Shown here one piece after another: positions 1 through 64,000 of a stretch of DNA of 64,000 nt. Location of the stretch: the NCBI GenBank assembly GCA_017474285.1, contig JAFVHT010000065.1, positions 1 through 64,000 on the forward strand, given 5' to 3'. Position numbers and translations under genes: made by a program. Position 1 is the first letter of the stretch. Each line of letters begins with the position of its first letter. The notes beneath the pieces are model-generated. The model had not been told where the DNA came from, ran no database searches, and saw only the letters and a program-made list of their open reading frames with translations. The stretch is from Acetobacter sp. Lineage in GTDB: Bacteria > Pseudomonadota > Alphaproteobacteria > Acetobacterales > Acetobacteraceae.

Positions 1-15
1 CCCCCCCCCCCCCCC
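1..15. repeat. Poly-C run at the window edge
   Basis: The window begins with 15 consecutive C residues. This is probably a contig end stopped at a homopolymer, or an assembly artefact. A second long G/C homopolymer lies at 22346-22362, so such tracts may be a real feature of this genome. Confidence 0.7.
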
Positions 16-21
16 GAAAAA

Positions 22-36
22 TCGCCTATAAGGCGA
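22..36 (-). terminator. Short hairpin, possible terminator
   Basis: TCGCC and GGCGA form a 5-bp stem around a 5-base loop. Read on the minus strand it ends in TTTTTC, the layout of a weak intrinsic terminator. No minus-strand gene is visible close enough to assign it to. Confidence 0.3.
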
Positions 37-198
37 AAAAAAACAGCTTTCACAATTTCGCGTAGCTTTTACTCTGCATGCTTAAAAGTTAAGGTAAGGG
101 AGAGACACTCCGCTTGTACCTTATCACACTATGTTATACCTACGTTAAACATAGTCAGTAACAATATATAAAAATAAACAAGAAAAAGGAGAGCGTTA

Positions 199-426
199 AT
201 GAGTGATACTGTACAAGATGAGGAACTCGTTCAACAAGAATTAAAAGAAATCGCAGAGAAAGAGAAAGAAGAACTAGCACAAAGGCTTGGCATAGACCAG
301 AAAGAGTTAACCCTTTACCTCGATATATTCATAACCAAGAAAACAGAAGTCCTTCTTGACATTGAAAACCCCCACAAAAAGAAAAGAGAAGAAAAATCTA
401 AAACAACACAAAAGGAAACAGAGTAA
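199..426 (+). CDS. Small charged protein of unknown function
   Basis: A 75-residue ORF whose ATG follows a good ribosome binding site (AAAAAGGAGAGCGTTA). The product is soluble and dominated by Glu and Lys. A predicted helical Glu/Lys segment fills about residues 8-35, a more hydrophobic stretch lies at about 38-54, and a basic low-complexity tail closes it. There is no signal peptide, membrane segment or cysteine. I do not recognise a family. It stands alone near the window edge and faces the decayed gene at 484-729. The ribosome site supports a real gene; no function can be assigned. Confidence 0.55.
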   Translation: MSDTVQDEELVQQELKEIAEKEKEELAQRLGIDQKELTLYLDIFITKKTEVLLDIENPHKKKREEKSKTTQKETE

Positions 427-483
427 GAAAAAGACCATGGAATCGTCGTTTTTCAGATAGACGGTTAACCCATTAGAAGGTGT

Positions 484-729
484 CTAACCAAATTCCTTGA
501 CTCCTTCTTCAAGAAGTTTTTCTAAAGCCTTAGAAGTAGGAGGTGGAGAGGGTTTTCTTTATGCATTAATTTAGCCGTGGCATAACCAGCCACTGCCCCT
601 ACCTAACCAACACCATGGAACTCCTGTTTTTGGTCCGCAAAAGTTGCCTTTTTCGCCTCTACGGCTGTTGTTGATTTATCAACGTTAAGAACCACTTTTT
701 TTCTGTGTTATCACTTTTTTGTTGTCCAT
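484..729 (-). pseudogene. Decayed glycine-zipper small protein
   Basis: The ATG at 729 has a ribosome site (AGGAGAGAATT), but the frame stops after 14 codons. Three lesions restore one protein of about 80 residues: an A7 run (696-702) that should be A6, an in-frame TAG at 603-605, and an A4 run near 553 that should be A5. The reconstructed product has a Lys-rich start, a middle reading KATFADQKQEF, a glycine zipper (GVG-stop-VGAVAGYATAKLM) and a Pro-rich tail ending in KLLEEGVKEFG. The two indels cancel, so start and stop share a frame. The zipper is reminiscent of the intact peptide at 4537-4761. Function unknown. Confidence 0.6.
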
Positions 730-849
730 AATTCTCTCCTATAGAAAAACCAACTAAAGGAAGCATTAACCTCTTAATGAGAGAATTATTGTCATTGTCA
801 AGAGACAACTTTTACCGTGTTTATGATGTTCAAGAAAATTCAAATCACA

Positions 850-886
850 AAAATACCGACCCTTTCCTGTTTATATGAGGTATTTT
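850..886 (-). terminator. Possible terminator after the glycosidase gene
   Basis: AAAATACC and GGTATTTT pair over 8 bp around a long loop of about 21 bases, just downstream of the minus-strand alr-glycosidase pair. The stem is AT-rich and the T tail short, so this is weak. Confidence 0.3.
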
Positions 887-909
887 AGAAAGGCAAAGAT
901 AGCCCTAAA

Positions 910-2553
910 CTACGCATGGGGTTTTCTATAAGTCTTAAGAGACGTTGCCTGAGGTAAAGTGTGGCTTTTCTTTGTTTTTTGTACAGCAGAAACGATAGGA
1001 TCTTTTAGCCAACCACCTTGAAAACCCGCTTGTAAAAGTCCTCGACGAATAATGGGACTACGTTTCATGATTTTCCAAACGAGTTGACTACGCCAATTTT
1101 CAATCATTAAAAGAATCGGTCCTTGATCAATGCCTAAATAGGTATCATCTGCCCAAAACTCTTGTTTCCCTTTGTTGTGCGCATCAGTAGGGTGATAGCT
1201 TGGGTTAAACGCATCAACAAACCCATATTGACCGTAAATCTGTTTGCCGTAACGTTTTTTCATAGTGCGAAGGGCAGGAATAACAATTTCTGGTGCAAAA
1301 GCAATAGACCCTCCGACGGCGGTAGGGGCTAACGTACCATCATCAAGGATATAGTCACGCCCAACACCACGGGCGGAATAAGTCATAAAATGACGTTTAC
1401 GTCCGTTTTGTGTGAGGGTTACATTGGCAGGACCATCGCTTGCTGTTAATCCCCAAACATTCGCTCCATAACCTTGCCATTTATTAGGATTACATTGCGC
1501 GTAACGACGTTGCGCATAAACAGCGCGACGACTATTTTCAAAATAATCTATCCCTTTACGCCGGCTCCACGCATCACGAATACCCCGAAAATCAATCCAC
1601 GCATGGGTATATTGGTGCCCAAAAAGCGGGGCAAAATTTAAAAATGTTTGTCCATAAAAAGTACCCCAACGTTTTTCGTTAGTTGCTAACCATGCTTTCC
1701 AAGAAACAGGGTCTAATGCATGGGTTGGAGAGCCTAAACCAAGGATATAAACCATCATACCCTCGCTATACCCCTCCCAATAATTAGGAAGAAAGCCATG
1801 CTCTGGCGTCCACCCCATGCTAAGCCTGTTATCAGGACGAAGCATCCAACGCCAATTGACTCTGTCAAAAAGCATTTTAGCGAGTTGCCGTATTTCGCCT
1901 TCTTGTACTGTAGGGCGGTTGTAGAAATTCCGCGTAAATAACGCGCCTTGCATTAACAAAGCCGTATCAATGCTTGAGAGTTCAATATTTTGATTAAAAC
2001 GTAATCCTGTACGCGGATTGAGAAAATGATAAAAAAAACCATGATAACCCGCCGCATACGCCGCTGTCGCATTTTGAGGCAACCGTAATAACGTGCGTAA
2101 CGTGCGTAACGTACGCGTTATGGCTTGCTCGCGCGTAATATAGCCCCGATAAACACCAATACCATAAGCTGTTAAAGCAAAACCAACAGAGGCGACACTA
2201 GCTTGCGTTTGATCAGAAGGATAACGATCGGGTACAAGCCCCGTTTTAGGATTTGCCGAATTCCAAAACCATTGAAATGTTCGAGACTCTAAATCGGCAA
2301 TCATGGCATTATCACGCACAGAAGCGTAATCATAAGGCGCATGTACAATAAAAGATGACGTTAAAGGAGGGGAAGTGTTTTTATGCCCATGCCCCTGAGC
2401 GTGTCTCGTGTTTTGCGTCTGCCGTATGCTGTGCTGTTTTTTCTCTTGAGCGTAACAAAAATCCTCAACACCCTGTGAGACACAAAATTGTGACAGGCAC
2501 AATAACGTGACCGCACGCGTTATGGTTCGTATCATGCACATTGGTTGTAACAT
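910..2553 (-). CDS. Secreted glycoamylase-family (GH144-like) glycoside hydrolase
   Basis: A 547-residue exported protein matching the Glycoamylase family (Pfam PF10091; related enzymes in GH144 and GH162 cleave beta-1,2-glucans). Residues 1 to about 36 form a signal peptide ending in YAQ. Family landmarks in order are IDYFENS, WGLTASDGP, DDGTLAPTAVGGS, FAPE, YGFVDAFNP, LGIDQGPILLMIEN and a C-terminal GLLQAGFQGG. Glu and Asp residues in these blocks are candidates for catalysis. The start lies 6 bp after the alr stop and follows AAAGGG very closely, so a nearby internal Met is possible. Periplasmic glucan trimming is a plausible role; the substrate cannot be fixed from sequence. Confidence 0.75.
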   Translation of the reverse strand: MLQPMCMIRTITRAVTLLCLSQFCVSQGVEDFCYAQEKKQHSIRQTQNTRHAQGHGHKNTSPPLTSSFIVHAPYDYASVRDNAMIADLESRTFQWFWNSANPKTGLVPDRYPSDQTQASVASVGFALTAYGIGVYRGYITREQAITRTLRTLRTLLRLPQNATAAYAAGYHGFFYHFLNPRTGLRFNQNIELSSIDTALLMQGALFTRNFYNRPTVQEGEIRQLAKMLFDRVNWRWMLRPDNRLSMGWTPEHGFLPNYWEGYSEGMMVYILGLGSPTHALDPVSWKAWLATNEKRWGTFYGQTFLNFAPLFGHQYTHAWIDFRGIRDAWSRRKGIDYFENSRRAVYAQRRYAQCNPNKWQGYGANVWGLTASDGPANVTLTQNGRKRHFMTYSARGVGRDYILDDGTLAPTAVGGSIAFAPEIVIPALRTMKKRYGKQIYGQYGFVDAFNPSYHPTDAHNKGKQEFWADDTYLGIDQGPILLMIENWRSQLVWKIMKRSPIIRRGLLQAGFQGGWLKDPIVSAVQKTKKSHTLPQATSLKTYRKPHA

Positions 2554-2559
2554 AACCCT

Positions 2560-3711
2560 TTAAGAGGCATGCTGTAAACAGCCAATTTCTTTTTTAGCAC
2601 TATAAGAGTCATTCGTATAGAACCGATGAGAACATTGCCCAAATGACGTAAGAATTTCATAACCAATCGTCCCTTGCGCTTTAGCAAGATCATCAACCCC
2701 ATAGGTTTTATTAAGGAGATCTACTTTTCTTTCCCCTTGGAATTGACTTTCAGGAACGTTTGAAATATCAACCGCCATAGAATCCATTGAAATACGCCCA
2801 AGTATAGGCAAGCGATACCCCTTAAACCAAGCACAACCCTGCGCAGCCCCCCGCCGTGCAAAACCATGGGCATAACCAATGCCAATTGTTGCCACGCGGT
2901 GCCGTTTATCAGCCTGCCATGTGAGACCATATCCCACACAATCCCCTTTATTCAACGTGCGTATTTGTAAAATAGGAGCTTGTAACTGCACAACCGCTTC
3001 TAAAGGATTAGGCTGTTCAAAAAGGGGATTGATGCCATAAAGTGCTGCCCCGGGTCTCACAAGATTAAAATGGTAGTTTTCCCCTAAAAAGATCCCCGAA
3101 GATGCTGCAAGACTCAACGGGGCTTGGGGTAAAAGAGTTGTATAGTGACAAAAACGCGCCCTTTGTTGGGCGTTGGCGGGGTGGTGTGGCGTATCAGCAC
3201 AAGCGAGATGGCTCATAATCAAACTTAAAGAAAGGCCATCCAACGCTGTTGGATTTTCAATAAGGCTTTCTATTTCGGTTGGAGGAAGCCCAAGCCGAGA
3301 CATACCTGTATCAATCTGTAACGCGACATTGATTTTTTGACCACGCAAATGAGCCATAGAACGCACCCAAGAAATATGATCAAGACTATTTAAAACAGGG
3401 CGTAAATTATGGGCAAAACAGATATCTATAACCTCAGGACTACACGCATGTAGCACTGTAATGTGTGATTGTTGAGAGAGCAACGGGCGTAAGAAAAGCC
3501 CTTCATCAACATGAGCAACAAAAAATTCTCGCACACCTGCGCCTTCTAAAGCGGGAGCAATATGCGCCACTCCTAACCCGTACGCATCCGCCTTCACAAC
3601 AGCCGCACAAAGAGCCTTTGGTACTTGACGAGCAAGAAAAGCATAGTTGCGCACGAGTGCTGCCAAATCAATAGACAAAACAGTGCTCGCTTGAGGCACA
3701 GAACAAGACAT
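2560..3711 (-). CDS. alr: Alanine racemase
   Basis: A PLP-dependent racemase converting L-alanine to D-alanine for peptidoglycan. The 383 residues match the usual family size. The N-terminal TIM barrel carries the PLP lysine in VVKADAYGLG (Lys40). The catalytic tyrosine of the partner subunit is in IGIGYAHGFAR (Tyr280), and the C-terminal beta domain has GRISMDSMAVD. It is cytoplasmic and should act as a dimer. It is followed after 6 bp by the glycosidase gene, suggesting one transcript. The biosynthetic (alr) or catabolic (dadX) role cannot be told from sequence, but no amino-acid dehydrogenase is adjacent. Confidence 0.95.
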   Translation of the reverse strand: MSCSVPQASTVLSIDLAALVRNYAFLARQVPKALCAAVVKADAYGLGVAHIAPALEGAGVREFFVAHVDEGLFLRPLLSQQSHITVLHACSPEVIDICFAHNLRPVLNSLDHISWVRSMAHLRGQKINVALQIDTGMSRLGLPPTEIESLIENPTALDGLSLSLIMSHLACADTPHHPANAQQRARFCHYTTLLPQAPLSLAASSGIFLGENYHFNLVRPGAALYGINPLFEQPNPLEAVVQLQAPILQIRTLNKGDCVGYGLTWQADKRHRVATIGIGYAHGFARRGAAQGCAWFKGYRLPILGRISMDSMAVDISNVPESQFQGERKVDLLNKTYGVDDLAKAQGTIGYEILTSFGQCSHRFYTNDSYSAKKEIGCLQHAS

Positions 3712-4009
3712 ATGAAAAGACGATTTCCTTTGAAAATACCCGTTTGATAATGAAAATAGGGTTTTTTAACAAAAGAGGATTAAAATATTAAAGCCTCTTA
3801 TTTCTAAAAATATAATTTTGAAGAAAAGCACTCGACACGTATAAAAAAGCACTTTCTAAAAATACCGTTTACAATACAACTTCAATTTTACACCAAATAC
3901 GCTTTCTGTGTGTTTTCACACAAGAAAACAAATAAGCAAAACCCGCTTCCCCTTACAATATTCTTAACAACGAACTTTTACACAAGAGAAAAGAGAGATT
4001 TTTACTCTA
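3712..4009. other. Intergenic, no gene seen
   Basis: AT-rich spacer upstream of alr on the minus strand. It probably holds the alr promoter, but I see no convincing -35/-10 pair, RNA or repeat. Confidence 0.4.
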
Positions 4010-4087
4010 TTAGTTGGTCGGTAGCCCTAACGCTTTACAGCCTGCCAAAGAGAGTACAATCACACAAAACACAATAACTTTTTTCAT
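4010..4087 (-). CDS. Tiny lipoprotein (25 aa)
   Basis: A 25-codon ORF reads MKKVIVFCVIVLSLAGCK and then ALGLPTN. It has the whole layout of a lipoprotein precursor: two lysines, a hydrophobic core and the lipobox LAGC with the lipidated Cys at residue 17, leaving a mature peptide of only nine residues. A GGAG lies about 11 bases before the ATG. It could be an entericidin-like or LptM-like microprotein, though the motifs of those families are not clearly present. It sits alone on the minus strand with at least 300 bases free on either side. The lipobox makes chance unlikely, but expression is unproven. Confidence 0.5.
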   Translation of the reverse strand: MKKVIVFCVIVLSLAGCKALGLPTN

Positions 4088-4470
4088 TGCTCTAGTGCTC
4101 CAATAATCCAGAAACAGGGAGAAAAAGAATTTTTCCCGACCATAAACTTTTACCCTCTAAAAAAGTAAAAAACCATCGCACACAAAACGATAAATTTTTC
4201 ACGATTCAGCTTACCCTAAACTTACCCTAAATAAGCGTAGATAAAAATCTATTGTTATGTTTTTTAGCATAAGTCTCACATAAAAGTAACCTTTTATCTC
4301 TTTTTGGTTATTTTTAGGAAAGATAAAGAAAAAATTATTGATAATACCAAAAAACACCCTGCAAAGGGTTTTTCTCGTTGAGAACTCGTTTAACTTATAA
4401 CAGAAGGCGTTTTAGGTTTGAGACGAGAAACACGTCAAATAAGAGAGGTTGATTTTTTTAAGTTTTTATC
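4088..4470. other. Intergenic, no gene seen
   Basis: AT-rich sequence between the tiny lipoprotein and the terminator of the glycine-zipper peptide gene. Both strands are broken by stops in every frame and no RNA or repeat was recognised. Confidence 0.4.
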
Positions 4471-4512
4471 AAAAAACCTCCCCTCTATAAGAAATGTCAT
4501 AGAGGGGAGGTT
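4471..4512 (-). terminator. Strong intrinsic terminator
   Basis: AACCTCCCCTCTAT (4475-4488) and its exact complement (4499-4512) form a perfect 14-bp stem with a 10-base loop. On the minus strand it is followed by TTTTTT. It lies just past the stop of the gene at 4537-4761, which it should terminate. Confidence 0.85.
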
Positions 4513-4536
4513 TCTCATTTAAGGGAAATCTTTAAC

Positions 4537-4761
4537 TCAATCGTCCGTAAAGAGACGAGTTACTCCATAAGCAAGCCCCGCTATTGCTACAGGAGCCGCT
4601 GCCACAACACCGATACCAGCCGCCATACTACCCAACCCGACCGTAGCTAATGTACTTGTCATCGCTGCTGCCGAACTTCCAGACACAGCAGCAGTGATAG
4701 CAGCTGTTATGCCAACTGCGCCAACGCCTGCCGCTACTTTTGCTTTTGTATCATCTGCCAT
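4537..4761 (-). CDS. Glycine-zipper membrane peptide (74 aa)
   Basis: The start is the ATG at 4761, because AGGAGTTTATATA precedes it; an in-frame ATG 18 bases upstream overlaps this ribosome site. The product begins MADDTKAK and is then almost wholly Ala, Gly, Ser and Val, with small-xxx-small spacing and two long hydrophobic stretches (about 9-30 and 38-68), ending in TRLFTDD. Such composition fits a helical hairpin in the inner membrane, a holin-like peptide, or an unmodified bacteriocin-type peptide. A strong terminator follows, so it is probably monocistronic and well expressed. No family was recognised. Confidence 0.6.
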   Translation of the reverse strand: MADDTKAKVAAGVGAVGITAAITAAVSGSSAAAMTSTLATVGLGSMAAGIGVVAAAPVAIAGLAYGVTRLFTDD

Positions 4762-4816
4762 TATATAAACTCCTATCACTCTAAAAACACGCGCTTAATG
4801 CCCGATCGGTTTAAAG

Positions 4817-4832
4817 ATATATATATATATAT
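4817..4832. repeat. (AT)8 dinucleotide repeat
   Basis: Eight AT units lie about 55 bases upstream of the start of the glycine-zipper peptide gene, in its likely promoter region. Unit number could vary by slippage. Confidence 0.6.
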
Positions 4833-5006
4833 CGTGTCAAGAGATTTCTTCGTTTTTGTTTCTTATTCTCTCTTATTGCGCCCTATGGTAGTAACATAGA
4901 TATTATATTTAAGCGTTCTTAACGCTTTCTCTTGGAAAGAATTTCATCATGATGACACAATTTATAATCCCTCGCCCAAGCGTAAAACGAGTGTAAAATA
5001 AACTCT

Positions 5007-5669
5007 ATGTTTGATGGCGATCTCTCTTCTTTTCATGGGCATATGACAGCTTGGGCAGATAGTCTTTTTGTTGATCATGCGTTTTTTCGTTTGGTTTGGA
5101 CCAATGAGTATGCCGTTATTCCGGGAAAAGTCTATCGCTGTAATCACCCAACTCCGGCACGATTACGGCAGACGGCGCGCTCTCTCGGATTACGTACTCT
5201 TGTCAATTTACGGGGGCAGCGACGTTGTGGGTCTGATGCACTCTCACGACAAATGGCAGCACGTCTTGGGCTTAACCATGTGGATATGGCTTTTGAAAGC
5301 CGCAACGCCCCACACCGTGATCGTATTCTTCGTTTTGCACAACTCTATAAAGACATGGCTTTTCCCATGCTCATGCACTGTAAATCCGGCGCTGATCGTG
5401 CTGGTTTAGCCGCTGGACTCGTTATTTTATTTGAAGGAGGGACCGCCCAACAAGCCCTCCAACAACTTTCATGGCGGTATTTACATTTCAACCACTCACG
5501 CACAGGCGTTTTAGATGCGTTTTTTTTGCGTTATCAAGAGGAAGCCGAAGGACGACTTCCCTTTTTACATTGGATTGAAACCGAATATGACGAACAACGC
5601 TTAAAAAAGGATTTTACTGCAGGCGCGTTTTCTTCTTTTATGATAGATCACATCCTAAAAAGAGAGTAG
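5007..5669 (+). CDS. Tyrosine/dual-specificity phosphatase-like protein
   Basis: A 220-residue cytoplasmic protein with the cysteine phosphatase loop HCKSGADRAG (Cys-x5-Arg) near residue 131. The N-terminal part carries the family blocks VIPGKVYRCNHP and LGLRTLVNLRG, and the general acid region is expected around AFESRNAPH. The C-terminal third is helical and includes FLHWIETEYD. It resembles the bacterial protein tyrosine/serine phosphatase group, which also contains phosphoinositide- and sugar-phosphate-acting members, so the substrate is unknown. The first ATG lacks a clear ribosome site and a second in-frame ATG lies at 5043. A possible small ORF follows. Confidence 0.8.
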   Translation: MFDGDLSSFHGHMTAWADSLFVDHAFFRLVWTNEYAVIPGKVYRCNHPTPARLRQTARSLGLRTLVNLRGQRRCGSDALSRQMAARLGLNHVDMAFESRNAPHRDRILRFAQLYKDMAFPMLMHCKSGADRAGLAAGLVILFEGGTAQQALQQLSWRYLHFNHSRTGVLDAFFLRYQEEAEGRLPFLHWIETEYDEQRLKKDFTAGAFSSFMIDHILKRE

Positions 5670-5689
5670 CGCTACCCTTTACAGAGTCT

Positions 5690-5845
5690 TTGAAAAGAGT
5701 TCTTTTAGTGGGGTTTTACCAACAAGTTCACACCTTTATTGACTGGACTATACATGAAAACCGACGGATTGTCGGTTTCATGAATTGGTTGCGACTATGG
5801 CGGTATAAACAACTTCCTTTCTATGGAAAAAGCAGTATACCTTAA
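5690..5845 (+). CDS. Possible 51-aa small protein with TTG start
   Basis: An open frame from TTG at 5690 encodes LKRVLLVGFYQQVHTFIDW followed by a Trp/Arg-rich tail ending in YGKSSIP. Its composition (five Trp and Tyr near basic residues) looks coding rather than random. It may be a peripheral membrane peptide. No ribosome site is evident and the frame is also open upstream without an ATG. A near-perfect inverted repeat lies inside it (5754-5783). It could be translated by coupling to the phosphatase 20 bases upstream. No family recognised. Confidence 0.3.
   Translation: MKRVLLVGFYQQVHTFIDWTIHENRRIVGFMNWLRLWRYKQLPFYGKSSIP
5754..5783. repeat. Inverted repeat, hairpin
   Basis: CATGAAAACCGAC and GTCGGTTTCATG pair over 12 bp with one bulged A around a 5-base loop. 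There is no T tail, so it is not a standard terminator. Confidence 0.5.
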
Positions 5846-5873
5846 GGCTCTTAAAAAAAAGCCTCTCTAATCT

Positions 5874-7499
5874 TTAATCATTGTCTTCGTTATTGCTATT
5901 CATCCCATTATCAGTGTTATTACTACCTGACGCATCAACCGCAATCGCGATAAAAAGAGATTGCCCTTGGCGTAAAATACGGAAAAGAACTGGACGCCTT
6001 GCGGCAATAGCGCTTTTCATCGCAGCAAGAGCCGCATGTGGATTTTCAACTTTTTGATTGCCCACCGATTGAATAATGTCGCCAACATGTATGCCAGCTT
6101 GATCTGCTAAACTCCCCGGTGTAATGCTTTGCACCACAACACCTTGAACGTTAGAGCCTATCCCTAATTGTTGCCGTACATCAGGCGTTAAAGCCGCAAA
6201 ATTAACGCCAAGTCGTATATCGCTGCCGGCTTTGGTATTTTTCCAACCGCCGTTATTGGCAGACGAATTTCCAAGTTTCCCAATATGGACCTCGGTTGTT
6301 TGTATTTTCCCAGAACGTACATATTTTAAGGGCACTTCTGTACCGGGGGCAATAGCGGCAATGTCTATCGCTAAATCATGCGGGGTTGTAATTTTTTGCC
6401 CATTGACGTCGATAATCACGTCACCTGTTTTTAACCCTGCTCTTTCTGCTGGACTACCTGCACTCACACTCGCTATGAGGGCACCCGCAGGAGCTTCCCC
6501 TTGAACACTACCGGGCGGTGTTGGCAGGGATAAAGCCCGCGCCATAACGGGAGAAATGGTTTGCGCACTCACCCCCAAATAACCACGCACGACATGCCCC
6601 GTACGGCGAAGCTGGTCCACAACTGAACGCACAGTGTCAGAAGGAATGGCAAAACCAATGCCAATTGATCCCCCACCTGAAGAGGAAAGAATCACTGTAT
6701 TAACGCCAATCACTTTGCCATCTTGGGTAAAGAGAGGTCCGCCAGAATTACCACGGTTAATGGGCGCGTCAACCTGAATAAAATTGTCATAAGGACCTTC
6801 GTTAATGTCACGTCCACGGGCTGAAACAATCCCCGCCGTGACTGTGCCTCCTAACCCATAAGGATTCCCAACAGCAATCACCCATTCCCCGGGTTGTACG
6901 TCTTTTGATTCACCTAATTCAATAAAGGGGAGGTGTCGCGATGTTTTGAGTTTCAACAAAGCGAGGTCTGTTTTGCTATCACGCCCAACAATTTTTGCTT
7001 GTAATGTTGAACCGTCATCAAGGGTCACCATAACTTTGGTTGCGCCTTTAACCATATGGTTATTCGTGACAACATACCCATCAGAAGAAATCAAAAACCC
7101 AGAACCACGAATTTCAACGGGTTGGTTGTTGGTTTGAGGCATCATTTGAAAAGGAAACGGAAAGGGGAAAGGAAACGGCATATTTTCCCCCATACCACCA
7201 CCGCCTAAAATACCACCATTTTCAGACATGGCAACGTCAGGACGAATCATTGAGGTAATCGACACCACAGCAGGTTTAACCCGATGCACCAAAGCCACAA
7301 AATCAGGAATACGATGCAGAGGTTCTGTCGGTTTAATCGCCCCTGTAGACTCAGCATGGGCTTGTTCTACAGGATAAAGCCCCGTCGAACCAACCATACC
7401 CCCTGCCCACAGAGCAAACGCCCCCAAAGACAATTGCGTTAATAGCCTTTGACGATAACGAACACCTTGCTTTTTAATAACCTTAAAGTTTCTAGACAA
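5874..7499 (-). CDS. DegP/HtrA-type periplasmic serine protease
   Basis: A Do-family protease/chaperone for misfolded envelope proteins. I chose the TTG at 7499 because AAGGAG lies 9 bases upstream and a signal peptide follows directly (positive start, hydrophobic core, AHA about residue 49); the frame is open to an ATG at 7676, but that would bury the signal. Counting from the TTG, the triad is His148 (VTNNHMVKG), Asp178 (SKTDLALL) and Ser252 (NRGNSGGPLF). Two PDZ domains follow at about 345-435 and 455-530. A Phe/Pro-repeat loop (PFPFPFPFPF) lies before the protease core. About 541 residues, slightly long for the family. Confidence 0.92.
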   Translation of the reverse strand: MSRNFKVIKKQGVRYRQRLLTQLSLGAFALWAGGMVGSTGLYPVEQAHAESTGAIKPTEPLHRIPDFVALVHRVKPAVVSITSMIRPDVAMSENGGILGGGGMGENMPFPFPFPFPFQMMPQTNNQPVEIRGSGFLISSDGYVVTNNHMVKGATKVMVTLDDGSTLQAKIVGRDSKTDLALLKLKTSRHLPFIELGESKDVQPGEWVIAVGNPYGLGGTVTAGIVSARGRDINEGPYDNFIQVDAPINRGNSGGPLFTQDGKVIGVNTVILSSSGGGSIGIGFAIPSDTVRSVVDQLRRTGHVVRGYLGVSAQTISPVMARALSLPTPPGSVQGEAPAGALIASVSAGSPAERAGLKTGDVIIDVNGQKITTPHDLAIDIAAIAPGTEVPLKYVRSGKIQTTEVHIGKLGNSSANNGGWKNTKAGSDIRLGVNFAALTPDVRQQLGIGSNVQGVVVQSITPGSLADQAGIHVGDIIQSVGNQKVENPHAALAAMKSAIAARRPVLFRILRQGQSLFIAIAVDASGSNNTDNGMNSNNEDND

Positions 7500-7804
7500 A
7501 ACTTTTCTCTCCTTATTTTTGAGTTTTTCAAGAATAATAACCCGAATCTTAAGAATCTTCGATATTTTTAGTACAAATTTGAGCAAACAATGTCTTATAG
7601 CAGCAAAACTTTCATCGACAAATATCTCCCTTCTTATACTAAAAGAACTCACCAAGAACCAACTATGATGAAGCAAGCATTTTTGATCTTTTCGATATTA
7701 TAGTGTTTTTAAAGTATTTCTTTCGTGTGATTTTTGTATGATTTTTCTACTCTCTACCCTTTATTTAATATACTACGAAATTTGTATATTATAAAATTCG
7801 TACA

Positions 7805-8263
7805 TTATGAAATTTGTATATTATGAGGTTTTTTACGACGTTGATCAAAAAAATCTTTCAACATTAAAGCCGATTCTTGTTCAGATACACCGCCAATAAT
7901 TTCTGGTCTATGAAGACACGCCTCTCTATCAAAAAGACGAGGACCATGTTCCACCGCACCCCCTTTAGGGTCATAAGCGCCAAAAATAAGACGTCCAACC
8001 CGAAAATGCACCATAGCCGCCGCACACATAGCACATGGCTCAAGTGTCACAACAAGGGTACAATCGACCAATTTTCTTTTATTGCGTAAGTGCATGGCTG
8101 CCCGCATCGCCACCATTTCAGCATGGGCAGACGGATCGCCCCATTCTTCAACTCTATTCCCCGCGCTGGCAATCACATGCCCTTGCGCATCAACCACCAC
8201 AGCGCCAACAGGCACCTCCCCCCTTGCTGCCGCTGCACGCGCTTGTGCCAAAGCAAGAGGCAT
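7805..8263 (-). CDS. tadA: tRNA adenosine(34) deaminase
   Basis: Converts adenosine 34 to inosine in the wobble position of tRNA-Arg(ACG). The zinc site of the cytidine deaminase fold is visible: HAEM with the catalytic Glu (residues 47-50), and PCAMC with both cysteines (76-80). I chose the ATG at 8263, giving 152 residues that start directly at the conserved LALAQARAAAARGEVPVGAV. The frame is open to 8377, but that adds a Lys/Asn-rich leader with a 12-bp tandem repeat that is unlikely to be part of the enzyme. It is divergent from rluB, the two sharing the upstream region. Confidence 0.93.
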   Translation of the reverse strand: MPLALAQARAAAARGEVPVGAVVVDAQGHVIASAGNRVEEWGDPSAHAEMVAMRAAMHLRNKRKLVDCTLVVTLEPCAMCAAAMVHFRVGRLIFGAYDPKGGAVEHGPRLFDREACLHRPEIIGGVSEQESALMLKDFFDQRRKKPHNIQIS

Positions 8264-8280
8264 TTCTTTGTTTTTTCGCC

Positions 8281-8316
8281 CCCTTATGTTCACCCTTATG
8301 TTCACCCTTGTGTCAT
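8281..8316. repeat. Three imperfect 12-bp tandem repeats upstream of tadA
   Basis: CCCTTATGTTCA occurs twice in tandem (8281-8304), followed by a diverged third unit. It lies immediately before the chosen tadA start on the minus strand, where it reads as repeated AAGGGTG blocks resembling ribosome sites. Confidence 0.65.
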
Positions 8317-8517
8317 TTTTTTTCTTGTTTTTCTTGTCATTTTTGCTTTTAGCGCATTGATTTTTATACCCCAACACACGCCCTCTATAACAAAAACACT
8401 CTTAAACCATTTTAAGCCATGTTATTTTTACCCTAAACTCTTTTCAGCATTTTTTTATTTTCTCACTTTTAGGAAAAACGCTTTAACCATGTTACTAAGA
8501 CACAAATAGGCACGGGC

Positions 8518-9270
8518 GTGCATAAAGAACGCATTGCAAAATGGCTTGCCCGCGCAGGCGTTGCCAGTCGGCGTGAGGCTGAACACCTTATTAAAGAGGG
8601 GAGGGTCTCTCTAAATGGACGTCTTGTGAGCCATCCCGCGACTTTTGTCAGCGATGAAGATTCTATCCTTGTTGATCAGACTCGTGTCCCCCCTGCTGAA
8701 CGCCCACGGTTATGGTGCTATCACAAACCTAAAGGGCTGATTACAACGCATAAAGACCCAGAAGGGCGCCCTACTGTTTTTGACACCCTCCCTCATTCTC
8801 TGCCCCGTATTATGAGTGTTGGGCGGCTTGATTTGAATAGTGAGGGTCTTTTACTACTGACCAATGATGGGGCATTAGCCCGTCGGTTAGAACGCCCCTC
8901 ACAAGGAGAAACAAAAGGCTTTATTCGGCGCTATCGTGTGCGCGTTTTTGGCGCATTGAATGAATCCTATCTTTTTTCTCTCCATAAAGGCTGCGTTGTG
9001 GAGGACATGCATTACGGACCGATTGAGGTCAAAATCGACTCCCGTAAAGGTCATAATTCTTGGTTGACTCTTTCACTGCGTGAGGGGAAAAATCGCGAAA
9101 TTCGTAAAGTCTTAGCCGCGTTGAACCTCCAAGTAAACCGCTTAATTCGTATGAGTTACGGACCTTTTCATCTGGGAAATCTCCCCCGCGGGGCTCTTAA
9201 AGAAGTGCCAGCACGGGTTTTACGCGAACAACTTCCTTTTATTAACGATACTCGTACAAAAAGCCGATAA
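8518..9270 (+). CDS. rluB: 23S rRNA pseudouridine synthase, RluB/RsuA family
   Basis: The 250-residue protein starts at GTG; the only nearby ATG (8489) runs into a stop after six codons. An S4 RNA-binding domain occupies about residues 4-50 (IAKWLARAGVASRREAEHLI). The synthase domain carries GRLDLNSEGLLLLTNDG with the catalytic Asp, and later LREGKNREIRKVL. RluB modifies U2605 of 23S rRNA in E. coli; RluE/RsuA are close relatives, so the target is inferred. It is three bases upstream of rsmD, and the two form a ribosomal RNA modification operon. Confidence 0.88.
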   Translation: MHKERIAKWLARAGVASRREAEHLIKEGRVSLNGRLVSHPATFVSDEDSILVDQTRVPPAERPRLWCYHKPKGLITTHKDPEGRPTVFDTLPHSLPRIMSVGRLDLNSEGLLLLTNDGALARRLERPSQGETKGFIRRYRVRVFGALNESYLFSLHKGCVVEDMHYGPIEVKIDSRKGHNSWLTLSLREGKNREIRKVLAALNLQVNRLIRMSYGPFHLGNLPRGALKEVPARVLREQLPFINDTRTKSR

Positions 9271-9273
9271 ACT

Positions 9274-9993
9274 ATGCGCATTATCGCAGGCACTCATAAA
9301 GGGCGTCTTCTTTCCGCCCCTACGGGTAAAACAACACGCCCTACGGCTGACAGAGTGAGACAATCTCTTTTTGATACCCTGCTTCATGCCCCTTGGGGAG
9401 GACGTGCTCTTTTTGAGAATTGTCATGTGCTCGATGCTTTTGCCGGCACAGGCGCGTTAGGGCTTGAAGCGCTTTCACGCGGTGCCAAAGCGATCTCTTT
9501 TTTTGAAACGAATCATTTAGCGCTGTCTCATCTGCGGGGCAATATTCGGGCTTGTCGTGCAGAAGAACACTGTTTTGTATTTGCGCAAGATGTCACAAAA
9601 CCACCCCAAAAATTGCCACAAAACATTCCCCCCGCAACCCTGATTTTTCTTGATCCTCCTTATTATAGTAGGCTTGCCCCTCACGCCCTACATGTTCTTT
9701 TTCGTCATGGGTGGATTGCCCCACATGCCATTGCTGTTCTTGAAACCGCTCATGATGAGATACTACCTTTTGGTGTTCCCCCCGATTCTGTATGCCCTAC
9801 CCGGATAACAAGAGACACCTCGAAAAAGAGATTTTCACAAGAAAATCTAAAACCCCCGCCAACCAAACCAAAAAAAACAGAAAAACAAGTAAAACAAACA
9901 AAGCAAGAAAAGCTTTTTTCTTTACCCCTCTCACTTCTCACCACGCGCCACCATGGCGCAGCTTTTCTCTCTTTATGGCAATTTGAGGCTTAA
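9274..9993 (+). CDS. rsmD: 16S rRNA (guanine-966-N2)-methyltransferase
   Basis: A SAM-dependent methyltransferase of 239 residues acting on the small ribosomal subunit. It shows the family start MRIIAGTHKGRLL, the block TRPTADRVRQSLFDTL, SAM motif I in DAFAGTGALGLEALSRGA, and the catalytic motif FLDPPYYS. Between about residues 168 and 215, where the family is normally short, there is a basic low-complexity insertion rich in Lys, Pro, Gln and Thr. It ends in the usual beta strand (GAAFLSLWQFEA). It starts three bases after rluB and ends at a bidirectional terminator. Confidence 0.92.
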   Translation: MRIIAGTHKGRLLSAPTGKTTRPTADRVRQSLFDTLLHAPWGGRALFENCHVLDAFAGTGALGLEALSRGAKAISFFETNHLALSHLRGNIRACRAEEHCFVFAQDVTKPPQKLPQNIPPATLIFLDPPYYSRLAPHALHVLFRHGWIAPHAIAVLETAHDEILPFGVPPDSVCPTRITRDTSKKRFSQENLKPPPTKPKKTEKQVKQTKQEKLFSLPLSLLTTRHHGAAFLSLWQFEA

Positions 9994-9997
9994 AGAA

Positions 9998-10020
9998 AAA
10001 GAGGCAGTAGCTGCCTCTTT
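9998..10020. terminator. Bidirectional intrinsic terminator
   Basis: AAAGAGGCAG and its exact complement pair over 10 bp with a TAG loop. It separates convergent genes: rsmD on the plus strand and the zinc-ribbon gene on the minus strand, where a TTTTTC tail follows. Confidence 0.8.
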
Positions 10021-10034
10021 TACATGATGGTTGA

Positions 10035-10493
10035 TTAGGCTTCAAACTCGTGCTCACAACTCTTACATTTATATGCCCCACGTAATTCGTCTATTCCTCT
10101 GCCTGCAGCTTTGCCAACCTTATTTGTAACCGCATTCACAGCTATCGCGGTAGGCGCCCCTGCCACAGTTGCTCCAAATAATCCCCCAAGAAGACCACCA
10201 ATAGCCCCACCTATAACAGTGCCAAATACAGGAACAACGCTCCCTATTGCAGCACCACTCGCCGCACCACTCGCCGCACCCCCTAAACCTGCTGCTGAAC
10301 CAGCCGCAAGACCAGCTCCTACAGCAGCAGAGGTACCCAAAACCCCACCAACTTCTTTTCCACTAAGGTCTTGCACAGCTTCTGAACCACATTTAGGGCA
10401 ATTACAGCTTCTGCGAATACTTAATGCTTTATCTACGGCAATTCCTGCTACACCTTTTGCACCTGCCGTTAATAAATCTGCTGCTTTTTTCAT
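10035..10493 (-). CDS. Zinc-ribbon plus glycine-zipper protein of unknown function
   Basis: A 152-residue protein with an unusual build. An N-terminal helix (MKKAADLLTAGAKGVAG) leads to a half zinc ribbon, CNCPKCG (30-36). A long Gly/Ala segment follows (about 48-125), with GxxxG spacing and motifs such as GAAIGSVVPVFGTVIGGAIGG. The C terminus has the second half ribbon, CKSCEHEF. The two CxxC halves may close into one zinc site, bracketing a hydrophobic hairpin that could enter the membrane. A GGGAG precedes the ATG by about 10 bases. No neighbours suggest a role and I do not recognise a named family. Confidence 0.65.
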   Translation of the reverse strand: MKKAADLLTAGAKGVAGIAVDKALSIRRSCNCPKCGSEAVQDLSGKEVGGVLGTSAAVGAGLAAGSAAGLGGAASGAASGAAIGSVVPVFGTVIGGAIGGLLGGLFGATVAGAPTAIAVNAVTNKVGKAAGRGIDELRGAYKCKSCEHEFEA

Positions 10494-10867
10494 GATTTGA
10501 GTCTCCCTCGTTAATGTTTCTAAGGAGACCCCCTTTTAATGAAAGTTCCTATCTCTCTTCCTTAACTTCGTCAATTCTTTTTTAAGAAAATATCTTTTTA
10601 TTTTAAGTTACTATATTTACGACTTTACTTCTGCTTATATTTTTCATTATATAAATCATAAAATAAAGCGTATTCTTGCTCAAAATTAAAATGTCAAGAT
10701 AAGTCCTTTTAGATCATGACTCAAAAAAACAATCATGACAATACAGGTGGAATATTGTACATTAACGCCTCTCTGTCACATTTTCTTCGTTCTACTAGTC
10801 AATAATGAACCATCATCAACGCGTATATTTTCTCTAAAGTTTAAACAACCTTGAAAGGTGTAAAATC
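10494..10867. other. Intergenic between divergent genes
   Basis: AT-rich 374-base spacer with the promoters of the zinc-ribbon gene (minus) and ssb (plus). I found no tandem GTTC-N7-GTTC LexA-type site, RNA gene or repeat. Confidence 0.4.
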
Positions 10868-11380
10868 ATGGCTGGTGTTAATAAGGTCATTCTTGTTGGT
10901 CATTTGGGAAGAGACCCTGAAGTCCGCACAACTCAAAATGGTATGAAAGTTGTTTCTTTTTCACTAGCAACAAGTATCACATGGAACGATCGCACGACAG
11001 GCGATCGGCGGGATCGCACAGAATGGCACCGTATTGTTATTTTTAATGAGCGCCAAGGTTCCATTGCAGAACGTTTTTTACGCAAAGGCAGTAAAGCCTA
11101 TTTAGAGGGCTCTCTCCAAACACGCAAATGGACAGGGCAGGACGGGCAAGAACACACTGTGACTGAAATTATTGTTGATCAAATTGTTCTACTTGATAGT
11201 CGTGCGGCATCTGGCGATCAACCTCCTTATGATAATGCCTCGCGTAGTGGTTATCCAGACGCAGCGCCCTATGCATCGGCTTCGCCACCATCACAACCGA
11301 GAATAAACCAAGCGCCTCCTTCCGTTGGGTGGGACGTTTCTCCTAGCCACAGCGATATTGATGACGAAATTCCTTTTTAA
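10868..11380 (+). CDS. ssb: Single-stranded DNA-binding protein
   Basis: Binds single-stranded DNA in replication, repair and recombination and recruits partner proteins through its tail. The 170 residues begin with the canonical MAGVNKVILVGHLGRDPEVR, and the OB fold runs to about residue 112. A flexible Pro/Ser/Ala-rich linker follows, then the acidic tip DIDDEIPF, the conserved partner-docking motif. The ATG follows GAAAGGTGTAAAATC. It is separated from the next gene by 56 bases and is probably monocistronic. Confidence 0.96.
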   Translation: MAGVNKVILVGHLGRDPEVRTTQNGMKVVSFSLATSITWNDRTTGDRRDRTEWHRIVIFNERQGSIAERFLRKGSKAYLEGSLQTRKWTGQDGQEHTVTEIIVDQIVLLDSRAASGDQPPYDNASRSGYPDAAPYASASPPSQPRINQAPPSVGWDVSPSHSDIDDEIPF

Positions 11381-11436
11381 GGGTAGGCGTGTTTTAATCT
11401 GTTTTAAAGAACGGCGAAATTGGGAGAGAGGCGTTT

Positions 11437-12801
11437 TTGGTATCCGTCTTTGAGTCTTTCTTTGATCCCCTCTTTACGCCTTTTGTTGCGTCGTCTTCTC
11501 ATTTCGTAAAACGCCTTACAGGAATAGCACTTTGTTGCCTATTTCTTCTGCCTTTATGTCTCTTTTATAGTCGTGCTGGAGCAGATATTTTAGCAACCCT
11601 GATCGGGCTTCTTTTTTTGCTGTACAGTGTTTGTACACAACAATGGAAATGGATACGGCAAAATTGGGTAGAGCTTGCTGCACTGCTTTGTGGATTGTGC
11701 CTTTTGTCGTCTTTCCTTTCTGGCGTTTCACGCTCTTGGCTACAAGCCCTTTGTGTACCGCGGGTTTTTCTCTTTGTTGCCGCTTTGCAATGTTGGTTAC
11801 TTCCTTCCAAGCGTACAGCGTTATGGTTAGAACGGCTTTTTATGCTCTTTGCCTTTTGGCTTATAAGCCAAGTATGGATCCAATATTTTACCGGTCATAA
11901 TATAATGGGTCATCCTCGTTGGGCTGACGGTGCCCTTACAGGACCTTTCGAGAAACCCCGAGCCTCTTCCACTTTTATTATGCTTTTTTTCCCCGGTATT
12001 ATGCCGAGTATTATTCGTGGACTCCATCATCAACAAGAAAATCATCAACACGCGAGCAGTCCTTGGGTAAACCGCCTTTTTAGCCTGATATTCCTTGCGT
12101 TTTGTGTTGTTACCCTCATTCTTATTGGTCAACGTATGTCTACGCTTTTTATGCTCGGTGGACTGACGCTAACAGCCCTTCTTATACCTTTTTTTCGTTT
12201 TCCCTTTTTGTTGATTACCTGTGTTGCAGGTCTGTTTATTGCGGCTTTACCTTTTGTATCACCTCCTAGTTATGCGAAACTCGTACTCAAATTCATCGAC
12301 CAAATGCAGCATTTTGGCCATAGTGATTATGGCTTGTTATTCCGGTCTGCAACCACTATGGTTCTTGCCCATCCCTGGTTTGGGCTTGGCATAGATGGAT
12401 TCCGCCGCCTTTGTCATGAAACGATTCACAGCCCCGCTTTCCCTTGGCTAGGTATCCCTGCTTTACAAAACGACACACACCACGGATGTAATATTCACCC
12501 ACATAATTATTACCTCCATGTTGCAACATCAGCGGGTATACCCGGGTTATTGGTTTTTTGCTGGCTCGTTCTTTGCTGGCTTTGGAAAGGCGCTAAAGCC
12601 CTCAACGTCTCCCATAACCCAAGACAAGCTATGCTTTTTGTCGTTTGCTGTGTGGCTTTTTTCCCCATTGCTTCGACAAGCTCTTTTTTTTCTTTTCCAA
12701 CAATAGGTTGGCTTTGCCTCTCAGTAGGTTGGCTCCTTGCGAGCAGTGATACATCTCAACACACCGACAACAGCCAACAAAAAACTTGCCAAAGAACATA
12801 A
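11437..12801 (+). CDS. O-antigen ligase/polymerase family membrane protein
   Basis: A polytopic inner-membrane protein of 454 residues with about ten to twelve hydrophobic helices. In the second half is a large periplasmic loop with HPWFGLGIDGFRR and a His-rich stretch ending in HPHNYYLHVATSAGIPGLL, typical of the Wzy_C domain in O-antigen ligases (WaaL) and some polymerases. The likely role is joining or polymerising undecaprenyl-linked glycans at the outer face of the inner membrane. The start is TTG, preceded by GGGAGAG. No other polysaccharide genes adjoin it, so ligase and polymerase cannot be separated. Confidence 0.8.
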   Translation: MVSVFESFFDPLFTPFVASSSHFVKRLTGIALCCLFLLPLCLFYSRAGADILATLIGLLFLLYSVCTQQWKWIRQNWVELAALLCGLCLLSSFLSGVSRSWLQALCVPRVFLFVAALQCWLLPSKRTALWLERLFMLFAFWLISQVWIQYFTGHNIMGHPRWADGALTGPFEKPRASSTFIMLFFPGIMPSIIRGLHHQQENHQHASSPWVNRLFSLIFLAFCVVTLILIGQRMSTLFMLGGLTLTALLIPFFRFPFLLITCVAGLFIAALPFVSPPSYAKLVLKFIDQMQHFGHSDYGLLFRSATTMVLAHPWFGLGIDGFRRLCHETIHSPAFPWLGIPALQNDTHHGCNIHPHNYYLHVATSAGIPGLLVFCWLVLCWLWKGAKALNVSHNPRQAMLFVVCCVAFFPIASTSSFFSFPTIGWLCLSVGWLLASSDTSQHTDNSQQKTCQRT

Positions 12802-12973
12802 GCCACGTTATACGGGCAAAATCAATAATCCATAAATTATGAGACTGTTTTTTAAGTTTTTGTATTTTTGTATTATTTGAATTCTTTGTTAGAAATGTTA
12901 TGTTTGTGTGTTTTCTTTTTATTTCTTCATTTTCTTACAGAGAAACACTTTTGAGATAAACGAGGCTTGACCT

Positions 12974-13378
12974 ATGGTTGTTTTACCGCCTGATTACCGT
13001 CCCTCTGACGATGAAGAGTTTATGAATCCTCTTCAAAAGGAATATTTTCGGCAAAAATTGCTTCGATGGAAAGAGGAACTCTTAGAAGAAGCCGATCATA
13101 TGCTCACCAACCTTTCTGATAACGATGGTCATGAAGCAGATATTGCTGATCAAGCTAGTCTTGAAACCGATCTTGCTTTTGAACTACGCACGCATGACCG
13201 TGCACGCAAACTCATCGGTAAAATTGATTCTGCCCTTCAACGTATTGAAAATGGCTCTTATGGTTATTGTGAAATAACAGGGGAACCTATAGCCCTTAAA
13301 CGGCTCGAAGCCCGCCCTATTGCCACTTTATCCATTGAGGCACAAGAACAACATGAGCGCATGGAAAAGACACATTAA
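12974..13378 (+). CDS. dksA: RNA polymerase-binding regulator DksA
   Basis: A 134-residue protein with the DksA layout: an N-terminal segment, a long antiparallel coiled coil (about 25-100) that enters the secondary channel of RNA polymerase, and a C-terminal finger. The coiled-coil tip includes DIADQASLETD, with the acidic residues needed for activity. The finger reads YGYCEITGEPIALKRLEARP, so only one of the four zinc cysteines is kept, consistent with zinc-independent DksA variants. With ppGpp it should adjust rRNA and amino-acid promoters. It lies just upstream of tRNA-Thr. Confidence 0.93.
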   Translation: MVVLPPDYRPSDDEEFMNPLQKEYFRQKLLRWKEELLEEADHMLTNLSDNDGHEADIADQASLETDLAFELRTHDRARKLIGKIDSALQRIENGSYGYCEITGEPIALKRLEARPIATLSIEAQEQHERMEKTH

Positions 13379-13469
13379 AATTTAATTCTTTTTCGTCTTT
13401 TTCCTTGCTGTATAAGACATGTTTCACCTTGCAAAATATTTCTTAAACTGTTAGAGAAATTTTGTTTGC

Positions 13470-13544
<75 letters not shown>

Positions 13545-13680
13545 TTTTTACGTTTTGACTTTTTCTCCTATTCGCCAATATTGTGCGTGTTTACTTTATT
13601 ACAGCACTACGCACACGGTGCAATCAAAAGACTTTATAGGGGTATAGGGCTGTATTGGGCAAAATTACCAACGATAGAAC

Positions 13681-14382
13681 ATGAGTAATAAGGGAAAAAC
13701 TCAAGAAAAACTTCAGGGACATTCTTCTCAAAATTACTTTCTTGATGGACCTAACCTTTTACGAGGTGTGACACGGTTTTGGCTTATCCGCCATGCTTTA
13801 GTAGAGGAAAATGCCCGTTTGTGCCTCTATGGCAGTATGGACGTTCCTCTCTGCCCTGATAGTCTTATTGCGCAACGCCCTATGTACCGTGCCCTTGCCA
13901 AACGCTTACCCAACCCAGCACAATGGTTTGTAAGTCCTCTTTCTCGCACACGAGAAACAGCACGTGCAATTATCGATTCTGGATATAGCGAAACCCCTCT
14001 TATAGAAGAAACCGATTTGATTGAACAAAATCTCGGTGCTTGGCAAGGTGTCCGCTACACCCAACTACACTCTCACCTTACCCTCCCACCGCATCCCTTT
14101 TGGGCGGTTGAAGAAACAGAATATCCGCCCGACGGAGAAAGTATGATCCATGTTTGTGCGCGCGTTGGTCGTTTACTTAATAGACTCTCTCGCACCTATG
14201 CGGGACAAGATATGGTTGCTATTACACATGGAGGCGTTATTCGTGCCGCTTTAGCCCATGCGCTTCATATTCATATCGGTACAGCATTACATTTTTCTGT
14301 TCAAAATTTATCCCTCACGATTCTTGAACATTTACCCGCAGGGTGGCGTGTTGTTACTGTTAATGAATTACCTGGGATTTAA
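13681..14382 (+). CDS. Histidine phosphatase (phosphoglycerate mutase superfamily)
   Basis: A 233-residue enzyme using a phosphohistidine intermediate. The phospho-acceptor motif is WLIRHALVEEN near residue 38. The second block is FVSPLSRTRETARAI, and the distal histidine lies in MVAITHGGVIRAALAHAL. The sequence DLIEQNLGAWQGVRY resembles the CobC/alpha-ribazole phosphatase and GpmB-like subgroups. No cobalamin genes are nearby, so the substrate is unknown. An unstructured N-terminal 30 residues precede the domain. It is read alone between tRNA-Thr and tldD. Confidence 0.82.
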   Translation: MSNKGKTQEKLQGHSSQNYFLDGPNLLRGVTRFWLIRHALVEENARLCLYGSMDVPLCPDSLIAQRPMYRALAKRLPNPAQWFVSPLSRTRETARAIIDSGYSETPLIEETDLIEQNLGAWQGVRYTQLHSHLTLPPHPFWAVEETEYPPDGESMIHVCARVGRLLNRLSRTYAGQDMVAITHGGVIRAALAHALHIHIGTALHFSVQNLSLTILEHLPAGWRVVTVNELPGI

Positions 14383-14469
14383 TAGGGTATGACGTCACAT
14401 GTTTAAACCGATTCAGATAAAAAAAACAAAATACTCACCCCTCTCACGCATTTCTTTGAAAGAGTACCT

Positions 14470-15936
14470 ATGTCCTCATCGCTATCCGATCCATGTTGTG
14501 CACTTCAAATAACCGATAACCTTTTCTTTGGACCTCACGCCGAACTCCAGCCTGATGAAGCCTTAACATGTACGCGCATAGCTCTTGAAGGTATGGATGA
14601 TGGAGAGCTTTTTTTAGAATATCGCGAAAATGAATCTCTCTCTTTAGAAGATGGGATTATTCGTTCGGCGCATTTTAGTACAAGTACAGGCTTCGGTCTA
14701 CGCGCTGTTTTAGGAGAAGAAATCGGTTTTGCCCACACCAATGAAATGAGTCATCGCGCCCTTTTACGCGCAGCAGAGACAGTAAAAAGTGTCCGTTCAG
14801 ATCGAACAGGAACAATGGCTGCCCCACCCCACGCAGCTCATAAACGTCTATACACCGACGCCAACCCCTTAACGCAATGTGATTTTTCAACCCGTGCGGC
14901 TCTTATGTTAGACATCGACGCCTATGCCCGTAGCCGTGATCAACGCGTTGTACAAGTCATGTCCTCCCTCCTTGGAGAATGGCAAGCTATACAAATCATT
15001 CGCGCAGATGGCACCCGTTTTGCTGATTTACGTCCGCTTGTACGCTTAAATGTCTCTGTTGTTGTAGAGCATCAAGGACGCCGTGAAAGCGGCAGTCATG
15101 GATTAGGAGGACGTTACGCCATACAACGCTTATTAGCCACAGAATGCTGGCAAAGCGCGGTTGATGAAGCCCTCCGTCAGGCACTTGTTGCCCTTTCAGC
15201 ACAAGAGGCACCCGCAGGAGAAATGGAAGTTGTTTTGGGCGCGGGCTGGCCGGGTATTTTGCTCCATGAAGCCGTGGGTCATGGTCTTGAAGGCGATTTC
15301 AACAGAAAAGGCACCTCTGTTTTTACGGGACGTATTGGCACACAAGTTGCTGCTAAAGGCGTTACTGTCGTTGATGATGGTACACTTCCCGATCGGCGTG
15401 GAAGTCTCACCATTGATGATGAAGGAACACCAACAGAACGGACCGTGCTCATTGAAGATGGAATTTTAAAAGGTTATCTCCAAGATCGGTTAAATGCGCG
15501 ATTGATGCAAACTTCCCCTACAGGGAACGGACGGCGGCAATCTTACGCGGATATCCCGATCCCGCGGATGACGAACACTTTTATGCTTTCTGGTACCACA
15601 ACAACAGAAGAAATGATACACTCCGTTAAACGCGGTTTATACGCTGTTCATTTTGGGGGTGGGCAAGTCGATATTACCTCGGGTCGCTTTGTTTTTGCAG
15701 CTTCAGAGGCTTATCTTATTGAAAATGGTCGTATAACAACCCCTGTTAAAGGGGCTACCCTTATTGGTAACGGGGCGCAAGCGTTGCAATGTATTTCTAT
15801 GATTGGTGAGACGATGCAGCTTGATCATGGCGTTGGCACCTGTGGCAAAGCGGGGCAAAATGTACCTGTAGGCGTCGGACAACCGCCCTTAAAAATGACA
15901 GGATTGACTGTTGGAGGCACAACAGAACATGGTTAA
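14470..15936 (+). CDS. tldD: Metalloprotease TldD
   Basis: The 488-residue TldD subunit of the TldD/TldE protease, known in E. coli for maturation of microcin B17 and degradation of CcdA. The zinc motif HEAVGHGLEGD (HExxxH) is intact. The family blocks RKGTSVFTGRIG, DDGTLPDRRGSLTIDDEGTP and TSGRFVFAASEAYLIENG are present. It acts in the cytoplasm as a heterodimer with TldE (PmbA), which is not in this window. Its last bases overlap the start of tyrS, suggesting coupled translation. Confidence 0.94.
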   Translation: MSSSLSDPCCALQITDNLFFGPHAELQPDEALTCTRIALEGMDDGELFLEYRENESLSLEDGIIRSAHFSTSTGFGLRAVLGEEIGFAHTNEMSHRALLRAAETVKSVRSDRTGTMAAPPHAAHKRLYTDANPLTQCDFSTRAALMLDIDAYARSRDQRVVQVMSSLLGEWQAIQIIRADGTRFADLRPLVRLNVSVVVEHQGRRESGSHGLGGRYAIQRLLATECWQSAVDEALRQALVALSAQEAPAGEMEVVLGAGWPGILLHEAVGHGLEGDFNRKGTSVFTGRIGTQVAAKGVTVVDDGTLPDRRGSLTIDDEGTPTERTVLIEDGILKGYLQDRLNARLMQTSPTGNGRRQSYADIPIPRMTNTFMLSGTTTTEEMIHSVKRGLYAVHFGGGQVDITSGRFVFAASEAYLIENGRITTPVKGATLIGNGAQALQCISMIGETMQLDHGVGTCGKAGQNVPVGVGQPPLKMTGLTVGGTTEHG

Positions 15937-17194
15937 TTTTCACAGTCCTTTTATGCAGGAAGCTACAGCACGAGGATTCCTTTATCAGTGTACCCATGCT
16001 GAAGAACTTGATGAACTTATGAGCAAAAAACCGGTCACAGCCTATATTGGCTTTGACCCAACAGCTGATTGCCTCCATGTCGGCAGCCTTATTCAAATTA
16101 TGCTTTTACGTTTGCTCCAACGCCATGGGCATAAAGTGATCGCGCTTATTGGAGGAGGAACCGCTAAAATTGGTGACCCGTCTTTTCGAGAAGAATCCCG
16201 CCAACTTATGACAGAAGAGCGTATTAAAACCAATCAAATAGGGATTGAAGCGTGTTTACGTCAATTTTTATCGTTTGATGATTGTGGTGTGCGTCTCGTT
16301 AATAACGCAGATTGGCTTGATCGCTTAATGTATATTGATGTTTTGCGTGACGTAGGCGTGCATTTTTCTGTCAACCGTATGCTTTCTTTTGACTCTGTAA
16401 AGAGCCGCTTAGACCGCGAGCAAGGTTTAACTTTTTTAGAGTTTAATTACTCTATTCTCCAAGCCTATGATTTTCGAGAATTGAGCCGTCGTTACGGTGT
16501 CTGCCTCCAACTTGGCGGCTCCGATCAATGGGGGAATATTGTTTCAGGCGTTGAGTTGATTCGTCGTACTGATCAAACTGCCGTTATGGGCATGACAACT
16601 CCGCTCCTCACAACGGCTTCAGGGGGGAAAATGGGAAAAACCGCCAATGGTGCCCTATGGCTTTCAGCACAGCGTACAAGTGTTTTTGACTATTGGCAAT
16701 TTTGGCGTAACACGGCAGATGCTGACGTTCATCGTTTTTTACGCCTTTTTACAGAACTCCCCCTCAAAGACTACATAGAACTTGAAACACTCACAGGCGA
16801 AGACATCAATAAGGCTAAAATTATCCTTGCGACAGAAGCCACAGCGCTCTGTCATGGTCGTATTGCTGCCGAAGAAGCCGCCACAGCTGCCCATCAGACT
16901 TTTACAGAAAAACACATGACGACGGAGGGGCTTCCTACTCATACTCTTTCTGAAAACCGCCTCAAAAATGGGATTCTTCTTATAGATCTCCTCACAGAAA
17001 CAGGGCTAACCACAAGCAAAAGCGAGGCACGTCGCCTCATTCGCAATGGAGGCGCGCGTGTCAATATGACCGCCATAGGCGACGAAAATCATAGTATTTC
17101 TCTACAGGATATGATTGGAGAGAATGAGAAGGGTATCCGACTTTCTTCCGGTCGTAAACGGCATATTTTAATCAAATTAGAGAACGTCCATTAA
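15929..17194 (+). CDS. tyrS: Tyrosyl-tRNA synthetase
   Basis: Charges tRNA-Tyr. The start is ATG at 15929, inside the end of tldD, with GGAGG 11 bases before it; an in-frame TTG at 15911 is less likely. The 421 residues hold the class I catalytic domain with the HIGH equivalent (HVGSL), the tyrosine-pocket block YIGFDPTADCLHVGSL, QLGGSDQWGNI, and the KMSKS equivalent as KMGKT. An S4 domain closes the protein (KSEARRLIRNGGARVN). The terminator at 17221-17249 ends the tldD-tyrS unit. Confidence 0.96.
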   Translation: MVNFHSPFMQEATARGFLYQCTHAEELDELMSKKPVTAYIGFDPTADCLHVGSLIQIMLLRLLQRHGHKVIALIGGGTAKIGDPSFREESRQLMTEERIKTNQIGIEACLRQFLSFDDCGVRLVNNADWLDRLMYIDVLRDVGVHFSVNRMLSFDSVKSRLDREQGLTFLEFNYSILQAYDFRELSRRYGVCLQLGGSDQWGNIVSGVELIRRTDQTAVMGMTTPLLTTASGGKMGKTANGALWLSAQRTSVFDYWQFWRNTADADVHRFLRLFTELPLKDYIELETLTGEDINKAKIILATEATALCHGRIAAEEAATAAHQTFTEKHMTTEGLPTHTLSENRLKNGILLIDLLTETGLTTSKSEARRLIRNGGARVNMTAIGDENHSISLQDMIGENEKGIRLSSGRKRHILIKLENVH

Positions 17195-17220
17195 GAAACA
17201 AGAACAAGCAAAAAGATAAG

Positions 17221-17249
17221 AGGTATAGGTATCAAGCCTATACCTTTCT
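17221..17249 (+). terminator. Intrinsic terminator after tyrS
   Basis: AGGTATAGG and CCTATACCT form a 9-bp stem with a 7-base loop, followed by TTCTCTCTATTTT. It is 26 bases past the tyrS stop. Confidence 0.7.
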
Positions 17250-17329
17250 CTCTATTTTACCTATATTTTACGTGTTCTCATTTTAACTCATTAACTCATA
17301 ACAGCTTTTACTCTTTCACCATAATCAAC

Positions 17330-18613
17330 ATGAACACACTTAACCTGATTGCCATTTTACTCACCCTATGCACGGGCTTTAGTGTCCTTAACCATCATAC
17401 TTTGCGACTCCCTGTCACAATTGGTGTGTTAGTTTTTTCCCTACTCAGCTCTTTACTTGTGATGCTGATAGATCCGTTCTTTCCGAACTACAATCTTCTG
17501 GCTTTCCCGCATACATTCCTTAACGCTGTCAATCTCCCCCAAGCGCTTTTAAATGGTGCTCTTTCCTTTTTGCTTTTTGCTGGCGCCATGCAAGTCGACC
17601 TTGGGCACCTCAAAGCACGATTACTCTCCGTTACTGCCCTTGCGATTCTTGGAACCCTTTTCTCTGTTATTCTCATGGCTCTAGGGAGTTGGTATGTTTT
17701 TTCGTTTATGGGGCATCCTGTCCCTTTAAGCTGGTGTATTGTGCTTGGCGCTATTCTCGCACCAACAGATCCTGTCTCCGTTGTGGGTATGCTTAAGCGA
17801 CTAGGGTTACCCGGTCCGCTTCAAGCCATTTTTGCAGGCGAAAGCCTTTTTAATGATGGTGTCGGGGTTGTTTTGTTTAGTGTCACGATTGGACTTGCAA
17901 CAAATCATAGCCAAAACATCTCAATACAAGAGGTTATTTTAGCCTTTTGTAAAGAAGCCATAGGAGGTGGCCTCCTCGGTGCCCTCACAGGCTGGATTGC
18001 CTTACGTGTGATGAAAGGGCAACGAGATACCCATATTGACCTCCTTACCTCTCTGACTCTTGCAACAGGCACTTTTAGCCTCACGAATTGGCTTGGTATG
18101 TCTGGCGCTATTGCTGTTGTTGTCGCAGGCATGAGCTTTGGCACACGCCATGGCGTGGCTATTTTAGATACCGCCTCTCGTAAAGTGCTTGAAATGACAT
18201 GGGAACTCATTGATGAGGTGCTTAATGTTCTGCTCTTTTTATTGATTGGCTTTGAAATTCTTGATGTTACGCTTCACGTTTCTCTTGTGCTCATAACATT
18301 GTGTATTATTCCCCTCTCTATTGCTATACGCGGGTTAAGTGTTTTTCTTTCCACATTTCCGATTCACCTCCGCCAATGGGATAAAGGGCGCGTCTTAACC
18401 ATTCTTACATGGGGTGGGCTCCGTGGGGGTATTTCTGTCTCGCTTGCTCTTGGGCTTCCTAGTGGAAAACTCCACGATTCCCTGCTTCCCGTCTGTTATG
18501 GCGTCGTTGTTTTCACGATTATTGTTCAAGGCTTGACGATGGAACGCCTCGCGCGAAAACTTTATCCGTCAGCCTCGCACGATATAGATGAGGTTACTGT
18601 TTTGAATGCCTAA
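17330..18613 (+). CDS. Na+/H+ antiporter, CPA1 (NhaP) family
   Basis: A 427-residue inner-membrane antiporter with about twelve hydrophobic helices. The transport core has the conserved segment LGAILAPTDPVSVVGMLKRL and FAGESLFNDGVGVVLFSV (the Asn-Asp pair of CPA1 exchangers). A later helix contains TWGGLRGGISVSLALGLP, also typical of NhaP/SOD2 proteins. It should exchange sodium or potassium for protons in pH and salt balance. Ion preference cannot be read. It stands alone and converges on the AAA+ module on the other strand, with 31 bases between the stops and no clear terminator. Confidence 0.9.
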   Translation: MNTLNLIAILLTLCTGFSVLNHHTLRLPVTIGVLVFSLLSSLLVMLIDPFFPNYNLLAFPHTFLNAVNLPQALLNGALSFLLFAGAMQVDLGHLKARLLSVTALAILGTLFSVILMALGSWYVFSFMGHPVPLSWCIVLGAILAPTDPVSVVGMLKRLGLPGPLQAIFAGESLFNDGVGVVLFSVTIGLATNHSQNISIQEVILAFCKEAIGGGLLGALTGWIALRVMKGQRDTHIDLLTSLTLATGTFSLTNWLGMSGAIAVVVAGMSFGTRHGVAILDTASRKVLEMTWELIDEVLNVLLFLLIGFEILDVTLHVSLVLITLCIIPLSIAIRGLSVFLSTFPIHLRQWDKGRVLTILTWGGLRGGISVSLALGLPSGKLHDSLLPVCYGVVVFTIIVQGLTMERLARKLYPSASHDIDEVTVLNA

Positions 18614-18644
18614 ATAAGTCTAAAGAGTTAGTTTTCGTCATTTT

Positions 18645-19769
18645 TTACATTGCTAATGGAGGTTGCACATCTTCACTCATAATTGTTTGTAACACTTGAA
18701 TATCTGGTTCTTGTATCCTCGCTACACGCCGTGCGTGGTTCATAATTAAGCTTTCGTACAAATTTCTTACAAATCTACCGTTAGAAAAATCTTCTTTCTT
18801 TTCTTCTTTCAGCGTAACTTCCAATATCTCATTTATTTTTTTTATCGCTGATTGCTCAAGTATATAATCATTTTCTTGACACATATTTTGCAAAATTTCT
18901 TTTAATTCTGCTTTATTGTAATCCTCAAATTCTATGAAAGAATTGAAACGAGATTTAAGCCCAGGATTTGATTTAAAAAAACGTTGCATTGGTTCTGTAT
19001 AGCCTGCGACGATGACAACTAAATCTTTGCGATAGTCTTCTAGTAGCTTTGTCAATACCGTCAAGCACTCTCGTCCATATGAATCGCTATTATCATTTTC
19101 TGTAATGCTATATGCCTCGTCAATAAACAGCACACCGCCTTTTGCTTTTTTAATTACATCATGAACTTTTAGGGCTGTTTGCCCCTGATATCCAGCAATA
19201 AGATCGGTGCGCGACACTTCTAGGAAATGCCCTTTTGATAGAAGTCCAAGTTTTTTATAAATTCTACCAACAATTCGAGCTACAGTTGTTTTTCCCGTTC
19301 CTGGATTTCCCATAAATGCCATGTGCATAGTGCTGTTGTCGGCTTTTAAATGACGCTCCTTGCGCAACATTTGAACTTTTTGAAAAGCAATTAATCTTTC
19401 AACTTCTTCTTTTACTTTCGCTAATCCAACTAGATTATTCAAACGTGCCAACAAATCATCAAGTGTTGCTACATCATCTGGCTCGTTTTCTGTAAGCGTA
19501 TCTTCTTCTCTATGTTCGCATATATCACGAATTTTACGATTCCCATAGTAGATGTAGAGGGAACTCTGAAAGATTCCTACCAAAGACCGAGTTGGTTCAT
19601 GCTCATTCTTCAGCATCGTCAGAATGGCATCTAATAATTGATTTAGCGTAGATCCTCTTTCTTCCGCAAGAAGTATCGTGCAGGTTTCTTTTAACCTATA
19701 AGCTTGGGTCGTTTTTTTATCCAATTGCTCTGCTATATGCAGCAGCTGACTTTCAATTTGATGAACCAT
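18645..19769 (-). CDS. AAA+ ATPase, CbbX/CfxQ (SpoVK-like) type
   Basis: Last gene of a three-gene module. The 374 residues have a helical N-terminal domain (1 to about 100) and one AAA+ domain: Walker A GNPGTGKTT (154-162), pore-loop-like GYQGQT (193-198), Walker B VLFIDEAY (213-220) and an arginine-finger candidate in LKSRF (271-275). The closest named groups are CbbX (Rubisco activase), SpoVK and the EccA ATPases of type VII secretion. All remodel partner proteins, and no Rubisco or ESX genes are here. It starts 5 bases after the coiled-coil gene, so joint translation is likely. Remodelling of its neighbours is an inference. Confidence 0.85.
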   Translation of the reverse strand: MVHQIESQLLHIAEQLDKKTTQAYRLKETCTILLAEERGSTLNQLLDAILTMLKNEHEPTRSLVGIFQSSLYIYYGNRKIRDICEHREEDTLTENEPDDVATLDDLLARLNNLVGLAKVKEEVERLIAFQKVQMLRKERHLKADNSTMHMAFMGNPGTGKTTVARIVGRIYKKLGLLSKGHFLEVSRTDLIAGYQGQTALKVHDVIKKAKGGVLFIDEAYSITENDNSDSYGRECLTVLTKLLEDYRKDLVVIVAGYTEPMQRFFKSNPGLKSRFNSFIEFEDYNKAELKEILQNMCQENDYILEQSAIKKINEILEVTLKEEKKEDFSNGRFVRNLYESLIMNHARRVARIQEPDIQVLQTIMSEDVQPPLAM

Positions 19770-19774
19770 ACCGT

Positions 19775-20575
19775 TTATCTTACAAAGGCAATAACGATCA
19801 ATGTAATCAATGAAATGCCCGCAATTACTATAGCAATTCTACATTGCATTTTTATGCTTTGGCATTTTGCCTCATAAATGTCCATTTTTTCATCCACTTG
19901 AGACCTATTTTCTTCTAGCCGTTTAGTTAAATTTTTGATGGATGTATCATTTTTTATCACTATATTTGATACACATTCAACTCTACTTTTAATGCTATGT
20001 ATTTGCGCTGCGGTACTCTTTTCCCTTTTAAAGATCCATTTTTTCTCTCGTTCGAGAAGATTAACTTTTTTTTCAATAGCCATCCAAAAAGCTTTGATCT
20101 CATCTGTACTTTTCTCGAGCTCACGCAGATCTTCATATAAAGTATCAATTTCCTTCAAATGCTTTAAAGAACGCAATTCTGCTTGAAACGACAGAAGGAT
20201 TTTAATTGCTTTCTCCGTCTCCCTTTGAGCTTTCATTGCTTGATTGCTTGCTTCCTTAGCTTGTTCTACAGAACAAACAATTCCCGAGAGATACTCCTTA
20301 TCTTTGGCGTTAAACAAACTGCACACGTTGCAAAGTTCACTAAAAAATTTTCTAATGTTTTCATCTCTCTCCGCAAAGCGTTTTTGTATCTCACCAACGA
20401 AGGTGTTCATTTCTTCGCCAGTTACCTTATGATCTCTACTGAACCACAAAAAACTATCTTTCGTCTCATAAATTGGTAACTCAATTTTTTTTTCCAGCTG
20501 TGATAAACATTCCTTGTTCCGCTTTTCTAGCTCTTCAAAACAATCACCTTCTTTCTTTATGAGAATATTGTCCAT
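19775..20575 (-). CDS. Tail-anchored coiled-coil protein (unknown)
   Basis: Middle gene of the three-gene module. It encodes 266 residues rich in Glu, Lys and Arg. Long helices predicted as coiled coil cover about 90-240, and a single C-terminal hydrophobic helix (about 246-265, IAIVIAGISLITLIVIAFVR) should anchor it in the inner membrane with the bulk in the cytoplasm. Four to five cysteines are scattered in the soluble part. There is no enzyme motif and no recognised family. It lies 20 bases after the HNH-like gene and 5 before the ATPase gene. A scaffold or signal-transmitting role between the two is only an inference. Confidence 0.7.
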   Translation of the reverse strand: MDNILIKKEGDCFEELEKRNKECLSQLEKKIELPIYETKDSFLWFSRDHKVTGEEMNTFVGEIQKRFAERDENIRKFFSELCNVCSLFNAKDKEYLSGIVCSVEQAKEASNQAMKAQRETEKAIKILLSFQAELRSLKHLKEIDTLYEDLRELEKSTDEIKAFWMAIEKKVNLLEREKKWIFKREKSTAAQIHSIKSRVECVSNIVIKNDTSIKNLTKRLEENRSQVDEKMDIYEAKCQSIKMQCRIAIVIAGISLITLIVIAFVR

Positions 20576-20595
20576 ATTCCGTCATAACCTCTTTT

Positions 20596-22245
20596 TCAGA
20601 ATAATCCCTTTTCCAATTGATCAAAAGCATCTGTATGATCCACTTGTACGTCAGTGTTTTTTCGGACATTATTAATGGACTTTGCCATAATTTCCGCTGT
20701 TTTTTGGTGTCTCTCCACCATATCTCTGAATAGAGCTATCTTTTGGCTAGCAAGTTTACATTCTTCAACAGCGAGTAACTGTTGTTGACAGGTTAAAAGT
20801 TCATTGCCCTTCTCAATTTCTTCCTTTTCGATTGCCTGTTTTTGATATTTTAGAGAAATATTGTTCAATTTTTGAATAAGCAATGCACCAATAATGCCAG
20901 ACGTCAAAGCACCCAAAAATAAACCAACAATACTTGCTAAACTCCCAAAAAGCGGAATTTCAATCGCAAAGAGTGGAAACGTCATCAGTCCTTTTTCAAT
21001 TACTTCGCCAAGCACAATCGAACCAACTGCACTAGCACCCCCGACAAGTATTTTCCCGGCTTCTGCGATTAAAACGCCAATCGGTTTATTTTTGTTTGCT
21101 GGATTTTTTATATATTGAACGGCTTCACGAATGGATTTAAATGCCTGCTTTAACATTGTCCAAGCTTTTCGTATTGTCCTAACGATAGGACCAAAAACCG
21201 CTGTAACAATAGAGGTGATACATGTATCCGCTGCCACGGATAAATGCTTTTTAATATTGGAAAAAAAATCAGATAAAGCCTCTTTGATATAGGCAAATAA
21301 TTCTTCTAGAGTCTTTTTTCCATTTTTGAACCAAACAATCAATTTTTTCATGATTGTTTTCAAAAGCGTCGCTAGCATTCCCATCAATGCCACTTGTAGT
21401 GCTTTTCCGCCTATGCGGAAGGCTTCTTCTCGTTGAGATTGTCGCCCAGTTGCTACAGATCGCTTCTGTCCTTCTGCTTTTAGTTCTTCAAAGTCCTCTT
21501 TCGCAACTTTGCCTTGTTGACGCAATGCTTCTTCATCAATGGGAAACCGCTCGGCAGGTTTTTCCCCGTCGCGTTCACTATCCAACCAAACATCCATGTC
21601 ACTATCACCTTTTGATTGATTGGCTGCCTTGTCTAGTGGATTCAAATTTTTTTCACTGTTTGCAAATGCAACTTGTTCTTCACGAGATAAATGTGCATTC
21701 GCCGCTGGATCTCGGATAATTCCTGCCGCTGGAATAGTATGATCCATATCAACAGTACCAGTCCCAGTAGGTCTTCCTTTATCGAAATCAGCTCTAGCTT
21801 CTTTTTTTAAGACGAATTTTTCTGAACCTGTTCGATTATCACGTGTCGTTTTTATATTTCCTGCCTCATCGCGCGCAAAATTGTTTTGCCAATCATCATA
21901 TCTTTTTTGATAATCAATTTGGCTATTGTGCGTGGCAATCTTTCCGTTTGTAAAATTTTCTGTTGTTTGTATGTGTGCATCATTGCTCAAATCTAACGTC
22001 ATGCCACGATTTGATTTGATAAAATCTTCACCAGCCACTGCACCAATCTGAATGATCGTTTGGTCCCATACACCGTTAAAGATTGTTTCAGCTAAAGCCT
22101 CATACGTTCCTAATTTTTCTTTATTTTTAGCAAGCACTTCCATGTCTGCCATTTTTTGTGCGAGTTTTGCTTCGAGTGCTTGCTCCAATACGTCAAGTGT
22201 ATCAAAATTAGGAGTAATTGCTTTTTGTATTTCTTTAGACTGCAT
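20596..22245 (-). CDS. Membrane protein with HNH-nuclease-like motif (unknown)
   Basis: First gene of the module, 549 residues, with the ATG preceded by AAGGAA. Residues 110-215 read like an HNH endonuclease lacking zinc cysteines: VDMDHTIPAA (His169), then EKNLNPL (Asn200) and AANQSKGD (Asn209/Lys212), matching the DHxxP...N.L...N.xKGD pattern. The second half is helical with hydrophobic segments at about 280-305, 340-356, 388-418 and 421-458, then a coiled coil (465-525). There is no signal peptide. A membrane-held nuclease is the simplest reading. Sequence upstream suggests a promoter with a C-rich homopolymeric spacer. No homologous family was recognised. Confidence 0.7.
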   Translation of the reverse strand: MQSKEIQKAITPNFDTLDVLEQALEAKLAQKMADMEVLAKNKEKLGTYEALAETIFNGVWDQTIIQIGAVAGEDFIKSNRGMTLDLSNDAHIQTTENFTNGKIATHNSQIDYQKRYDDWQNNFARDEAGNIKTTRDNRTGSEKFVLKKEARADFDKGRPTGTGTVDMDHTIPAAGIIRDPAANAHLSREEQVAFANSEKNLNPLDKAANQSKGDSDMDVWLDSERDGEKPAERFPIDEEALRQQGKVAKEDFEELKAEGQKRSVATGRQSQREEAFRIGGKALQVALMGMLATLLKTIMKKLIVWFKNGKKTLEELFAYIKEALSDFFSNIKKHLSVAADTCITSIVTAVFGPIVRTIRKAWTMLKQAFKSIREAVQYIKNPANKNKPIGVLIAEAGKILVGGASAVGSIVLGEVIEKGLMTFPLFAIEIPLFGSLASIVGLFLGALTSGIIGALLIQKLNNISLKYQKQAIEKEEIEKGNELLTCQQQLLAVEECKLASQKIALFRDMVERHQKTAEIMAKSINNVRKNTDVQVDHTDAFDQLEKGLF

Positions 22246-22337
22246 AACTTTTCCTTCCTATTTCAAGATAACAAAATATGATTCTCTTTCGTAGCCTGCC
22301 GAACGGTATCTTCGCGAATGCCACCTTTGCAAAGTTA

Positions 22338-22369
22338 AACTTACTGGGGGGAGGGGGGGGGGTAGTCAA
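22338..22369 (-). promoter_or_regulatory. Candidate promoter with C-tract spacer
   Basis: On the minus strand TTGACT (22369-22364) matches the -35 consensus in five of six bases. It is followed by A, C10, T, C6, AG and then TAAGTT (22343-22338), a weak -10. The spacer is therefore 20 bases, above the optimal 17. About 90 bases separate this from the first gene of the module. Tract-length change would alter the spacer. This is inference from sequence alone. Confidence 0.4.
22346..22362. repeat. Homopolymer tract G6-A-G10
   Basis: Six G, one A and ten G on the plus strand. Tracts of this kind are slippage-prone. This one lies inside the candidate promoter of the three-gene module. Confidence 0.85.
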
Positions 22370-22494
22370 CCCTTATTTGACAACTCTGTCCGTTTTCTAA
22401 AACGAACAGTTTTAAAAAAAATAATTGATTTCTGAGAATTTAGGTTTTTAGCGCGATTTTTTAGCACGTTATTGGGATTTGCGCTTCATTGATT

Positions 22495-22569
22495 TGGCTG
22501 GGGCGGGAGGATTCGAACCTCCGCATGGCGGAATCAAAATCCGCTGCCTTACCGCTTGGCTACGCCCCA
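22495..22569 (-). tRNA. tRNA-Gln (anticodon TTG)
   Basis: Complete cloverleaf on the minus strand. The acceptor stem is TGGGGCG/CGCCCCA with discriminator G and encoded CCA. The anticodon stem GCGGA/TCCGC has loop TTTTGAT and anticodon TTG. The T arm is GGAGGTTCGAATCCTCC. Its 3' end faces the three-gene module. Confidence 0.97.
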
Positions 22570-22688
22570 AAAGGATTTGACCGATAAACCGATAACAAAC
22601 TTTACAGTTCAAACACTTCAAAACCTTTATGACGTTCTTTTTACGCTAAATGCCCCCTTTTGTAAAGAGCTATTTCTTAAAATTACTC

Positions 22689-23366
22689 TTAAAAAACTTC
22701 TTTCTGTAAATCGTCCTCTTGCGTTTCTTGTGTTGCCTTCTTTTGAACGCTTGCTTGAGAAAAGACCTCAGAAAAACTCCCAGATAATAAACCCCATCGC
22801 ACACCTTTATCCAAAGCCTGCTCTAATGCCGCCATAGTGCTCTCCATATCCGCGTTTTCATCTTTTTCCCAAACGCGAACAACATGCGTCCAAAGAGCCA
22901 CAAGGGCAGTAACCCGCGCCATGCCAGCAACACCGCTTGTATCAAGCCCTGCCGCCTCCGCTATCCAACACATACTCTCTGCCGTCGCTTTACCTAAAAG
23001 GGCGGCTTGTAACGGATTAAACGGCAAAGCCTGCAAAACAGCCCTTACACCTTTACGATAGCGTTGGAAAACGTCTAAGCGCCGCATAATCATATCAAAT
23101 AAGCGGTCACGTCTTTGATCCCCATCTGTTTGTGTGTCGTCAGATAACGCGTGACAAGATAGAGTGTCATCAAGTGCGTTCTCATCTGCTAGGCACCCAA
23201 GGCACAGCAAAATAGATGTTTGTGACGGAAAACGCTGCCGCACGATAGTCAAAGGAAGACCCGCCCGCCGTGCCGACTCCACCACAGAAACAGAAGCCCA
23301 ACCGCGCTCCTCTGCAAGAGTCATAGCCGCAGCAACCAAAGCTTTATCGACACTCTCTTGTTCCAT
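22689..23366 (-). CDS. TetR-like / COQ9-type protein
   Basis: A 225-residue protein. The first 55 residues look like a TetR helix-turn-helix (AAAMTLAEERGWASVSVVES, then AGLPLTIVRQRFPSQ). The C-terminal part contains LFDMIMRRLDVFQRYRKGVRAVLQALP and a helical tail with TALVALWTHVVRVWEKDE and STMAALEQALDKG. This resembles the alphaproteobacterial COQ9/TetR-like group, in which COQ9 helps ubiquinone synthesis. It lies near ubiK, another ubiquinone accessory factor, which supports but does not prove that role. A simple TetR repressor is the alternative. It starts about 50 bases after the proC stop on the same strand. Confidence 0.65.
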   Translation of the reverse strand: MEQESVDKALVAAAMTLAEERGWASVSVVESARRAGLPLTIVRQRFPSQTSILLCLGCLADENALDDTLSCHALSDDTQTDGDQRRDRLFDMIMRRLDVFQRYRKGVRAVLQALPFNPLQAALLGKATAESMCWIAEAAGLDTSGVAGMARVTALVALWTHVVRVWEKDENADMESTMAALEQALDKGVRWGLLSGSFSEVFSQASVQKKATQETQEDDLQKEVF

Positions 23367-23417
23367 ACCCTTTAACCTATTTTGTACTCTGAAATAGAAC
23401 CTATCACACGCACACCA

Positions 23418-24287
23418 TCACCCCGCCAACTCACCCGCGCGATGAACAGCTGCTGCAACCGCTTCAGGGACAATCTTTGGAAATGCCTCTGCCCCCATTA
23501 AAACCGACAAAGCCGCCGCTGTTGTCCCTCCCGGGCTTGTCACATTTTGGCGCAGTTCAGAGGCTTCTGTTGGAAGTTCGTGAAGCATTTTGCCTGCACC
23601 ATAAATCACTTCGCGTGCTAAAAGGCGCGCAACAGAAAGAGGCAAGCCTTGTTCCTGCCCCGCTTTTTCAATCCATTCCGCTAATAAAAACACATAAGCT
23701 GGTCCACTCCCAGAAACACCTGTAACGGCATCAATGAGGTGTTCCTCATCAACCCATACTGTTTTTCCTACGGCACGCATAAGAGTATCACAATATTGTT
23801 TTTTCTCTGCCGTCGCCTTTGGTGAGGCATATAAACCACACACACCTGCCCCTAACACGCTCGGCGTATTGGGCATAGCCCGAATGATAGGAGGGCAATT
23901 GTTGCTACGGGTACACCACGTTTTTTCTAAAAAAGCAATCGTACGCCCCGCCATCACTGATAACAGCGTAAGGTTCTGATGCGCATAACGCTCACCTAAC
24001 GCTACAAGAACCTCTTCTGCCTTTTGTGGCTTAATAGCAAGAACAATAACATCAGGAACAAATTCTTGAGGTATGTCGGAAACAGAACACACACACTGAT
24101 ACGACTCACGCAACTGATACGACTCAGGCACGAGTGGCTTATGGCGATCCACGACAACACAAGAAAAATATTTTTCTTTTTGCCACCCCTGCATAAGAGA
24201 AGCCCCCATTTTGCCACACCCGACAAGCAAAACAGAGGGAAAAACCTCCTCCTTACCCTGTTTTAAAGTGTTTTCAAGTTTTTCCAT
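23418..24287 (-). CDS. proC: Pyrroline-5-carboxylate reductase
   Basis: Last step of proline synthesis, reducing pyrroline-5-carboxylate with NAD(P)H. The 289 residues open with the Rossmann motif VLLVGCGKMGASLMQGW after a short Lys/Glu leader. They contain IRAMPNTPSVLGAGVCGLY and the conserved catalytic and dimer region VTGVSGSGPAYVFLLAEW, then LRQNVTSPGGTTAAAL. It is cytoplasmic and normally decameric. It starts 18 bases after ubiK on the same strand, followed by the TetR/COQ9-like gene, so the three probably share a transcript. Confidence 0.94.
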   Translation of the reverse strand: MEKLENTLKQGKEEVFPSVLLVGCGKMGASLMQGWQKEKYFSCVVVDRHKPLVPESYQLRESYQCVCSVSDIPQEFVPDVIVLAIKPQKAEEVLVALGERYAHQNLTLLSVMAGRTIAFLEKTWCTRSNNCPPIIRAMPNTPSVLGAGVCGLYASPKATAEKKQYCDTLMRAVGKTVWVDEEHLIDAVTGVSGSGPAYVFLLAEWIEKAGQEQGLPLSVARLLAREVIYGAGKMLHELPTEASELRQNVTSPGGTTAAALSVLMGAEAFPKIVPEAVAAAVHRAGELAG

Positions 24288-24305
24288 TGATATCTCAGAA
24301 AGTAT

Positions 24306-24569
24306 TTATTTTGTACTCTCTAACAAGGCTAAACGTTTTTCTAATGCAGCAAGACGTTGTTCAGCTTCTTCTTGCCCTATACGCGCCCGCGTTGCCAATT
24401 CCCGCACCACTTCAAACTCTTCACGACGAACCACTTGCAAATGTGTCAGCACTTCATCGACTCGGCTCCGAACAATAGCGTTAATTTCCTCCCGAGCCCC
24501 TGCCACAGCAGAAATCGCAACACCTGCCACACCAGCAATATCATCAAAAAAACGGGATTTATTCACCAT
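24306..24569 (-). CDS. ubiK: Ubiquinone biosynthesis accessory factor UbiK (BMFP)
   Basis: An 87-residue protein of the brucella membrane fusogenic protein/UbiK family. The N-terminal amphipathic helix includes FFDDIAGVAGVAISAVAG. The C-terminal half is a coiled coil with the family signature VVRREEFEVVRELATRAR followed by EEAEQRLAALEKRL. UbiK assists aerobic ubiquinone synthesis together with UbiJ, and the trimeric coiled coil can bind membranes. It heads the minus-strand run with proC. Confidence 0.88.
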   Translation of the reverse strand: MVNKSRFFDDIAGVAGVAISAVAGAREEINAIVRSRVDEVLTHLQVVRREEFEVVRELATRARIGQEEAEQRLAALEKRLALLESTK

Positions 24570-24676
24570 GTCTCAACCTCCATTTCCTCTTGCATAAACA
24601 CAATATTTATAGAATATGCTATTTTAATAGGCAGCTATTGTTTAACTATGTCACTTAACATAGTGAAAGAAAGCAT

Positions 24677-25006
24677 ATGAGTCAAAATAAAGCACATAAC
24701 AATTCAGAAAGAAAACCTATCAAATCGCTTGATGACTTAGATAAGCAAACAGGTGCTATATATTTTAATCCACTGATAAATACATATTTAGATAAAGTCA
24801 TCGAATTTATGACAAAAAACGGCACCCAAGATGTTCAACGTTTGCAACTCAGTTCACCATGTGCCACTCTTATATATAGTGCACACGCTGAGGAAAACTT
24901 TAAAGCCGTCAACCAAGCCAATGATATCCTCTCTGACCTGGAAAAACGTGCTCGTTTTGACCGTGGCGAAATTGATGCCAATGGGCACCCTACTAGAAAT
25001 TATTAG
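24677..25006 (+). CDS. Chimeric ORF carrying a duplicated J-domain fragment
   Basis: A 109-residue ORF. The first two thirds (SLDDLDKQTGAIYFNPL and onward) match nothing I know. Its C-terminal third, from AHAEENFKAVNQANDILSD to GEIDANG, is a near copy of part of the J-domain and adjoining region of the gene at 25061-25927, carried on a 107-bp direct repeat. The copied piece lacks the HPD motif and the first two J-domain helices, so it cannot act as a co-chaperone. It then ends in HPTRNY. An ATG follows GAAAGAAAGCAT. Most likely a by-product of duplication rather than a selected gene. Confidence 0.4.
   Translation: MSQNKAHNNSERKPIKSLDDLDKQTGAIYFNPLINTYLDKVIEFMTKNGTQDVQRLQLSSPCATLIYSAHAEENFKAVNQANDILSDLEKRARFDRGEIDANGHPTRNY
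24881..24987 (+). repeat. 107-bp direct repeat, copy 1
   Basis: Matches 25181-25287 at 104 of 107 positions, exactly 300 bases apart. The three differences are T here and C in copy 2. One changes Pro to Leu and two are silent. Confidence 0.95.
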
Positions 25007-25060
25007 CATCAATAATTTTCCAAGTTCAAGATCAAGTCCAAGATAAATAAGGAGAAACCT

Positions 25061-25927
25061 TTGAACGCTCAAAACCCTTATACCGTGCTTGGTGTTTCAA
25101 AAACTGCAAGCCAAGACGAGATTCGCAAAGCGTACCGCAAACTCGCGAAACAATACCACCCCGATCGCAACCAAGGAAATGCACACGCTGAGGAAAACTT
25201 TAAAGCCGTCAACCAAGCCAATGATATCCTCTCTGACCCGGAAAAACGTGCCCGTTTTGACCGCGGCGAAATTGATGCCAATGGGCAAGAATGCGCCCCT
25301 CATGGATATAGTGGCTTTAACCCGGGAGCGGGGAGCGGTATGGGTGCTGAAGATTTGGGTGATCTCTTTAGCTCTGTGTTTGGCGGATTTGGTAACCACA
25401 CACGCCGCAGAGGACCTCAGAAAGGAAGCAATTTTTCTATTACGCTCAATATTCGCTTTCAAGATGCTGTCAATGGTACAACGTCTCGCGTAACTCTCCC
25501 TAACAACAACACACTTGATGTACGTATTCCGCCAGGAATTGAAAATGGGCAAGTTATTCGCCTACGAGGTAAAGGCGCTGCAAGCCCCAATAATGGTCCT
25601 GCAGGAGATGCCCTGATCACCGTTACGATTACGCCGGATCCGACCTTTACACGTGATGGGAATGATCTGCGTGAAACTTTGTCTATCGACTTAAAAACAG
25701 CTGTTTTTGGCGGTCCCATTATGGTACCAACGCCTTCGGGTACAGTACGCATGACAATCCCCGCAGGATCAGATAGTGGATCTGTGCTTCGTTTGCGGGG
25801 TAAAGGTATTCAAGCCCATAGAGGAAAGCCAGCTGGCAATTTATACGTTACACTTCAAGTGAAAATCGGTAAACCCGATGCCGCCCTTGAAGAATTCCTT
25901 AAAAACTGGACACCTCAAAATGCTTAA
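25061..25927 (+). CDS. DnaJ-type co-chaperone, CbpA-like
   Basis: A 288-residue J-domain protein without the DnaJ zinc finger, so of the CbpA class. The start is TTG behind AAGGAGAAACC. The J-domain covers about 4-72 with the Hsp70-stimulating motif YHPDRN. A Gly/Phe-rich linker (FNPGAGSGMGAEDLGDLFSS) leads to two DnaJ C-terminal substrate-binding barrels (about 120-280), including VRIPPGIENGQVIRLRGKG and its second copy SDSGSVLRLRGKG. It should work with DnaK in folding. Part of its J-domain is duplicated just upstream. Confidence 0.9.
   Translation: MNAQNPYTVLGVSKTASQDEIRKAYRKLAKQYHPDRNQGNAHAEENFKAVNQANDILSDPEKRARFDRGEIDANGQECAPHGYSGFNPGAGSGMGAEDLGDLFSSVFGGFGNHTRRRGPQKGSNFSITLNIRFQDAVNGTTSRVTLPNNNTLDVRIPPGIENGQVIRLRGKGAASPNNGPAGDALITVTITPDPTFTRDGNDLRETLSIDLKTAVFGGPIMVPTPSGTVRMTIPAGSDSGSVLRLRGKGIQAHRGKPAGNLYVTLQVKIGKPDAALEEFLKNWTPQNA
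25181..25287 (+). repeat. 107-bp direct repeat, copy 2 (donor)
   Basis: The segment lies inside the intact J-domain protein gene, in its normal context, so this is the likely source of the copy at 24881-24987. Confidence 0.95.
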
Positions 25928-25985
25928 CCTGTTACCGCACTTCTTATCAGCTTTGCAAGAAACATAACGTGCAAGAGATCAAAAG

Positions 25986-26195
25986 ATGAACACAAAACTG
26001 TTTTTTCCTTTCCAAAAGAAAAGAAAACCTGATGAAGAGAAGCAAGAACAAGAAGACCTTCTAGATACCCCGCCAGAAACTCCTATAGAGATGATCTCTG
26101 CACGAGAAGGCGCACAAATGATAGGCGCTGTGTCTTTTGTACTGATTTTACTTTTACTTACGCTCTATACGACAAAATATCTTGGCTATTTTTAA
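25986..26195 (+). CDS. Small single-pass membrane protein (unknown)
   Basis: A 69-residue ORF with a Lys-rich start (FPFQKKRKPDEEKQEQ), an acidic and Pro-rich middle, and a C-terminal hydrophobic helix of about 20 residues (GAVSFVLILLLLTLYTTKYLG). The likely topology has the N-terminus in the cytoplasm. The ATG follows GCAAGAGATCAAAAG, a modest ribosome site. It is 58 bases downstream of the J-domain gene and may be co-transcribed. Its final codons lie in a 14-bp tandem repeat. No family recognised. Confidence 0.5.
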   Translation: MNTKLFFPFQKKRKPDEEKQEQEDLLDTPPETPIEMISAREGAQMIGAVSFVLILLLLTLYTTKYLGYF

Positions 26196-26223
26196 TGGGC
26201 TATTTTTAATGGGCTATTTTTGA
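26184..26223. repeat. 14-bp tandem repeat, about 2.9 copies
   Basis: Copies of GGGCTATTTTTAAT (the first lacks one G) run across the stop codon of the small membrane protein gene, so the end of the gene is repeated downstream. Confidence 0.75.
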
Positions 26224-26353
26224 AAAACACCCCCACCTTATCATATTGACTTTTCCTTCTTTAATGGATAGACATGACTATCTACTTCAGGTCAGCTTTT
26301 TCAACAAACTAGAAGTAATCCCTTTTTCATGCTCTGCCTTACATTACTTTAAC

Positions 26354-27328
26354 TTGACGATTAAGAAGTTATTCCATGAGCCCCTTAAAATTTTTTTAGG
26401 CGCTAGCCTCGCCGTTTCTCTCTCTGGCTGTGCCGGCGTTAATTACGGGAACTATCCAACACCCAACGCTCAAACGTGTTTTATCAACCCAACACTTGTT
26501 GCCGCCAAACAACAAGGGCTTGATAATTTAATAATTTAGGCTTTCAGAAAGCAATACAAGGGATACCCGTAAAAACTCTTGTCGCCAATTATCTCATTCC
26601 TGCCACAAACAAGCTTTTTATAGACGGCAATGCCCAGCCTCTGAATGCGCTTTACGCTCAAATCCAGCCACAAACACTCGCTAACTTTATGATCGGCTGT
26701 AACGACGTTGTGGTACAAGAAAGAAATCAAATGATTAAAAAACTAGCGGCGTCACAACACTACCTCAACACCACACCCGCCCCACAACCAACATATGTTC
26801 CAACAAAACCACAAGCGACAGGAACATGCTCTGTACAGTACTATAAAACGCATCCTGAAATAAATAAGGCAGCAGCAGCTATTCAGTATATATATACGGC
26901 GAAACCTGTTCTGATCTACGTGAATACATCTATTGCTAGCCCAATGCCAGGTGTACCAGACAGCTTTATTCACCCTCTGACCTTAACAGGCGTAGAAAAC
27001 ACGACAATAACAACAGCATATACAGAACAAAAATTAGAAAAAAATACACCAACAGTTGCAAGAAGTTCACCAACAGTTACAGGGAATAAAAATGGGAATA
27101 AATGTAACACCGCAAGAAATCCTCAATGCAGCCGGATCCAATACTCCTGGTCTTTCCGGTCTCATCAATTATGAAAAAGCTGTTATCGCCGCCCAAAACG
27201 GGAATTACATGCCTCTCATCGCGATTTATTCACAAGTTCAGTCGCCAACATGGCGCAATTATTTCGTAGGTTGTTACCAAATGGGACAAAAATATCATGT
27301 CAAAGCCGAAGTTGACACAAAGTCTTAA
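26354..27328 (+). pseudogene. Lipoprotein with paired-cysteine repeats, broken twice
   Basis: TTG at 26354 opens a lipoprotein signal (IFLGASLAVSLSGC, Cys at residue 26). The frame ends at 26539 because ATAATTTA is duplicated (26523-26538). Removing one copy joins it to a second frame (LDNL then GFQKAIQGIPVKTLV). That frame is lost at an A7 run (27038-27044); with A6 it continues as EKIHQQLQEVHQQLQ and runs to 27328. Repaired, the protein has about 321 residues and two similar units: TCF...NALYAQIQPQTLANFMIGC and TCSVQYYKTHP...IAIYSQVQSPTWRNYFVGC. The part from ATG 27092 has a possible ribosome site and might be made separately. Related ORFs lie at 53466-54321. Confidence 0.75.
26523..26538 (+). 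repeat. 8-bp tandem duplication causing a frameshift
   Basis: ATAATTTA is present twice in direct succession. Deleting one copy restores the reading frame of the lipoprotein gene exactly. Confidence 0.85.
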
Positions 27329-27365
27329 CCCAAGAATGTAAGTAAAAGAATAGGGATAAACATTT

Positions 27366-27711
27366 GAAAGGCATAAGAACCTCTTTGACAACAAAACCTC
27401 TCTAGCTGTTGCTTGGCTGTTTCTTTGGGGCTTGTTGCTGTTATGGGTTTTTCATGCCTGCCGGTAAAAAGTTACGCCGCTGTAGGAACAGTTTGTAAGA
27501 GGATGAAATAGTCAGGGAAAAGAGATTACGTCTAGAATATCTCACAGCAGAGCTTTTTATACCCCTAGAATTTCTCACCGATAGAAATAGAATAAGTCAC
27601 TTTCGACAAGCCACTCGCGTTATGCGAGAATGTTTTAGAGCATCTTATAGGAACAGGCAAACATCAAACAACAAGTGGTTCGTCAATTTTCCCACATTTC
27701 AAATATTTTAA
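27366..27711 (+). pseudogene. Possible remnant of a small exported protein
   Basis: Three short open stretches in successive frames look like one decayed gene. From 27366 a hydrophobic stretch (SLAVAWLFLWGLLLLW) resembles a signal peptide. In the next frame LPVKSYAAVGTVCKRM resembles a cleavage region. From 27499 a third frame runs 70 codons without a start (EDEIVREKRLRLEYLTAELF, later FRQATRVMRECFRASYRNR). None has a usable start of its own. No family recognised, and chance openness is not excluded. Beyond 27711 I see nothing up to the dioxygenase gene. Confidence 0.3.
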
Positions 27712-27793
27712 ACATTTCAAAAATAAAACAGCTTTGATAAAGCACCTCTTAAAAAAACCTTCATTTAATGACTTCTAACTTAATAACTTTAAC

Positions 27794-28573
27794 TTAACCT
27801 TTCTTCCGCAATGTTAAGACTAAAACATCCCTATACGCAGGCTGATCTGGTTCTACAACTTCAATCGCTGTAACACCATGGTAAACACGATGGTCATTGA
27901 TAAAAGCCGTATCCAACGCATGCATTAATGCAAATTTACTCACACATTGATGATGTAAATTGTAGATTGAGGTTTCACCAAAAGCAATATTTTCCCGTTT
28001 TATCATGACTACGCAAATCCAGTCTACACCATCACGATGTATCCCTTCAGGGGTAGGAAAACCAACTTGACCTAAACGAGCCTCAATTCGGAATTGGTGC
28101 ATTTCAACATGCCACATAACAGGCAAAAAGTGCGGGGCGGCCAATTCTGTCACAACCTGATAAACCAACTGCATAATGGCACGTAAAATCGGACTTTCTA
28201 TAACTTTAGATTCTACAGGTTCAAACCATCGCTCCACACCGCCATTAAGAGGATTATAGTCGAGCGTTTGATAATGCGGCTGACGCGGTTGTAAAAAAGC
28301 ACCTCTTGCATTGAGTAAAAACGTTGCATAACGGCGGCGCCTATAACGACCGCCATCCGCCATATAGTGATCTACTCCTAGATCACACCAGCTTGAAGAA
28401 AAACTCTCCCACTGATGCTCCCACGGAATCAATACAAGATCTGTCAGTATCGGATATAAGATTTCTGACCGTAATAAAGCAAAACCATCACATTGAAGTG
28501 GTGCTGTAATAATACGCTGAATATTTTTTATACTCTGTATAGAAAAATTCATAGGAAAAGATATTTGTGTCAT
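27794..28573 (-). CDS. 2OG-Fe(II) dioxygenase, amino-acid hydroxylase type
   Basis: A 259-residue member of the PF10014 family, whose studied relatives hydroxylate free amino acids (L-isoleucine dioxygenase group). The core reads MHQFRIEARLGQVGFPTPEG, then IHRDGVDWICVVMIKRENI. The iron ligands are the His-x-Asp of HRDG and a distal His, probably in NDHRVYHGVT, and the 2OG-binding Arg should lie shortly after. The N-terminal block YMADGGRYRRRRYA is also typical. It is cytoplasmic and read 29 bases after the channel gene on the same strand. The substrate cannot be determined from sequence. Confidence 0.82.
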   Translation of the reverse strand: MTQISFPMNFSIQSIKNIQRIITAPLQCDGFALLRSEILYPILTDLVLIPWEHQWESFSSSWCDLGVDHYMADGGRYRRRRYATFLLNARGAFLQPRQPHYQTLDYNPLNGGVERWFEPVESKVIESPILRAIMQLVYQVVTELAAPHFLPVMWHVEMHQFRIEARLGQVGFPTPEGIHRDGVDWICVVMIKRENIAFGETSIYNLHHQCVSKFALMHALDTAFINDHRVYHGVTAIEVVEPDQPAYRDVLVLTLRKKG

Positions 28574-28602
28574 AATACGAACCTCACCCCTACACCATCA
28601 CC

Positions 28603-31041
28603 TTAACGAGAGTGTTGTGTCGAAGATGACACCTCTCCTTTACTCGCATCCACCACAACATGAAGCGGTATATCGGGTGTATAGTTTGTATTAACATAAA
28701 ATTGTACACCCATTTGCGTTACAATCGGGCATACCCGACGATAAAATTCACTTTGCACTTCCCATTTCATCATGGGTGCTGTTTTGATAACCCCAAGCAA
28801 GACAGCACCGTTTTCATCAGCTTTTTCTATACCATGATCAATATAATCTGAGAAAATAATAGATTTATACTCTTCCTCTTGACGCATAGCGTCAACAACA
28901 TCCTTAAAGATTTTTGCAACTCTCTTACTATCCTCACCTACATCAAGAGTCACACGCACAATCACGCGATTAAACTCCCGCGCTGTATTAGCAATTGAGG
29001 TTACAGAAGAAAAGGGAATAATATGTAAATCACCATCAAAAGAGCGCACACGTAAACTACGAATAGAAAGATATTCTACTTCTCCCTCAATCCCTTCTGT
29101 TGTAACCCAATCACCCACTTGAATCGCGTCTTCAGCTAACATAAAAAAACCAGTAATCACGTCTTTTACTAAACTTTGCGATCCAAAAGACAAACCCACC
29201 CCTAAAATACCGGCTCCTGTCAGCAATGGCGCCACGTTAATCCCCATTTGAGCAAGTGTTGTCACCAATACCAAAACAACAATAATGACTAACAATGTTG
29301 TACGAATAATAGGGAGAACCGTACGTAAACGGGCAACGCGCGATTTTTGATCAGAGGACATATAACGCATGATTTGTCTATTAAGAAGACCATTCACACA
29401 CTCCCATGTCAGCACAGCAACAACAACCCCCGTCAACAAGCAGAATGAGGTATTTGTAAATCGTGCTCCCACACTTGACGTGAGTAAAAAATTGAGCACT
29501 GGTAACTGCCAACATTGCGCAAGAGCCACTATTGTCGCAAAGACAATCATCGTCGTTATAGCATAACGAACAAAAGGATAGTAAAAATCTACCCTTTTTT
29601 GCAAATTAGGATATTGTTCCTGTAAGGCAACACTGACTCGAAAAAGTCTATCTTGTAATCCGTAAATTAACAAAGAAAATACCCACGAAAACAGAAGACA
29701 GAAGAAACTCCATACCAATCCGTATAATAATAATTGATAATCTTTCTGAAGATGAATAGACCACACAAACCACAATATCATATCAAAGACAATAGCTACG
29801 ACCCACCACAAACGTACAAAAGGCCCAACACACGCCCATATAATACTCTTCATACGCTCGCTCGAAGGTTGTAACATTTGACTTATAATGTCGCGAATAC
29901 GCCACAAGAAAATAGCTATAATAAGGTGCTGCACAAGAGACACACCGCGCAATAGAATATCTTCTCCCTGAGGAGGGAGATCAAACACTCTTCCTAAAGT
30001 CGGTAAACAAATAATAATAGAGGGTATAGCAACTAATACATTCCACCACCGCGTTAAAAGACGCGCTGTAGAGTCAGAAACAGGTACGATACGAATAGCA
30101 GGCGCTTGTTGTACTAATAATGTTTCGACCACCAAATACACCACACGCGCACCAACATAGGCATTAACAAGCGTTATAGTGACTAATCGCGCTTTATCCG
30201 TATCCGCCAAAAATCCCGCACCCAAATAACCTAACAACAAACAAACGCCTACAGGCACGATCTTAAGGAAAAAATGGACAAGGGCATAAGGTATACGGAA
30301 CACATAGTATAAAGCTTCATGACTTCTAACATAATCTACCTGACGAAGCTGGCTTGTTTCCTTTCTAGCAATAGCCACTTTTGAGGCTTGCATCTGATGC
30401 ACTTGAGCCCAATAAGTTACTTTTTGTAATGGTTTGCGTAGTGCAATACTTGTGACATGCTCTAACACTAACGCAACACTCAAGACAAGAAACGCACTCG
30501 AAAAAACTTCTACCCCCATTTTACGAAGATCTGGACGATGAATCACTTCGTGAAACCATACACCGATAGCACGCATTTCATGACAGAGACTCATAAAATC
30601 ATGTGCGTAATTCTGCAACACACGGGCTATACGTAACACCCCGTGCCATTCAATCTGCATATCCGAATCAATCGTAACGGGTTGTTCTTCGGCTGTCTTT
30701 TGCGTAGCGGGTAAAACTTTGACCATAAGAGCCAATGTCTTAGAAAATTCTTCCCGTTTTTTCGGATCGTTGAGAATATTGAGAAGTTGTTGGACATCTT
30801 GCTGCGTTGTTTTTCCCATAACAGAAGCCGTTACAGGGCGCGTATTTTGTGCATACGCAGCAAATGAAAAAACGCCAAACAAAATAAAAGAACTAAACAA
30901 TACAACCAGCGTCGACCTACACGAGAGAAAAACTGATCCCACTCTTTGAGAAAAAGAAAAACAACTAGAACGACGGACTCTCATACACCGACCCATTTCA
31001 ATAAAAATTTTATCTATAAAAATTTTTCTTATAGACCACAT
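28603..31041 (-). CDS. MscS-family mechanosensitive channel, large type
   Basis: An 812-residue inner-membrane channel of the MscS superfamily. A signal-like segment (ending AAYAQ, about residue 65) and a periplasmic region precede roughly ten hydrophobic helices. The pore helix and beta domain are at about 610-690: GAGILGVGLSFGSQSLVKDV, FFMLAEDAIQVGDWV and IPFSSVTSIANTARE. The C-terminal alpha/beta domain follows. It should open on membrane stretch during hypo-osmotic shock. The start is uncertain: ATG at 30984 (MRVRRSS) places the signal near the N-terminus. The 2OG dioxygenase gene follows on the same strand. Confidence 0.88.
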   Translation of the reverse strand: MWSIRKIFIDKIFIEMGRCMRVRRSSCFSFSQRVGSVFLSCRSTLVVLFSSFILFGVFSFAAYAQNTRPVTASVMGKTTQQDVQQLLNILNDPKKREEFSKTLALMVKVLPATQKTAEEQPVTIDSDMQIEWHGVLRIARVLQNYAHDFMSLCHEMRAIGVWFHEVIHRPDLRKMGVEVFSSAFLVLSVALVLEHVTSIALRKPLQKVTYWAQVHQMQASKVAIARKETSQLRQVDYVRSHEALYYVFRIPYALVHFFLKIVPVGVCLLLGYLGAGFLADTDKARLVTITLVNAYVGARVVYLVVETLLVQQAPAIRIVPVSDSTARLLTRWWNVLVAIPSIIICLPTLGRVFDLPPQGEDILLRGVSLVQHLIIAIFLWRIRDIISQMLQPSSERMKSIIWACVGPFVRLWWVVAIVFDMILWFVWSIHLQKDYQLLLYGLVWSFFCLLFSWVFSLLIYGLQDRLFRVSVALQEQYPNLQKRVDFYYPFVRYAITTMIVFATIVALAQCWQLPVLNFLLTSSVGARFTNTSFCLLTGVVVAVLTWECVNGLLNRQIMRYMSSDQKSRVARLRTVLPIIRTTLLVIIVVLVLVTTLAQMGINVAPLLTGAGILGVGLSFGSQSLVKDVITGFFMLAEDAIQVGDWVTTEGIEGEVEYLSIRSLRVRSFDGDLHIIPFSSVTSIANTAREFNRVIVRVTLDVGEDSKRVAKIFKDVVDAMRQEEEYKSIIFSDYIDHGIEKADENGAVLLGVIKTAPMMKWEVQSEFYRRVCPIVTQMGVQFYVNTNYTPDIPLHVVVDASKGEVSSSTQHSR

Positions 31042-31149
31042 ATCTCAAACCAAAACATCAATTTCCTGAAAACAAACAGGCGTGAAAGAAACAATCTTTT
31101 CTTATGGGTGTTTCACATGACACCTATAAACGCCGTAGATTTTTATCAA

Positions 31150-31773
31150 CTATCCCTCTTTTAAGGTTTCTTCAGGCATAATATTGATTTTAACTTTTCG
31201 CTCAACTACAGTACGGGCAATAAGGTCGTGTAACCCTTCCTTACGGGCTGTAAAAGCAACCATCAAAACACCGATACACAGAACAGGGAAAGAAATAAGC
31301 ACTTTAATCAAGTAACGTAATAGAGCACGCCAAAACCCTATACGTTTACGATCATAGGTCACCACTCTCATACGAAAAAACATTTTCCCGGGCGTTGCCT
31401 CAAAGCGAGAAGATTGAAAGAGCGGATAATAAAGAACGAGTAATAAACTACAGATTAACACATAAATAACAAAACTCTCTTGAAATAAAGGATGATTATT
31501 TTCCGTCAATATCTGATACTTATAAAAATCAACAAAATGATTATTACTTTCTGTCAATACTTGATAACTAGAATTATTAAAAAGATTGTTTTTCCATATC
31601 AATACAGCAAACAAAAGTTGGATGTAAAACAAAATAGTAATAATGATAAAATCAATTAGAAACGCACAAACCCTCACCCAAAACCCCGCATACATCCACC
31701 CTTCTCTCTGCAAGGGTTCAACCAATTTTGATGTGGTAGTATTTATCTCCGATGATAAGGGAGAAACAGACAT
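31150..31773 (-). CDS. RDD family membrane protein
   Basis: A 207-residue protein with the RDD fold: YAGFWVRVCAFLIDFIIITI with the Arg and Asp of the first helix, then a loop, a helix (VIYVLICSLLLVLYYPLF) and a third pair of helices after TPGKMFFRMRVVTYDRKRIG. The C-terminus contains GLHDLIARTVVE, another family hallmark. RDD proteins are small inner-membrane proteins, some linked to Na+/H+ exchange, but most are unassigned. It lies between argJ and the channel gene on the same strand, without sharing a clear pathway. Confidence 0.85.
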   Translation of the reverse strand: MSVSPLSSEINTTTSKLVEPLQREGWMYAGFWVRVCAFLIDFIIITILFYIQLLFAVLIWKNNLFNNSSYQVLTESNNHFVDFYKYQILTENNHPLFQESFVIYVLICSLLLVLYYPLFQSSRFEATPGKMFFRMRVVTYDRKRIGFWRALLRYLIKVLISFPVLCIGVLMVAFTARKEGLHDLIARTVVERKVKINIMPEETLKEG

Positions 31774-31819
31774 TTTAAAGCCTTTAACAGCTACTCTTTA
31801 ACCAACTTTATGCCTCATT

Positions 31820-33064
31820 CTAGCTCCGATAAGAGCCATTAATGTCTATATAGCCATGCGTGAGATCACAGCTCCAAATTTTAGCAGATCCATTTCCTTG
31901 CCCTAAATCAACAGCTATATCTACTTCTTGCCCACGCATATGGGCAACAACTTGTGTTTCATCATACCCCTCACACACAGTACCGTACTCAGCAATACAG
32001 ACCCCCCCAATCGACAGGCTTAACGTATCACGATGAGCGGGCTCACCACTTTTGCCCACTGCCATTACAATCCGCCCCCAATTTGCATCTTCCCCAGCAA
32101 TCGCTGTTTTCACTAATGGAGAATTTCCTATAGCCAGACCAACACGCCGCGCAGAATCTTCTGATACAGCCCCTGTTACAGTAATGTGCATGAGTTTGGT
32201 AATCCCTTCACCATCGCGAACAACCATCAAAGCAAGCTCTTGTAACACAGCGTTTAATGCTTTGCGAAAATCCGCTAAAATAGGATCCGTTAAAGCATCA
32301 GTTGTGACATCTATAGAAGCATGCGATGCCATACCTGTTGCGAATAAGAGCACCGTATCAGAGGTAGAAGTATCAGAATCAACAGTAATACAGTTAAATG
32401 TCGTCTTAACTCCCTCAGACAACAACGTCTGCAAAATAGGCGCAGGTAAAGCAGCATCTGTCACAATAAAAGAGAGCATCGTTGCCATATCGGGGGCAAT
32501 CATGCCGCTCCCTTTTGCAATACCCTGAATAATGACTTTTTCCTCACCAATCTGTGTTGTTTTCACAGCTGCTTTAGGGAAAGTATCAGTTGTCATAATA
32601 CCGCGTGCAGCTTCTGCCCATCCCGTCGTATTGAGTGTGTTATAGAGAGAAGGCAAAGCACGCGTCAAACGTTCAACAGGCAAAATCTCACCAATCACAC
32701 CTGTAGAGGCTAAACAAACTTGTTCTGGCTTACAGCCAATGAGTTCCGCTGCTACTTCTGCCGTGCGTTGGCATGTTTCGTACCCTGCACGCCCTGTAAA
32801 AACATTAGCATTCCCCGCATTAACAACAAGCGCACGCGCCACACCACCAGATAATACAGAACGACACCACTCTACTGGTGCACCCGGGCATTGATTACGG
32901 GTAAACACCCCCGCCATTGTTGTGCCTAAGGCAAACTCCATCAAAACGAGATCCGTTCGCCCCGTATAGCGAATACCCGCAGCACCTGTTGCAAGACGCA
33001 CGCCACGAACAACGCCTAACTCTGGCAACGGTAAAGCAAGCGGAGAAGTAGGCATTATCTGCAT
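31820..33064 (-). CDS. argJ: Bifunctional ornithine acetyltransferase / N-acetylglutamate synthase
   Basis: Recycles the acetyl group in arginine synthesis, moving it from N-acetylornithine to glutamate. The 414-residue precursor is cleaved by itself at the conserved KGSGMIAPDMATMLSFIVTD, before the nucleophilic Thr of ATML, giving alpha and beta chains. Other family blocks are VNAGNANVFTGRAG, SDTSTSDTV and the C-terminal ending HGYIDINGSYRS. It is cytoplasmic. Whether it also uses acetyl-CoA cannot be told from sequence. It is downstream of the parvulin gene on the same strand. Confidence 0.95.
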   Translation of the reverse strand: MQIMPTSPLALPLPELGVVRGVRLATGAAGIRYTGRTDLVLMEFALGTTMAGVFTRNQCPGAPVEWCRSVLSGGVARALVVNAGNANVFTGRAGYETCQRTAEVAAELIGCKPEQVCLASTGVIGEILPVERLTRALPSLYNTLNTTGWAEAARGIMTTDTFPKAAVKTTQIGEEKVIIQGIAKGSGMIAPDMATMLSFIVTDAALPAPILQTLLSEGVKTTFNCITVDSDTSTSDTVLLFATGMASHASIDVTTDALTDPILADFRKALNAVLQELALMVVRDGEGITKLMHITVTGAVSEDSARRVGLAIGNSPLVKTAIAGEDANWGRIVMAVGKSGEPAHRDTLSLSIGGVCIAEYGTVCEGYDETQVVAHMRGQEVDIAVDLGQGNGSAKIWSCDLTHGYIDINGSYRS

Positions 33065-33080
33065 ATAAAACCTTTGAGAT

Positions 33081-33113
33081 TGCCCTCTCTTTAATTATTT
33101 TAAAGAGAGGGCA
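33081..33113. terminator. Perfect 13-bp hairpin between ppiC-like gene and argJ
   Basis: TGCCCTCTCTTTA and its exact complement enclose a 7-base loop, 6 bases past the parvulin stop. The T-rich tail (GATTTTTATTTTTT) is on the plus-strand side only, so for minus-strand transcription it may act as a processing or attenuating hairpin instead. Confidence 0.6.
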
Positions 33114-33118
33114 GATTT

Positions 33119-34075
33119 TTATTTTTTAGAAGATCCTGTAGCCGCCTGTGCAGGTGACGCTGGTAAAGGCTTACCTGTGTTCGGGTCAAAACGTTCTACT
33201 TTAACACCACGCATAGCGTCTTCAATCGCTTCACGCCCATATTTCTGGAAAAGAATTTGACGAATTTTGTCTTTAACTTCATCCAATTTTGGAACAGGCA
33301 CCATACGAGTACCAAGAACCTGAATAACATGGTAACCATATTCACTTTTTACAGGCGTACTACTAATTTCACCCTTTTTCATAGAAAAAGCTGCATTAGC
33401 AAAAGCGGGAACCATATCACTCTTTCTAAACCACCCTAAATCACCACCACTCTGGCGCGCATTTCCCTTGTCTGTAGAAACCTCTGCCGCCAGTTTTGCG
33501 AAATCAGCACCCGCTTTGAGTTTTTTAATAACAGATTCAGCTTCTGCTTTCGTCTGAACAAGGATTTGGCGTGCATGCACCTCTTCTTCAGGGGGCTTAT
33601 TCGCATAATTCTGTTCATAATACTGCTTGATAGCTGCATCTGTTAGGTGTGGCATGACTTGTTCAGACAACCATGCATTTTGCAAAGCTGTATTAGCCGC
33701 AGCAGCCATCAATTTTTGAACTTCTGGTTTTTTATCTAAACCTTCCTTATGCGCTGCAAACAAAATTGCTTTTTGATCAACAAGCTGATCAAGCAATAAA
33801 GGATAAACCATACCCGGTGGTAACTGTCGTAACTGCGGCGGCATGGTCGCCAAAGCTGCTTGTAAATCAGCAACTGTAATTTTTTCCCCGTTTACAATAG
33901 CAAGTAACGTATTAGGATTAAGTATCTTAGAAGTAGAAGACGTTTTTGCCGCAGAGGTCCCCACAGAAGTCGAGGTACCCATAGCAGACGCACTCTCTGC
34001 ACAAGAAAAAGACACAGACCCAAAAAGTGCCGTCGAAAGTAAAACAAGCGTAGGAATCGTAAATCGCATGAACAT
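33119..34075 (-). CDS. Periplasmic parvulin-type peptidyl-prolyl isomerase
   Basis: A PpiC/SurA-like foldase of 318 residues. I chose the ATG at 34075 (MFMRFTIPTL), since AAGG lies just upstream and the signal peptide then starts correctly and ends around CAESASA; the frame is open to 34186. A SurA_N-like helical region covers about 45-165. The parvulin domain at 165-260 reads VHARQILVQTKAEAESVIKK, then SGGDLGWF and EYGYHVIQVLGTR. The tail is Lys/Pro/Ala-rich. It should help fold outer-membrane proteins. It is divergent from secA, which exports such clients. Confidence 0.88.
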   Translation of the reverse strand: MFMRFTIPTLVLLSTALFGSVSFSCAESASAMGTSTSVGTSAAKTSSTSKILNPNTLLAIVNGEKITVADLQAALATMPPQLRQLPPGMVYPLLLDQLVDQKAILFAAHKEGLDKKPEVQKLMAAAANTALQNAWLSEQVMPHLTDAAIKQYYEQNYANKPPEEEVHARQILVQTKAEAESVIKKLKAGADFAKLAAEVSTDKGNARQSGGDLGWFRKSDMVPAFANAAFSMKKGEISSTPVKSEYGYHVIQVLGTRMVPVPKLDEVKDKIRQILFQKYGREAIEDAMRGVKVERFDPNTGKPLPASPAQAATGSSKK

Positions 34076-34281
34076 AAAAACCTTAAAACCATTAACAGAA
34101 AGTATTTTCGTTATTATGAAACGGTTAAACTCTTTTCGGCAAGCCTTAAACTTCATCATAGAGTTCTCGTTGAGTATTATGCTCACACCATCTTCATTTT
34201 ACAATGAATATTTATTATACTCTTATGCTTTACTTGTTGTCTGTACTTAAAGACATACTCTGAAATCTATGGAAGGTATTC

Positions 34282-37005
34282 ATGCTTTCACGTTTTATGC
34301 GCACTCTCTTTGGCACTGCAAACGATCGCGCTCTTAAAACTTTTCAACGTCGTGTCTCAGACATCAATGCCCTTGAACCGAAAATGCAGGCTCTTGATGA
34401 TGCACATCTTGCCAATGTAACGGTTGAATTACGTCAGAAACTTGCCAACGGTGCCACATCAGACGACATACTCCCAGAAGCCTTTGCTGTCACACGCGAA
34501 GCTTCTCGACGGATATTAGGCATGCGTCATTTTGACGTACAGCTTATTGGCGGTATGGCCTTACACGCTGGACATATCGCAGAAATGCGAACGGGTGAAG
34601 GAAAAACCCTTGTTGCTACTCTCGCTGTATATCTTAGTGCCCTTTCAGGTAAGGGAGTCCACGTTGTTACAGTTAATGATTATTTAGCTGCTCGCGACGC
34701 TGATGAAATGAGTAAACTTTATAGTTTTCTCGGTCTTAGTACGGGTGTCATTGTTCCCAATATGCCCGATGATGCCCGCCGTGAGGCTTATGCGGCAGAT
34801 ATTACTTATGGTACTAACAACGAATTAGGCTTTGACTATTTACGCGATAATATGAAATACCATCTCTCAGAGATGGTACAACGCCCATTTCACCACGCGA
34901 TTGTCGATGAAGTCGATTCTATTCTCATTGATGAAGCGCGCACGCCCCTTATTATCTCAGGGCCAGCCGAAGATAGCTCTGACCTTTATCGCACAGTTGA
35001 TGCAATTGTTGCTCAACTTGTACAAGACACAAATACCTTTGAAAAAGACGAAAAAATGCGTTCTGTAATCCTGACAGAGCGTGGGTCTGATCAAATAGAG
35101 GAATTATTACAAGCGGCTCATGTTTTAGAGAGTGGAGGACTTTACGATCCGCACCATATAGCTGTCGTACACCACGTCCAACAATCACTACGCGCCCATA
35201 CACTTTTTACACGCGATGTCGATTATATTGTACGCAATAATAAAGTTATTATTATTGATGAATTTACAGGTCGTATGATGGATGGTCGACGTTATTCTGA
35301 CGGTCTACACCAAGCCTTAGAAGCAAAAGAACACGTTGAAATCCAACAAGAAAATCAAACACTCGCCTCTATCACTTTTCAAAATTTCTTTCGTCTCTAC
35401 CCGAAGCTTTCTGGCATGACAGGTACAGCTATGACAGAAGCCGATGAATTTGCAGAAATTTATAATCTTAACGTTGTTGCTATTCCAACCAATAAACCGA
35501 TACAACGTACAGACGAAGATGATGAAATTTATCTGACAGAAAAAGACAAGTTTAATGCTGTTGTTAAACTCATTCACGACGTACACGAACGAGGTCAACC
35601 CATCTTAGTCGGAACAACATCTATTGAGAAAAGTGAGGCTTTGTCTGCACGACTTCAACAAGAAAAAATCCCTCACCACGTCTTAAACGCACGCTTTCAC
35701 GAAATGGAAGCAAAAATCATCGCACAAGCTGGAACACCCGGCGCAGTTACCATTGCCACAAACATGGCGGGACGAGGCACCGACATTAAACTCGGTGGCA
35801 ACATAGAGATGCTTATTGCACAGGAACTCGGAGAGATTGAAGACTCACCAGAACGAGAAGCCGCAGAACAAGCCATTCGAGATCGTGTTAATCATAATCA
35901 TAAGATTGTTTGCGCAGCGGGTGGGCTTTATGTTATTGGTACTGAACGCCATGAAAGTCGTCGTATTGACAACCAGCTTCGCGGACGTTCTGGTCGACAA
36001 GGAGATCCCGGTAATTCGCGTTTTTTTATCTCGCTTGAAGATGATCTCATGCGTATTTTTGGATCGGATCGTATGGGAGGATTGCTCCAAAAAATGGGGT
36101 TAAGAGAAGGTGAGCCTCTTGTTCATCCATGGCTCAGCAAAGCATTAGAACGCGCACAGAAAAAAGTAGAAGCACATAATTTTGAAATGCGGCGTAATAC
36201 ATTAAAATACGATGATGTTATGAACGCTCAACGAAAAGAAGTTTATGCCGAACGCCGTGAATTTATGGCACTTGATGATGTTTCTACCATTATCGGCGAC
36301 GCTTATGAAGATGTTATCGAAGCTATGGTATCACGCCATATCCCAGAAAAATCTTTTGTCGAACAATGGACCATTCCTGAACTGACAGCAGAAATCCAAC
36401 AGAGTTTTGGTCTTGATCTTCCTGTCTCTGATTGGGTCAAAGAAGAACCTATAGAGGCACAGGATATTATACAACGAATCAGTCTTGCTGTACAACAAGC
36501 ACAAGCTACACGCGCGGTCAACATTGGTCCCGACCTTATGCGTTTCATTGAAAAACAGATCCTTCTTACAACATACGATACTGTTTGGAAAGAGCACTTA
36601 CATGCTCTTGATCAACTGCGACAAGGTATTGGTTTACGTGCCTACGGGCAAAAGGATCCTCTTAATGAATACAAACATGAAGCATCTGTGTTATTTACTT
36701 ATATGCAAGAAGAGCTTCGCCATCGTATTGCCTCTTTACTAGCTCGGGTTGAAGTGACACTTCCTCCACCTGCAGACCCTTTTGAGAATACAGCATCAAT
36801 CCATGCGGACCCTGGTATATTAGGATACGCTTCAGAACCAGGACCTGGAATTTCCTCAAAAATCGACCCTGTTATAGCAACCCCTATCGGGGCAAGCGCT
36901 ATTTTACCAAATGACCCTTCAAGCTGGGGAGAAACACCCCGCAATGCCCCATGCCCATGCGGATCAGGACTCAAATACAAACATTGTCATGGACGCATAC
37001 ACTAA
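34282..37005 (+). CDS. secA: Protein translocase ATPase SecA
   Basis: Motor of Sec-dependent export, coupling ATP hydrolysis to movement of preproteins through SecYEG. All 907 residues are present. The DEAD motor begins with [17 protein letters not shown] (Walker A) and [15 protein letters not shown]. The preprotein-binding insert and second motor follow, with [14 protein letters not shown] and [15 protein letters not shown]. The C-terminal zinc motif [14 protein letters not shown] for SecB and lipid binding is intact. The ATG has GGAAGGT upstream. The gene is divergent from the periplasmic isomerase and leads into yebC. Confidence 0.97.
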
Positions 37006-37049
37006 CCCCTACCTCATCACACCAATAAGACATTAACAAGGTTAAAAAC

Positions 37050-37799
37050 ATGGCTGGACATTCCCAATTCAAAAACATCATGCACCGTAAAGGAGCACAG
37101 GATGCTAAGCGTTCTAAACAATTCGCTAAAATTATTCGCGAACTCACTGTAGCAACGCGCTCTGGTTTACCAGACCCTGCCTCCAACCCACGTCTCCGTG
37201 CTGCCATAGCTCTTGCACGAGCAGTCAATATGCCTAAAGACACTATTGAACGAGCTATTAAAAAAGCTTCTGGCGCTGCAAGCGGTAATGATTATATAGA
37301 AGTACGTTACGAAGGTTACGGTCCTGCAGGTGTTGCTGTCATTGTAGAAGGATTAACAGATAATCGTAATCGCACAGCTTCCGATGTACGCGCTGCCTTT
37401 TCTAAATATGATGGATCTCTTGGAGAAACAAATTCTGTTTCTTTTATGTTCCGTCGTGTTGGTGTTCTAACATACCCAGCAAGCGTAATTCCTGAAGACG
37501 ATATTTTAGAAGCTGCTATTGACGCAGGCGCAGAAAATGTAATCTCTAGTCCATCTGAACATCAAATTACTTGTACAGTAGAGTCTTTTTTTACTGTACG
37601 TGATGCTCTAGAAAACCGTTTTGGCACCCCAGAAAATGCTAAGCTTGACTGGTTACCTGAAACAACAGTTGCTCTTGATGAAGAAAAAGCACGCGCACTC
37701 TTCAAACTGCTTGATGCGCTTGAAGATCATGATGATGTTCAAAACGTCTATACGAATTTCGACCTACCTGATGAGTTAGTCGAAAAATTATCATCTTAA
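37050..37799 (+). CDS. yebC: YebC/PmpR family regulator (TACO1 family)
   Basis: A 249-residue member of the YebC family, opening with the conserved [21 protein letters not shown] and containing [18 protein letters not shown] and [19 protein letters not shown]. Family members were described as DNA-binding regulators and more recently as factors relieving ribosome stalling, like mitochondrial TACO1. It lies directly before ruvC (9-base gap), its usual place in proteobacteria, so it is probably the first gene of the yebC-ruvCAB operon. Confidence 0.94.
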
Positions 37800-37808
37800 G
37801 AGAGATTC

Positions 37809-38315
37809 GTGGTACGTCTTCTCGGTATTGACCCTGGGTTACGTTTCACAGGATGGGGTATTATTGATGTTAAAGACAATCAACTTCGCCACGTTGAGAA
37901 TGGTGTCATTGCCACTGATAGCAGTACAAGTGTCCCTGAAAGATTAAAGAGACTTTACGAAGAGTTACAAGCGCTTATCACACGGTTAGCTCCTACTGAA
38001 GCCGCTGTCGAAGAGACTTATGTCAATCGCAATGGTACATCGACTCTTAAATTAGGTTATGCACGAAGTGTTGCTCTCCTCGCCCCTGCTATGGCAGGTC
38101 TCACAGTGTCAGAATATGGCGCATTAGCTGTCAAAAAAGCTGTTGTAGGAACAGGAAGTGCTAATAAAACACAAGTGCAAACCATGGTACGCCATTTACT
38201 TCCGGGTATTACCATTACCCGTGCTGATGCTTCAGATGCTTTAGCGATCGCTATTTGCCATGCTCACCATCGTACAAGTGTACACCATCTCCTCACAAGG
38301 ACAAAAATAGTATGA
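37809..38315 (+). CDS. ruvC: Holliday junction endonuclease RuvC
   Basis: Resolves Holliday junctions as a dimer with RuvAB. The 168 residues start at GTG. Catalytic acidic residues are seen in LLGIDPGLRFTGWG (Asp7), VEETYVNRNGTSTLKLG and the C-terminal ADASDALAIAICHAHH. Its TGA stop overlaps the ruvA ATG (ATGA), so the two are translationally coupled. Confidence 0.96.
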   Translation: MVRLLGIDPGLRFTGWGIIDVKDNQLRHVENGVIATDSSTSVPERLKRLYEELQALITRLAPTEAAVEETYVNRNGTSTLKLGYARSVALLAPAMAGLTVSEYGALAVKKAVVGTGSANKTQVQTMVRHLLPGITITRADASDALAIAICHAHHRTSVHHLLTRTKIV

Positions 38316-38920
38316 TTGCTTTCTTAAGAGGTCTTATCATTCGACATGAAACAGGAAGCTGTATTATTGATGTTAATGGTGTCGGTTATTTAGTTTCTGC
38401 ATCTTCTCGTACCCTGTCACATCTCCCATCTCCACCAGAAAAAGCAAGCTTATTGATAGAAACCATGGTACGTGAAGATGCCATTTTATTATATGGTTTC
38501 ATTGAAAACAATGAACGTGAATGGTTTCGCCAATTAACAAGTGTACAAGGTGTTGGTGCTAAAATGGCGCTAGGCATCCTCTCCACTCTTACCCCCGATG
38601 AATTAGAAACGACTTTTATGCTTTCAGATAAAGCTTTACTCATGCGTACTCCTGGCGTAGGAAACCGCCTTGCTGAACGCATTTTGACAGAGTTACGTGA
38701 TAAAGTGAGTAAAACATTCGGAAAAGACAACTTGACGATAGCTTCTCCAACAATCTCTCCCATTCATAATACTGAGACTGATGCTTTAATAGCCCTTACA
38801 GGGTTAGGCTTTCAACGTACAGAAGCAATCCGTGTCGTGCAGCGTGTTATCAATGCCCTTGGTCCAGAAGCCCCTCTTGATACTGTCATTCGTGATAGCT
38901 TAAAAGAACTTGCTCAATGA
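38312..38920 (+). CDS. ruvA: Holliday junction branch migration protein RuvA
   Basis: Binds the four-way junction as a tetramer and loads RuvB. The start is ATG 38312 overlapping the ruvC stop, giving 202 residues. Domain I opens [15 protein letters not shown]. Domain II holds two helix-hairpin-helix motifs ([16 protein letters not shown] and [18 protein letters not shown]). Domain III near 150-200 ([19 protein letters not shown]) contacts RuvB. It overlaps ruvB by four bases. Confidence 0.96.
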
Positions 38921-39990
38921 ACGCTGAAAATCTTTCGCGAAAGCTTGTAACGCCCTCTCGACAAGAGAGTGATACGAACGACACTGCTTTACGACCACAG
39001 ACATTAGCAGATTTTACAGGACAACAAACGACTCGAGAAAATTTGTCAATTTTTGTAAATGCTGCCCGTCAACGTGGCGAAGCCATGGATCATGTCCTCC
39101 TTCATGGGCCGCCTGGTCTTGGAAAAACGACACTTGCACAGATCATTTCACATGAGCTTGGCGTCGGCTTTCGTGCAACATCAGGCCCTGTTATTCAACG
39201 CGCAGGTGACCTTGCCGCTATTTTAACAAATCTACAACCACGTGACGTGCTTTTTATAGACGAAATACACAGACTTCAACCAACTGTTGAAGAAATTCTC
39301 TATCCAGCCATGGAAGATTTCCAACTAGACCTCATTATAGGAGAAGGACCTGCAGCGCGTTCTGTCCGTATTGATCTCCCTCCTTTCACACTTGTAGCAG
39401 CTACTACACGAGCAGGTTTATTAGCAACCCCTCTACGTGATAGATTTGGTATTCCACTCCGGCTTGTTTTCTACACACCAGAAGAACTCTGTCAAATTGT
39501 TACACGTTGTGCTCATAAGCTTGGATTCTCCCTTTCCCCTGAAGGTGCTATGGAAATTGCACGTAGATCCCGCGGAACACCACGCATTGCGGGGCGACTT
39601 CTCCGTAGGGTACGTGATTTTGCCTCACTCTCTACACCAAAAAATAAAACCGTAGGCGCGTCTATAGCCGACGCAGCCCTCCAGCGCCTCGAAGTTGACA
39701 CATTAGGATTAGACAATATGGATCGTAATTACTTACGCCGTATTGCAGACTACCATCACGGTGGACCTGTTGGTATAGAAACCCTCGCTGCAGCCTTATC
39801 AGAATCACGTGATACATTAGAAGACGTTGTAGAACCTTATTTAATTCAAGAAGGACTTGTACTTCGCACAAGCCGTGGTCGCGTTTTAGGAGAAAGAGGA
39901 TGGCACCATCTAGGTTTATCTCCCCCCTCCGACTATACAGCTAACAACAAACAGCTTGATTTTCTCACACCTGACGGAAGAAAAACATGA
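38917..39990 (+). CDS. ruvB: Holliday junction helicase motor RuvB
   Basis: Hexameric AAA+ motor for branch migration. The 357 residues contain Walker A in [15 protein letters not shown], Walker B in [10 protein letters not shown], sensor 1 in [11 protein letters not shown] and the arginine finger segment [12 protein letters not shown]. The C-terminal winged helix ends with [17 protein letters not shown] Thr/Asp-rich N-terminal leader of about 25 residues precedes [11 protein letters not shown]. It overlaps both ruvA and ybgC by four bases (ATGA). Confidence 0.97.
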
Positions 39991-40439
39991 GTGCTCACTC
40001 TATCCAGTTTAGGGTCTACTACGAAGATACAGATGCCAATGGTATCGTTTACCATGCCCGTTATCTTGCTTTTGCAGAACGAGCTCGTACTGAAGCAATA
40101 CGAAGTCTCGGGTGTTCCGTTCTAGAGTTGGCCAACGAACACAAACTTGTTTTTGTAGTACGTGATATTACTTTATCTTGTAAAAAACCACTTCGTTTAG
40201 ACGATATTTTTAGTGTTCACACGGTTCTAACAAAACTCGGTACAGCAAGCTGTGATATGAAACAAACAATCGTGAGAGACTTACAAATTTGTGCTATAAT
40301 GAACGTCCGATTAGGATGTGTCCATCTAGAAACAAACTGCCCAACTAAATTCCCAACATCATGGTATTCTCTTTTACAAAAACTCAACTGCCATGAAGAA
40401 GAGTATCTTTCTGCGTTGCATCAAAAACAAATAGTGTAG
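39987..40439 (+). CDS. ybgC: Acyl-CoA thioesterase YbgC, tol-pal associated
   Basis: A 150-residue hot-dog fold thioesterase. The catalytic Asp and family signature are in [29 protein letters not shown]. YbgC proteins hydrolyse acyl-CoA or acyl-ACP and commonly lie at the head of tol-pal operons, as here. Its start overlaps the ruvB stop, so the repair and envelope genes appear joined in one transcript. The C-terminal residues (SALHQKQIV) are unremarkable. Confidence 0.92.
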
Positions 40440-40517
40440 CATATAGTGGATATACGTTAGCATCTATCCGAATCGGAAACTGATTCCCTAGAAACCCAAC
40501 TAAATGAGGAGGCGTTA

Positions 40518-41237
40518 TTGGATCGTGCAGTTGATACGGCAAATCTTGGTGCAGCAGCAATAGGAGATTTATCGGTTTTGACGTTATTTTTCAATTCATC
40601 ACCCGTTGTTAAGCTCGTCATAATCGGCCTTTTACTCTGTAGTGTCGTTGTTTGGGCTGTTATTTTTGACAAAATCATCACTTTACGGCGTGTTAACCGC
40701 GCAGCATCAGATTTTGAAGATAAATTCTGGTCTGGTGGTAGTCTTGACAGTCTATACGAAAATGATGGTGCTAGACCCTCTCATCCACTTGCTGCTGTTT
40801 TTGGTGCCGCTATGGGCGAGTGGCGTCGGTCTGCTCGCATCCCTCATGTAGATCTTATACGTGGCGGTGTTAAGGAACGTGTTGATCGGGCTATTGATAT
40901 TACCATTACACGCGAAATGGATCGTTTACGCCGCTGGGTTACTTTTTTAGCAACCATAGGACCAGTAGCACCGTTTATTGGATTATTTGGCACCGTATGG
41001 GGTATTATGTACTCTTTTAATTCTATTGCAGCTCAACATAACACCAATCTTAGTGTTGTTGCACCAGGTATTTCTGAAGCTTTATTCGCTACAGCCGTTG
41101 GGTTGTTTACAGCGATCCCAGCCTACATAGCCTATAACGTAATCAGTAACAGCCTTGAGCTCTTCCAAGACCGTATGGAAGGTTTTGGTACTGAATTTAC
41201 AGCTATTCTTTCTAGACAGTCTGAAGAAAGGGGATAG
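40518..41237 (+). CDS. tolQ: Tol-Pal proton channel subunit TolQ
   Basis: Inner-membrane protein that with TolR uses the proton gradient to energise TolA. The 239 residues begin at TTG behind a strong AGGAGG. There are three hydrophobic helices: about 28-50 (VVKLVIIGLLLCSVVVWAVI), 138-158 (FLATIGPVAPFIGLFGTVWG) and 175-195 (ISEALFATAVGLFTAIPAYI). The last two carry the MotA/TolQ/ExbB proton channel signature. It is four bases upstream of tolR. Confidence 0.95.
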   Translation: MDRAVDTANLGAAAIGDLSVLTLFFNSSPVVKLVIIGLLLCSVVVWAVIFDKIITLRRVNRAASDFEDKFWSGGSLDSLYENDGARPSHPLAAVFGAAMGEWRRSARIPHVDLIRGGVKERVDRAIDITITREMDRLRRWVTFLATIGPVAPFIGLFGTVWGIMYSFNSIAAQHNTNLSVVAPGISEALFATAVGLFTAIPAYIAYNVISNSLELFQDRMEGFGTEFTAILSRQSEERG

Positions 41238-41240
41238 TTT

Positions 41241-41663
41241 ATGGGAATAGCCTCCAGAAGACGCCGTAAACGTTTGATGGCTGAAATCAATGTGACGCCA
41301 TTCGTCGACGTTATGCTCGTGCTACTTATCATTTTTATGGTCACATCCCCAATGATGACAAGTGGCGTCAATGTCGACCTCCCAAAAACAGATGCGCGAC
41401 CTGTTAATACTGAGACAAAACCGATTACTGTTTCTATCAAAGCTGATGGTTCGCTCTATCTGGGTGACACTCCTGTAACACCTGATCAACTGATTGCAAC
41501 ATTAAAAACCGCTTCTAACAACGATTCTTCACACCGTATTTTTGTCCGTGGCGATGCGCATATTGACTACGGTCGTGTCATGCAAGTTATGGGACAAATA
41601 ACAGAAGGTGGTTTTACACACGTTGCTCTCCTCGCACAACAGCCTGTCAGTGCTGGACATTAA
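41241..41663 (+). CDS. tolR: Tol-Pal protein TolR
   Basis: A 140-residue ExbD/TolR protein. One transmembrane helix near residues 18-40 contains the proton-accepting Asp in EINVTPFVDVMLVLLIIFMV. A periplasmic domain follows (VNVDLPKTDARPV, KADGSLYLGDTPV, FVRGDAHIDYGRVMQVMG) that binds peptidoglycan when activated. It lies between tolQ and tolA at spacings of only a few bases. Confidence 0.95.
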   Translation: MGIASRRRRKRLMAEINVTPFVDVMLVLLIIFMVTSPMMTSGVNVDLPKTDARPVNTETKPITVSIKADGSLYLGDTPVTPDQLIATLKTASNNDSSHRIFVRGDAHIDYGRVMQVMGQITEGGFTHVALLAQQPVSAGH

Positions 41664-41668
41664 TTCAT

Positions 41669-42619
41669 ATGCGTCTTAATGGACAAACAATGTCCTTATC
41701 ACGACGGCGTCGTTCAGATCGGATAGTACTTTGGCGTTCTTTTTATTTATCCGCAGCTGTACATATTGCATTTCTATTTGTCATCTTTACAATACTTTCT
41801 CCCACCAAACAGCCTGAAGGACAACAACCTGCCACCGTAGAAATGACTTTTGAAGCCCCTACTGATCACGAAGGACCGTCAACTAAAGCGGATTCTTCTC
41901 CAACTTTAGAACGTCCTAAAGCGATACCTCATGAGGCACCATCACCACCTATCCCCCCTCCTGCAGCACCGTTACCTCAACAAGAGACAGAAAATCTTCC
42001 TCCAACACCCCTTCCTCCTAAGGCAGATGAACCCTCGCCAGAGCCTATTAAAACAATACCAACTCTACAAATACCAACAGCGCCTTTACGTGCGATAAAC
42101 ACTCCTTTACCTTTAACAGAACACACCAATACTTTACCTAATATGGTCATACCGTCCCATATCACTCCAACAAATAAAACAAAAAAAACTCAACAAAACT
42201 CCCATTCCTTGTTAGAGACATTGGACTCATTCCGTTCTGAGCAAAAATCTGCTTCAAGATCATCTGCTAAAAAATCTAATCATGAAATAAATACGCTCAG
42301 CAATATTGTCGGTAGTTTAACCACAAGTGAGCAAAAAGCCATTGGAGCAGAGGTTCGTCGCTGCTACACTGAAGATACTGAAGCTAAAGACTATGCGAGT
42401 TTTGTAGCCCATCTCGTTGTAACTGTAGACGCAACAGGAGAGGCACGTATCGTACAATTCGCCCCTGAAACACAAGCCCGTATGAATACAGACCCCTCTT
42501 ACCGTGCCCTTGCAGAACGTGCACGGGATGCAATACTAAGCCCGACTTGCGCCAAATTACCCATCCCAAAAAAATTACTTGGTCAACCTAGACAACTTAA
42601 ATTCGTCTTCAGACCCTAA
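41669..42619 (+). CDS. tolA: TolA-like periplasm-spanning protein
   Basis: Links the inner-membrane TolQR motor to Pal/TolB at the outer membrane. The 316 residues have one transmembrane helix (about 22-43, LYLSAAVHIAFLFVIFTIL), a long Pro/Thr/Glu-rich middle (50-175) in place of the Ala/Lys helix of E. coli TolA, and a TonB/TolA-like C-terminal domain from about 220 (AEVRRCYTEDTEAKDYASFV to LKFVFRP). Assignment rests on position between tolR and tolB plus this architecture. Confidence 0.88.
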   Translation: MRLNGQTMSLSRRRRSDRIVLWRSFYLSAAVHIAFLFVIFTILSPTKQPEGQQPATVEMTFEAPTDHEGPSTKADSSPTLERPKAIPHEAPSPPIPPPAAPLPQQETENLPPTPLPPKADEPSPEPIKTIPTLQIPTAPLRAINTPLPLTEHTNTLPNMVIPSHITPTNKTKKTQQNSHSLLETLDSFRSEQKSASRSSAKKSNHEINTLSNIVGSLTTSEQKAIGAEVRRCYTEDTEAKDYASFVAHLVVTVDATGEARIVQFAPETQARMNTDPSYRALAERARDAILSPTCAKLPIPKKLLGQPRQLKFVFRP

Positions 42620-42644
42620 AGTTTACTACAAGAGAGGATAAAAC

Positions 42645-44012
42645 ATGTTTCCAAACACACGCCCACTTATTTCCGACCGTGACGCCGATCTCCTCGCTAC
42701 GTTTTTACGTCGTCGTACATTACTTAGCGCAAGTGCCACAGTGACAGGTATTCTTGCTATACCTCTTAAAGGGTTTGCACAGCCCAATACCGGGCAAGAA
42801 GCTGAAATCACAGTTGATCAAGCGAGAACTGATCCTATTCCTATTGTTATCCCAGATTTCAATAACGACGTAGGTCGAGAAGTTTCTAGTGTCCTCACGA
42901 ACGATCTCAATAATACAGGTTTATTTAAAGTCATTCCTGGAAACAATGTACAAGGTATACCAGATTTTCAGATTGCCAAAAATATGGGTGCCCGCGCGCA
43001 AGTAACAGGGAATGTCCTTAGTAATGGATCTTCTCTCAGGGTAGAAATGCGCTTATGGGATGTTTTAACCCGTCAACAGATTCAAGGTACAGCCTATACC
43101 ACACCTATAACAAATTGGCGACGTGTTGCTCACATTATAGGAGATGTCATTTATGAACGTATGCTAGGAGAAAAAGGATATTTCGATACACGCATTGCCT
43201 TTATCTCCCGTTCTGGACACCGCGGACACCAACGCACACGCTTGGCTATTATGGATCAAGATGGTGCCAATGTTCGTATGCTCACAGCCGGGTACTGGCT
43301 AACGATTACTCCACGCTTTAGCCCAACAAAAGACCAGCTTGCGTTCATGTCTTACGCAAATAATCGCCCCCGTGTTTATTTGTTTAACCTCAATAATGGT
43401 CGTCAACAACTTTTAGGTAATTTTCACGGTATTTCTTTTGCTCCACGCTTCTCTCCTGATGGGCACTCTGTAGTACTTTCTGTTACCCGTGGTGGTGGCT
43501 CTGATTTGTTTGTTGTTGATCTCGTCTCTGGCTTACGCCGACAACTTACAGCATCTGGCGCTATTGATACAAGCCCTTGTTATAGTCCTGACGGAACACA
43601 GATCGTCTTCACCTCTGATCGTGGTGGAACTCCACAACTTTATGTCATGCCTGCCACTGGAGGAAATGCCCAACGTATTTCTTATGGACATGGTAATTAT
43701 GGTACCCCTGTCTGGTCTCCTAGAGGTGATTTAATTGCTTTTACGCGCATTGTTGGAGGCATGTTTTCACTCGGTGTTATGGCACCAGATGGCACAGGAG
43801 AACGAATTATGACACAAGGCTTCACAGTAGAAGGTCCAAGTTTCTGCCCTAATGGTCGTGTCATTACCTATTGTCATCAAACACGCGCGGGTACAGGTGG
43901 CTCTGGATTTAGTTCAACCATCAATACAGTCGATATTACAGGTTTTAACGATCGTACACTCATAACACCAGAAGGTGCTTCAGATCCTGCATGGTCCCCC
44001 TTACACGGATAA
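42645..44012 (+). CDS. tolB: Tol-Pal periplasmic protein TolB
   Basis: A periplasmic protein that cycles between Pal and TolA. The 455-residue precursor has an [12 protein letters not shown] leader resembling a twin-arginine signal, ending around KGFAQ. The N-terminal alpha/beta domain covers about 50-180 ([20 protein letters not shown]). A six-bladed beta propeller follows with repeated blocks such as [34 protein letters not shown] and [14 protein letters not shown]. It is followed by a terminator, separating it from pal. Confidence 0.95.
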
Positions 44013-44116
44013 ATTTTGTTGTGTGGTGTGTTAGTTAGATATATTTTCACTTAATATATATCCAGAAAATTTATATGTATGTGACAAATCGTCTATTTTT
44101 GTGTTTACACCTTTAA
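44013..44116. other. Intergenic after tolB
   Basis: First part of the 361-base gap between tolB and pal. Nothing is seen before the terminator at 44117-44160. The rest holds the pal promoter region. Confidence 0.4.
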
Positions 44117-44160
44117 AAAAAGCATAAGACATCAATATCATTCGTATTGCTATGCTTTTT
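44117..44160 (+). terminator. Intrinsic terminator after tolB
   Basis: AAAAAGCATA and TATGCTTTTT pair over 10 bp with a long loop, and the stem ends in a T run (CTTTTTATTTTA). It probably ends the yebC-ruv-tol transcript. Confidence 0.6.
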
Positions 44161-44202
44161 ATTTTAGCTGTGGCACAATTAACACATATCTCCATACACT
44201 AC

Positions 44203-44232
44203 TTGACAACTAAAACAGAGTATGACTACCAT
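44203..44232 (+). promoter_or_regulatory. Candidate pal promoter
   Basis: TTGACA (44203-44208) is an exact -35 consensus. TACCAT (44227-44232) is a partial -10 after an 18-base spacer. It lies after the tolB terminator and about 140 bases before pal, so pal may have its own transcript. Confidence 0.4.
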
Positions 44233-44373
44233 AAAGGAATACTCCAGAAATTCGTCGACTCGTTAAAGCGTTAAAGAGTTTTGAAATGAGTTCGAGAGAA
44301 TATTGGAAATAGCAGGTTTTAACTTTTTTCTCCGAATATAGCCCTTTTCGGAGTTAGTTTTAGGATTTGATAC

Positions 44374-44853
44374 ATGAAACTAAAAGTTGTTGCTACTCTT
44401 AGCATGATTGCCCTTCTCTCTGCTTGTGCAAGTGAAAAGGCAAATAACACAGCTGGTACTTCTACAGCAGCTGTTACTCGACCAACTGGCCCTGTTCCGG
44501 GAAGTGAAGCAGATCTTGTAGCAACGGCAGGTAACCGTGTGTTCTTTGCTTTCGATAAAAGCAATTTAAGTGACGATGCAAAAGCAACTTTGCAAAAACA
44601 AGCTAACTGGCTTGCCAAATACCCGAATGTCAACGTTCAAGTTGCTGGTAACTGTGATGATCGTGGCACAGAAGAATACAACATTGCTTTAGGTCAACGT
44701 CGTGCTAATGCCGCCCGTGATCTACTTGTTGCGAAAGGTGTTGCACCTTCACGGATTTCAACGATTTCTTACGGTAAGGATCGTCCCATCGCCCTTGGTG
44801 ATAACGAACAAGCATGGGCACAAAACCGTAACGCTACAACAACCGTTAAATAA
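44374..44853 (+). CDS. pal: Peptidoglycan-associated lipoprotein Pal
   Basis: Outer-membrane lipoprotein binding meso-diaminopimelate in peptidoglycan. The 159 residues have a lipoprotein signal with lipobox LSAC (Cys18). A Thr/Ala/Pro-rich linker follows, then an OmpA-like domain from about 50: RVFFAFDKSNLSDDAK, VAGNCDDRGTEEYNIALGQRRA and SYGKDRPIALGDNEQAW. The usual HTDxRG block appears as NCDDRG, as in other Pal proteins. It is flanked by a candidate promoter and a strong terminator. Confidence 0.96.
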   Translation: MKLKVVATLSMIALLSACASEKANNTAGTSTAAVTRPTGPVPGSEADLVATAGNRVFFAFDKSNLSDDAKATLQKQANWLAKYPNVNVQVAGNCDDRGTEEYNIALGQRRANAARDLLVAKGVAPSRISTISYGKDRPIALGDNEQAWAQNRNATTTVK

Positions 44854-44875
44854 GGTTTTGTCCTAATTATTATTG

Positions 44876-44914
44876 AAAAAGCGGGCTGAATCATTATGAT
44901 TCAGCCTGCTTTTT
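44876..44914 (+). terminator. Strong intrinsic terminator after pal
   Basis: AAAAAGCGGGCTGAATCA pairs with TGATTCAGCCTGCTTTTT with one G-T pair and a 3-base loop, ending in a T run. It lies 22 bases past the pal stop. Confidence 0.9.
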
Positions 44915-44987
44915 GTACTAACTCTTGATATTCTACGGTCTATCAAAGATAATGAATGAAAAAGTTTTACAAAATTAGAATAACCAT

Positions 44988-45854
44988 ATGAGGGGCTTAA
45001 TGGATACCAGGCTGACAATAGCACATAGATTTTGCAGTGGTATTACTTTCCTAAAATTTGTTTTTGTAACACTCGCCCTAACAGGGTCTATTTATACACC
45101 GGCATATGCCCAAGATATAACAAGCCGTGAAGGTATCGCTCTCCAAAATCAAATTCTTGAATTACGACAAGCACTTAGTCAAATGCAGAAGTCCTTAGAC
45201 AGCAGACCTGCCTCGTCAAATTCTCATTCTTCTCATATTTCCTCTTCTTCTAGCGATAGTGATCTCCTTTCTCAACTTCTAGACCGCGTTAATTCCCTTG
45301 AACAACGTCAACGCGATATGCGTGGTGACATTGACCAACTCAAAAAAGACCTACAGCAAAAAACTGATGCTCTCTCTAAACAAATTGCTGACAACCAATT
45401 CGCTGCACAAGAAAACATTAAAAACACTGTTGCAGCAAAACCAACAGAAGAATCACCCATCAATCGTACTTCTTCGCCAGATAATCTTCTAAAAATAGGA
45501 AAGGAAGCCTTATTACGCAAAGATTACGCAACAGCACGTGAAAATGCAGAAACCGTCTTAAAGACTGCTAAAGGTAATTTACGGATTGATGCTCGTTTTT
45601 TATTAGCACAATCTCTCGCCGGACAAAAACAATATCGACGTTCTGCTGTCGCCTACTATGATGCTTATAAGCTTGCTCCTAAAAGTGCACGCGCACCAGA
45701 TTGTCTGTTGGGTATTACAGCAACTTTACTTGCGTTAAATAACAAAAAAGCGGCTTGTGAAGCGTTAGATAAACTCAAAAAAGAGTTTCCTCATCCAACA
45801 GATCGTATTAGTCGTGCCTCTAGTATTTACGCAAAACGAGGCAGCTGCCACTAA
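44988..45854 (+). CDS. cpoB: Cell division coordinator CpoB (YbgF)
   Basis: Periplasmic TolA-binding protein that links outer-membrane constriction to septal peptidoglycan synthesis. The 288-residue precursor has a signal peptide ending near AYAQ. A trimerising coiled coil follows (about 45-135, including DLLSQLLDRVNSLEQRQRDM). A TPR domain occupies 160-285 (LLKIGKEALLRKDYATAREN, ARFLLAQSLAGQKQYRRSAV). A Ser-rich linker lies at 65-85. The start may be the ATG at 44988 or the one four codons later. It is the last gene of the tol-pal block. Confidence 0.92.
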   Translation: MRGLMDTRLTIAHRFCSGITFLKFVFVTLALTGSIYTPAYAQDITSREGIALQNQILELRQALSQMQKSLDSRPASSNSHSSHISSSSSDSDLLSQLLDRVNSLEQRQRDMRGDIDQLKKDLQQKTDALSKQIADNQFAAQENIKNTVAAKPTEESPINRTSSPDNLLKIGKEALLRKDYATARENAETVLKTAKGNLRIDARFLLAQSLAGQKQYRRSAVAYYDAYKLAPKSARAPDCLLGITATLLALNNKKAACEALDKLKKEFPHPTDRISRASSIYAKRGSCH

Positions 45855-45899
45855 ACAAAAACGTCTTACAATTTACACAAGCAAAATTACCCTATTATA

Positions 45900-47171
45900 T
45901 TGCTCGATCGTTCTATATTTTCGCCAGATCCTGTGACACCAGCATGGTTTGCAGAGACGATGTATCGTCTTGGTCCTTTTCTAGCAGATAATTCAAACTC
46001 GCCCCCCATCGCTATAGCTGTATCAGGAGGGGGAGATAGTTTATGTCTTGCATGGCTAGCACGAACATGGCGTGTCAATATTCTAGCATTTGTCGTCAAC
46101 CATGGAATACGACCTGAATCTACTCAGGAAGCCTCTTGGACGATAGAACGCCTTCGTAAGATGAACATACCTTCTCGTTTGCTAACACTTACAAACTTAT
46201 CTCGTGGTCCCGGTCTTGCTGCACGAGCCCGTCATGCCCGTTACGCTATATTAACTGACGCCTGTCGTGAAACAGGTTGTGTTGACCTTTTATTAGGACA
46301 TCAAGCAGATGATCAAGCTGAAACTGCTTATATGCGTGTTATTTCCAGAAGTGGTTCCAATGGGTTAGCGGCTATGAGCTCTATCAGTATTATGTCAGGC
46401 ATCCGACTTATTCGCCCTTTACTGAATGTCTCACGTCAAGCACTCCGCAACACACTTAAAAACGCTGGACTAACATGGATAGATGATCCCTCAAATAAGA
46501 ACAGGCACGCACAACGTGTACGCATACGCTATACCCTCCGTAAACTCGGTTTGCGTAACTATTACTGGCAACTCGCTATGGACGCTGGAGATTTACGGAC
46601 ACGCTCTACAACAACAACAGCAACAACTCTAGCACAAAAAATTTCCCTCCTTCCTTTTGGATGGGTACGGCTAGGAGAAGAGTTGCCTGAACCTCATCTA
46701 TTAACCTCTCTCCTACGTAGCATCAGTGGGTCAGCTTATCCTCCGTCCCCCAACGCTGTCGCTCGTCTTTATACCTCTCAGCACGAATCCACATTATGCG
46801 GTGTACGACTGTTACGCTGGCAAAAAAATTGGTATCTTATACGAGAACAAGCCGCCATCGCACACCCAACTCCAGCACGTGCTGGAGTTATTTGGGACAA
46901 TCGTTTCAAACTCTTTTTACATTCCCTTTCTGTCAACGTACAAGGACTTAGTATTGCCGCCTGCGGTTTTGGCCTTCCACGCCACGTGCGCAAAGGTTGG
47001 CCTGCCATTTTTTGTGCAACATTGCCAGCACTCTGGTACAATAATCAACGCGTCGCAGTACCACACCTCAACATCGCTGATCCAGAATGGAAAAATTTTT
47101 CTTTCCTCTTTCACCCTCCCGTTCCTGTAACAGGAGAATCTCTTTATGTTTGTTCTCAAGCTACAAAATAG
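45900..47171 (+). CDS. tilS: tRNA(Ile)-lysidine synthetase
   Basis: Converts cytidine 34 of tRNA-Ile(CAT) to lysidine so that it reads AUA codons, an essential step. The start is TTG. The N-terminal ATP pyrophosphatase domain carries the P-loop AVSGGGDSLCLAWLAR, then NHGIRPESTQEA and LLGHQADDQAETAYMR. The middle part includes WIDDPSNKNRHAQRVRIRYTL. The C-terminal region is divergent, and the whole protein (423 residues) is typical in length. It precedes ftsH, a common order in alphaproteobacteria. Confidence 0.93.
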   Translation: MLDRSIFSPDPVTPAWFAETMYRLGPFLADNSNSPPIAIAVSGGGDSLCLAWLARTWRVNILAFVVNHGIRPESTQEASWTIERLRKMNIPSRLLTLTNLSRGPGLAARARHARYAILTDACRETGCVDLLLGHQADDQAETAYMRVISRSGSNGLAAMSSISIMSGIRLIRPLLNVSRQALRNTLKNAGLTWIDDPSNKNRHAQRVRIRYTLRKLGLRNYYWQLAMDAGDLRTRSTTTTATTLAQKISLLPFGWVRLGEELPEPHLLTSLLRSISGSAYPPSPNAVARLYTSQHESTLCGVRLLRWQKNWYLIREQAAIAHPTPARAGVIWDNRFKLFLHSLSVNVQGLSIAACGFGLPRHVRKGWPAIFCATLPALWYNNQRVAVPHLNIADPEWKNFSFLFHPPVPVTGESLYVCSQATK

Positions 47172-47333
47172 AAAATTATTTCTGTTCAATCACGGACAAA
47201 AACAACACTTAACAAATAATCTATTTAACATATTCGTGAGAAAATATTGTTTTTTCTAATAGAATACACAAATATAAGATATACTATTGTGTTGTACATA
47301 TAATGCACCAAAAAACTATGGGATCTAGACACC

Positions 47334-49256
47334 ATGAAAAATTTAGGACGCAATTTAGCTCTCTGGGTTAGCATCATTTTGGTGCTTCTCTTCCTTGTTA
47401 ATATGTTTCAAATAAAAAGTAACCAACGCGCTGTACAACAATTAGCTTACTCTGATTTTGTTACAGATGTAGACTCTAGCCGTGTCCGATCCGTTGTTAT
47501 ACAAAATCACAACATTTCTGGTGTACTCACAGATGGCACGGCTTTTGAAACTTATGCACCTACAGATCCCTCTCTCATAAAACGCATGATCAGTAAAAAG
47601 GTTGAAATTGTTGCTAAACCTCTTGATCATGGAAGCAGTTCCTTACTGCATTATTTTCTCAATTCTCTACCTATCCTGCTTTTAATAGCAGCATGGTTCT
47701 TCATAATGCGTCAAATGTCAGGAGCTGGTGGACGTGCCATGGGTTTTGGCAAATCCCGCGCACGTATATTAACGGAAAAACAAGGTCGAATCACCTTTGA
47801 CGATGTCGCAGGTATTGATGAAGCTAAAGGGGAACTTCAAGAAATTGTTGAATTTCTGAAGGATCCACAAAAATTTACACGTTTAGGCGGTAAAATTCCC
47901 AAAGGTGTGCTCCTTTCTGGACCACCGGGAACAGGTAAAACACTTCTTGCTCGTGCTATTGCGGGTGAAGCTAATGTACCTTTCTTTACCATTTCTGGTT
48001 CAGATATTGTGGAAATGTTTGTTGGTGTTGGTGCCTCACGCGTACGCAATATGTTTGAGCAAGGTAAAAAAGCTGCACCTTGTATTATCTTTATCGATGA
48101 GATCGATGCTGTAGGACGTCATCGTGGCGTCGGTATGGGGGGCGGTAACGATGAACGTGAACAAACCCTTAACCAAATGCTTGTTGAAATGGATGGTTTT
48201 GAAAGTAACGAAGGTGTTATCCTTATTGCTGCCACAAACCGCCCTGACGTGTTAGACCCTGCACTTTTACGTCCTGGTCGTTTCGATCGACAAGTTGTCG
48301 TCCCAAATCCAGATATTAACGGACGTGAAAAAGTATTACGTGTACACATGCGTAAAGTTCCTCTTGCCTCTGACGTTGATCCACGCATTATTGCACGCGG
48401 TACACCTGGATTTTCAGGTGCAGATCTTGCCAATCTAGTCAACGAAGCTGCTCTTGCTGCAGCGCGTCTTAACCGTCGTACTGTTTCTATGCAGGAATTT
48501 GAAAACGCTAAAGATAAAGTGCTGATGGGTGTTGAACGTCGATCACTTGTTATGAACGATGATGAAAAGAAACGAACTGCCTACCATGAAGCAGGCCATG
48601 CTATTGCTGCTGTACTCGTGCCTGAAAGTGAACCTATCCATAAGGCAACGATCATTCCACGAGGGCAAGCTTTAGGGATGGTTATGCGCCTTCCTGAAAA
48701 TGATCGCCTCTCTATGAGCTATAAAAATGCTCGCGCCCATCTTGTTGTCGCTATGGGTGGTCGTGTTGCTGAAGAAGTCGCTTATGGTAAAGACAATATC
48801 TGTAATGGTGCCATGGGTGATATTAGAATGGCTACGCGTGTTGCCCGCAGCATGGTCACAGAATGGGGTATGAGTAAAAAATTAGGTATGGTTACCTATA
48901 CAGGTGATGATCATGGTAATGGTCTTTTTGCGGGAGCTTCCCGTCAATTTTCAGAGCAAACAGCACGAGAAATTGATGAAGAAGTGAAGTCTTTGATTGA
49001 CGTCGCCTATCATGAAGCACGTAGCTATCTCTATAACAATATTGATGCACTCCATCGCCTAGCTGCAGCTCTTTTAGAATTTGAAACGCTTACGGGTGAA
49101 GAAATCCGACAAATCATGCGTGGTCAACCTATTGAACGTACAGAAACTGAAGATAACGGTCCTATCAATCGACGTAGTTCAGTACCACAAGCTGTCCTCA
49201 AGGATGATTCGCATTCGGTTGGTAGTCACACAACGCCCTTACCTCAGCCAGGCTAA
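47334..49256 (+). CDS. ftsH: ATP-dependent zinc metalloprotease FtsH
   Basis: Membrane-anchored AAA+ protease for quality control of membrane proteins and short-lived regulators. The 640 residues have helices at about 7-25 and 105-125 flanking a periplasmic domain. The AAA domain contains [18 protein letters not shown], the pore motif [21 protein letters not shown] and the second region of homology ([19 protein letters not shown]). The zinc protease motif is HEAGHAIAA. The Pro/Ser-rich tail is variable. It stands 162 bases after tilS, probably with its own promoter. Confidence 0.97.
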
Positions 49257-49298
49257 ATTCTAATACTTTTATTAGTTTTCAGTATTTAGGTGTAAATC

Positions 49299-50345
49299 AT
49301 GTGGCGTCGACTTGCAGAGCCTATGGGTTTACTTTACGGGCAAGACGCTCTTGATGCCGTACAATGTGGTATAGCTTTACCCCTTATGGGTGGTTCAGTC
49401 GCTTTTACGCACGTCCGTCTCATCGATAAATCATACACGTCCTGCATTATGCAAATAGACTCTGTGCCTGCTCCATGGCAGGATGTGCTTATTCGCTTAA
49501 CCCGTGTACCGTATACAACCTGTTTACCAGACGGTCCACAAGTTATGGGTATTCTTAATATAACACCTGACAGTTTTAGTGATGGCGGCTTGCATACCTG
49601 TATAGAAAAAATCTTAACAACGGTACATAACATGAATACCGCAGGGTGTTTATTAGTCGACATTGGCGGGGAAAGCACACGGCCAGGCGCTACGCCTATT
49701 ACACCCAAACAAGAATGGGAGCGAATAGGTCCTGTCATAGAAATTTTACAAGAGAAATTCCCTCATATGACCCTATCAGTAGATACGCGTCATAGTTTCG
49801 TTATGGACCGTGCCCTGACAGCAGGTATCCACATTATAAACGATATAAGTGCTTTACAACATGATCCACAGTCTCTCGAACTCCTTGCCGAAAAAGAGTG
49901 TGGTATTGTACTCATGCACATGCGTGGTACACCACAAACTATGGACAAACATGTGTTTTACACTAATATAGCCTATGATGTTGTTCGCGAACTTGGTGAC
50001 CGTATAAACACTGCTCTTGCTGCTGGTATTTCTAAAAACAGGATCATTATAGACCCTGGTTTTGGATTTGCTAAAACACCAACACAAAACATAGAACTTT
50101 TACGTCGCTGTCTTCTTATGGCAAATTTAGGTTATCGTGTCCTCTTTGGAGTATCACGTAAGCGCATGATCGGTGCCATGACCCGTGAATCTCAAGCAAC
50201 ATCGCGAGATATAGGCACCCATATCGCTACTTTGTCTGCGATGCCTATGGGCGCCCCCATTTTACGGGTCCACGATGTTCCTGGTATGGTGCAAAGTATA
50301 CGCGTTTGGCAAAATCTGTATGGATCATCAATTTCGACCTATTAA
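49299..50345 (+). CDS. folP: Dihydropteroate synthase
   Basis: Joins p-aminobenzoate and hydroxymethyl-dihydropterin pyrophosphate in folate synthesis; the target of sulfonamides. The TIM-barrel enzyme spans about 80-340 of 348 residues, with VMGILNITPDSFSDGGLH, DIGGESTRPGATPI, NDISALQHD and DPGFGFAKT. About 75 extra N-terminal residues (LLYGQDALDAVQCGIALPLM) precede it, a feature I associate with some alphaproteobacterial forms. It follows ftsH by 42 bases and precedes glmM by 21. Confidence 0.94.
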   Translation: MWRRLAEPMGLLYGQDALDAVQCGIALPLMGGSVAFTHVRLIDKSYTSCIMQIDSVPAPWQDVLIRLTRVPYTTCLPDGPQVMGILNITPDSFSDGGLHTCIEKILTTVHNMNTAGCLLVDIGGESTRPGATPITPKQEWERIGPVIEILQEKFPHMTLSVDTRHSFVMDRALTAGIHIINDISALQHDPQSLELLAEKECGIVLMHMRGTPQTMDKHVFYTNIAYDVVRELGDRINTALAAGISKNRIIIDPGFGFAKTPTQNIELLRRCLLMANLGYRVLFGVSRKRMIGAMTRESQATSRDIGTHIATLSAMPMGAPILRVHDVPGMVQSIRVWQNLYGSSISTY

Positions 50346-50366
50346 TTATTATTTTGAGATGAAAAA

Positions 50367-51719
50367 ATGAAAAAATTTTTTGGAACAGACGGTATTCGTG
50401 GAACAACTAATACCGTTCCTATGACCGTAGAAATTGCCCAAAAATTAGGCCAAGCCGCAGGCGTGTACTTTAAACGTGGGCATCATAGACACTGTGTCCT
50501 TTTAGGAAAAGACACACGCCTCTCAGGTTACATGGTCGAAAATGCACTCGTTTCTGGTTTTCTTTCGACTGGTATGGATGTCACTCTCGTCGGACCATTA
50601 CCAACACCCGCTATTGCCATGTTAACACGCTCTCTTCGGGCTGATCTTGGTATTATGATCTCAGCCTCTCATAATCCGTATAGTGATAATGGTATAAAAT
50701 TATTTAGCCCTGACGGTTTCAAACTTTCCGATCAAGATGAACTCAACATTGAGCGCCTTATGGAAACTGACCTTTCACAACATCTTGCTCCTCCAGATAA
50801 AATTGGTCGTGCATCACGATTAAATGACGCTGCCGGGCGCTATATAGAAAGTGCCAAAGCCTCTTTTCCTCGTAAACTCCGCCTCGACGGTATACGTATC
50901 GTTATTGATTGCGCTAACGGTTCTTCTTACCGTGTAGCCCCTACGGCTCTATGGGAACTCGGTGCTGAAGTTATCCGCATCGGGTGCGAGCCCAATGGCA
51001 TCAATATCAATGACCGCTGTGGATCAACATATCCTCATACTTTATGCCTCGCCGTACAACAACACAGAGCCCATATCGGTATTGCTCTTGATGGCGACGC
51101 TGATCGCGTTATTATTGTTGATGAAACAGGACATATTGTTGATGGAGACCAAATTCTAGCGCTTATTGCGCAATCATGGCAACAAGAGGGACGCCTCACA
51201 CACAATGCCATTGTTTCCACCGTTATGTCTAATATGGGGCTAGAGCGTTTTTTAGAAACATTTGGACTTACTTTAGAACGTACCCCCGTCGGTGATCGTC
51301 ATGTTATGGAACGTATGCGCCAATGCGGTATCAACGTGGGAGGAGAGCAATCTGGTCATATGGTATTAACAGATTTCTCAACCACAGGCGATGGACTTAT
51401 CGCTGCCTTACAGGTGCTTGAAGTTCTAGTCAAAACTAACCGCCCAGCCAGCGAAATTTGTCGTCTATTTCATCCTTTTCCGCAAACATTACGCAATGTT
51501 CACTACCAAAAAAACTGCCCCCTTGATAATCCCATTATACGCCAACGCCAACAGGAAATAGAACAGCAACTTGCAGGAAAAGGGCGTCTTGTACTCCGCC
51601 GTAGCGGAACAGAACCCCTCATACGCGTTATGGTCGAGGCCGAAACTCAAAACATAGTCAACGAAGCCGCAACACTTATGTGTTCTACTTTAGAAGACGT
51701 TATTCAACACAATGTCTAA
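50367..51719 (+). CDS. glmM: Phosphoglucosamine mutase
   Basis: Interconverts glucosamine 6- and 1-phosphate for UDP-GlcNAc, feeding peptidoglycan and lipopolysaccharide. The 450 residues start [14 protein letters not shown]. The phosphoserine loop is [16 protein letters not shown], the metal loop [11 protein letters not shown], the sugar loop GGEQSGHMV, and the phosphate-binding loop near the C-terminus [12 protein letters not shown]. The start has GAGATGAAAA just before it. It follows folP as in many proteobacteria. Confidence 0.97.
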
Positions 51720-51731
51720 ACGTTACTTTCA

Positions 51732-52567
51732 ATGCCTGTAGCCCGTATCCTTTCCATAGCCGGCAGTGATTCTAGCGGAGGAGCTGGTATACAAGCCGAC
51801 ATTAAAACCATTACGGCACTCGGTGCTTATGCCTCAACAGCCATTACAGTTTAACAGATCAAAATACTTTAGGCGTACACGATATTTTACCAATTCCCCC
51901 AGATTTTATCCGTGCACAAATCCGTAGTATTATTGACGATATTGGTGTAGATGCCATAAAAACCGGTATGCTCGGTGACAGTAACACCATTACGGCTATT
52001 GCAGAAGAAATAAAACGTGTTATAGATGAGCAGCCCCATTTGCACGTTATTATAGACCCCGTCATGGTTGCAAAAGGGGGAACACCTTTACTACAAACAG
52101 ACTCTATAACAACTTTACAAAACTACCTCTTCCCACTCGCTAGCATCATTACACCGAATATCCCTGAAGCCGAACAACTCACGCACAAAACTATTACAAC
52201 TATATCAGAAATGGATACAGCTGCCCGTTACCTCCATGAAACGACAGGTGCAGCGATTCTCCTCAAAGGAGGACACCTTCATGGCGATCAAGTCGTCGAC
52301 ATTCTCGTCAATACACACACGCTCCATCATTTCACAGCCTCACGTATATCAAGCCACCATACTCATGGCACTGGCTGCACTTTAGCAAGCGCGCTCGCTA
52401 CCTATCTTGCACAAGGAATCACATTATATGACGCTGTAAAACAAGCACGACTCTATGTACGTAACGCTATTCTTCACGCCCCACAACTTGGTTCAGGTTC
52501 TGGCCCTCTTTGGCATGCTATGAATAGCCCTCCCTCTTTATTTGACAATAGCCCTTTAAAAACTTAA
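51732..52567 (+). pseudogene. thiD: thiD (HMP-P kinase) with a one-base frameshift
   Basis: Phosphorylates hydroxymethylpyrimidine (phosphate) for thiamine synthesis. From ATG 51732 the frame reads [20 protein letters not shown] and stops at 51852 after ITV. Adding one T to the run at 51850-51852 restores [14 protein letters not shown] and joins it to the intact remainder (IKTGMLGD, IIDPVMVAKGG, TPNIPEAEQL, LLKGGHLHGDQ, SHHTHGTGCTLASALATYLA). Everything else looks functional, with about 278 residues after repair. This may be a sequencing error, a recent mutation, or slippage-dependent expression. It sits 12 bases after glmM. Confidence 0.85.
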
Positions 52568-52623
52568 ATAAGTAGGTAGAAAATAGCCTTCGCTCCCATA
52601 CTTACCTTATACGCTCATCATTT

Positions 52624-53244
52624 ATGTTACTAACTCACACTCTCATCATGCACCGTTTTTTTCGCTCTCTCTTTTTGACGCTCACCTTTTGTGGACTCGT
52701 AACTTCTCTCTATACGCCTACGCATGCGGCCTCACACGAACAACAACCACATTCAAAAGCACTCCCTTCTCCTCAACACAAACAATTACCACCATTACCT
52801 AACGAAGATGATGAAACCTCAAGAAAGGATATAGAACCCACAACGGCTCTTTTTAACGCTATCAATCGCGGCGATGCTATTGCAGCACGCGAAGCCATCA
52901 ATCGTGGCGCAGACATGAACGGACATAATATTCTAGGACAAACACCTCTCGATATGTCCATCGATCTCAATCGCAATTCTATTACTTTTTTGCTTTTGTC
53001 TTTACGTGATTCTGATACCGTGCGTAACCGCAATTTAGCAACCCAGCAACCAACAGCGACACAACATACTGTAAGCACGCATGTTTCTGATCTTAATAAA
53101 GATAGCCAAGAAAACGAACCAGAAAATGGCGTAGATTTGACAAAAATACTTTCTAGCTCCCCTTCTCCCCCAAAACAACATTACGATACATCAGGTGGTA
53201 TAGCCCGTCCAGAAGATGGCTTTTTAGGTTTCAACGGTAGTTAG
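52624..53244 (+). CDS. Exported ankyrin-repeat protein
   Basis: A 206-residue protein with a signal peptide (FRSLFLTLTFCGLVTSLYTP, cleavage near THAAS; the second Met at residue 9 may be the true start). After a Pro/Gln/His-rich stretch comes one and a half ankyrin repeats (TALFNAINRGDAIAAREAIN, then ILGQTPLDMSIDLNRNSITF). The C-terminal 80 residues are low complexity, ending RPEDGFLGFNGS. It probably acts in the periplasm through protein binding. No partner is evident. It closes the long plus-strand run after thiD. Confidence 0.7.
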   Translation: MLLTHTLIMHRFFRSLFLTLTFCGLVTSLYTPTHAASHEQQPHSKALPSPQHKQLPPLPNEDDETSRKDIEPTTALFNAINRGDAIAAREAINRGADMNGHNILGQTPLDMSIDLNRNSITFLLLSLRDSDTVRNRNLATQQPTATQHTVSTHVSDLNKDSQENEPENGVDLTKILSSSPSPPKQHYDTSGGIARPEDGFLGFNGS

Positions 53245-53465
53245 GTGAGATCCTCTATTAGAAATCTCTTACATTTTACAATATATCCTACCCCAAACCG
53301 TTTTAAGATAAATAACTCTCACAAAAAACGTTAGTACCTTTTGCCAAAACTTTGGTTCAGCTTTCACCTTTGAACGCTATTTTTCAAAGCACCAAACCGC
53401 AGCTATAGACAAAGAGAACTGAAAAAATATTTTTGTTAAAAGAAGATAACTCCTATCTTAAAATT

Positions 53466-53912
53466 CTATCCTTGATGAACATGGGCATCCATAGCCTTTC
53501 CTTTATTAAGAGCTTTGACTGTAGGATCTTGAGTAACGTCACCAACAGGATTAGTCGGATCAATGGCATCTTGTTGAAGATCATCTATAGGAGGAGCTCT
53601 TTCTGCAGAAGGATAATTATCGGGATTCAAATCAGGATAGTGATAAAGAATCCACTCTCTCGCTTTTTGTGGAGTAAGATGAAATTGAGGATATCTCTTA
53701 ATCACCTCATTCACTTTTTGAGTAAGTTCTTTTTCTGCTTGAGCCCTTGTCTTTACTTCCCCATCATTTTTGGGAGGTGAGATATATTTCTTACAACCTT
53801 TCACAAAGGTGGAAAAGACACCTAACGCTTCAGAATTCCCGTATTTACCCTCCGCTTTAGCCTCTGCTAAAGCATATTCGAGGAATCCCCGAAATATGGG
53901 ATGATTGTTCAT
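53466..53912 (-). CDS. TCSVEY-motif protein, probably 5'-damaged
   Basis: From ATG 53912 there are 148 residues, but no ribosome site precedes it. The same frame stays open and protein-like for 44 further codons up to 54044 (HEIGEFYPYIFPEDLPYPST, then PKPTQETCSVEYMNNHP). No ATG, GTG or TTG start lies in that extension. TCSVEYMNNHP resembles TCSFDYLAQH in the next gene and TCSVQYYKTHP in the broken lipoprotein at 26354. A downstream FVKGCKKY parallels their second cysteine. The C-terminus is acidic and Pro-rich. It is either a truncated copy or the second half of a once longer lipoprotein. Function unknown. Confidence 0.5.
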   Translation of the reverse strand: MNNHPIFRGFLEYALAEAKAEGKYGNSEALGVFSTFVKGCKKYISPPKNDGEVKTRAQAEKELTQKVNEVIKRYPQFHLTPQKAREWILYHYPDLNPDNYPSAERAPPIDDLQQDAIDPTNPVGDVTQDPTVKALNKGKAMDAHVHQG

Positions 53913-54033
53913 ATATTCAACCGAACATGTTTCTTGTGTAGGTTTTGGAATTGCTATTGGCGTCGAAGGATAAGGAAGGTCTTCTGGAAAGATATAAGGA
54001 TAGAACTCTCCTATCTCATGTAAAAAGATGTTA

Positions 54034-54321
54034 TTACATAACAGCTATATATTTTAAAACATCATTCTCTTTATTCTGTTCGTATGTATCTGCTAGTAAC
54101 TTTACGAAACTTTCATTTAACTCTACGAGACTTTTAGCGTGACTAACACTATCGCCATCGTGATAGAACCGTTGGTAGTTTAAAAGTCTTCTATAAAGAC
54201 TTTTATGCTGTGCTAAATAATCGAAAGAACACGTTTTTCTGTTTGGTTCTGGCATTTTTTTCCCACAACCAACAAGGGATAGCGAGAGACAAAAAGCTAA
54301 AGCTATTATAAATTTTTTCAT
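54034..54321 (-). CDS. Small lipoprotein with TCSFDY motif
   Basis: A 95-residue lipoprotein precursor: KKFIIALAFCLSLSLVGCGKK with lipobox LVGC (Cys19). The mature part has MPEPNRKTCSFDYLAQHKSL and a helical region rich in Tyr, Leu and Glu ending YIAVM. The Pro-rich stretch followed by TCS-x-x-Tyr-x-x-x-His recurs in the ORF immediately downstream and in the broken gene at 26354-27328. The stop overlaps the open extension of that downstream ORF by 11 bases, hinting that the two were one gene. No function is known to me. Confidence 0.6.
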   Translation of the reverse strand: MKKFIIALAFCLSLSLVGCGKKMPEPNRKTCSFDYLAQHKSLYRRLLNYQRFYHDGDSVSHAKSLVELNESFVKLLADTYEQNKENDVLKYIAVM

Positions 54322-54660
54322 TAAATAATCCTAATAGACGTATGACGCAAGTATATCACTTATCTGTCATAAAGTATTACTATTGTTTTTAAGCCTTTTT
54401 TCCTGGTTAATTACGTATATTTTACTTTTACCAAAGTTTATTTGTAATGCAAAAGCTTGTTTTTTACTTGTAACAAGGTATTTTTCAAGCATTATTATAC
54501 AATTATTTCTGATTGAATATAAAAAAATACCTATTAGAGTATTTATATGTTTATATGTATATTTGTTTACAGCAAAAAGATATATAAAAAATATTTGTAT
54601 AACAAAATAAAATTTAATAATATACTTCTCATATTAAGAAATAGTAGGAATAATAAAACT
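54322..54660. other. AT-rich intergenic region
   Basis: Very AT-rich 339-base spacer between the divergent lipoprotein and tsaE genes. Long open stretches here have Ile/Phe/Tyr/Lys-only composition and look like base-composition artefacts. It presumably holds both promoters. Confidence 0.5.
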
Positions 54661-55116
54661 GTGCTTATACTTCATGATGAAAATGAGATGACTTTATTTG
54701 GAGATAAACTCGCTAGAATCGCTCAACGAGGCGATATCCTTTTGCTTTCTGGTGCATTAGGGGCAGGGAAAAGTGTATTTGCACGTGCTTTTTTACGTAG
54801 CTTTTGTGCCAACCCAACAATGGAAGTGCCAAGCCCGACCTATACCCTTGTACAACCCTATCCAAGCCCACGATGCACCGTATACCACTTTGATTTATGG
54901 CGTCTTAATGGCGCGAATGATTTAGATGAATTAGGCTGGGACGAGGCGCAAGAAGGGATTATCCTTGTAGAGTGGCCCGAACGGTTAGAAAACCTCTCTC
55001 TTCCGCATGCTTTACACATTACACTCTCGATTCTTTCAAATGGATACCGTGCAGCGCATTTGAAGGGTTGGGAAAATCGATTACCTCACGCTATGATTGG
55101 ATCTTTTTTATCATGA
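54661..55116 (+). CDS. tsaE: tRNA threonylcarbamoyladenosine synthesis ATPase TsaE
   Basis: ATPase needed for t6A37 formation with TsaB and TsaD. The start chosen is GTG 54661, which has AGGA upstream and gives 151 residues beginning LILHDENEMTLFGDKLA; the upstream in-frame extension is AT-rich noise. Walker A is LSGALGAGKSVFARAFL. Other family blocks are VPSPTYTLVQPYPS, VYHFDLWRL and LDELGWDEAQEGIILVEWPE. Its stop overlaps the addB start (ATGA). Confidence 0.93.
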   Translation: MLILHDENEMTLFGDKLARIAQRGDILLLSGALGAGKSVFARAFLRSFCANPTMEVPSPTYTLVQPYPSPRCTVYHFDLWRLNGANDLDELGWDEAQEGIILVEWPERLENLSLPHALHITLSILSNGYRAAHLKGWENRLPHAMIGSFLS

Positions 55117-58100
55117 CACTCAGCACCATTCCTGCCCATCTACCATTTTTAGACATATTAGCAAAACAATGGATTGCCCACTTCAACCACGATACACTTG
55201 CCACAGGAGACGGCACTATCCTTTTACCCGGTCGTCGTGCCGCGCGTGTTCTTAAAGAGGCTTTTTTACGTCAAACAAACGGCAAAACTATTCTTCTACC
55301 CAGAATTATACCGATTGGAGCCCTCGGTGATAGTGAAACAGAAATCACCCTATCGCAAATTTCAACAGCACAAAACGTTATAGATTTACCGCCTGCTATT
55401 GGTAGCATCACACGCCTCGCCACCTTAACACGTATGATTTTAGCCGCAGATAGTGCTTTTCATAACCAAACACTAGAACAGGCTTGGTTTTTAGCACAAT
55501 CGTTAGCCGACCTTATGGATGAAGCCGAACGGATGGGTATAGATCTGCATGAACAACTCCCCCACGCCGTGCAAGAAGACTTTGCAAAACATTGGCAACA
55601 TACTCTTCGCTTTCTTTCAATTGTCACCCAACATTGGCCCAAATGGCTCCATGAACAAGGAGCTATGAACCCTGTTGCACGGCAGGTTGCGCTTGTTCGC
55701 AAACAAGCTGCCTTATGGCGACAACAAGCTGTACAGGCTCCAGAACACCCTTTGTGGGCAGCAGGATTTACCCATGCTTTGCCTCCAACCATTGAAGCCC
55801 TCTCGGCTATCCTTTCACATCCCCAAGGACGTATTATTTTTCCCGGACTTGATAAAACGACGCCTAACGAAATTTTTGATAAGCTTCCTGATAGCCACCC
55901 TCAAGCAGGTATCCGTGACCTTTTACGCGCATTAAATATTAGCCGATCAGATGTCATCGTATGGCCTGTTTCTAACAATAATATATCTGAACGTACCACC
56001 GTACTTTCACAAATGATGCTTCCCTCCGAAGTTTGGAATCCTTCGACACATCAAACACTTCCAGACGTTTCCAGCATTGAAGTCCGTAATGAACAAGAAG
56101 AAGCCGTTGCAATTAGCATGGCCATACGCGATGCTTTAGAAACACCTGACAAAAAAATAGCCCTCATAACCCCTGACCGCAAACTCGCTCAACGTGTCAT
56201 TACAGAATTAGAACGTTGGGAAATTCACGCTGATGATAGTGCTGGAACACCCCTCTCTGATACCCCACCTACTGTATTTTTGCGCCTTATTACACAAGCA
56301 ATAGACAATAATTTTGCCCCTGTTGATCTGTTAGCTCTCCTCAAACACCCATTAGTTGCCTGCGGGTTAGAACCAAAAAAATGCCGTGATTTAACCCGTC
56401 GATTAGAACGTACGATTTTACGTGGACAAACTCTTTCTCCTGGTTTTGAAGCCCTCAAAAAAAGTATTTTGACAAAAATAGAAAACGCTAAGGAAAAAGC
56501 CTCTTTAGAGAAGCTAGAAGAATTAAAAACTTTCATAGAAAGAGTAGAAACTTGCTTAGCTCCTGTCTTAAGCTGGCAAAACACTACTGATCACCCCCCC
56601 CCACAAAAAAATAAGACTGCTCCTCTACCAAAACTTTTAGAGAATCTCCTTGAAACAGCCGAAGCCCTCGCACAAACAAACACAGAAGAAGCGGTACCCC
56701 GCCTATGGCAAGGAGAAGAAGGAAACTCACTTGCTGACCTCTTGTCTGACCTTATAACCGCCACCGACATTCTCCCACAACAACCCTACACGGCTCTTAA
56801 GGGATTACTTAAGGCAGTGCTCAGTCAGGCGCCTACAATCCGTAGAGGAGATCCTTTTGCCTCACACCCCCGAGTCATGATTTGGGGGTTACGTGAGGCT
56901 AGATTACAAACAGCTGACACAGTTATCCTCGCTGGTCTTTCAGAAGGCATATGGCCCCCTGTGGCTGACACAGGACCGTGGATAAACCTGCCTATGCGTC
57001 AAAAAATCGGTCTAGCATCTCCTGAGCAAAAAATAGGGGAAGCCGCACATGACTTTTTTATGGCAGTTACTGCTGCACAAAATGTTGTACTATCATCAAC
57101 TGCCTATCGCGAAAACGAACATGTTATCCCTGCGCGTTGGATTACCCGCATAAAGGTCTTCCTTGCAGGACATCAACAACAAATCCCCTCTCATCCTGCA
57201 CAAAAATGGGTGACACAACTCGATTCAGAACAATGTGCAAAGTCTATCAAATTTAAGGAACCTTACCCCAAACCTAAAACAGAACAACGTCCACGTAAAA
57301 TCAATGTTACAGAGGTAGAGACTTGGCTTCGTGACCCTTATGCCATTTACGCTCGCCATATCCTTAATTTCGAACCTTTATCTCCCCTACAAGAAGAAAC
57401 CGATGCACAAGATTTTGGTAATATTGTTCACAAAGTATTGGAGCAATGGGTTAATTTTCACAAAAATACACAGATTTGGACGAAGGAAAATGCTTGTACC
57501 TGCCTAAAAGAACTTTTTGAAGATACGATTAAAAAATATAATTATATCCATCCATCACGCTATACATGGTGGAAACCACGTTTTCTGCGCATTGCTCAAT
57601 GGATCGCCGAACAAGAGACTCAAAACTCCTCTCAGGTCACATCACTTGCAGAAGTTAGGGGAGAAATAGATATTCCTAACTTACCCGGTGGTCATTTTAA
57701 ACTAGTTGGACGTGCAGACAGAATAGAATATAGCTCTGACGGGTTTACAATATTAGATTACAAAACAGGTCAATTACCATTGAAGAAATCTGTAGAAAAG
57801 GGTTGGTGCCCACAACTTCTTTTAGAAGCAGCCATGGTACAAAAGGGCGCTTTTAAGGAAATACCAGAACAAAATCTTAACGTTAATGACCTTATTTATT
57901 GGAGACTAAAAGGCGACAAGACTAAGGGGGAAATTTTTTCTTTCAAAGAAAAATTAGATCTTCCCATAGATCTTTCTGACAAAGTTAACGCGTTATGGGA
58001 AAAATTCTTATCCAGGATTAAGGATTACGATAATCCTGAGACCCCCTATTGCTCTCATCCTTTTCCGGGGGAAGAACCTCGTTTTGCCAAGTATAAACGC

Positions 58101-58166
58101 CTTGCCCGTGTTGACGAATGGCGTGCACCCGACCTAGATAACGCAACAAATAACGAGAACGAATAA
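55113..58166 (+). CDS. addB: Double-strand break repair nuclease subunit AddB
   Basis: Alphaproteobacterial-type AddB, partner of AddA in resecting DNA ends for RecA. The start is ATG 55113 overlapping the tsaE stop, giving 1017 residues. The N-terminal part resembles a degenerate helicase (ILLPGRRAARVLKEAFLRQ), with no clear Walker A. Toward the C-terminus are the blocks WPPVADTGPWINLPMRQKIG and a RecB-like nuclease domain with TILDYKTGQLP (the Asp and Lys of the PD-DxK site) and Cys residues before Trp-rich segments. It lies 12 bases before addA. Confidence 0.93.
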   Translation: MTLSTIPAHLPFLDILAKQWIAHFNHDTLATGDGTILLPGRRAARVLKEAFLRQTNGKTILLPRIIPIGALGDSETEITLSQISTAQNVIDLPPAIGSITRLATLTRMILAADSAFHNQTLEQAWFLAQSLADLMDEAERMGIDLHEQLPHAVQEDFAKHWQHTLRFLSIVTQHWPKWLHEQGAMNPVARQVALVRKQAALWRQQAVQAPEHPLWAAGFTHALPPTIEALSAILSHPQGRIIFPGLDKTTPNEIFDKLPDSHPQAGIRDLLRALNISRSDVIVWPVSNNNISERTTVLSQMMLPSEVWNPSTHQTLPDVSSIEVRNEQEEAVAISMAIRDALETPDKKIALITPDRKLAQRVITELERWEIHADDSAGTPLSDTPPTVFLRLITQAIDNNFAPVDLLALLKHPLVACGLEPKKCRDLTRRLERTILRGQTLSPGFEALKKSILTKIENAKEKASLEKLEELKTFIERVETCLAPVLSWQNTTDHPPPQKNKTAPLPKLLENLLETAEALAQTNTEEAVPRLWQGEEGNSLADLLSDLITATDILPQQPYTALKGLLKAVLSQAPTIRRGDPFASHPRVMIWGLREARLQTADTVILAGLSEGIWPPVADTGPWINLPMRQKIGLASPEQKIGEAAHDFFMAVTAAQNVVLSSTAYRENEHVIPARWITRIKVFLAGHQQQIPSHPAQKWVTQLDSEQCAKSIKFKEPYPKPKTEQRPRKINVTEVETWLRDPYAIYARHILNFEPLSPLQEETDAQDFGNIVHKVLEQWVNFHKNTQIWTKENACTCLKELFEDTIKKYNYIHPSRYTWWKPRFLRIAQWIAEQETQNSSQVTSLAEVRGEIDIPNLPGGHFKLVGRADRIEYSSDGFTILDYKTGQLPLKKSVEKGWCPQLLLEAAMVQKGAFKEIPEQNLNVNDLIYWRLKGDKTKGEIFSFKEKLDLPIDLSDKVNALWEKFLSRIKDYDNPETPYCSHPFPGEEPRFAKYKRLARVDEWRAPDLDNATNNENE

Positions 58167-58178
58167 GGATAAGAAAAA

Positions 58179-61100
58179 ATGACAAAAGAACAAATCCGTG
58201 CTTCTAACCCAACAGCATCGGTTTTTGTTTCTGCTTCAGCAGGAAGCGGTAAAACACGCGTCTTAATTAACCGCCTATTACGCCTTATGCTCCCCCATAA
58301 GAATAAACAGGGTTATATTCATCCTGGTTGCTCTCCAGATCGTATTTTGTGCCTTACATTTACCAACACCGCAGCAACAGAAATGACAACGCGCCTCCAA
58401 GAAGAGTTGGGACAATGGGCTACGCTTTCTGATTATGAGCTTGATAAAAAATTAAGAGAATTTGACATTACGCCCAATTCCGACACCCGAAAGGAAGCAC
58501 GGGCACTTTTTACGAAAGTTTTAGATTTACCTGGTGGCATGCGCATTAGTACTATCCATTCTTTTTGTCAATCTCTACTACGCTGTTTTCCAATAGAAGC
58601 CAATTTAAACCCACGTTTTACGCTTCTTGACGAAAATGATGCCGATACCATACTTGCTTTACAACACTCTCTTAAAGAGACACTGATTCATGTTCCAGAA
58701 GAGTTCATAGAACCTTTAGCAAGCCGAATCACGCTCAATACTTTTACAGAATATGCGCTCTCTCTCTGCAAAGAAAGACAAGCCCAACCAATTTTAGAAC
58801 GTGCAAATTCTCACCCTGATGAGATAGCCACCATTCTCTACACGGCTCTCGGTATCGACACCCCTATCCCACAAACTGAAGACACCATACTAGAACAAGC
58901 TTGCAGTTTCTCTCTTTCCCAAGAAGACGCTTTACGTAAAATCTTTCACGAAATAGAAGAAAAAGCTAAAGGCGAAACACAGAAACGTTTTCAAAAATTA
59001 CAAGAATGGTTAAGCTATCCTGTCCATGAACGTAAAGCCAAGTGGCAAGATACTTGGTGTGATGGATTCTTTACCAAGAAAGGAGAGCCCCGCAAGAAGT
59101 TTATTCCAAAAGAATTAACAAAACACCCTGCTATTGTTAACCCTATCGAATATGAAATCGAACATATCCATAACGTTAGAAAACAGCTTGCGATTAGACG
59201 TTTATTAACATACACAGAGTCATTCATTCAATCTGTTGCCCCTATAGCCAGACGTTTTAATAATCAGAAAGCCTATCAAGGTGCCTTAGAATATGATGAT
59301 TTAATCCACCGTGCATTAAACCTCCTTAAAAACATAGGAACAGATTGGATATTATATAAACTAGACAGTAATATTGATCATATTCTCTTAGACGAAGTAC
59401 AAGATACCTCACCCGAACAGTGGGAAATTGTTAAAAACTTAACAGATGAGTTTTTTTCGGGGCAAGGAACACGCTCTGAAGAAATATCCCCTCGCACTCT
59501 TTTCGCTGTCGGTGATTATAAACAATCTATTTTCGGATTTCAGGGAACAGAACCTAAAGCCTTTCAAAAATGGCAAGAGTATTTTGAGAAACGTGTCAAA
59601 AACGCACAACTCTCATGGGATACTCCCAAATTAGAGACTTCCTTCCGTTCTGCTCCCATGGTGCTGAAGTTTGTCGATACAGTATTTTTATTCCCAGAAG
59701 CTGCTAAAGGCGTTAGTCGAGAAATCCATCACGAAGCCTGTGAAAAAAACAATACACAACACGGGCGTATAGAATTATGGCCCCTTGTATCCTCTGATGA
59801 CTCTGACCTTAACAATAAAGAGATAGACCCATGGGATACAACCTCTACCCAATCAAGCCATCCTGCTAAAACTGCAGAACAAAAACTGGCAGACATTTTA
59901 GCAAACTATATCAAGGACTTAACCTCTTCTTCCTCTTTAAAAGAAAAAGATATACTCATCCTCGTACAAAAACGCTCTCCCTTTGTCGGTCTCTTAGCCT
60001 ATGCCCTTAAAGCGAAAAATATACCCGTTACTAATCTTGTTCGTACGAATTTAAGTGAGCAAATTGCTGTACAAGACCTGATTACTCTATGTGAAGCCCT
60101 TTTACTCCCTCAAGATGATTTGACACTTGCTTGCGTGTTAACGTCTCCTTTAGGAGGGCTATCCGATGACAGCCTCATGCGTCTCGCTATTGACCGACCT
60201 GAAAAAAACTTATGGTTAACCCTTCAAAAACGACATGAGGAAGCAGAAGACTGGGCACGCGCATGGAATTTTTTAGACACCCTCTTTAACAAAGTTGATT
60301 ATTTAAATCCCTATACCTTGTTATGCCTCGCCTTAGGTCCCCTCGGTGGGCGTGTTAGATTATTGGCACGGCTTGGACAAAACGCAATAGAACCGATCAA
60401 TGAATTATTGACAGCTGCTTTACAATATCAAGATAAACACCCCCCTTCACTTCAAGGTTTTGTGCACTGGATCCAGCAGTCCAAAAAAGAAATCAAGCAT
60501 AAAGCTGGAACAGGAGGACAAGCTGTACGTATTATGACCGTACACGGTGCCAAAGGTCTTGAAGCCCCATTAGTTATTCTTCCTGATACAATAAATACTC
60601 CTAATTCTAACAAAAAAGACACCTGCCGTTGGATTTCATACCATGACAGTTCATCGGAAAAGGACGAACTCAAAATTCCTGTTTATGCCTCAAAGGACGA
60701 GGCTCATTTACTCCCTAAAATCAGCAAATATATCGAAGAGAAACAAGAACAAGAGGAAGAAGAATATAATCGCCTCTTATACGTTGCCCTAACACGTGCA
60801 CGCAATAGATTGGTTATTTGTGGATATAACAAAATCCAAAAAAACTCTTGGTATGACCACTGTGAGCGTGCATTTCAAAAACTAGATCCTCACAGCCATA
60901 AGAATCTTCGTTGGGCAGCTAACTGGTTTAACTCTATCGATATTCTTGAAGAAAATACCGACTCTCTTGGAGAAAATAAAAATACAAGTTCTCCAGAACA
61001 AAAACAAAATTTGTTACCTATTTGGGTTGGACATACCCCCGATTGGACACCTCTCCCTCCAACGCTAGAAACACACACGTTGCGTACACTAACCACATCA

Positions 61101-61718
61101 CGATCAGAGAATGCTTCTTCTACTACATCATCCCCTGCATATTCCCCCCTTGGTATCGCTACTATAACGCCTACTCGCAAACGCATTGCCGCCCGTCGTC
61201 GAGGGACTCTTGTGCATACTTTGCTGCAATTCTTACCAAATATTCCTGCCGATCAACAAGAAAACGTTGCACGCCAATGGCTAGAACGCCCCATCAATGG
61301 TTTAGAGAGTAGCGAGGCTCAAGCCTTAACAGAAACCATCCTCTCAGTCATTCGCATGCCAAAACTCGCCCCTCTTTTTGCACCTGGTGCCAAAGCAGAA
61401 CAGCCTTTAGCGGGAATCGTCAACGGACGAGTTATCGTCGGACAAGTAGACAGATTGTGTATTTTACCCGATCGCGTCATTGTTTGTGATTTTAAAACAG
61501 GGCGCCATATTCCGCACAACGCGGAAAAAACACCAGTTTCTTACCTCCGCCAAATGGCTGTTTACCGTGCTCTTTTACAGCAACTATGGCCAAATAAAAC
61601 TATAGACTGCGTTTTAGTGTGGGTTGATGAACCGCGTGCTGATATATTGCCCGATGAGATATTGTCTAAAACACTTTATAGACACTTATTCTCTACCGGT
61701 AACAGATTCTCCCTCTGA
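58179..61718 (+). CDS. addA: Double-strand break repair helicase-nuclease AddA
   Basis: UvrD-like helicase with a C-terminal nuclease; 1179 residues. Helicase motifs in order: Walker A SASAGSGKTRVLINRLLRL, motif Ia LTFTNTAATEMTTRL, motif II LLDEVQDTSPEQW, motif III VGDYKQSIFGFQG, motif IV region LETSFRS, motif V VHGAKGLEAPLVILPD and motif VI LLYVALTRARNRLV. The RecB-type nuclease near the end shows RRGTLVHTLLQFL and VIVCDFKTGRHIP. Together with AddB it replaces RecBCD. The operon tsaE-addB-addA is typical of alphaproteobacteria. Confidence 0.96.
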   Translation: MTKEQIRASNPTASVFVSASAGSGKTRVLINRLLRLMLPHKNKQGYIHPGCSPDRILCLTFTNTAATEMTTRLQEELGQWATLSDYELDKKLREFDITPNSDTRKEARALFTKVLDLPGGMRISTIHSFCQSLLRCFPIEANLNPRFTLLDENDADTILALQHSLKETLIHVPEEFIEPLASRITLNTFTEYALSLCKERQAQPILERANSHPDEIATILYTALGIDTPIPQTEDTILEQACSFSLSQEDALRKIFHEIEEKAKGETQKRFQKLQEWLSYPVHERKAKWQDTWCDGFFTKKGEPRKKFIPKELTKHPAIVNPIEYEIEHIHNVRKQLAIRRLLTYTESFIQSVAPIARRFNNQKAYQGALEYDDLIHRALNLLKNIGTDWILYKLDSNIDHILLDEVQDTSPEQWEIVKNLTDEFFSGQGTRSEEISPRTLFAVGDYKQSIFGFQGTEPKAFQKWQEYFEKRVKNAQLSWDTPKLETSFRSAPMVLKFVDTVFLFPEAAKGVSREIHHEACEKNNTQHGRIELWPLVSSDDSDLNNKEIDPWDTTSTQSSHPAKTAEQKLADILANYIKDLTSSSSLKEKDILILVQKRSPFVGLLAYALKAKNIPVTNLVRTNLSEQIAVQDLITLCEALLLPQDDLTLACVLTSPLGGLSDDSLMRLAIDRPEKNLWLTLQKRHEEAEDWARAWNFLDTLFNKVDYLNPYTLLCLALGPLGGRVRLLARLGQNAIEPINELLTAALQYQDKHPPSLQGFVHWIQQSKKEIKHKAGTGGQAVRIMTVHGAKGLEAPLVILPDTINTPNSNKKDTCRWISYHDSSSEKDELKIPVYASKDEAHLLPKISKYIEEKQEQEEEEYNRLLYVALTRARNRLVICGYNKIQKNSWYDHCERAFQKLDPHSHKNLRWAANWFNSIDILEENTDSLGENKNTSSPEQKQNLLPIWVGHTPDWTPLPPTLETHTLRTLTTSRSENASSTTSSPAYSPLGIATITPTRKRIAARRRGTLVHTLLQFLPNIPADQQENVARQWLERPINGLESSEAQALTETILSVIRMPKLAPLFAPGAKAEQPLAGIVNGRVIVGQVDRLCILPDRVIVCDFKTGRHIPHNAEKTPVSYLRQMAVYRALLQQLWPNKTIDCVLVWVDEPRADILPDEILSKTLYRHLFSTGNRFSL

Positions 61719-61823
61719 CTAAGAATCGTTAGGCTATTTTCAATTTTGTTAAAAACAGATAGACTTTATTCTTCTAACTATATTCTCGGATTATCGACAT
61801 AACAAACGAAAAAGGTACTTCCT

Positions 61824-62150
61824 ATGAGCCACCATACACAAACCGTTAGCGATGAGAGTTTTGCCCAAGATGTACTAAACGCCTCAGGCTTAGTCCTTGT
61901 TGATTTTTGGGCAGAATGGTGCGGTCCTTGCAGAATGATTGCTCCTGCTCTGGACGAAATCGCCAAAGATTTTACAGGTCGGTTGATTGTTGCGAAAATC
62001 AATATTGATGAAAACCCTTTAACACCTAGCCGTTATGGTGTACGAAGCATTCCAACTTTAATGCTTGTTAAAAATGGTATAGTACTTGAAACAAAAGCAG
62101 GAGCTTTGCCAAAAAGTCAACTTCGAGCATGGATAGAATCTCATCTTTAA
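61824..62150 (+). CDS. trxA: Thioredoxin
   Basis: A 108-residue cytoplasmic disulfide reductant. The active site is [10 protein letters not shown] with both cysteines, preceded by the usual [10 protein letters not shown] strand, and the cis-proline lies in [13 protein letters not shown]. Thioredoxin supports ribonucleotide reductase and general thiol repair. It lies 105 bases after addA, with AAAAAGGTACTTCCT before the ATG. It lies between addA and accD. Confidence 0.96.
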
Positions 62151-62227
62151 TGTTTTTATTTGATTTATACTCAATTTAATATTCTTATATTCAATGTAAC
62201 CTTTTTCCTCTACGAAAAGGAATTTAG

Positions 62228-63157
62228 ATGAACTGGTTGATAGACTGTGTGCGTCCAAAAATTCGTAACCTATTCCAACGTGAAGTGCCTGAAAATCTGT
62301 GGGCTACGTGCGATTCGTGTAGTCAAATGATCCTCACTAAAAAATTGGCTAAAACGCTCAATGTTTGCCCTTATTGTGGGCACCACATGCACGTTTCGGC
62401 ACATGATCGCTTGAAATGGACCTTTGATAACGGAGAGTATACTCTTGCAACACTCCCAGCGGCACCTGTTGACCCATTAGGGTTTCGTGATCAAAAAAAA
62501 TACACGGAACGTCTTAAATCTGCCCATAAAGCAAGCCAAACTGACGAATCACTTCTCGTTGCACAAGGAACTATTGGACATCATCCTGCCGTTGTTGGCG
62601 TTATGGTTTTTGAATTTCTTGCTGGCACTATGGGGGCTGCTTTTGGTGAAGCTTTTATCACGGCTGTTGAACTTGCTATTAAGCAAAAATGTCCCCTCAT
62701 TATGTTTACCGCTTCAGGTGGGGCTCGTATGCAAGAAGGGCTTATTAGCCTCATGCAAATGCCACGCACAACCATTGCTGTCCAAATGCTCCGCGATGCT
62801 CATTTGCCCTATATCGTTGTTTTAACAGACCCGACAACAGGAGGGGTTACAGCCTCATTTGCTATGTTAGGCGATATCCAAATCGGTGAGCCGAATGCCC
62901 TTATTGGTTTTGCGGGTCCACGTGTTATTCAAGATACTGTACGCGAAACACTTCCCGAAGGCTTTCAACGCTCGGAATATCTTATGGAACATGGCATGCT
63001 TGATATGGTTGTTCACCGTGAAGACATACCACGAGTACTCGCACAAGTTATTGGCTTATTAATGCGTACACCTGTTGATCCTTTACAACACGTTCAAACC
63101 GATCCTGAAAAAGAAACTCAAGAAATCGCGCAACAACCTACACAAGAAGCCCACTAA
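62228..63157 (+). CDS. accD: Acetyl-CoA carboxylase carboxyltransferase subunit beta
   Basis: With AccA it transfers the carboxyl group from biotin to acetyl-CoA, making malonyl-CoA for fatty acids. The 309 residues begin MNWLIDCVRPKIRN and carry the zinc ribbon CDSCSQMILTKKLAKTLNVC followed by PYCG. The crotonase-like core has FEFLAGTMGAAFGEAFITAV, FTASGGARMQEGLISLMQMP and TDPTTGGVTASFAMLGDI. A Gln-rich tail ends it. The ATG follows AAAAGGAATTTAG. folC starts 22 bases later, a classic accD-folC pair. Confidence 0.96.
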   Translation: MNWLIDCVRPKIRNLFQREVPENLWATCDSCSQMILTKKLAKTLNVCPYCGHHMHVSAHDRLKWTFDNGEYTLATLPAAPVDPLGFRDQKKYTERLKSAHKASQTDESLLVAQGTIGHHPAVVGVMVFEFLAGTMGAAFGEAFITAVELAIKQKCPLIMFTASGGARMQEGLISLMQMPRTTIAVQMLRDAHLPYIVVLTDPTTGGVTASFAMLGDIQIGEPNALIGFAGPRVIQDTVRETLPEGFQRSEYLMEHGMLDMVVHREDIPRVLAQVIGLLMRTPVDPLQHVQTDPEKETQEIAQQPTQEAH

Positions 63158-63179
63158 CTGATTCTCTTCAGAGATTAAC

Positions 63180-64000
63180 ATGTCACGGTCTCTTTTGACA
63201 CCACCGACTTGTACTTACCCCACAAAACCTCTTCCAAGTATTTCTGAACCCCCCTCTTTTCCTATATCAGAATTTACGGGGAAAACGGGAGAAATTCTTG
63301 AACGTATTAACACCCTTTATCCAAAACTTATTGATCTCTCATTAGGGCGCATTACCAACCTTCTTTCCCGACTCGGGCATCCTGAAAACAAACTTCCACC
63401 CGTTATTCATGTTGCGGGAACCAACGGCAAAGGAAGCACTTGTGCCACGCTTCGCGCCATTGGTGAATCCGCAGGCTGGCGCGTTCATGTGATGAGCTCG
63501 CCTCACCTCATAACAGTTACAGAACGTTTTCGCATTGCAGGGCAGCTTGTCAGTGAAACAGATCTCATTACTGCTTTAGAAGAGATTGAACGCATTAACG
63601 CAGGGGCACCCATTACTGTTTTTGAAGTGTTAACAGCAGCGGGTTTTTTATTATTTGCCAATACCCCCGCAGACCTTGCCATTATTGAAGTCGGGCTTGG
63701 TGGTCGTTATGACGCAACTAATGTTATTCAACACCCTGCTGCCTGTGCCATTACCTCTATTTCGCATGACCACGAGGCTTTTTTAGGCAATACTTTAGAC
63801 GCGATTGCTACTGAAAAAGCTGGTATTTTTAAGCCTCATGCACCTGCCGTAACAGGTTTTCAACCTGATCTTGTTATGGCTGTTTTACGAGATAAAGCAC
63901 AAAAAACAAAAACCCCACTTTTTTGTCGTGGACGTGACTGGACTTTAATTCCCTCCGCAAACGACATGCTTTTTACTGATTCTATAGGGTCACTCACACT
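63180..64000 (+). CDS. folC: Folylpolyglutamate/dihydrofolate synthase (partial)
   Basis: The first 273 codons, running off the window edge. FolC adds glutamate to dihydropteroate and to folates. After a Pro/Ser-rich leader of about 40 residues (MSRSLLTPPTCTYPTKP) come the Mur-ligase-type P-loop VIHVAGTNGKGSTCATLRA, SPHLITVTERFRI, FEVLTAAGFLLFA, IIEVGLGGRYDATNVI and SISHDHEAFLGNTLDAIATEKAGIF (in two blocks), all family signatures. No break is seen. It is the second gene after accD. Confidence 0.94.
   Translation, partial: MSRSLLTPPTCTYPTKPLPSISEPPSFPISEFTGKTGEILERINTLYPKLIDLSLGRITNLLSRLGHPENKLPPVIHVAGTNGKGSTCATLRAIGESAGWRVHVMSSPHLITVTERFRIAGQLVSETDLITALEEIERINAGAPITVFEVLTAAGFLLFANTPADLAIIEVGLGGRYDATNVIQHPAACAITSISHDHEAFLGNTLDAIATEKAGIFKPHAPAVTGFQPDLVMAVLRDKAQKTKTPLFCRGRDWTLIPSANDMLFTDSIGSLT

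What the first reader, a model, noticed from the sequence alone, without database searches (positions are those of the whole stretch)
18645..22245. Isolated three-gene module: HNH-like membrane protein, tail-anchored coiled coil, CbbX-type AAA+ ATPase
Three tightly spaced minus-strand genes (gaps of 20 and 5 bases) sit between housekeeping genes. The first product has a cysteine-free HNH-like pattern (DMDH, NLNP, NQSKGD) joined to membrane helices and a coiled coil. The second is a coiled coil with one C-terminal membrane anchor. The third is an AAA+ remodeller with intact Walker A and B. A membrane-held nuclease candidate, a scaffold and a remodelling ATPase resemble the logic of abortive-infection or membrane-associated defence systems. 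I know no described system with this trio; the defence role is inference.
Basis: partly seen in the sequence, partly recalled or inferred. Interest (0 to 1): 0.85.

Follow-up and report, generated by a model that had tools for sequence, protein, structure and literature searches.

The report
Three-gene membrane nuclease defence candidate
Three neighbouring genes that travel together between very different bacteria encode a membrane-held DNA-cutting enzyme candidate, a membrane-anchored coiled-coil helper and a protein-pulling motor, probably a defence against viruses that nobody has tested, and the motor may control the enzyme by gripping its tail.

Summary
Three intact minus-strand genes (18645-22245; gaps of 20 and 5 bases) sit where a congener carries an arfB-like gene. 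No homologue was found in 99 other relatives. The same trio, in the same order and on one strand, occurs at ten distinct loci in other phyla, on plasmids and in viral contigs; its AAA+ proteins form one clade (support 100/100). The first protein belongs to a large, mostly unnamed family already in PADLOC as the candidate component PDC-M40B. Its relatives neighbour WYL regulators, the jumbo-phage sensor JukA or other PADLOC candidates. The cysteine-free HNH motif is real: D/E-H, N-L/M and N-x-x-K are kept in 25 of 26 family proteins. AlphaFold models were too poor to confirm the fold. New here: trio effectors carry a C-terminal 'RH tail' that is missing from relatives without the AAA+ gene. A small membrane protein found in half of the trio loci ends in the same tail. 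Because CbbX-type AAA+ motors pull C-terminal tails, I propose that the AAA+ protein, docked by the coiled coil, controls the membrane nuclease through this tail. Defence and nuclease activity are inferred, untested. Verdict: new variant of a candidate defence family.

The parts
20596..22245 (-). Gene 1: 549-aa membrane HNH-like protein (PDC-M40B relative), putative effector
   Evidence: homologues; alignment
21610..21744 (-). HNH-like core of gene 1, residues 168-212 (D168 H169, N200 L201, N209, K212)
   Evidence: invariant H/N/N/K in trio alignment; motif in 25 of 26 family proteins; profile match in register to true HNH domains
20875..21393 (-). Membrane/glycine-rich region of gene 1, residues about 285-457
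   Evidence: hydropathy scan; conserved in all relatives
20599..20757 (-). C-terminal 'RH tail' of gene 1, residues about 497-549 (R512 H513 invariant), shared with the small membrane protein of other trio loci
   Evidence: HMM test; alignment
19775..20575 (-). Gene 2: 266-aa coiled-coil protein with a single C-terminal membrane anchor
   Evidence: found on plasmids only with the trio
19781..19837 (-). C-terminal membrane helix of gene 2, residues 247-265
18645..19769 (-). Gene 3: 374-aa SpoVK/CbbX/EccA-clade AAA+ ATPase
   Evidence: tree
19455..19769 (-). N-terminal domain of gene 3 (residues 1-105), specific to the trio subfamily
   Evidence: only trio AAA+ match the full-length profile; alignment
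19287..19310 (-). Walker A, residues 154-161 (GNPGTGKT)
19116..19130 (-). Walker B, residues 214-218 (LFIDE)
22495..22569 (-). tRNA-Gln(ttg) bordering the insert; no second copy of its 3' end in the window
   Evidence: synteny

Best explanation
A mobile anti-phage (or anti-mobile-element) module built round a membrane-bound HNH nuclease effector. Gene 1 sits in the membrane with its HNH domain facing the cytoplasm and is held quiet. Gene 2 is a tail-anchored coiled-coil adaptor that brings the gene 3 hexamer to the membrane. On infection, gene 3, like CbbX pulling the RbcL C-terminus, grips the C-terminal RH tail of gene 1 and remodels it, switching the nuclease on (or releasing it) against incoming or replicating foreign DNA. 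In about half of the loci a small membrane protein carrying the same tail acts as competitor or regulator. Shown by sequence: the conserved operon, the conserved HNH-type residues, the membrane segments, the intact AAA+, and the shared tail confined to AAA+-bearing loci. Inferred: defence, nuclease activity, topology, tail recognition, the direction of the switch and the trigger.
For: Trio in the same order at ten distinct loci: window, Treponema L001, Lachnospiraceae L002, Lactococcus plasmids L005 and L006 (counted as one), G116 L024, viral contigs L031 and L032, L140, L141, L142. Viral-contig copies lie beside paired serine recombinases. AAA+ of the trio are one clade, 100/100, and in 398 genomes of the L002 phylum the full-length trio AAA+ occurs only in the two genomes with the trio HNH. 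AAA+ and coiled-coil distances correlate strongly (Mantel r 0.74, P 0.002; HNH with AAA+ 0.35, P 0.04; HNH with CC 0.41, P 0.016). HNH residues kept in 25 of 26 family proteins; profile match to true HNH domains E 3e-4 to 4e-4 against 0.59 (reversed) and 0.31 (membrane region). RH-tail HMM built from effectors finds all five small membrane proteins (E 1e-6 to 2e-11) and nothing else among 1945 ORFs. PADLOC PDC-M40B E 1e-14; WYL regulator directly upstream in five trio loci; JukA next to a distant relative. CbbX pulls the RbcL C-tail (PMC5385338) and its clade acts on dedicated targets (PMC10659427).
Against: No experiment. Fold unconfirmed: AlphaFold pLDDT 47 and 51. Pfam gives only sub-threshold HNH_4 and GmrSD_C matches, and only in distant relatives. 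The window copy has neither a WYL gene nor the small tail protein, and no other recognised defence gene was seen beside it. HNH distances follow AAA+ distances only weakly. Tail recognition by AAA+ is by analogy; the tail could equally bind gene 2.
Confidence: 0.42

Rival explanations
1. SNIPE-like: the HNH protein is constitutively active at the membrane and cuts phage DNA as it enters; the AAA+ and coiled coil only assemble or maintain it.
For: [quoted passage not shown] Gene 1 has the same logic, membrane part plus nuclease-type motif. Distant relatives work in other operons without any AAA+.
Against: No GIY-YIG or DUF4041 match. The conserved AAA+ and a tail found only where the AAA+ is present suggest active control.
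Confidence: 0.25
2. Membrane-disrupting effector: the damage is done by the glycine-rich membrane region (pore or leak, as JukB does), and the HNH domain has a structural or sensing role.
For: A distant relative is encoded next to JukA, and JukA is known to recruit the pore-forming JukB among diverse effectors (PMC13282480). The membrane half is conserved throughout the family.
Against: The HNH residues are the most strictly kept positions in the protein. No JukB model matched.
Confidence: 0.15
3. Not defence: an addiction, competition or envelope-stress module in which the AAA+ is a dedicated chaperone of a membrane enzyme (as SpoVK for MurG, EccA for type VII secretion).
For: The nearest named AAA+ families have such jobs (PMC10659427). 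The window copy lies among housekeeping genes.
Against: Patchy distribution, none in 48 congeners, carriage on plasmids and viral contigs, WYL regulators and PADLOC candidates next to relatives.
Confidence: 0.12

Closest known systems
PADLOC candidate PDC-M40 (components A, B, C) and related PDC-M09
   Same: Gene 1 is homologous to PDC-M40B over most of its length (E 1e-14, residues 105-523) and a distant family member also matches PDC-M09B; both candidates pair the membrane HNH-like protein with a partner gene.
   Different: Gene 2 matches neither PDC-M40C nor PDC-M09A, even by profile comparison; there is no PDC-M40A; the trio adds the AAA+ and the RH tail, which PADLOC does not model.
Juk (JukA/JukB)
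   Same: In Citrobacter, and by annotation in Raoultella, a distant relative of gene 1 lies directly after JukA and a WYL gene.
   Different: No JukA or JukB in the window module; the sensor role would fall to the coiled coil and AAA+.
SNIPE
   Same: Membrane-anchored nuclease logic (PMC13190303).
   Different: GIY-YIG and DUF4041 instead of an HNH-like domain; single gene; no AAA+.
CbbX, SpoVK, EccA
   Same: Gene 3 AAA+ core and lid belong to this clade; CbbX pulls the RbcL C-terminal tail.
   Different: Below the curated equivalog cut-offs for all three; its own clade; different N-terminal domain; operon with an HNH membrane protein.
Type III-A CoCoNuT extension with SpoVK-family ATPase and glycine-zipper protein (PMC11090510)
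   Same: A SpoVK-family AAA+ encoded beside a glycine-zipper membrane protein in a predicted defence operon.
   Different: That ATPase is described as p97/CDC48-like within a McrB-type system; no HNH-like protein or tail-anchored coiled coil of this kind was seen in the passages read.

Membership tests
HNH (beta-beta-alpha-metal) nuclease superfamily | Catalytic D/H-H, N and N/H...K signature in the expected order | tested here: met
   Invariant H169, N200, N209, K212 in ten trio proteins; 25 of 26 family proteins; in-register profile match to PF01844 hits
HNH (beta-beta-alpha-metal) nuclease superfamily | Beta-beta-alpha fold | tested here: inconclusive
   Full-length model shows strand 167-169, strand 201-203, helix 206-213 but mean pLDDT 47; domain model pLDDT 51 without strands there
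HNH (beta-beta-alpha-metal) nuclease superfamily | Nuclease activity | not testable with these tools
   needs biochemistry
PADLOC PDC-M40 | PDC-M40B component | tested here: met
   E 1.1e-14
PADLOC PDC-M40 | PDC-M40C component | tested here: not met
   No PADLOC hit for P0002; hhalign probability 0.3% against an M40C-type alignment
PADLOC PDC-M40 | PDC-M40A component | tested here: not met
   Absent from the whole genome
Juk | JukA sensor | tested here: not met
   None of the three proteins matches JukA; JukA only beside distant relatives
SNIPE | GIY-YIG nuclease plus DUF4041 | tested here: not met
   No such Pfam match
SpoVK / CbbX / EccA equivalogs | NCBIfam equivalog cut-off | tested here: not met
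   275 vs 423, 236 vs 459, 227 vs 467 bits
SpoVK-CbbX-EccA AAA+ clade | AAA core with AAA_lid_6, Walker A and B, GY sensor-1 | tested here: met
   Pfam AAA and AAA_lid_6 above cut-off; invariant G256 Y257; signature as described in PMC10659427
Anti-phage defence system | Protection against phage | not testable with these tools
   only genomic context available

The most novel reading that the evidence does not exclude
A defence system in which a CbbX-type AAA+ motor, docked on the membrane by a tail-anchored coiled coil, switches a membrane HNH nuclease by pulling a transferable C-terminal tail, with a small tail-bearing membrane protein as built-in competitor: a tail-tag control principle not described for bacterial immunity in the literature searched here.
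Probability: 0.25. Interest if true: 0.82.

Novelty: new variant of a known kind. Interest (0 to 1): 0.62.

Why it matters
It joins a widespread but functionally unknown family of membrane HNH-like proteins (candidate systems in PADLOC; members annotated as cobalamin adenosyltransferase or cation transporter on Klebsiella and Lactococcus plasmids) to a specific, testable control mechanism. If right, it would extend CbbX-type remodelling from Rubisco and sporulation to immunity. It would also show how a cell can keep a nuclease safely at its membrane until it is needed. The shared RH tail gives a short, directly mutable element on which to test this.

Tried and rejected
Chance or annotation artefact: rejected by ten conserved loci and intact reading frames. 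Trio as a PDC-M40 or Juk member: rejected, because gene 2 and gene 3 match no such component. Phage or plasmid carriage of the very same DNA: no hit in 50,697 phage records with the window protein or L024, and none in E. coli genomes. Integration at the tRNA with a duplicated 3' end: no second copy in the window. Other viral-contig AAA+ (47 loci): generic SpoVK/CbbX types with no trio partner. Solved-structure search: no meaningful match. Structure prediction: two jobs, both low confidence, so no fold search was run on them. Paper searches for PDC-M40 and for CbbX with phage defence and HNH found nothing.

Full report
OBSERVATION. The three ORFs exist as described, minus strand, 20 and 5 bases apart, in a low-GC stretch (about 0.34-0.41 against 0.45-0.50 in the flanks) next to tRNA-Gln. 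Hydropathy gives several moderate membrane segments in P0001 (285-457), one strong C-terminal helix in P0002 (247-265) and none in P0003.

THE SITE. A complete congener (G018, locus L165) has the same neighbours in the same order: TldD, TyrS, Na+/H+ antiporter, [X], tRNA-Gln, TetR-like, ProC, DnaJ. X is an arfB-like gene there and the trio here (arfB read by eye from the sequence). The search of 100 genomes found P0001 only in the window's own genome, so none of 99 other relatives has it, among them 48 of the same genus. The trio is therefore a recent, strain-specific insert of exactly three genes. I found no integrase beside it and no duplicated tRNA end.

CONSERVED MODULE. The same gene order (HNH protein, sometimes a small membrane protein, coiled coil, AAA+) is found in Treponema bryantii L001 and a Lachnospiraceae MAG L002; in two Lactococcus plasmids; in G116 L024 and viral contigs L031 and L032; and in L140, L141 and L142. 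L138 repeats L031, and L139 is a truncated HNH remnant beside a recombinase. L031 and L032 lie beside paired serine recombinases. A WYL-type regulator gene lies directly upstream in L001, L002, L140, L141 and L142. WYL regulators are known to accompany defence systems (PMC9122601, PMC9122589 and PMC9122588, listed; titles and abstracts only were read).

AAA+ PROTEIN. P0003 has AAA and AAA_lid_6 domains. It scores best with SpoVK, CbbX and EccA models but far below their equivalog cut-offs. In 398 genomes of the L002 phylum, SpoVK-like AAA+ are common (278 genomes), but full-length trio-type AAA+ (above 640 bits; generic ones reach at most 356) occur only in the two genomes that carry the trio HNH protein. 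In a tree of 55 AAA+ cores the ten trio proteins form one clade with 100/100 support. Viral-contig relatives outside this clade have no trio partner.

HNH PROTEIN. P0001 matches PADLOC candidate PDC-M40B (E 1e-14) and is homologous to a wide family: profile comparison of trio and distant members gives probability 99.9% over about 385 columns. In distant members the partner differs: JukA in Citrobacter, and by annotation in Raoultella; a PDC-M09A-type protein, usually with a YkgJ gene (and by annotation 106, 108, 110); a PDC-M40C coiled coil; or a protein of about 180-210 aa. Across the family the residues of the HNH signature are the constant part: D168 H169, N200 L201, N209 and K212 in P0001. 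They are present in 25 of 26 proteins; the exception, on pQBR103, lacks the last lysine. A profile of this region aligns in register with authentic HNH domains taken from relatives (E 3e-4 to 4e-4, probability 35-41%), while reversed and membrane-region controls give 0.59 and 0.31. The reference set was narrow, eight near-identical sequences. The trio subset alone aligned only partly (E 0.005). Pfam sees HNH_4 and GmrSD_C only below threshold in distant members. AlphaFold models were poor: the full-length one places strands at 167-169 and 201-203 and a helix at 206-213, as an HNH site should have, at mean pLDDT 47; the domain-only model (pLDDT 51) does not. So the motif is strong and the fold unproven.

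COILED COIL. P0002 is conserved in its first about 160 residues, including the H49 K50 V51 x G53 x E55 x N57 stretch and an 'HLxxIDxIW'-type unit that is repeated up to four times in L002, and ends in a membrane anchor. On plasmids it is found only with the trio. It is not detectably related to PDC-M40C or PDC-M09A. Pairwise distances of AAA+ and coiled coil are strongly correlated (Mantel r 0.74, P 0.002); those with the HNH protein are weaker (0.35 and 0.41), as if AAA+ and coiled coil work as a unit on a more variable effector.

THE RH TAIL. All ten trio HNH proteins end in a tail with invariant R512 H513 that is missing from the family members without the AAA+. An HMM built only from these tails finds the small membrane protein of L002, L005/L006, L031/L138, L140 and L141 (E 1e-6 to 2e-11) and nothing else among 1945 ORFs, including no coiled coil, AAA+ or distant HNH protein. 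The small protein is thus one membrane helix, a linker and a copy of the effector tail.

MECHANISM. CbbX docks on Rubisco and pulls the RbcL C-terminal tail into its pore (PMC5385338); members of its clade are dedicated chaperones for single targets (PMC10659427). A tail confined to AAA+-bearing loci and carried by two different proteins of the operon fits a recognition tag for gene 3, or a docking site on gene 2. I therefore propose AAA+-controlled activation of a membrane-held HNH nuclease (confidence 0.42 for the whole chain; about 0.7 that the module is defensive). Rivals are a SNIPE-like constitutive membrane nuclease (PMC13190303), a JukB-like membrane-disrupting effector (Juk as summarised in PMC13282480), and a non-defence role.

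NOVELTY. The effector family and its pairing with partner genes are already listed as candidates, so this is a new variant of a known kind, not a new kind. The AAA+/tail-anchored subtype and the shared tail were not found in PADLOC or in the papers searched. That search covers open-licence papers only.

Noticed in passing
L002 9734-10138, L005 7656-8030, L031 7574-8041, L140 3856-4257, L141 7149-7529: Small membrane protein ending in the same RH tail as the trio HNH protein; absent from the window copy.
   Followed up: yes
L010 4513-7323 (Citrobacter plasmid); L011 by annotation (Raoultella): JukA gene directly before a PDC-M40B-type membrane HNH protein, with a WYL gene upstream: a possible Juk effector not matched by any JukB model.
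   Followed up: partly
Klebsiella, E. coli and Duffyella plasmids, e.g. L145 4471-6042, L149 4465-6042; Lactococcus L006 5953-7608: Distant and close members of the HNH membrane family are annotated as cob(I)alamin adenosyltransferase or cation diffusion facilitator, most likely misannotation.
   Followed up: no
window 22346-22362 (minus strand): C10-T-C6 homopolymer run about 100 bases before the start of gene 1, just after a TTGACT; could allow slippage-driven on/off variation of expression.
   Followed up: no
window 24677-25006: 109-aa ORF whose C-terminal part repeats a stretch of the neighbouring DnaJ-like gene (AEENFKAVNQANDILSD...RARFDRGEIDANG): a partial duplication fused to other sequence.
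   Followed up: no
L002 10156-11394, L031 8044-9372, L032 7628-8611: 'HLxxIDxIW' unit repeated two to four times in the coiled-coil partner, one copy in the window protein; repeat number varies between loci.
   Followed up: partly
L139 8399-9052: Truncated trio HNH protein (217 aa) alone beside a serine recombinase: a decayed copy.
   Followed up: no
L140, L141, L142 HNH proteins: N-terminal part (before the HNH core) is replaced by a different segment while HNH core, membrane region and tail stay: possible exchange of a sensing part.
   Followed up: partly
L025 5193-8379, L027 6507-10046: Remote family members lie beside short genes that look TerB-like by eye and a glycine-rich membrane gene; another possible partner type.
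   Followed up: no
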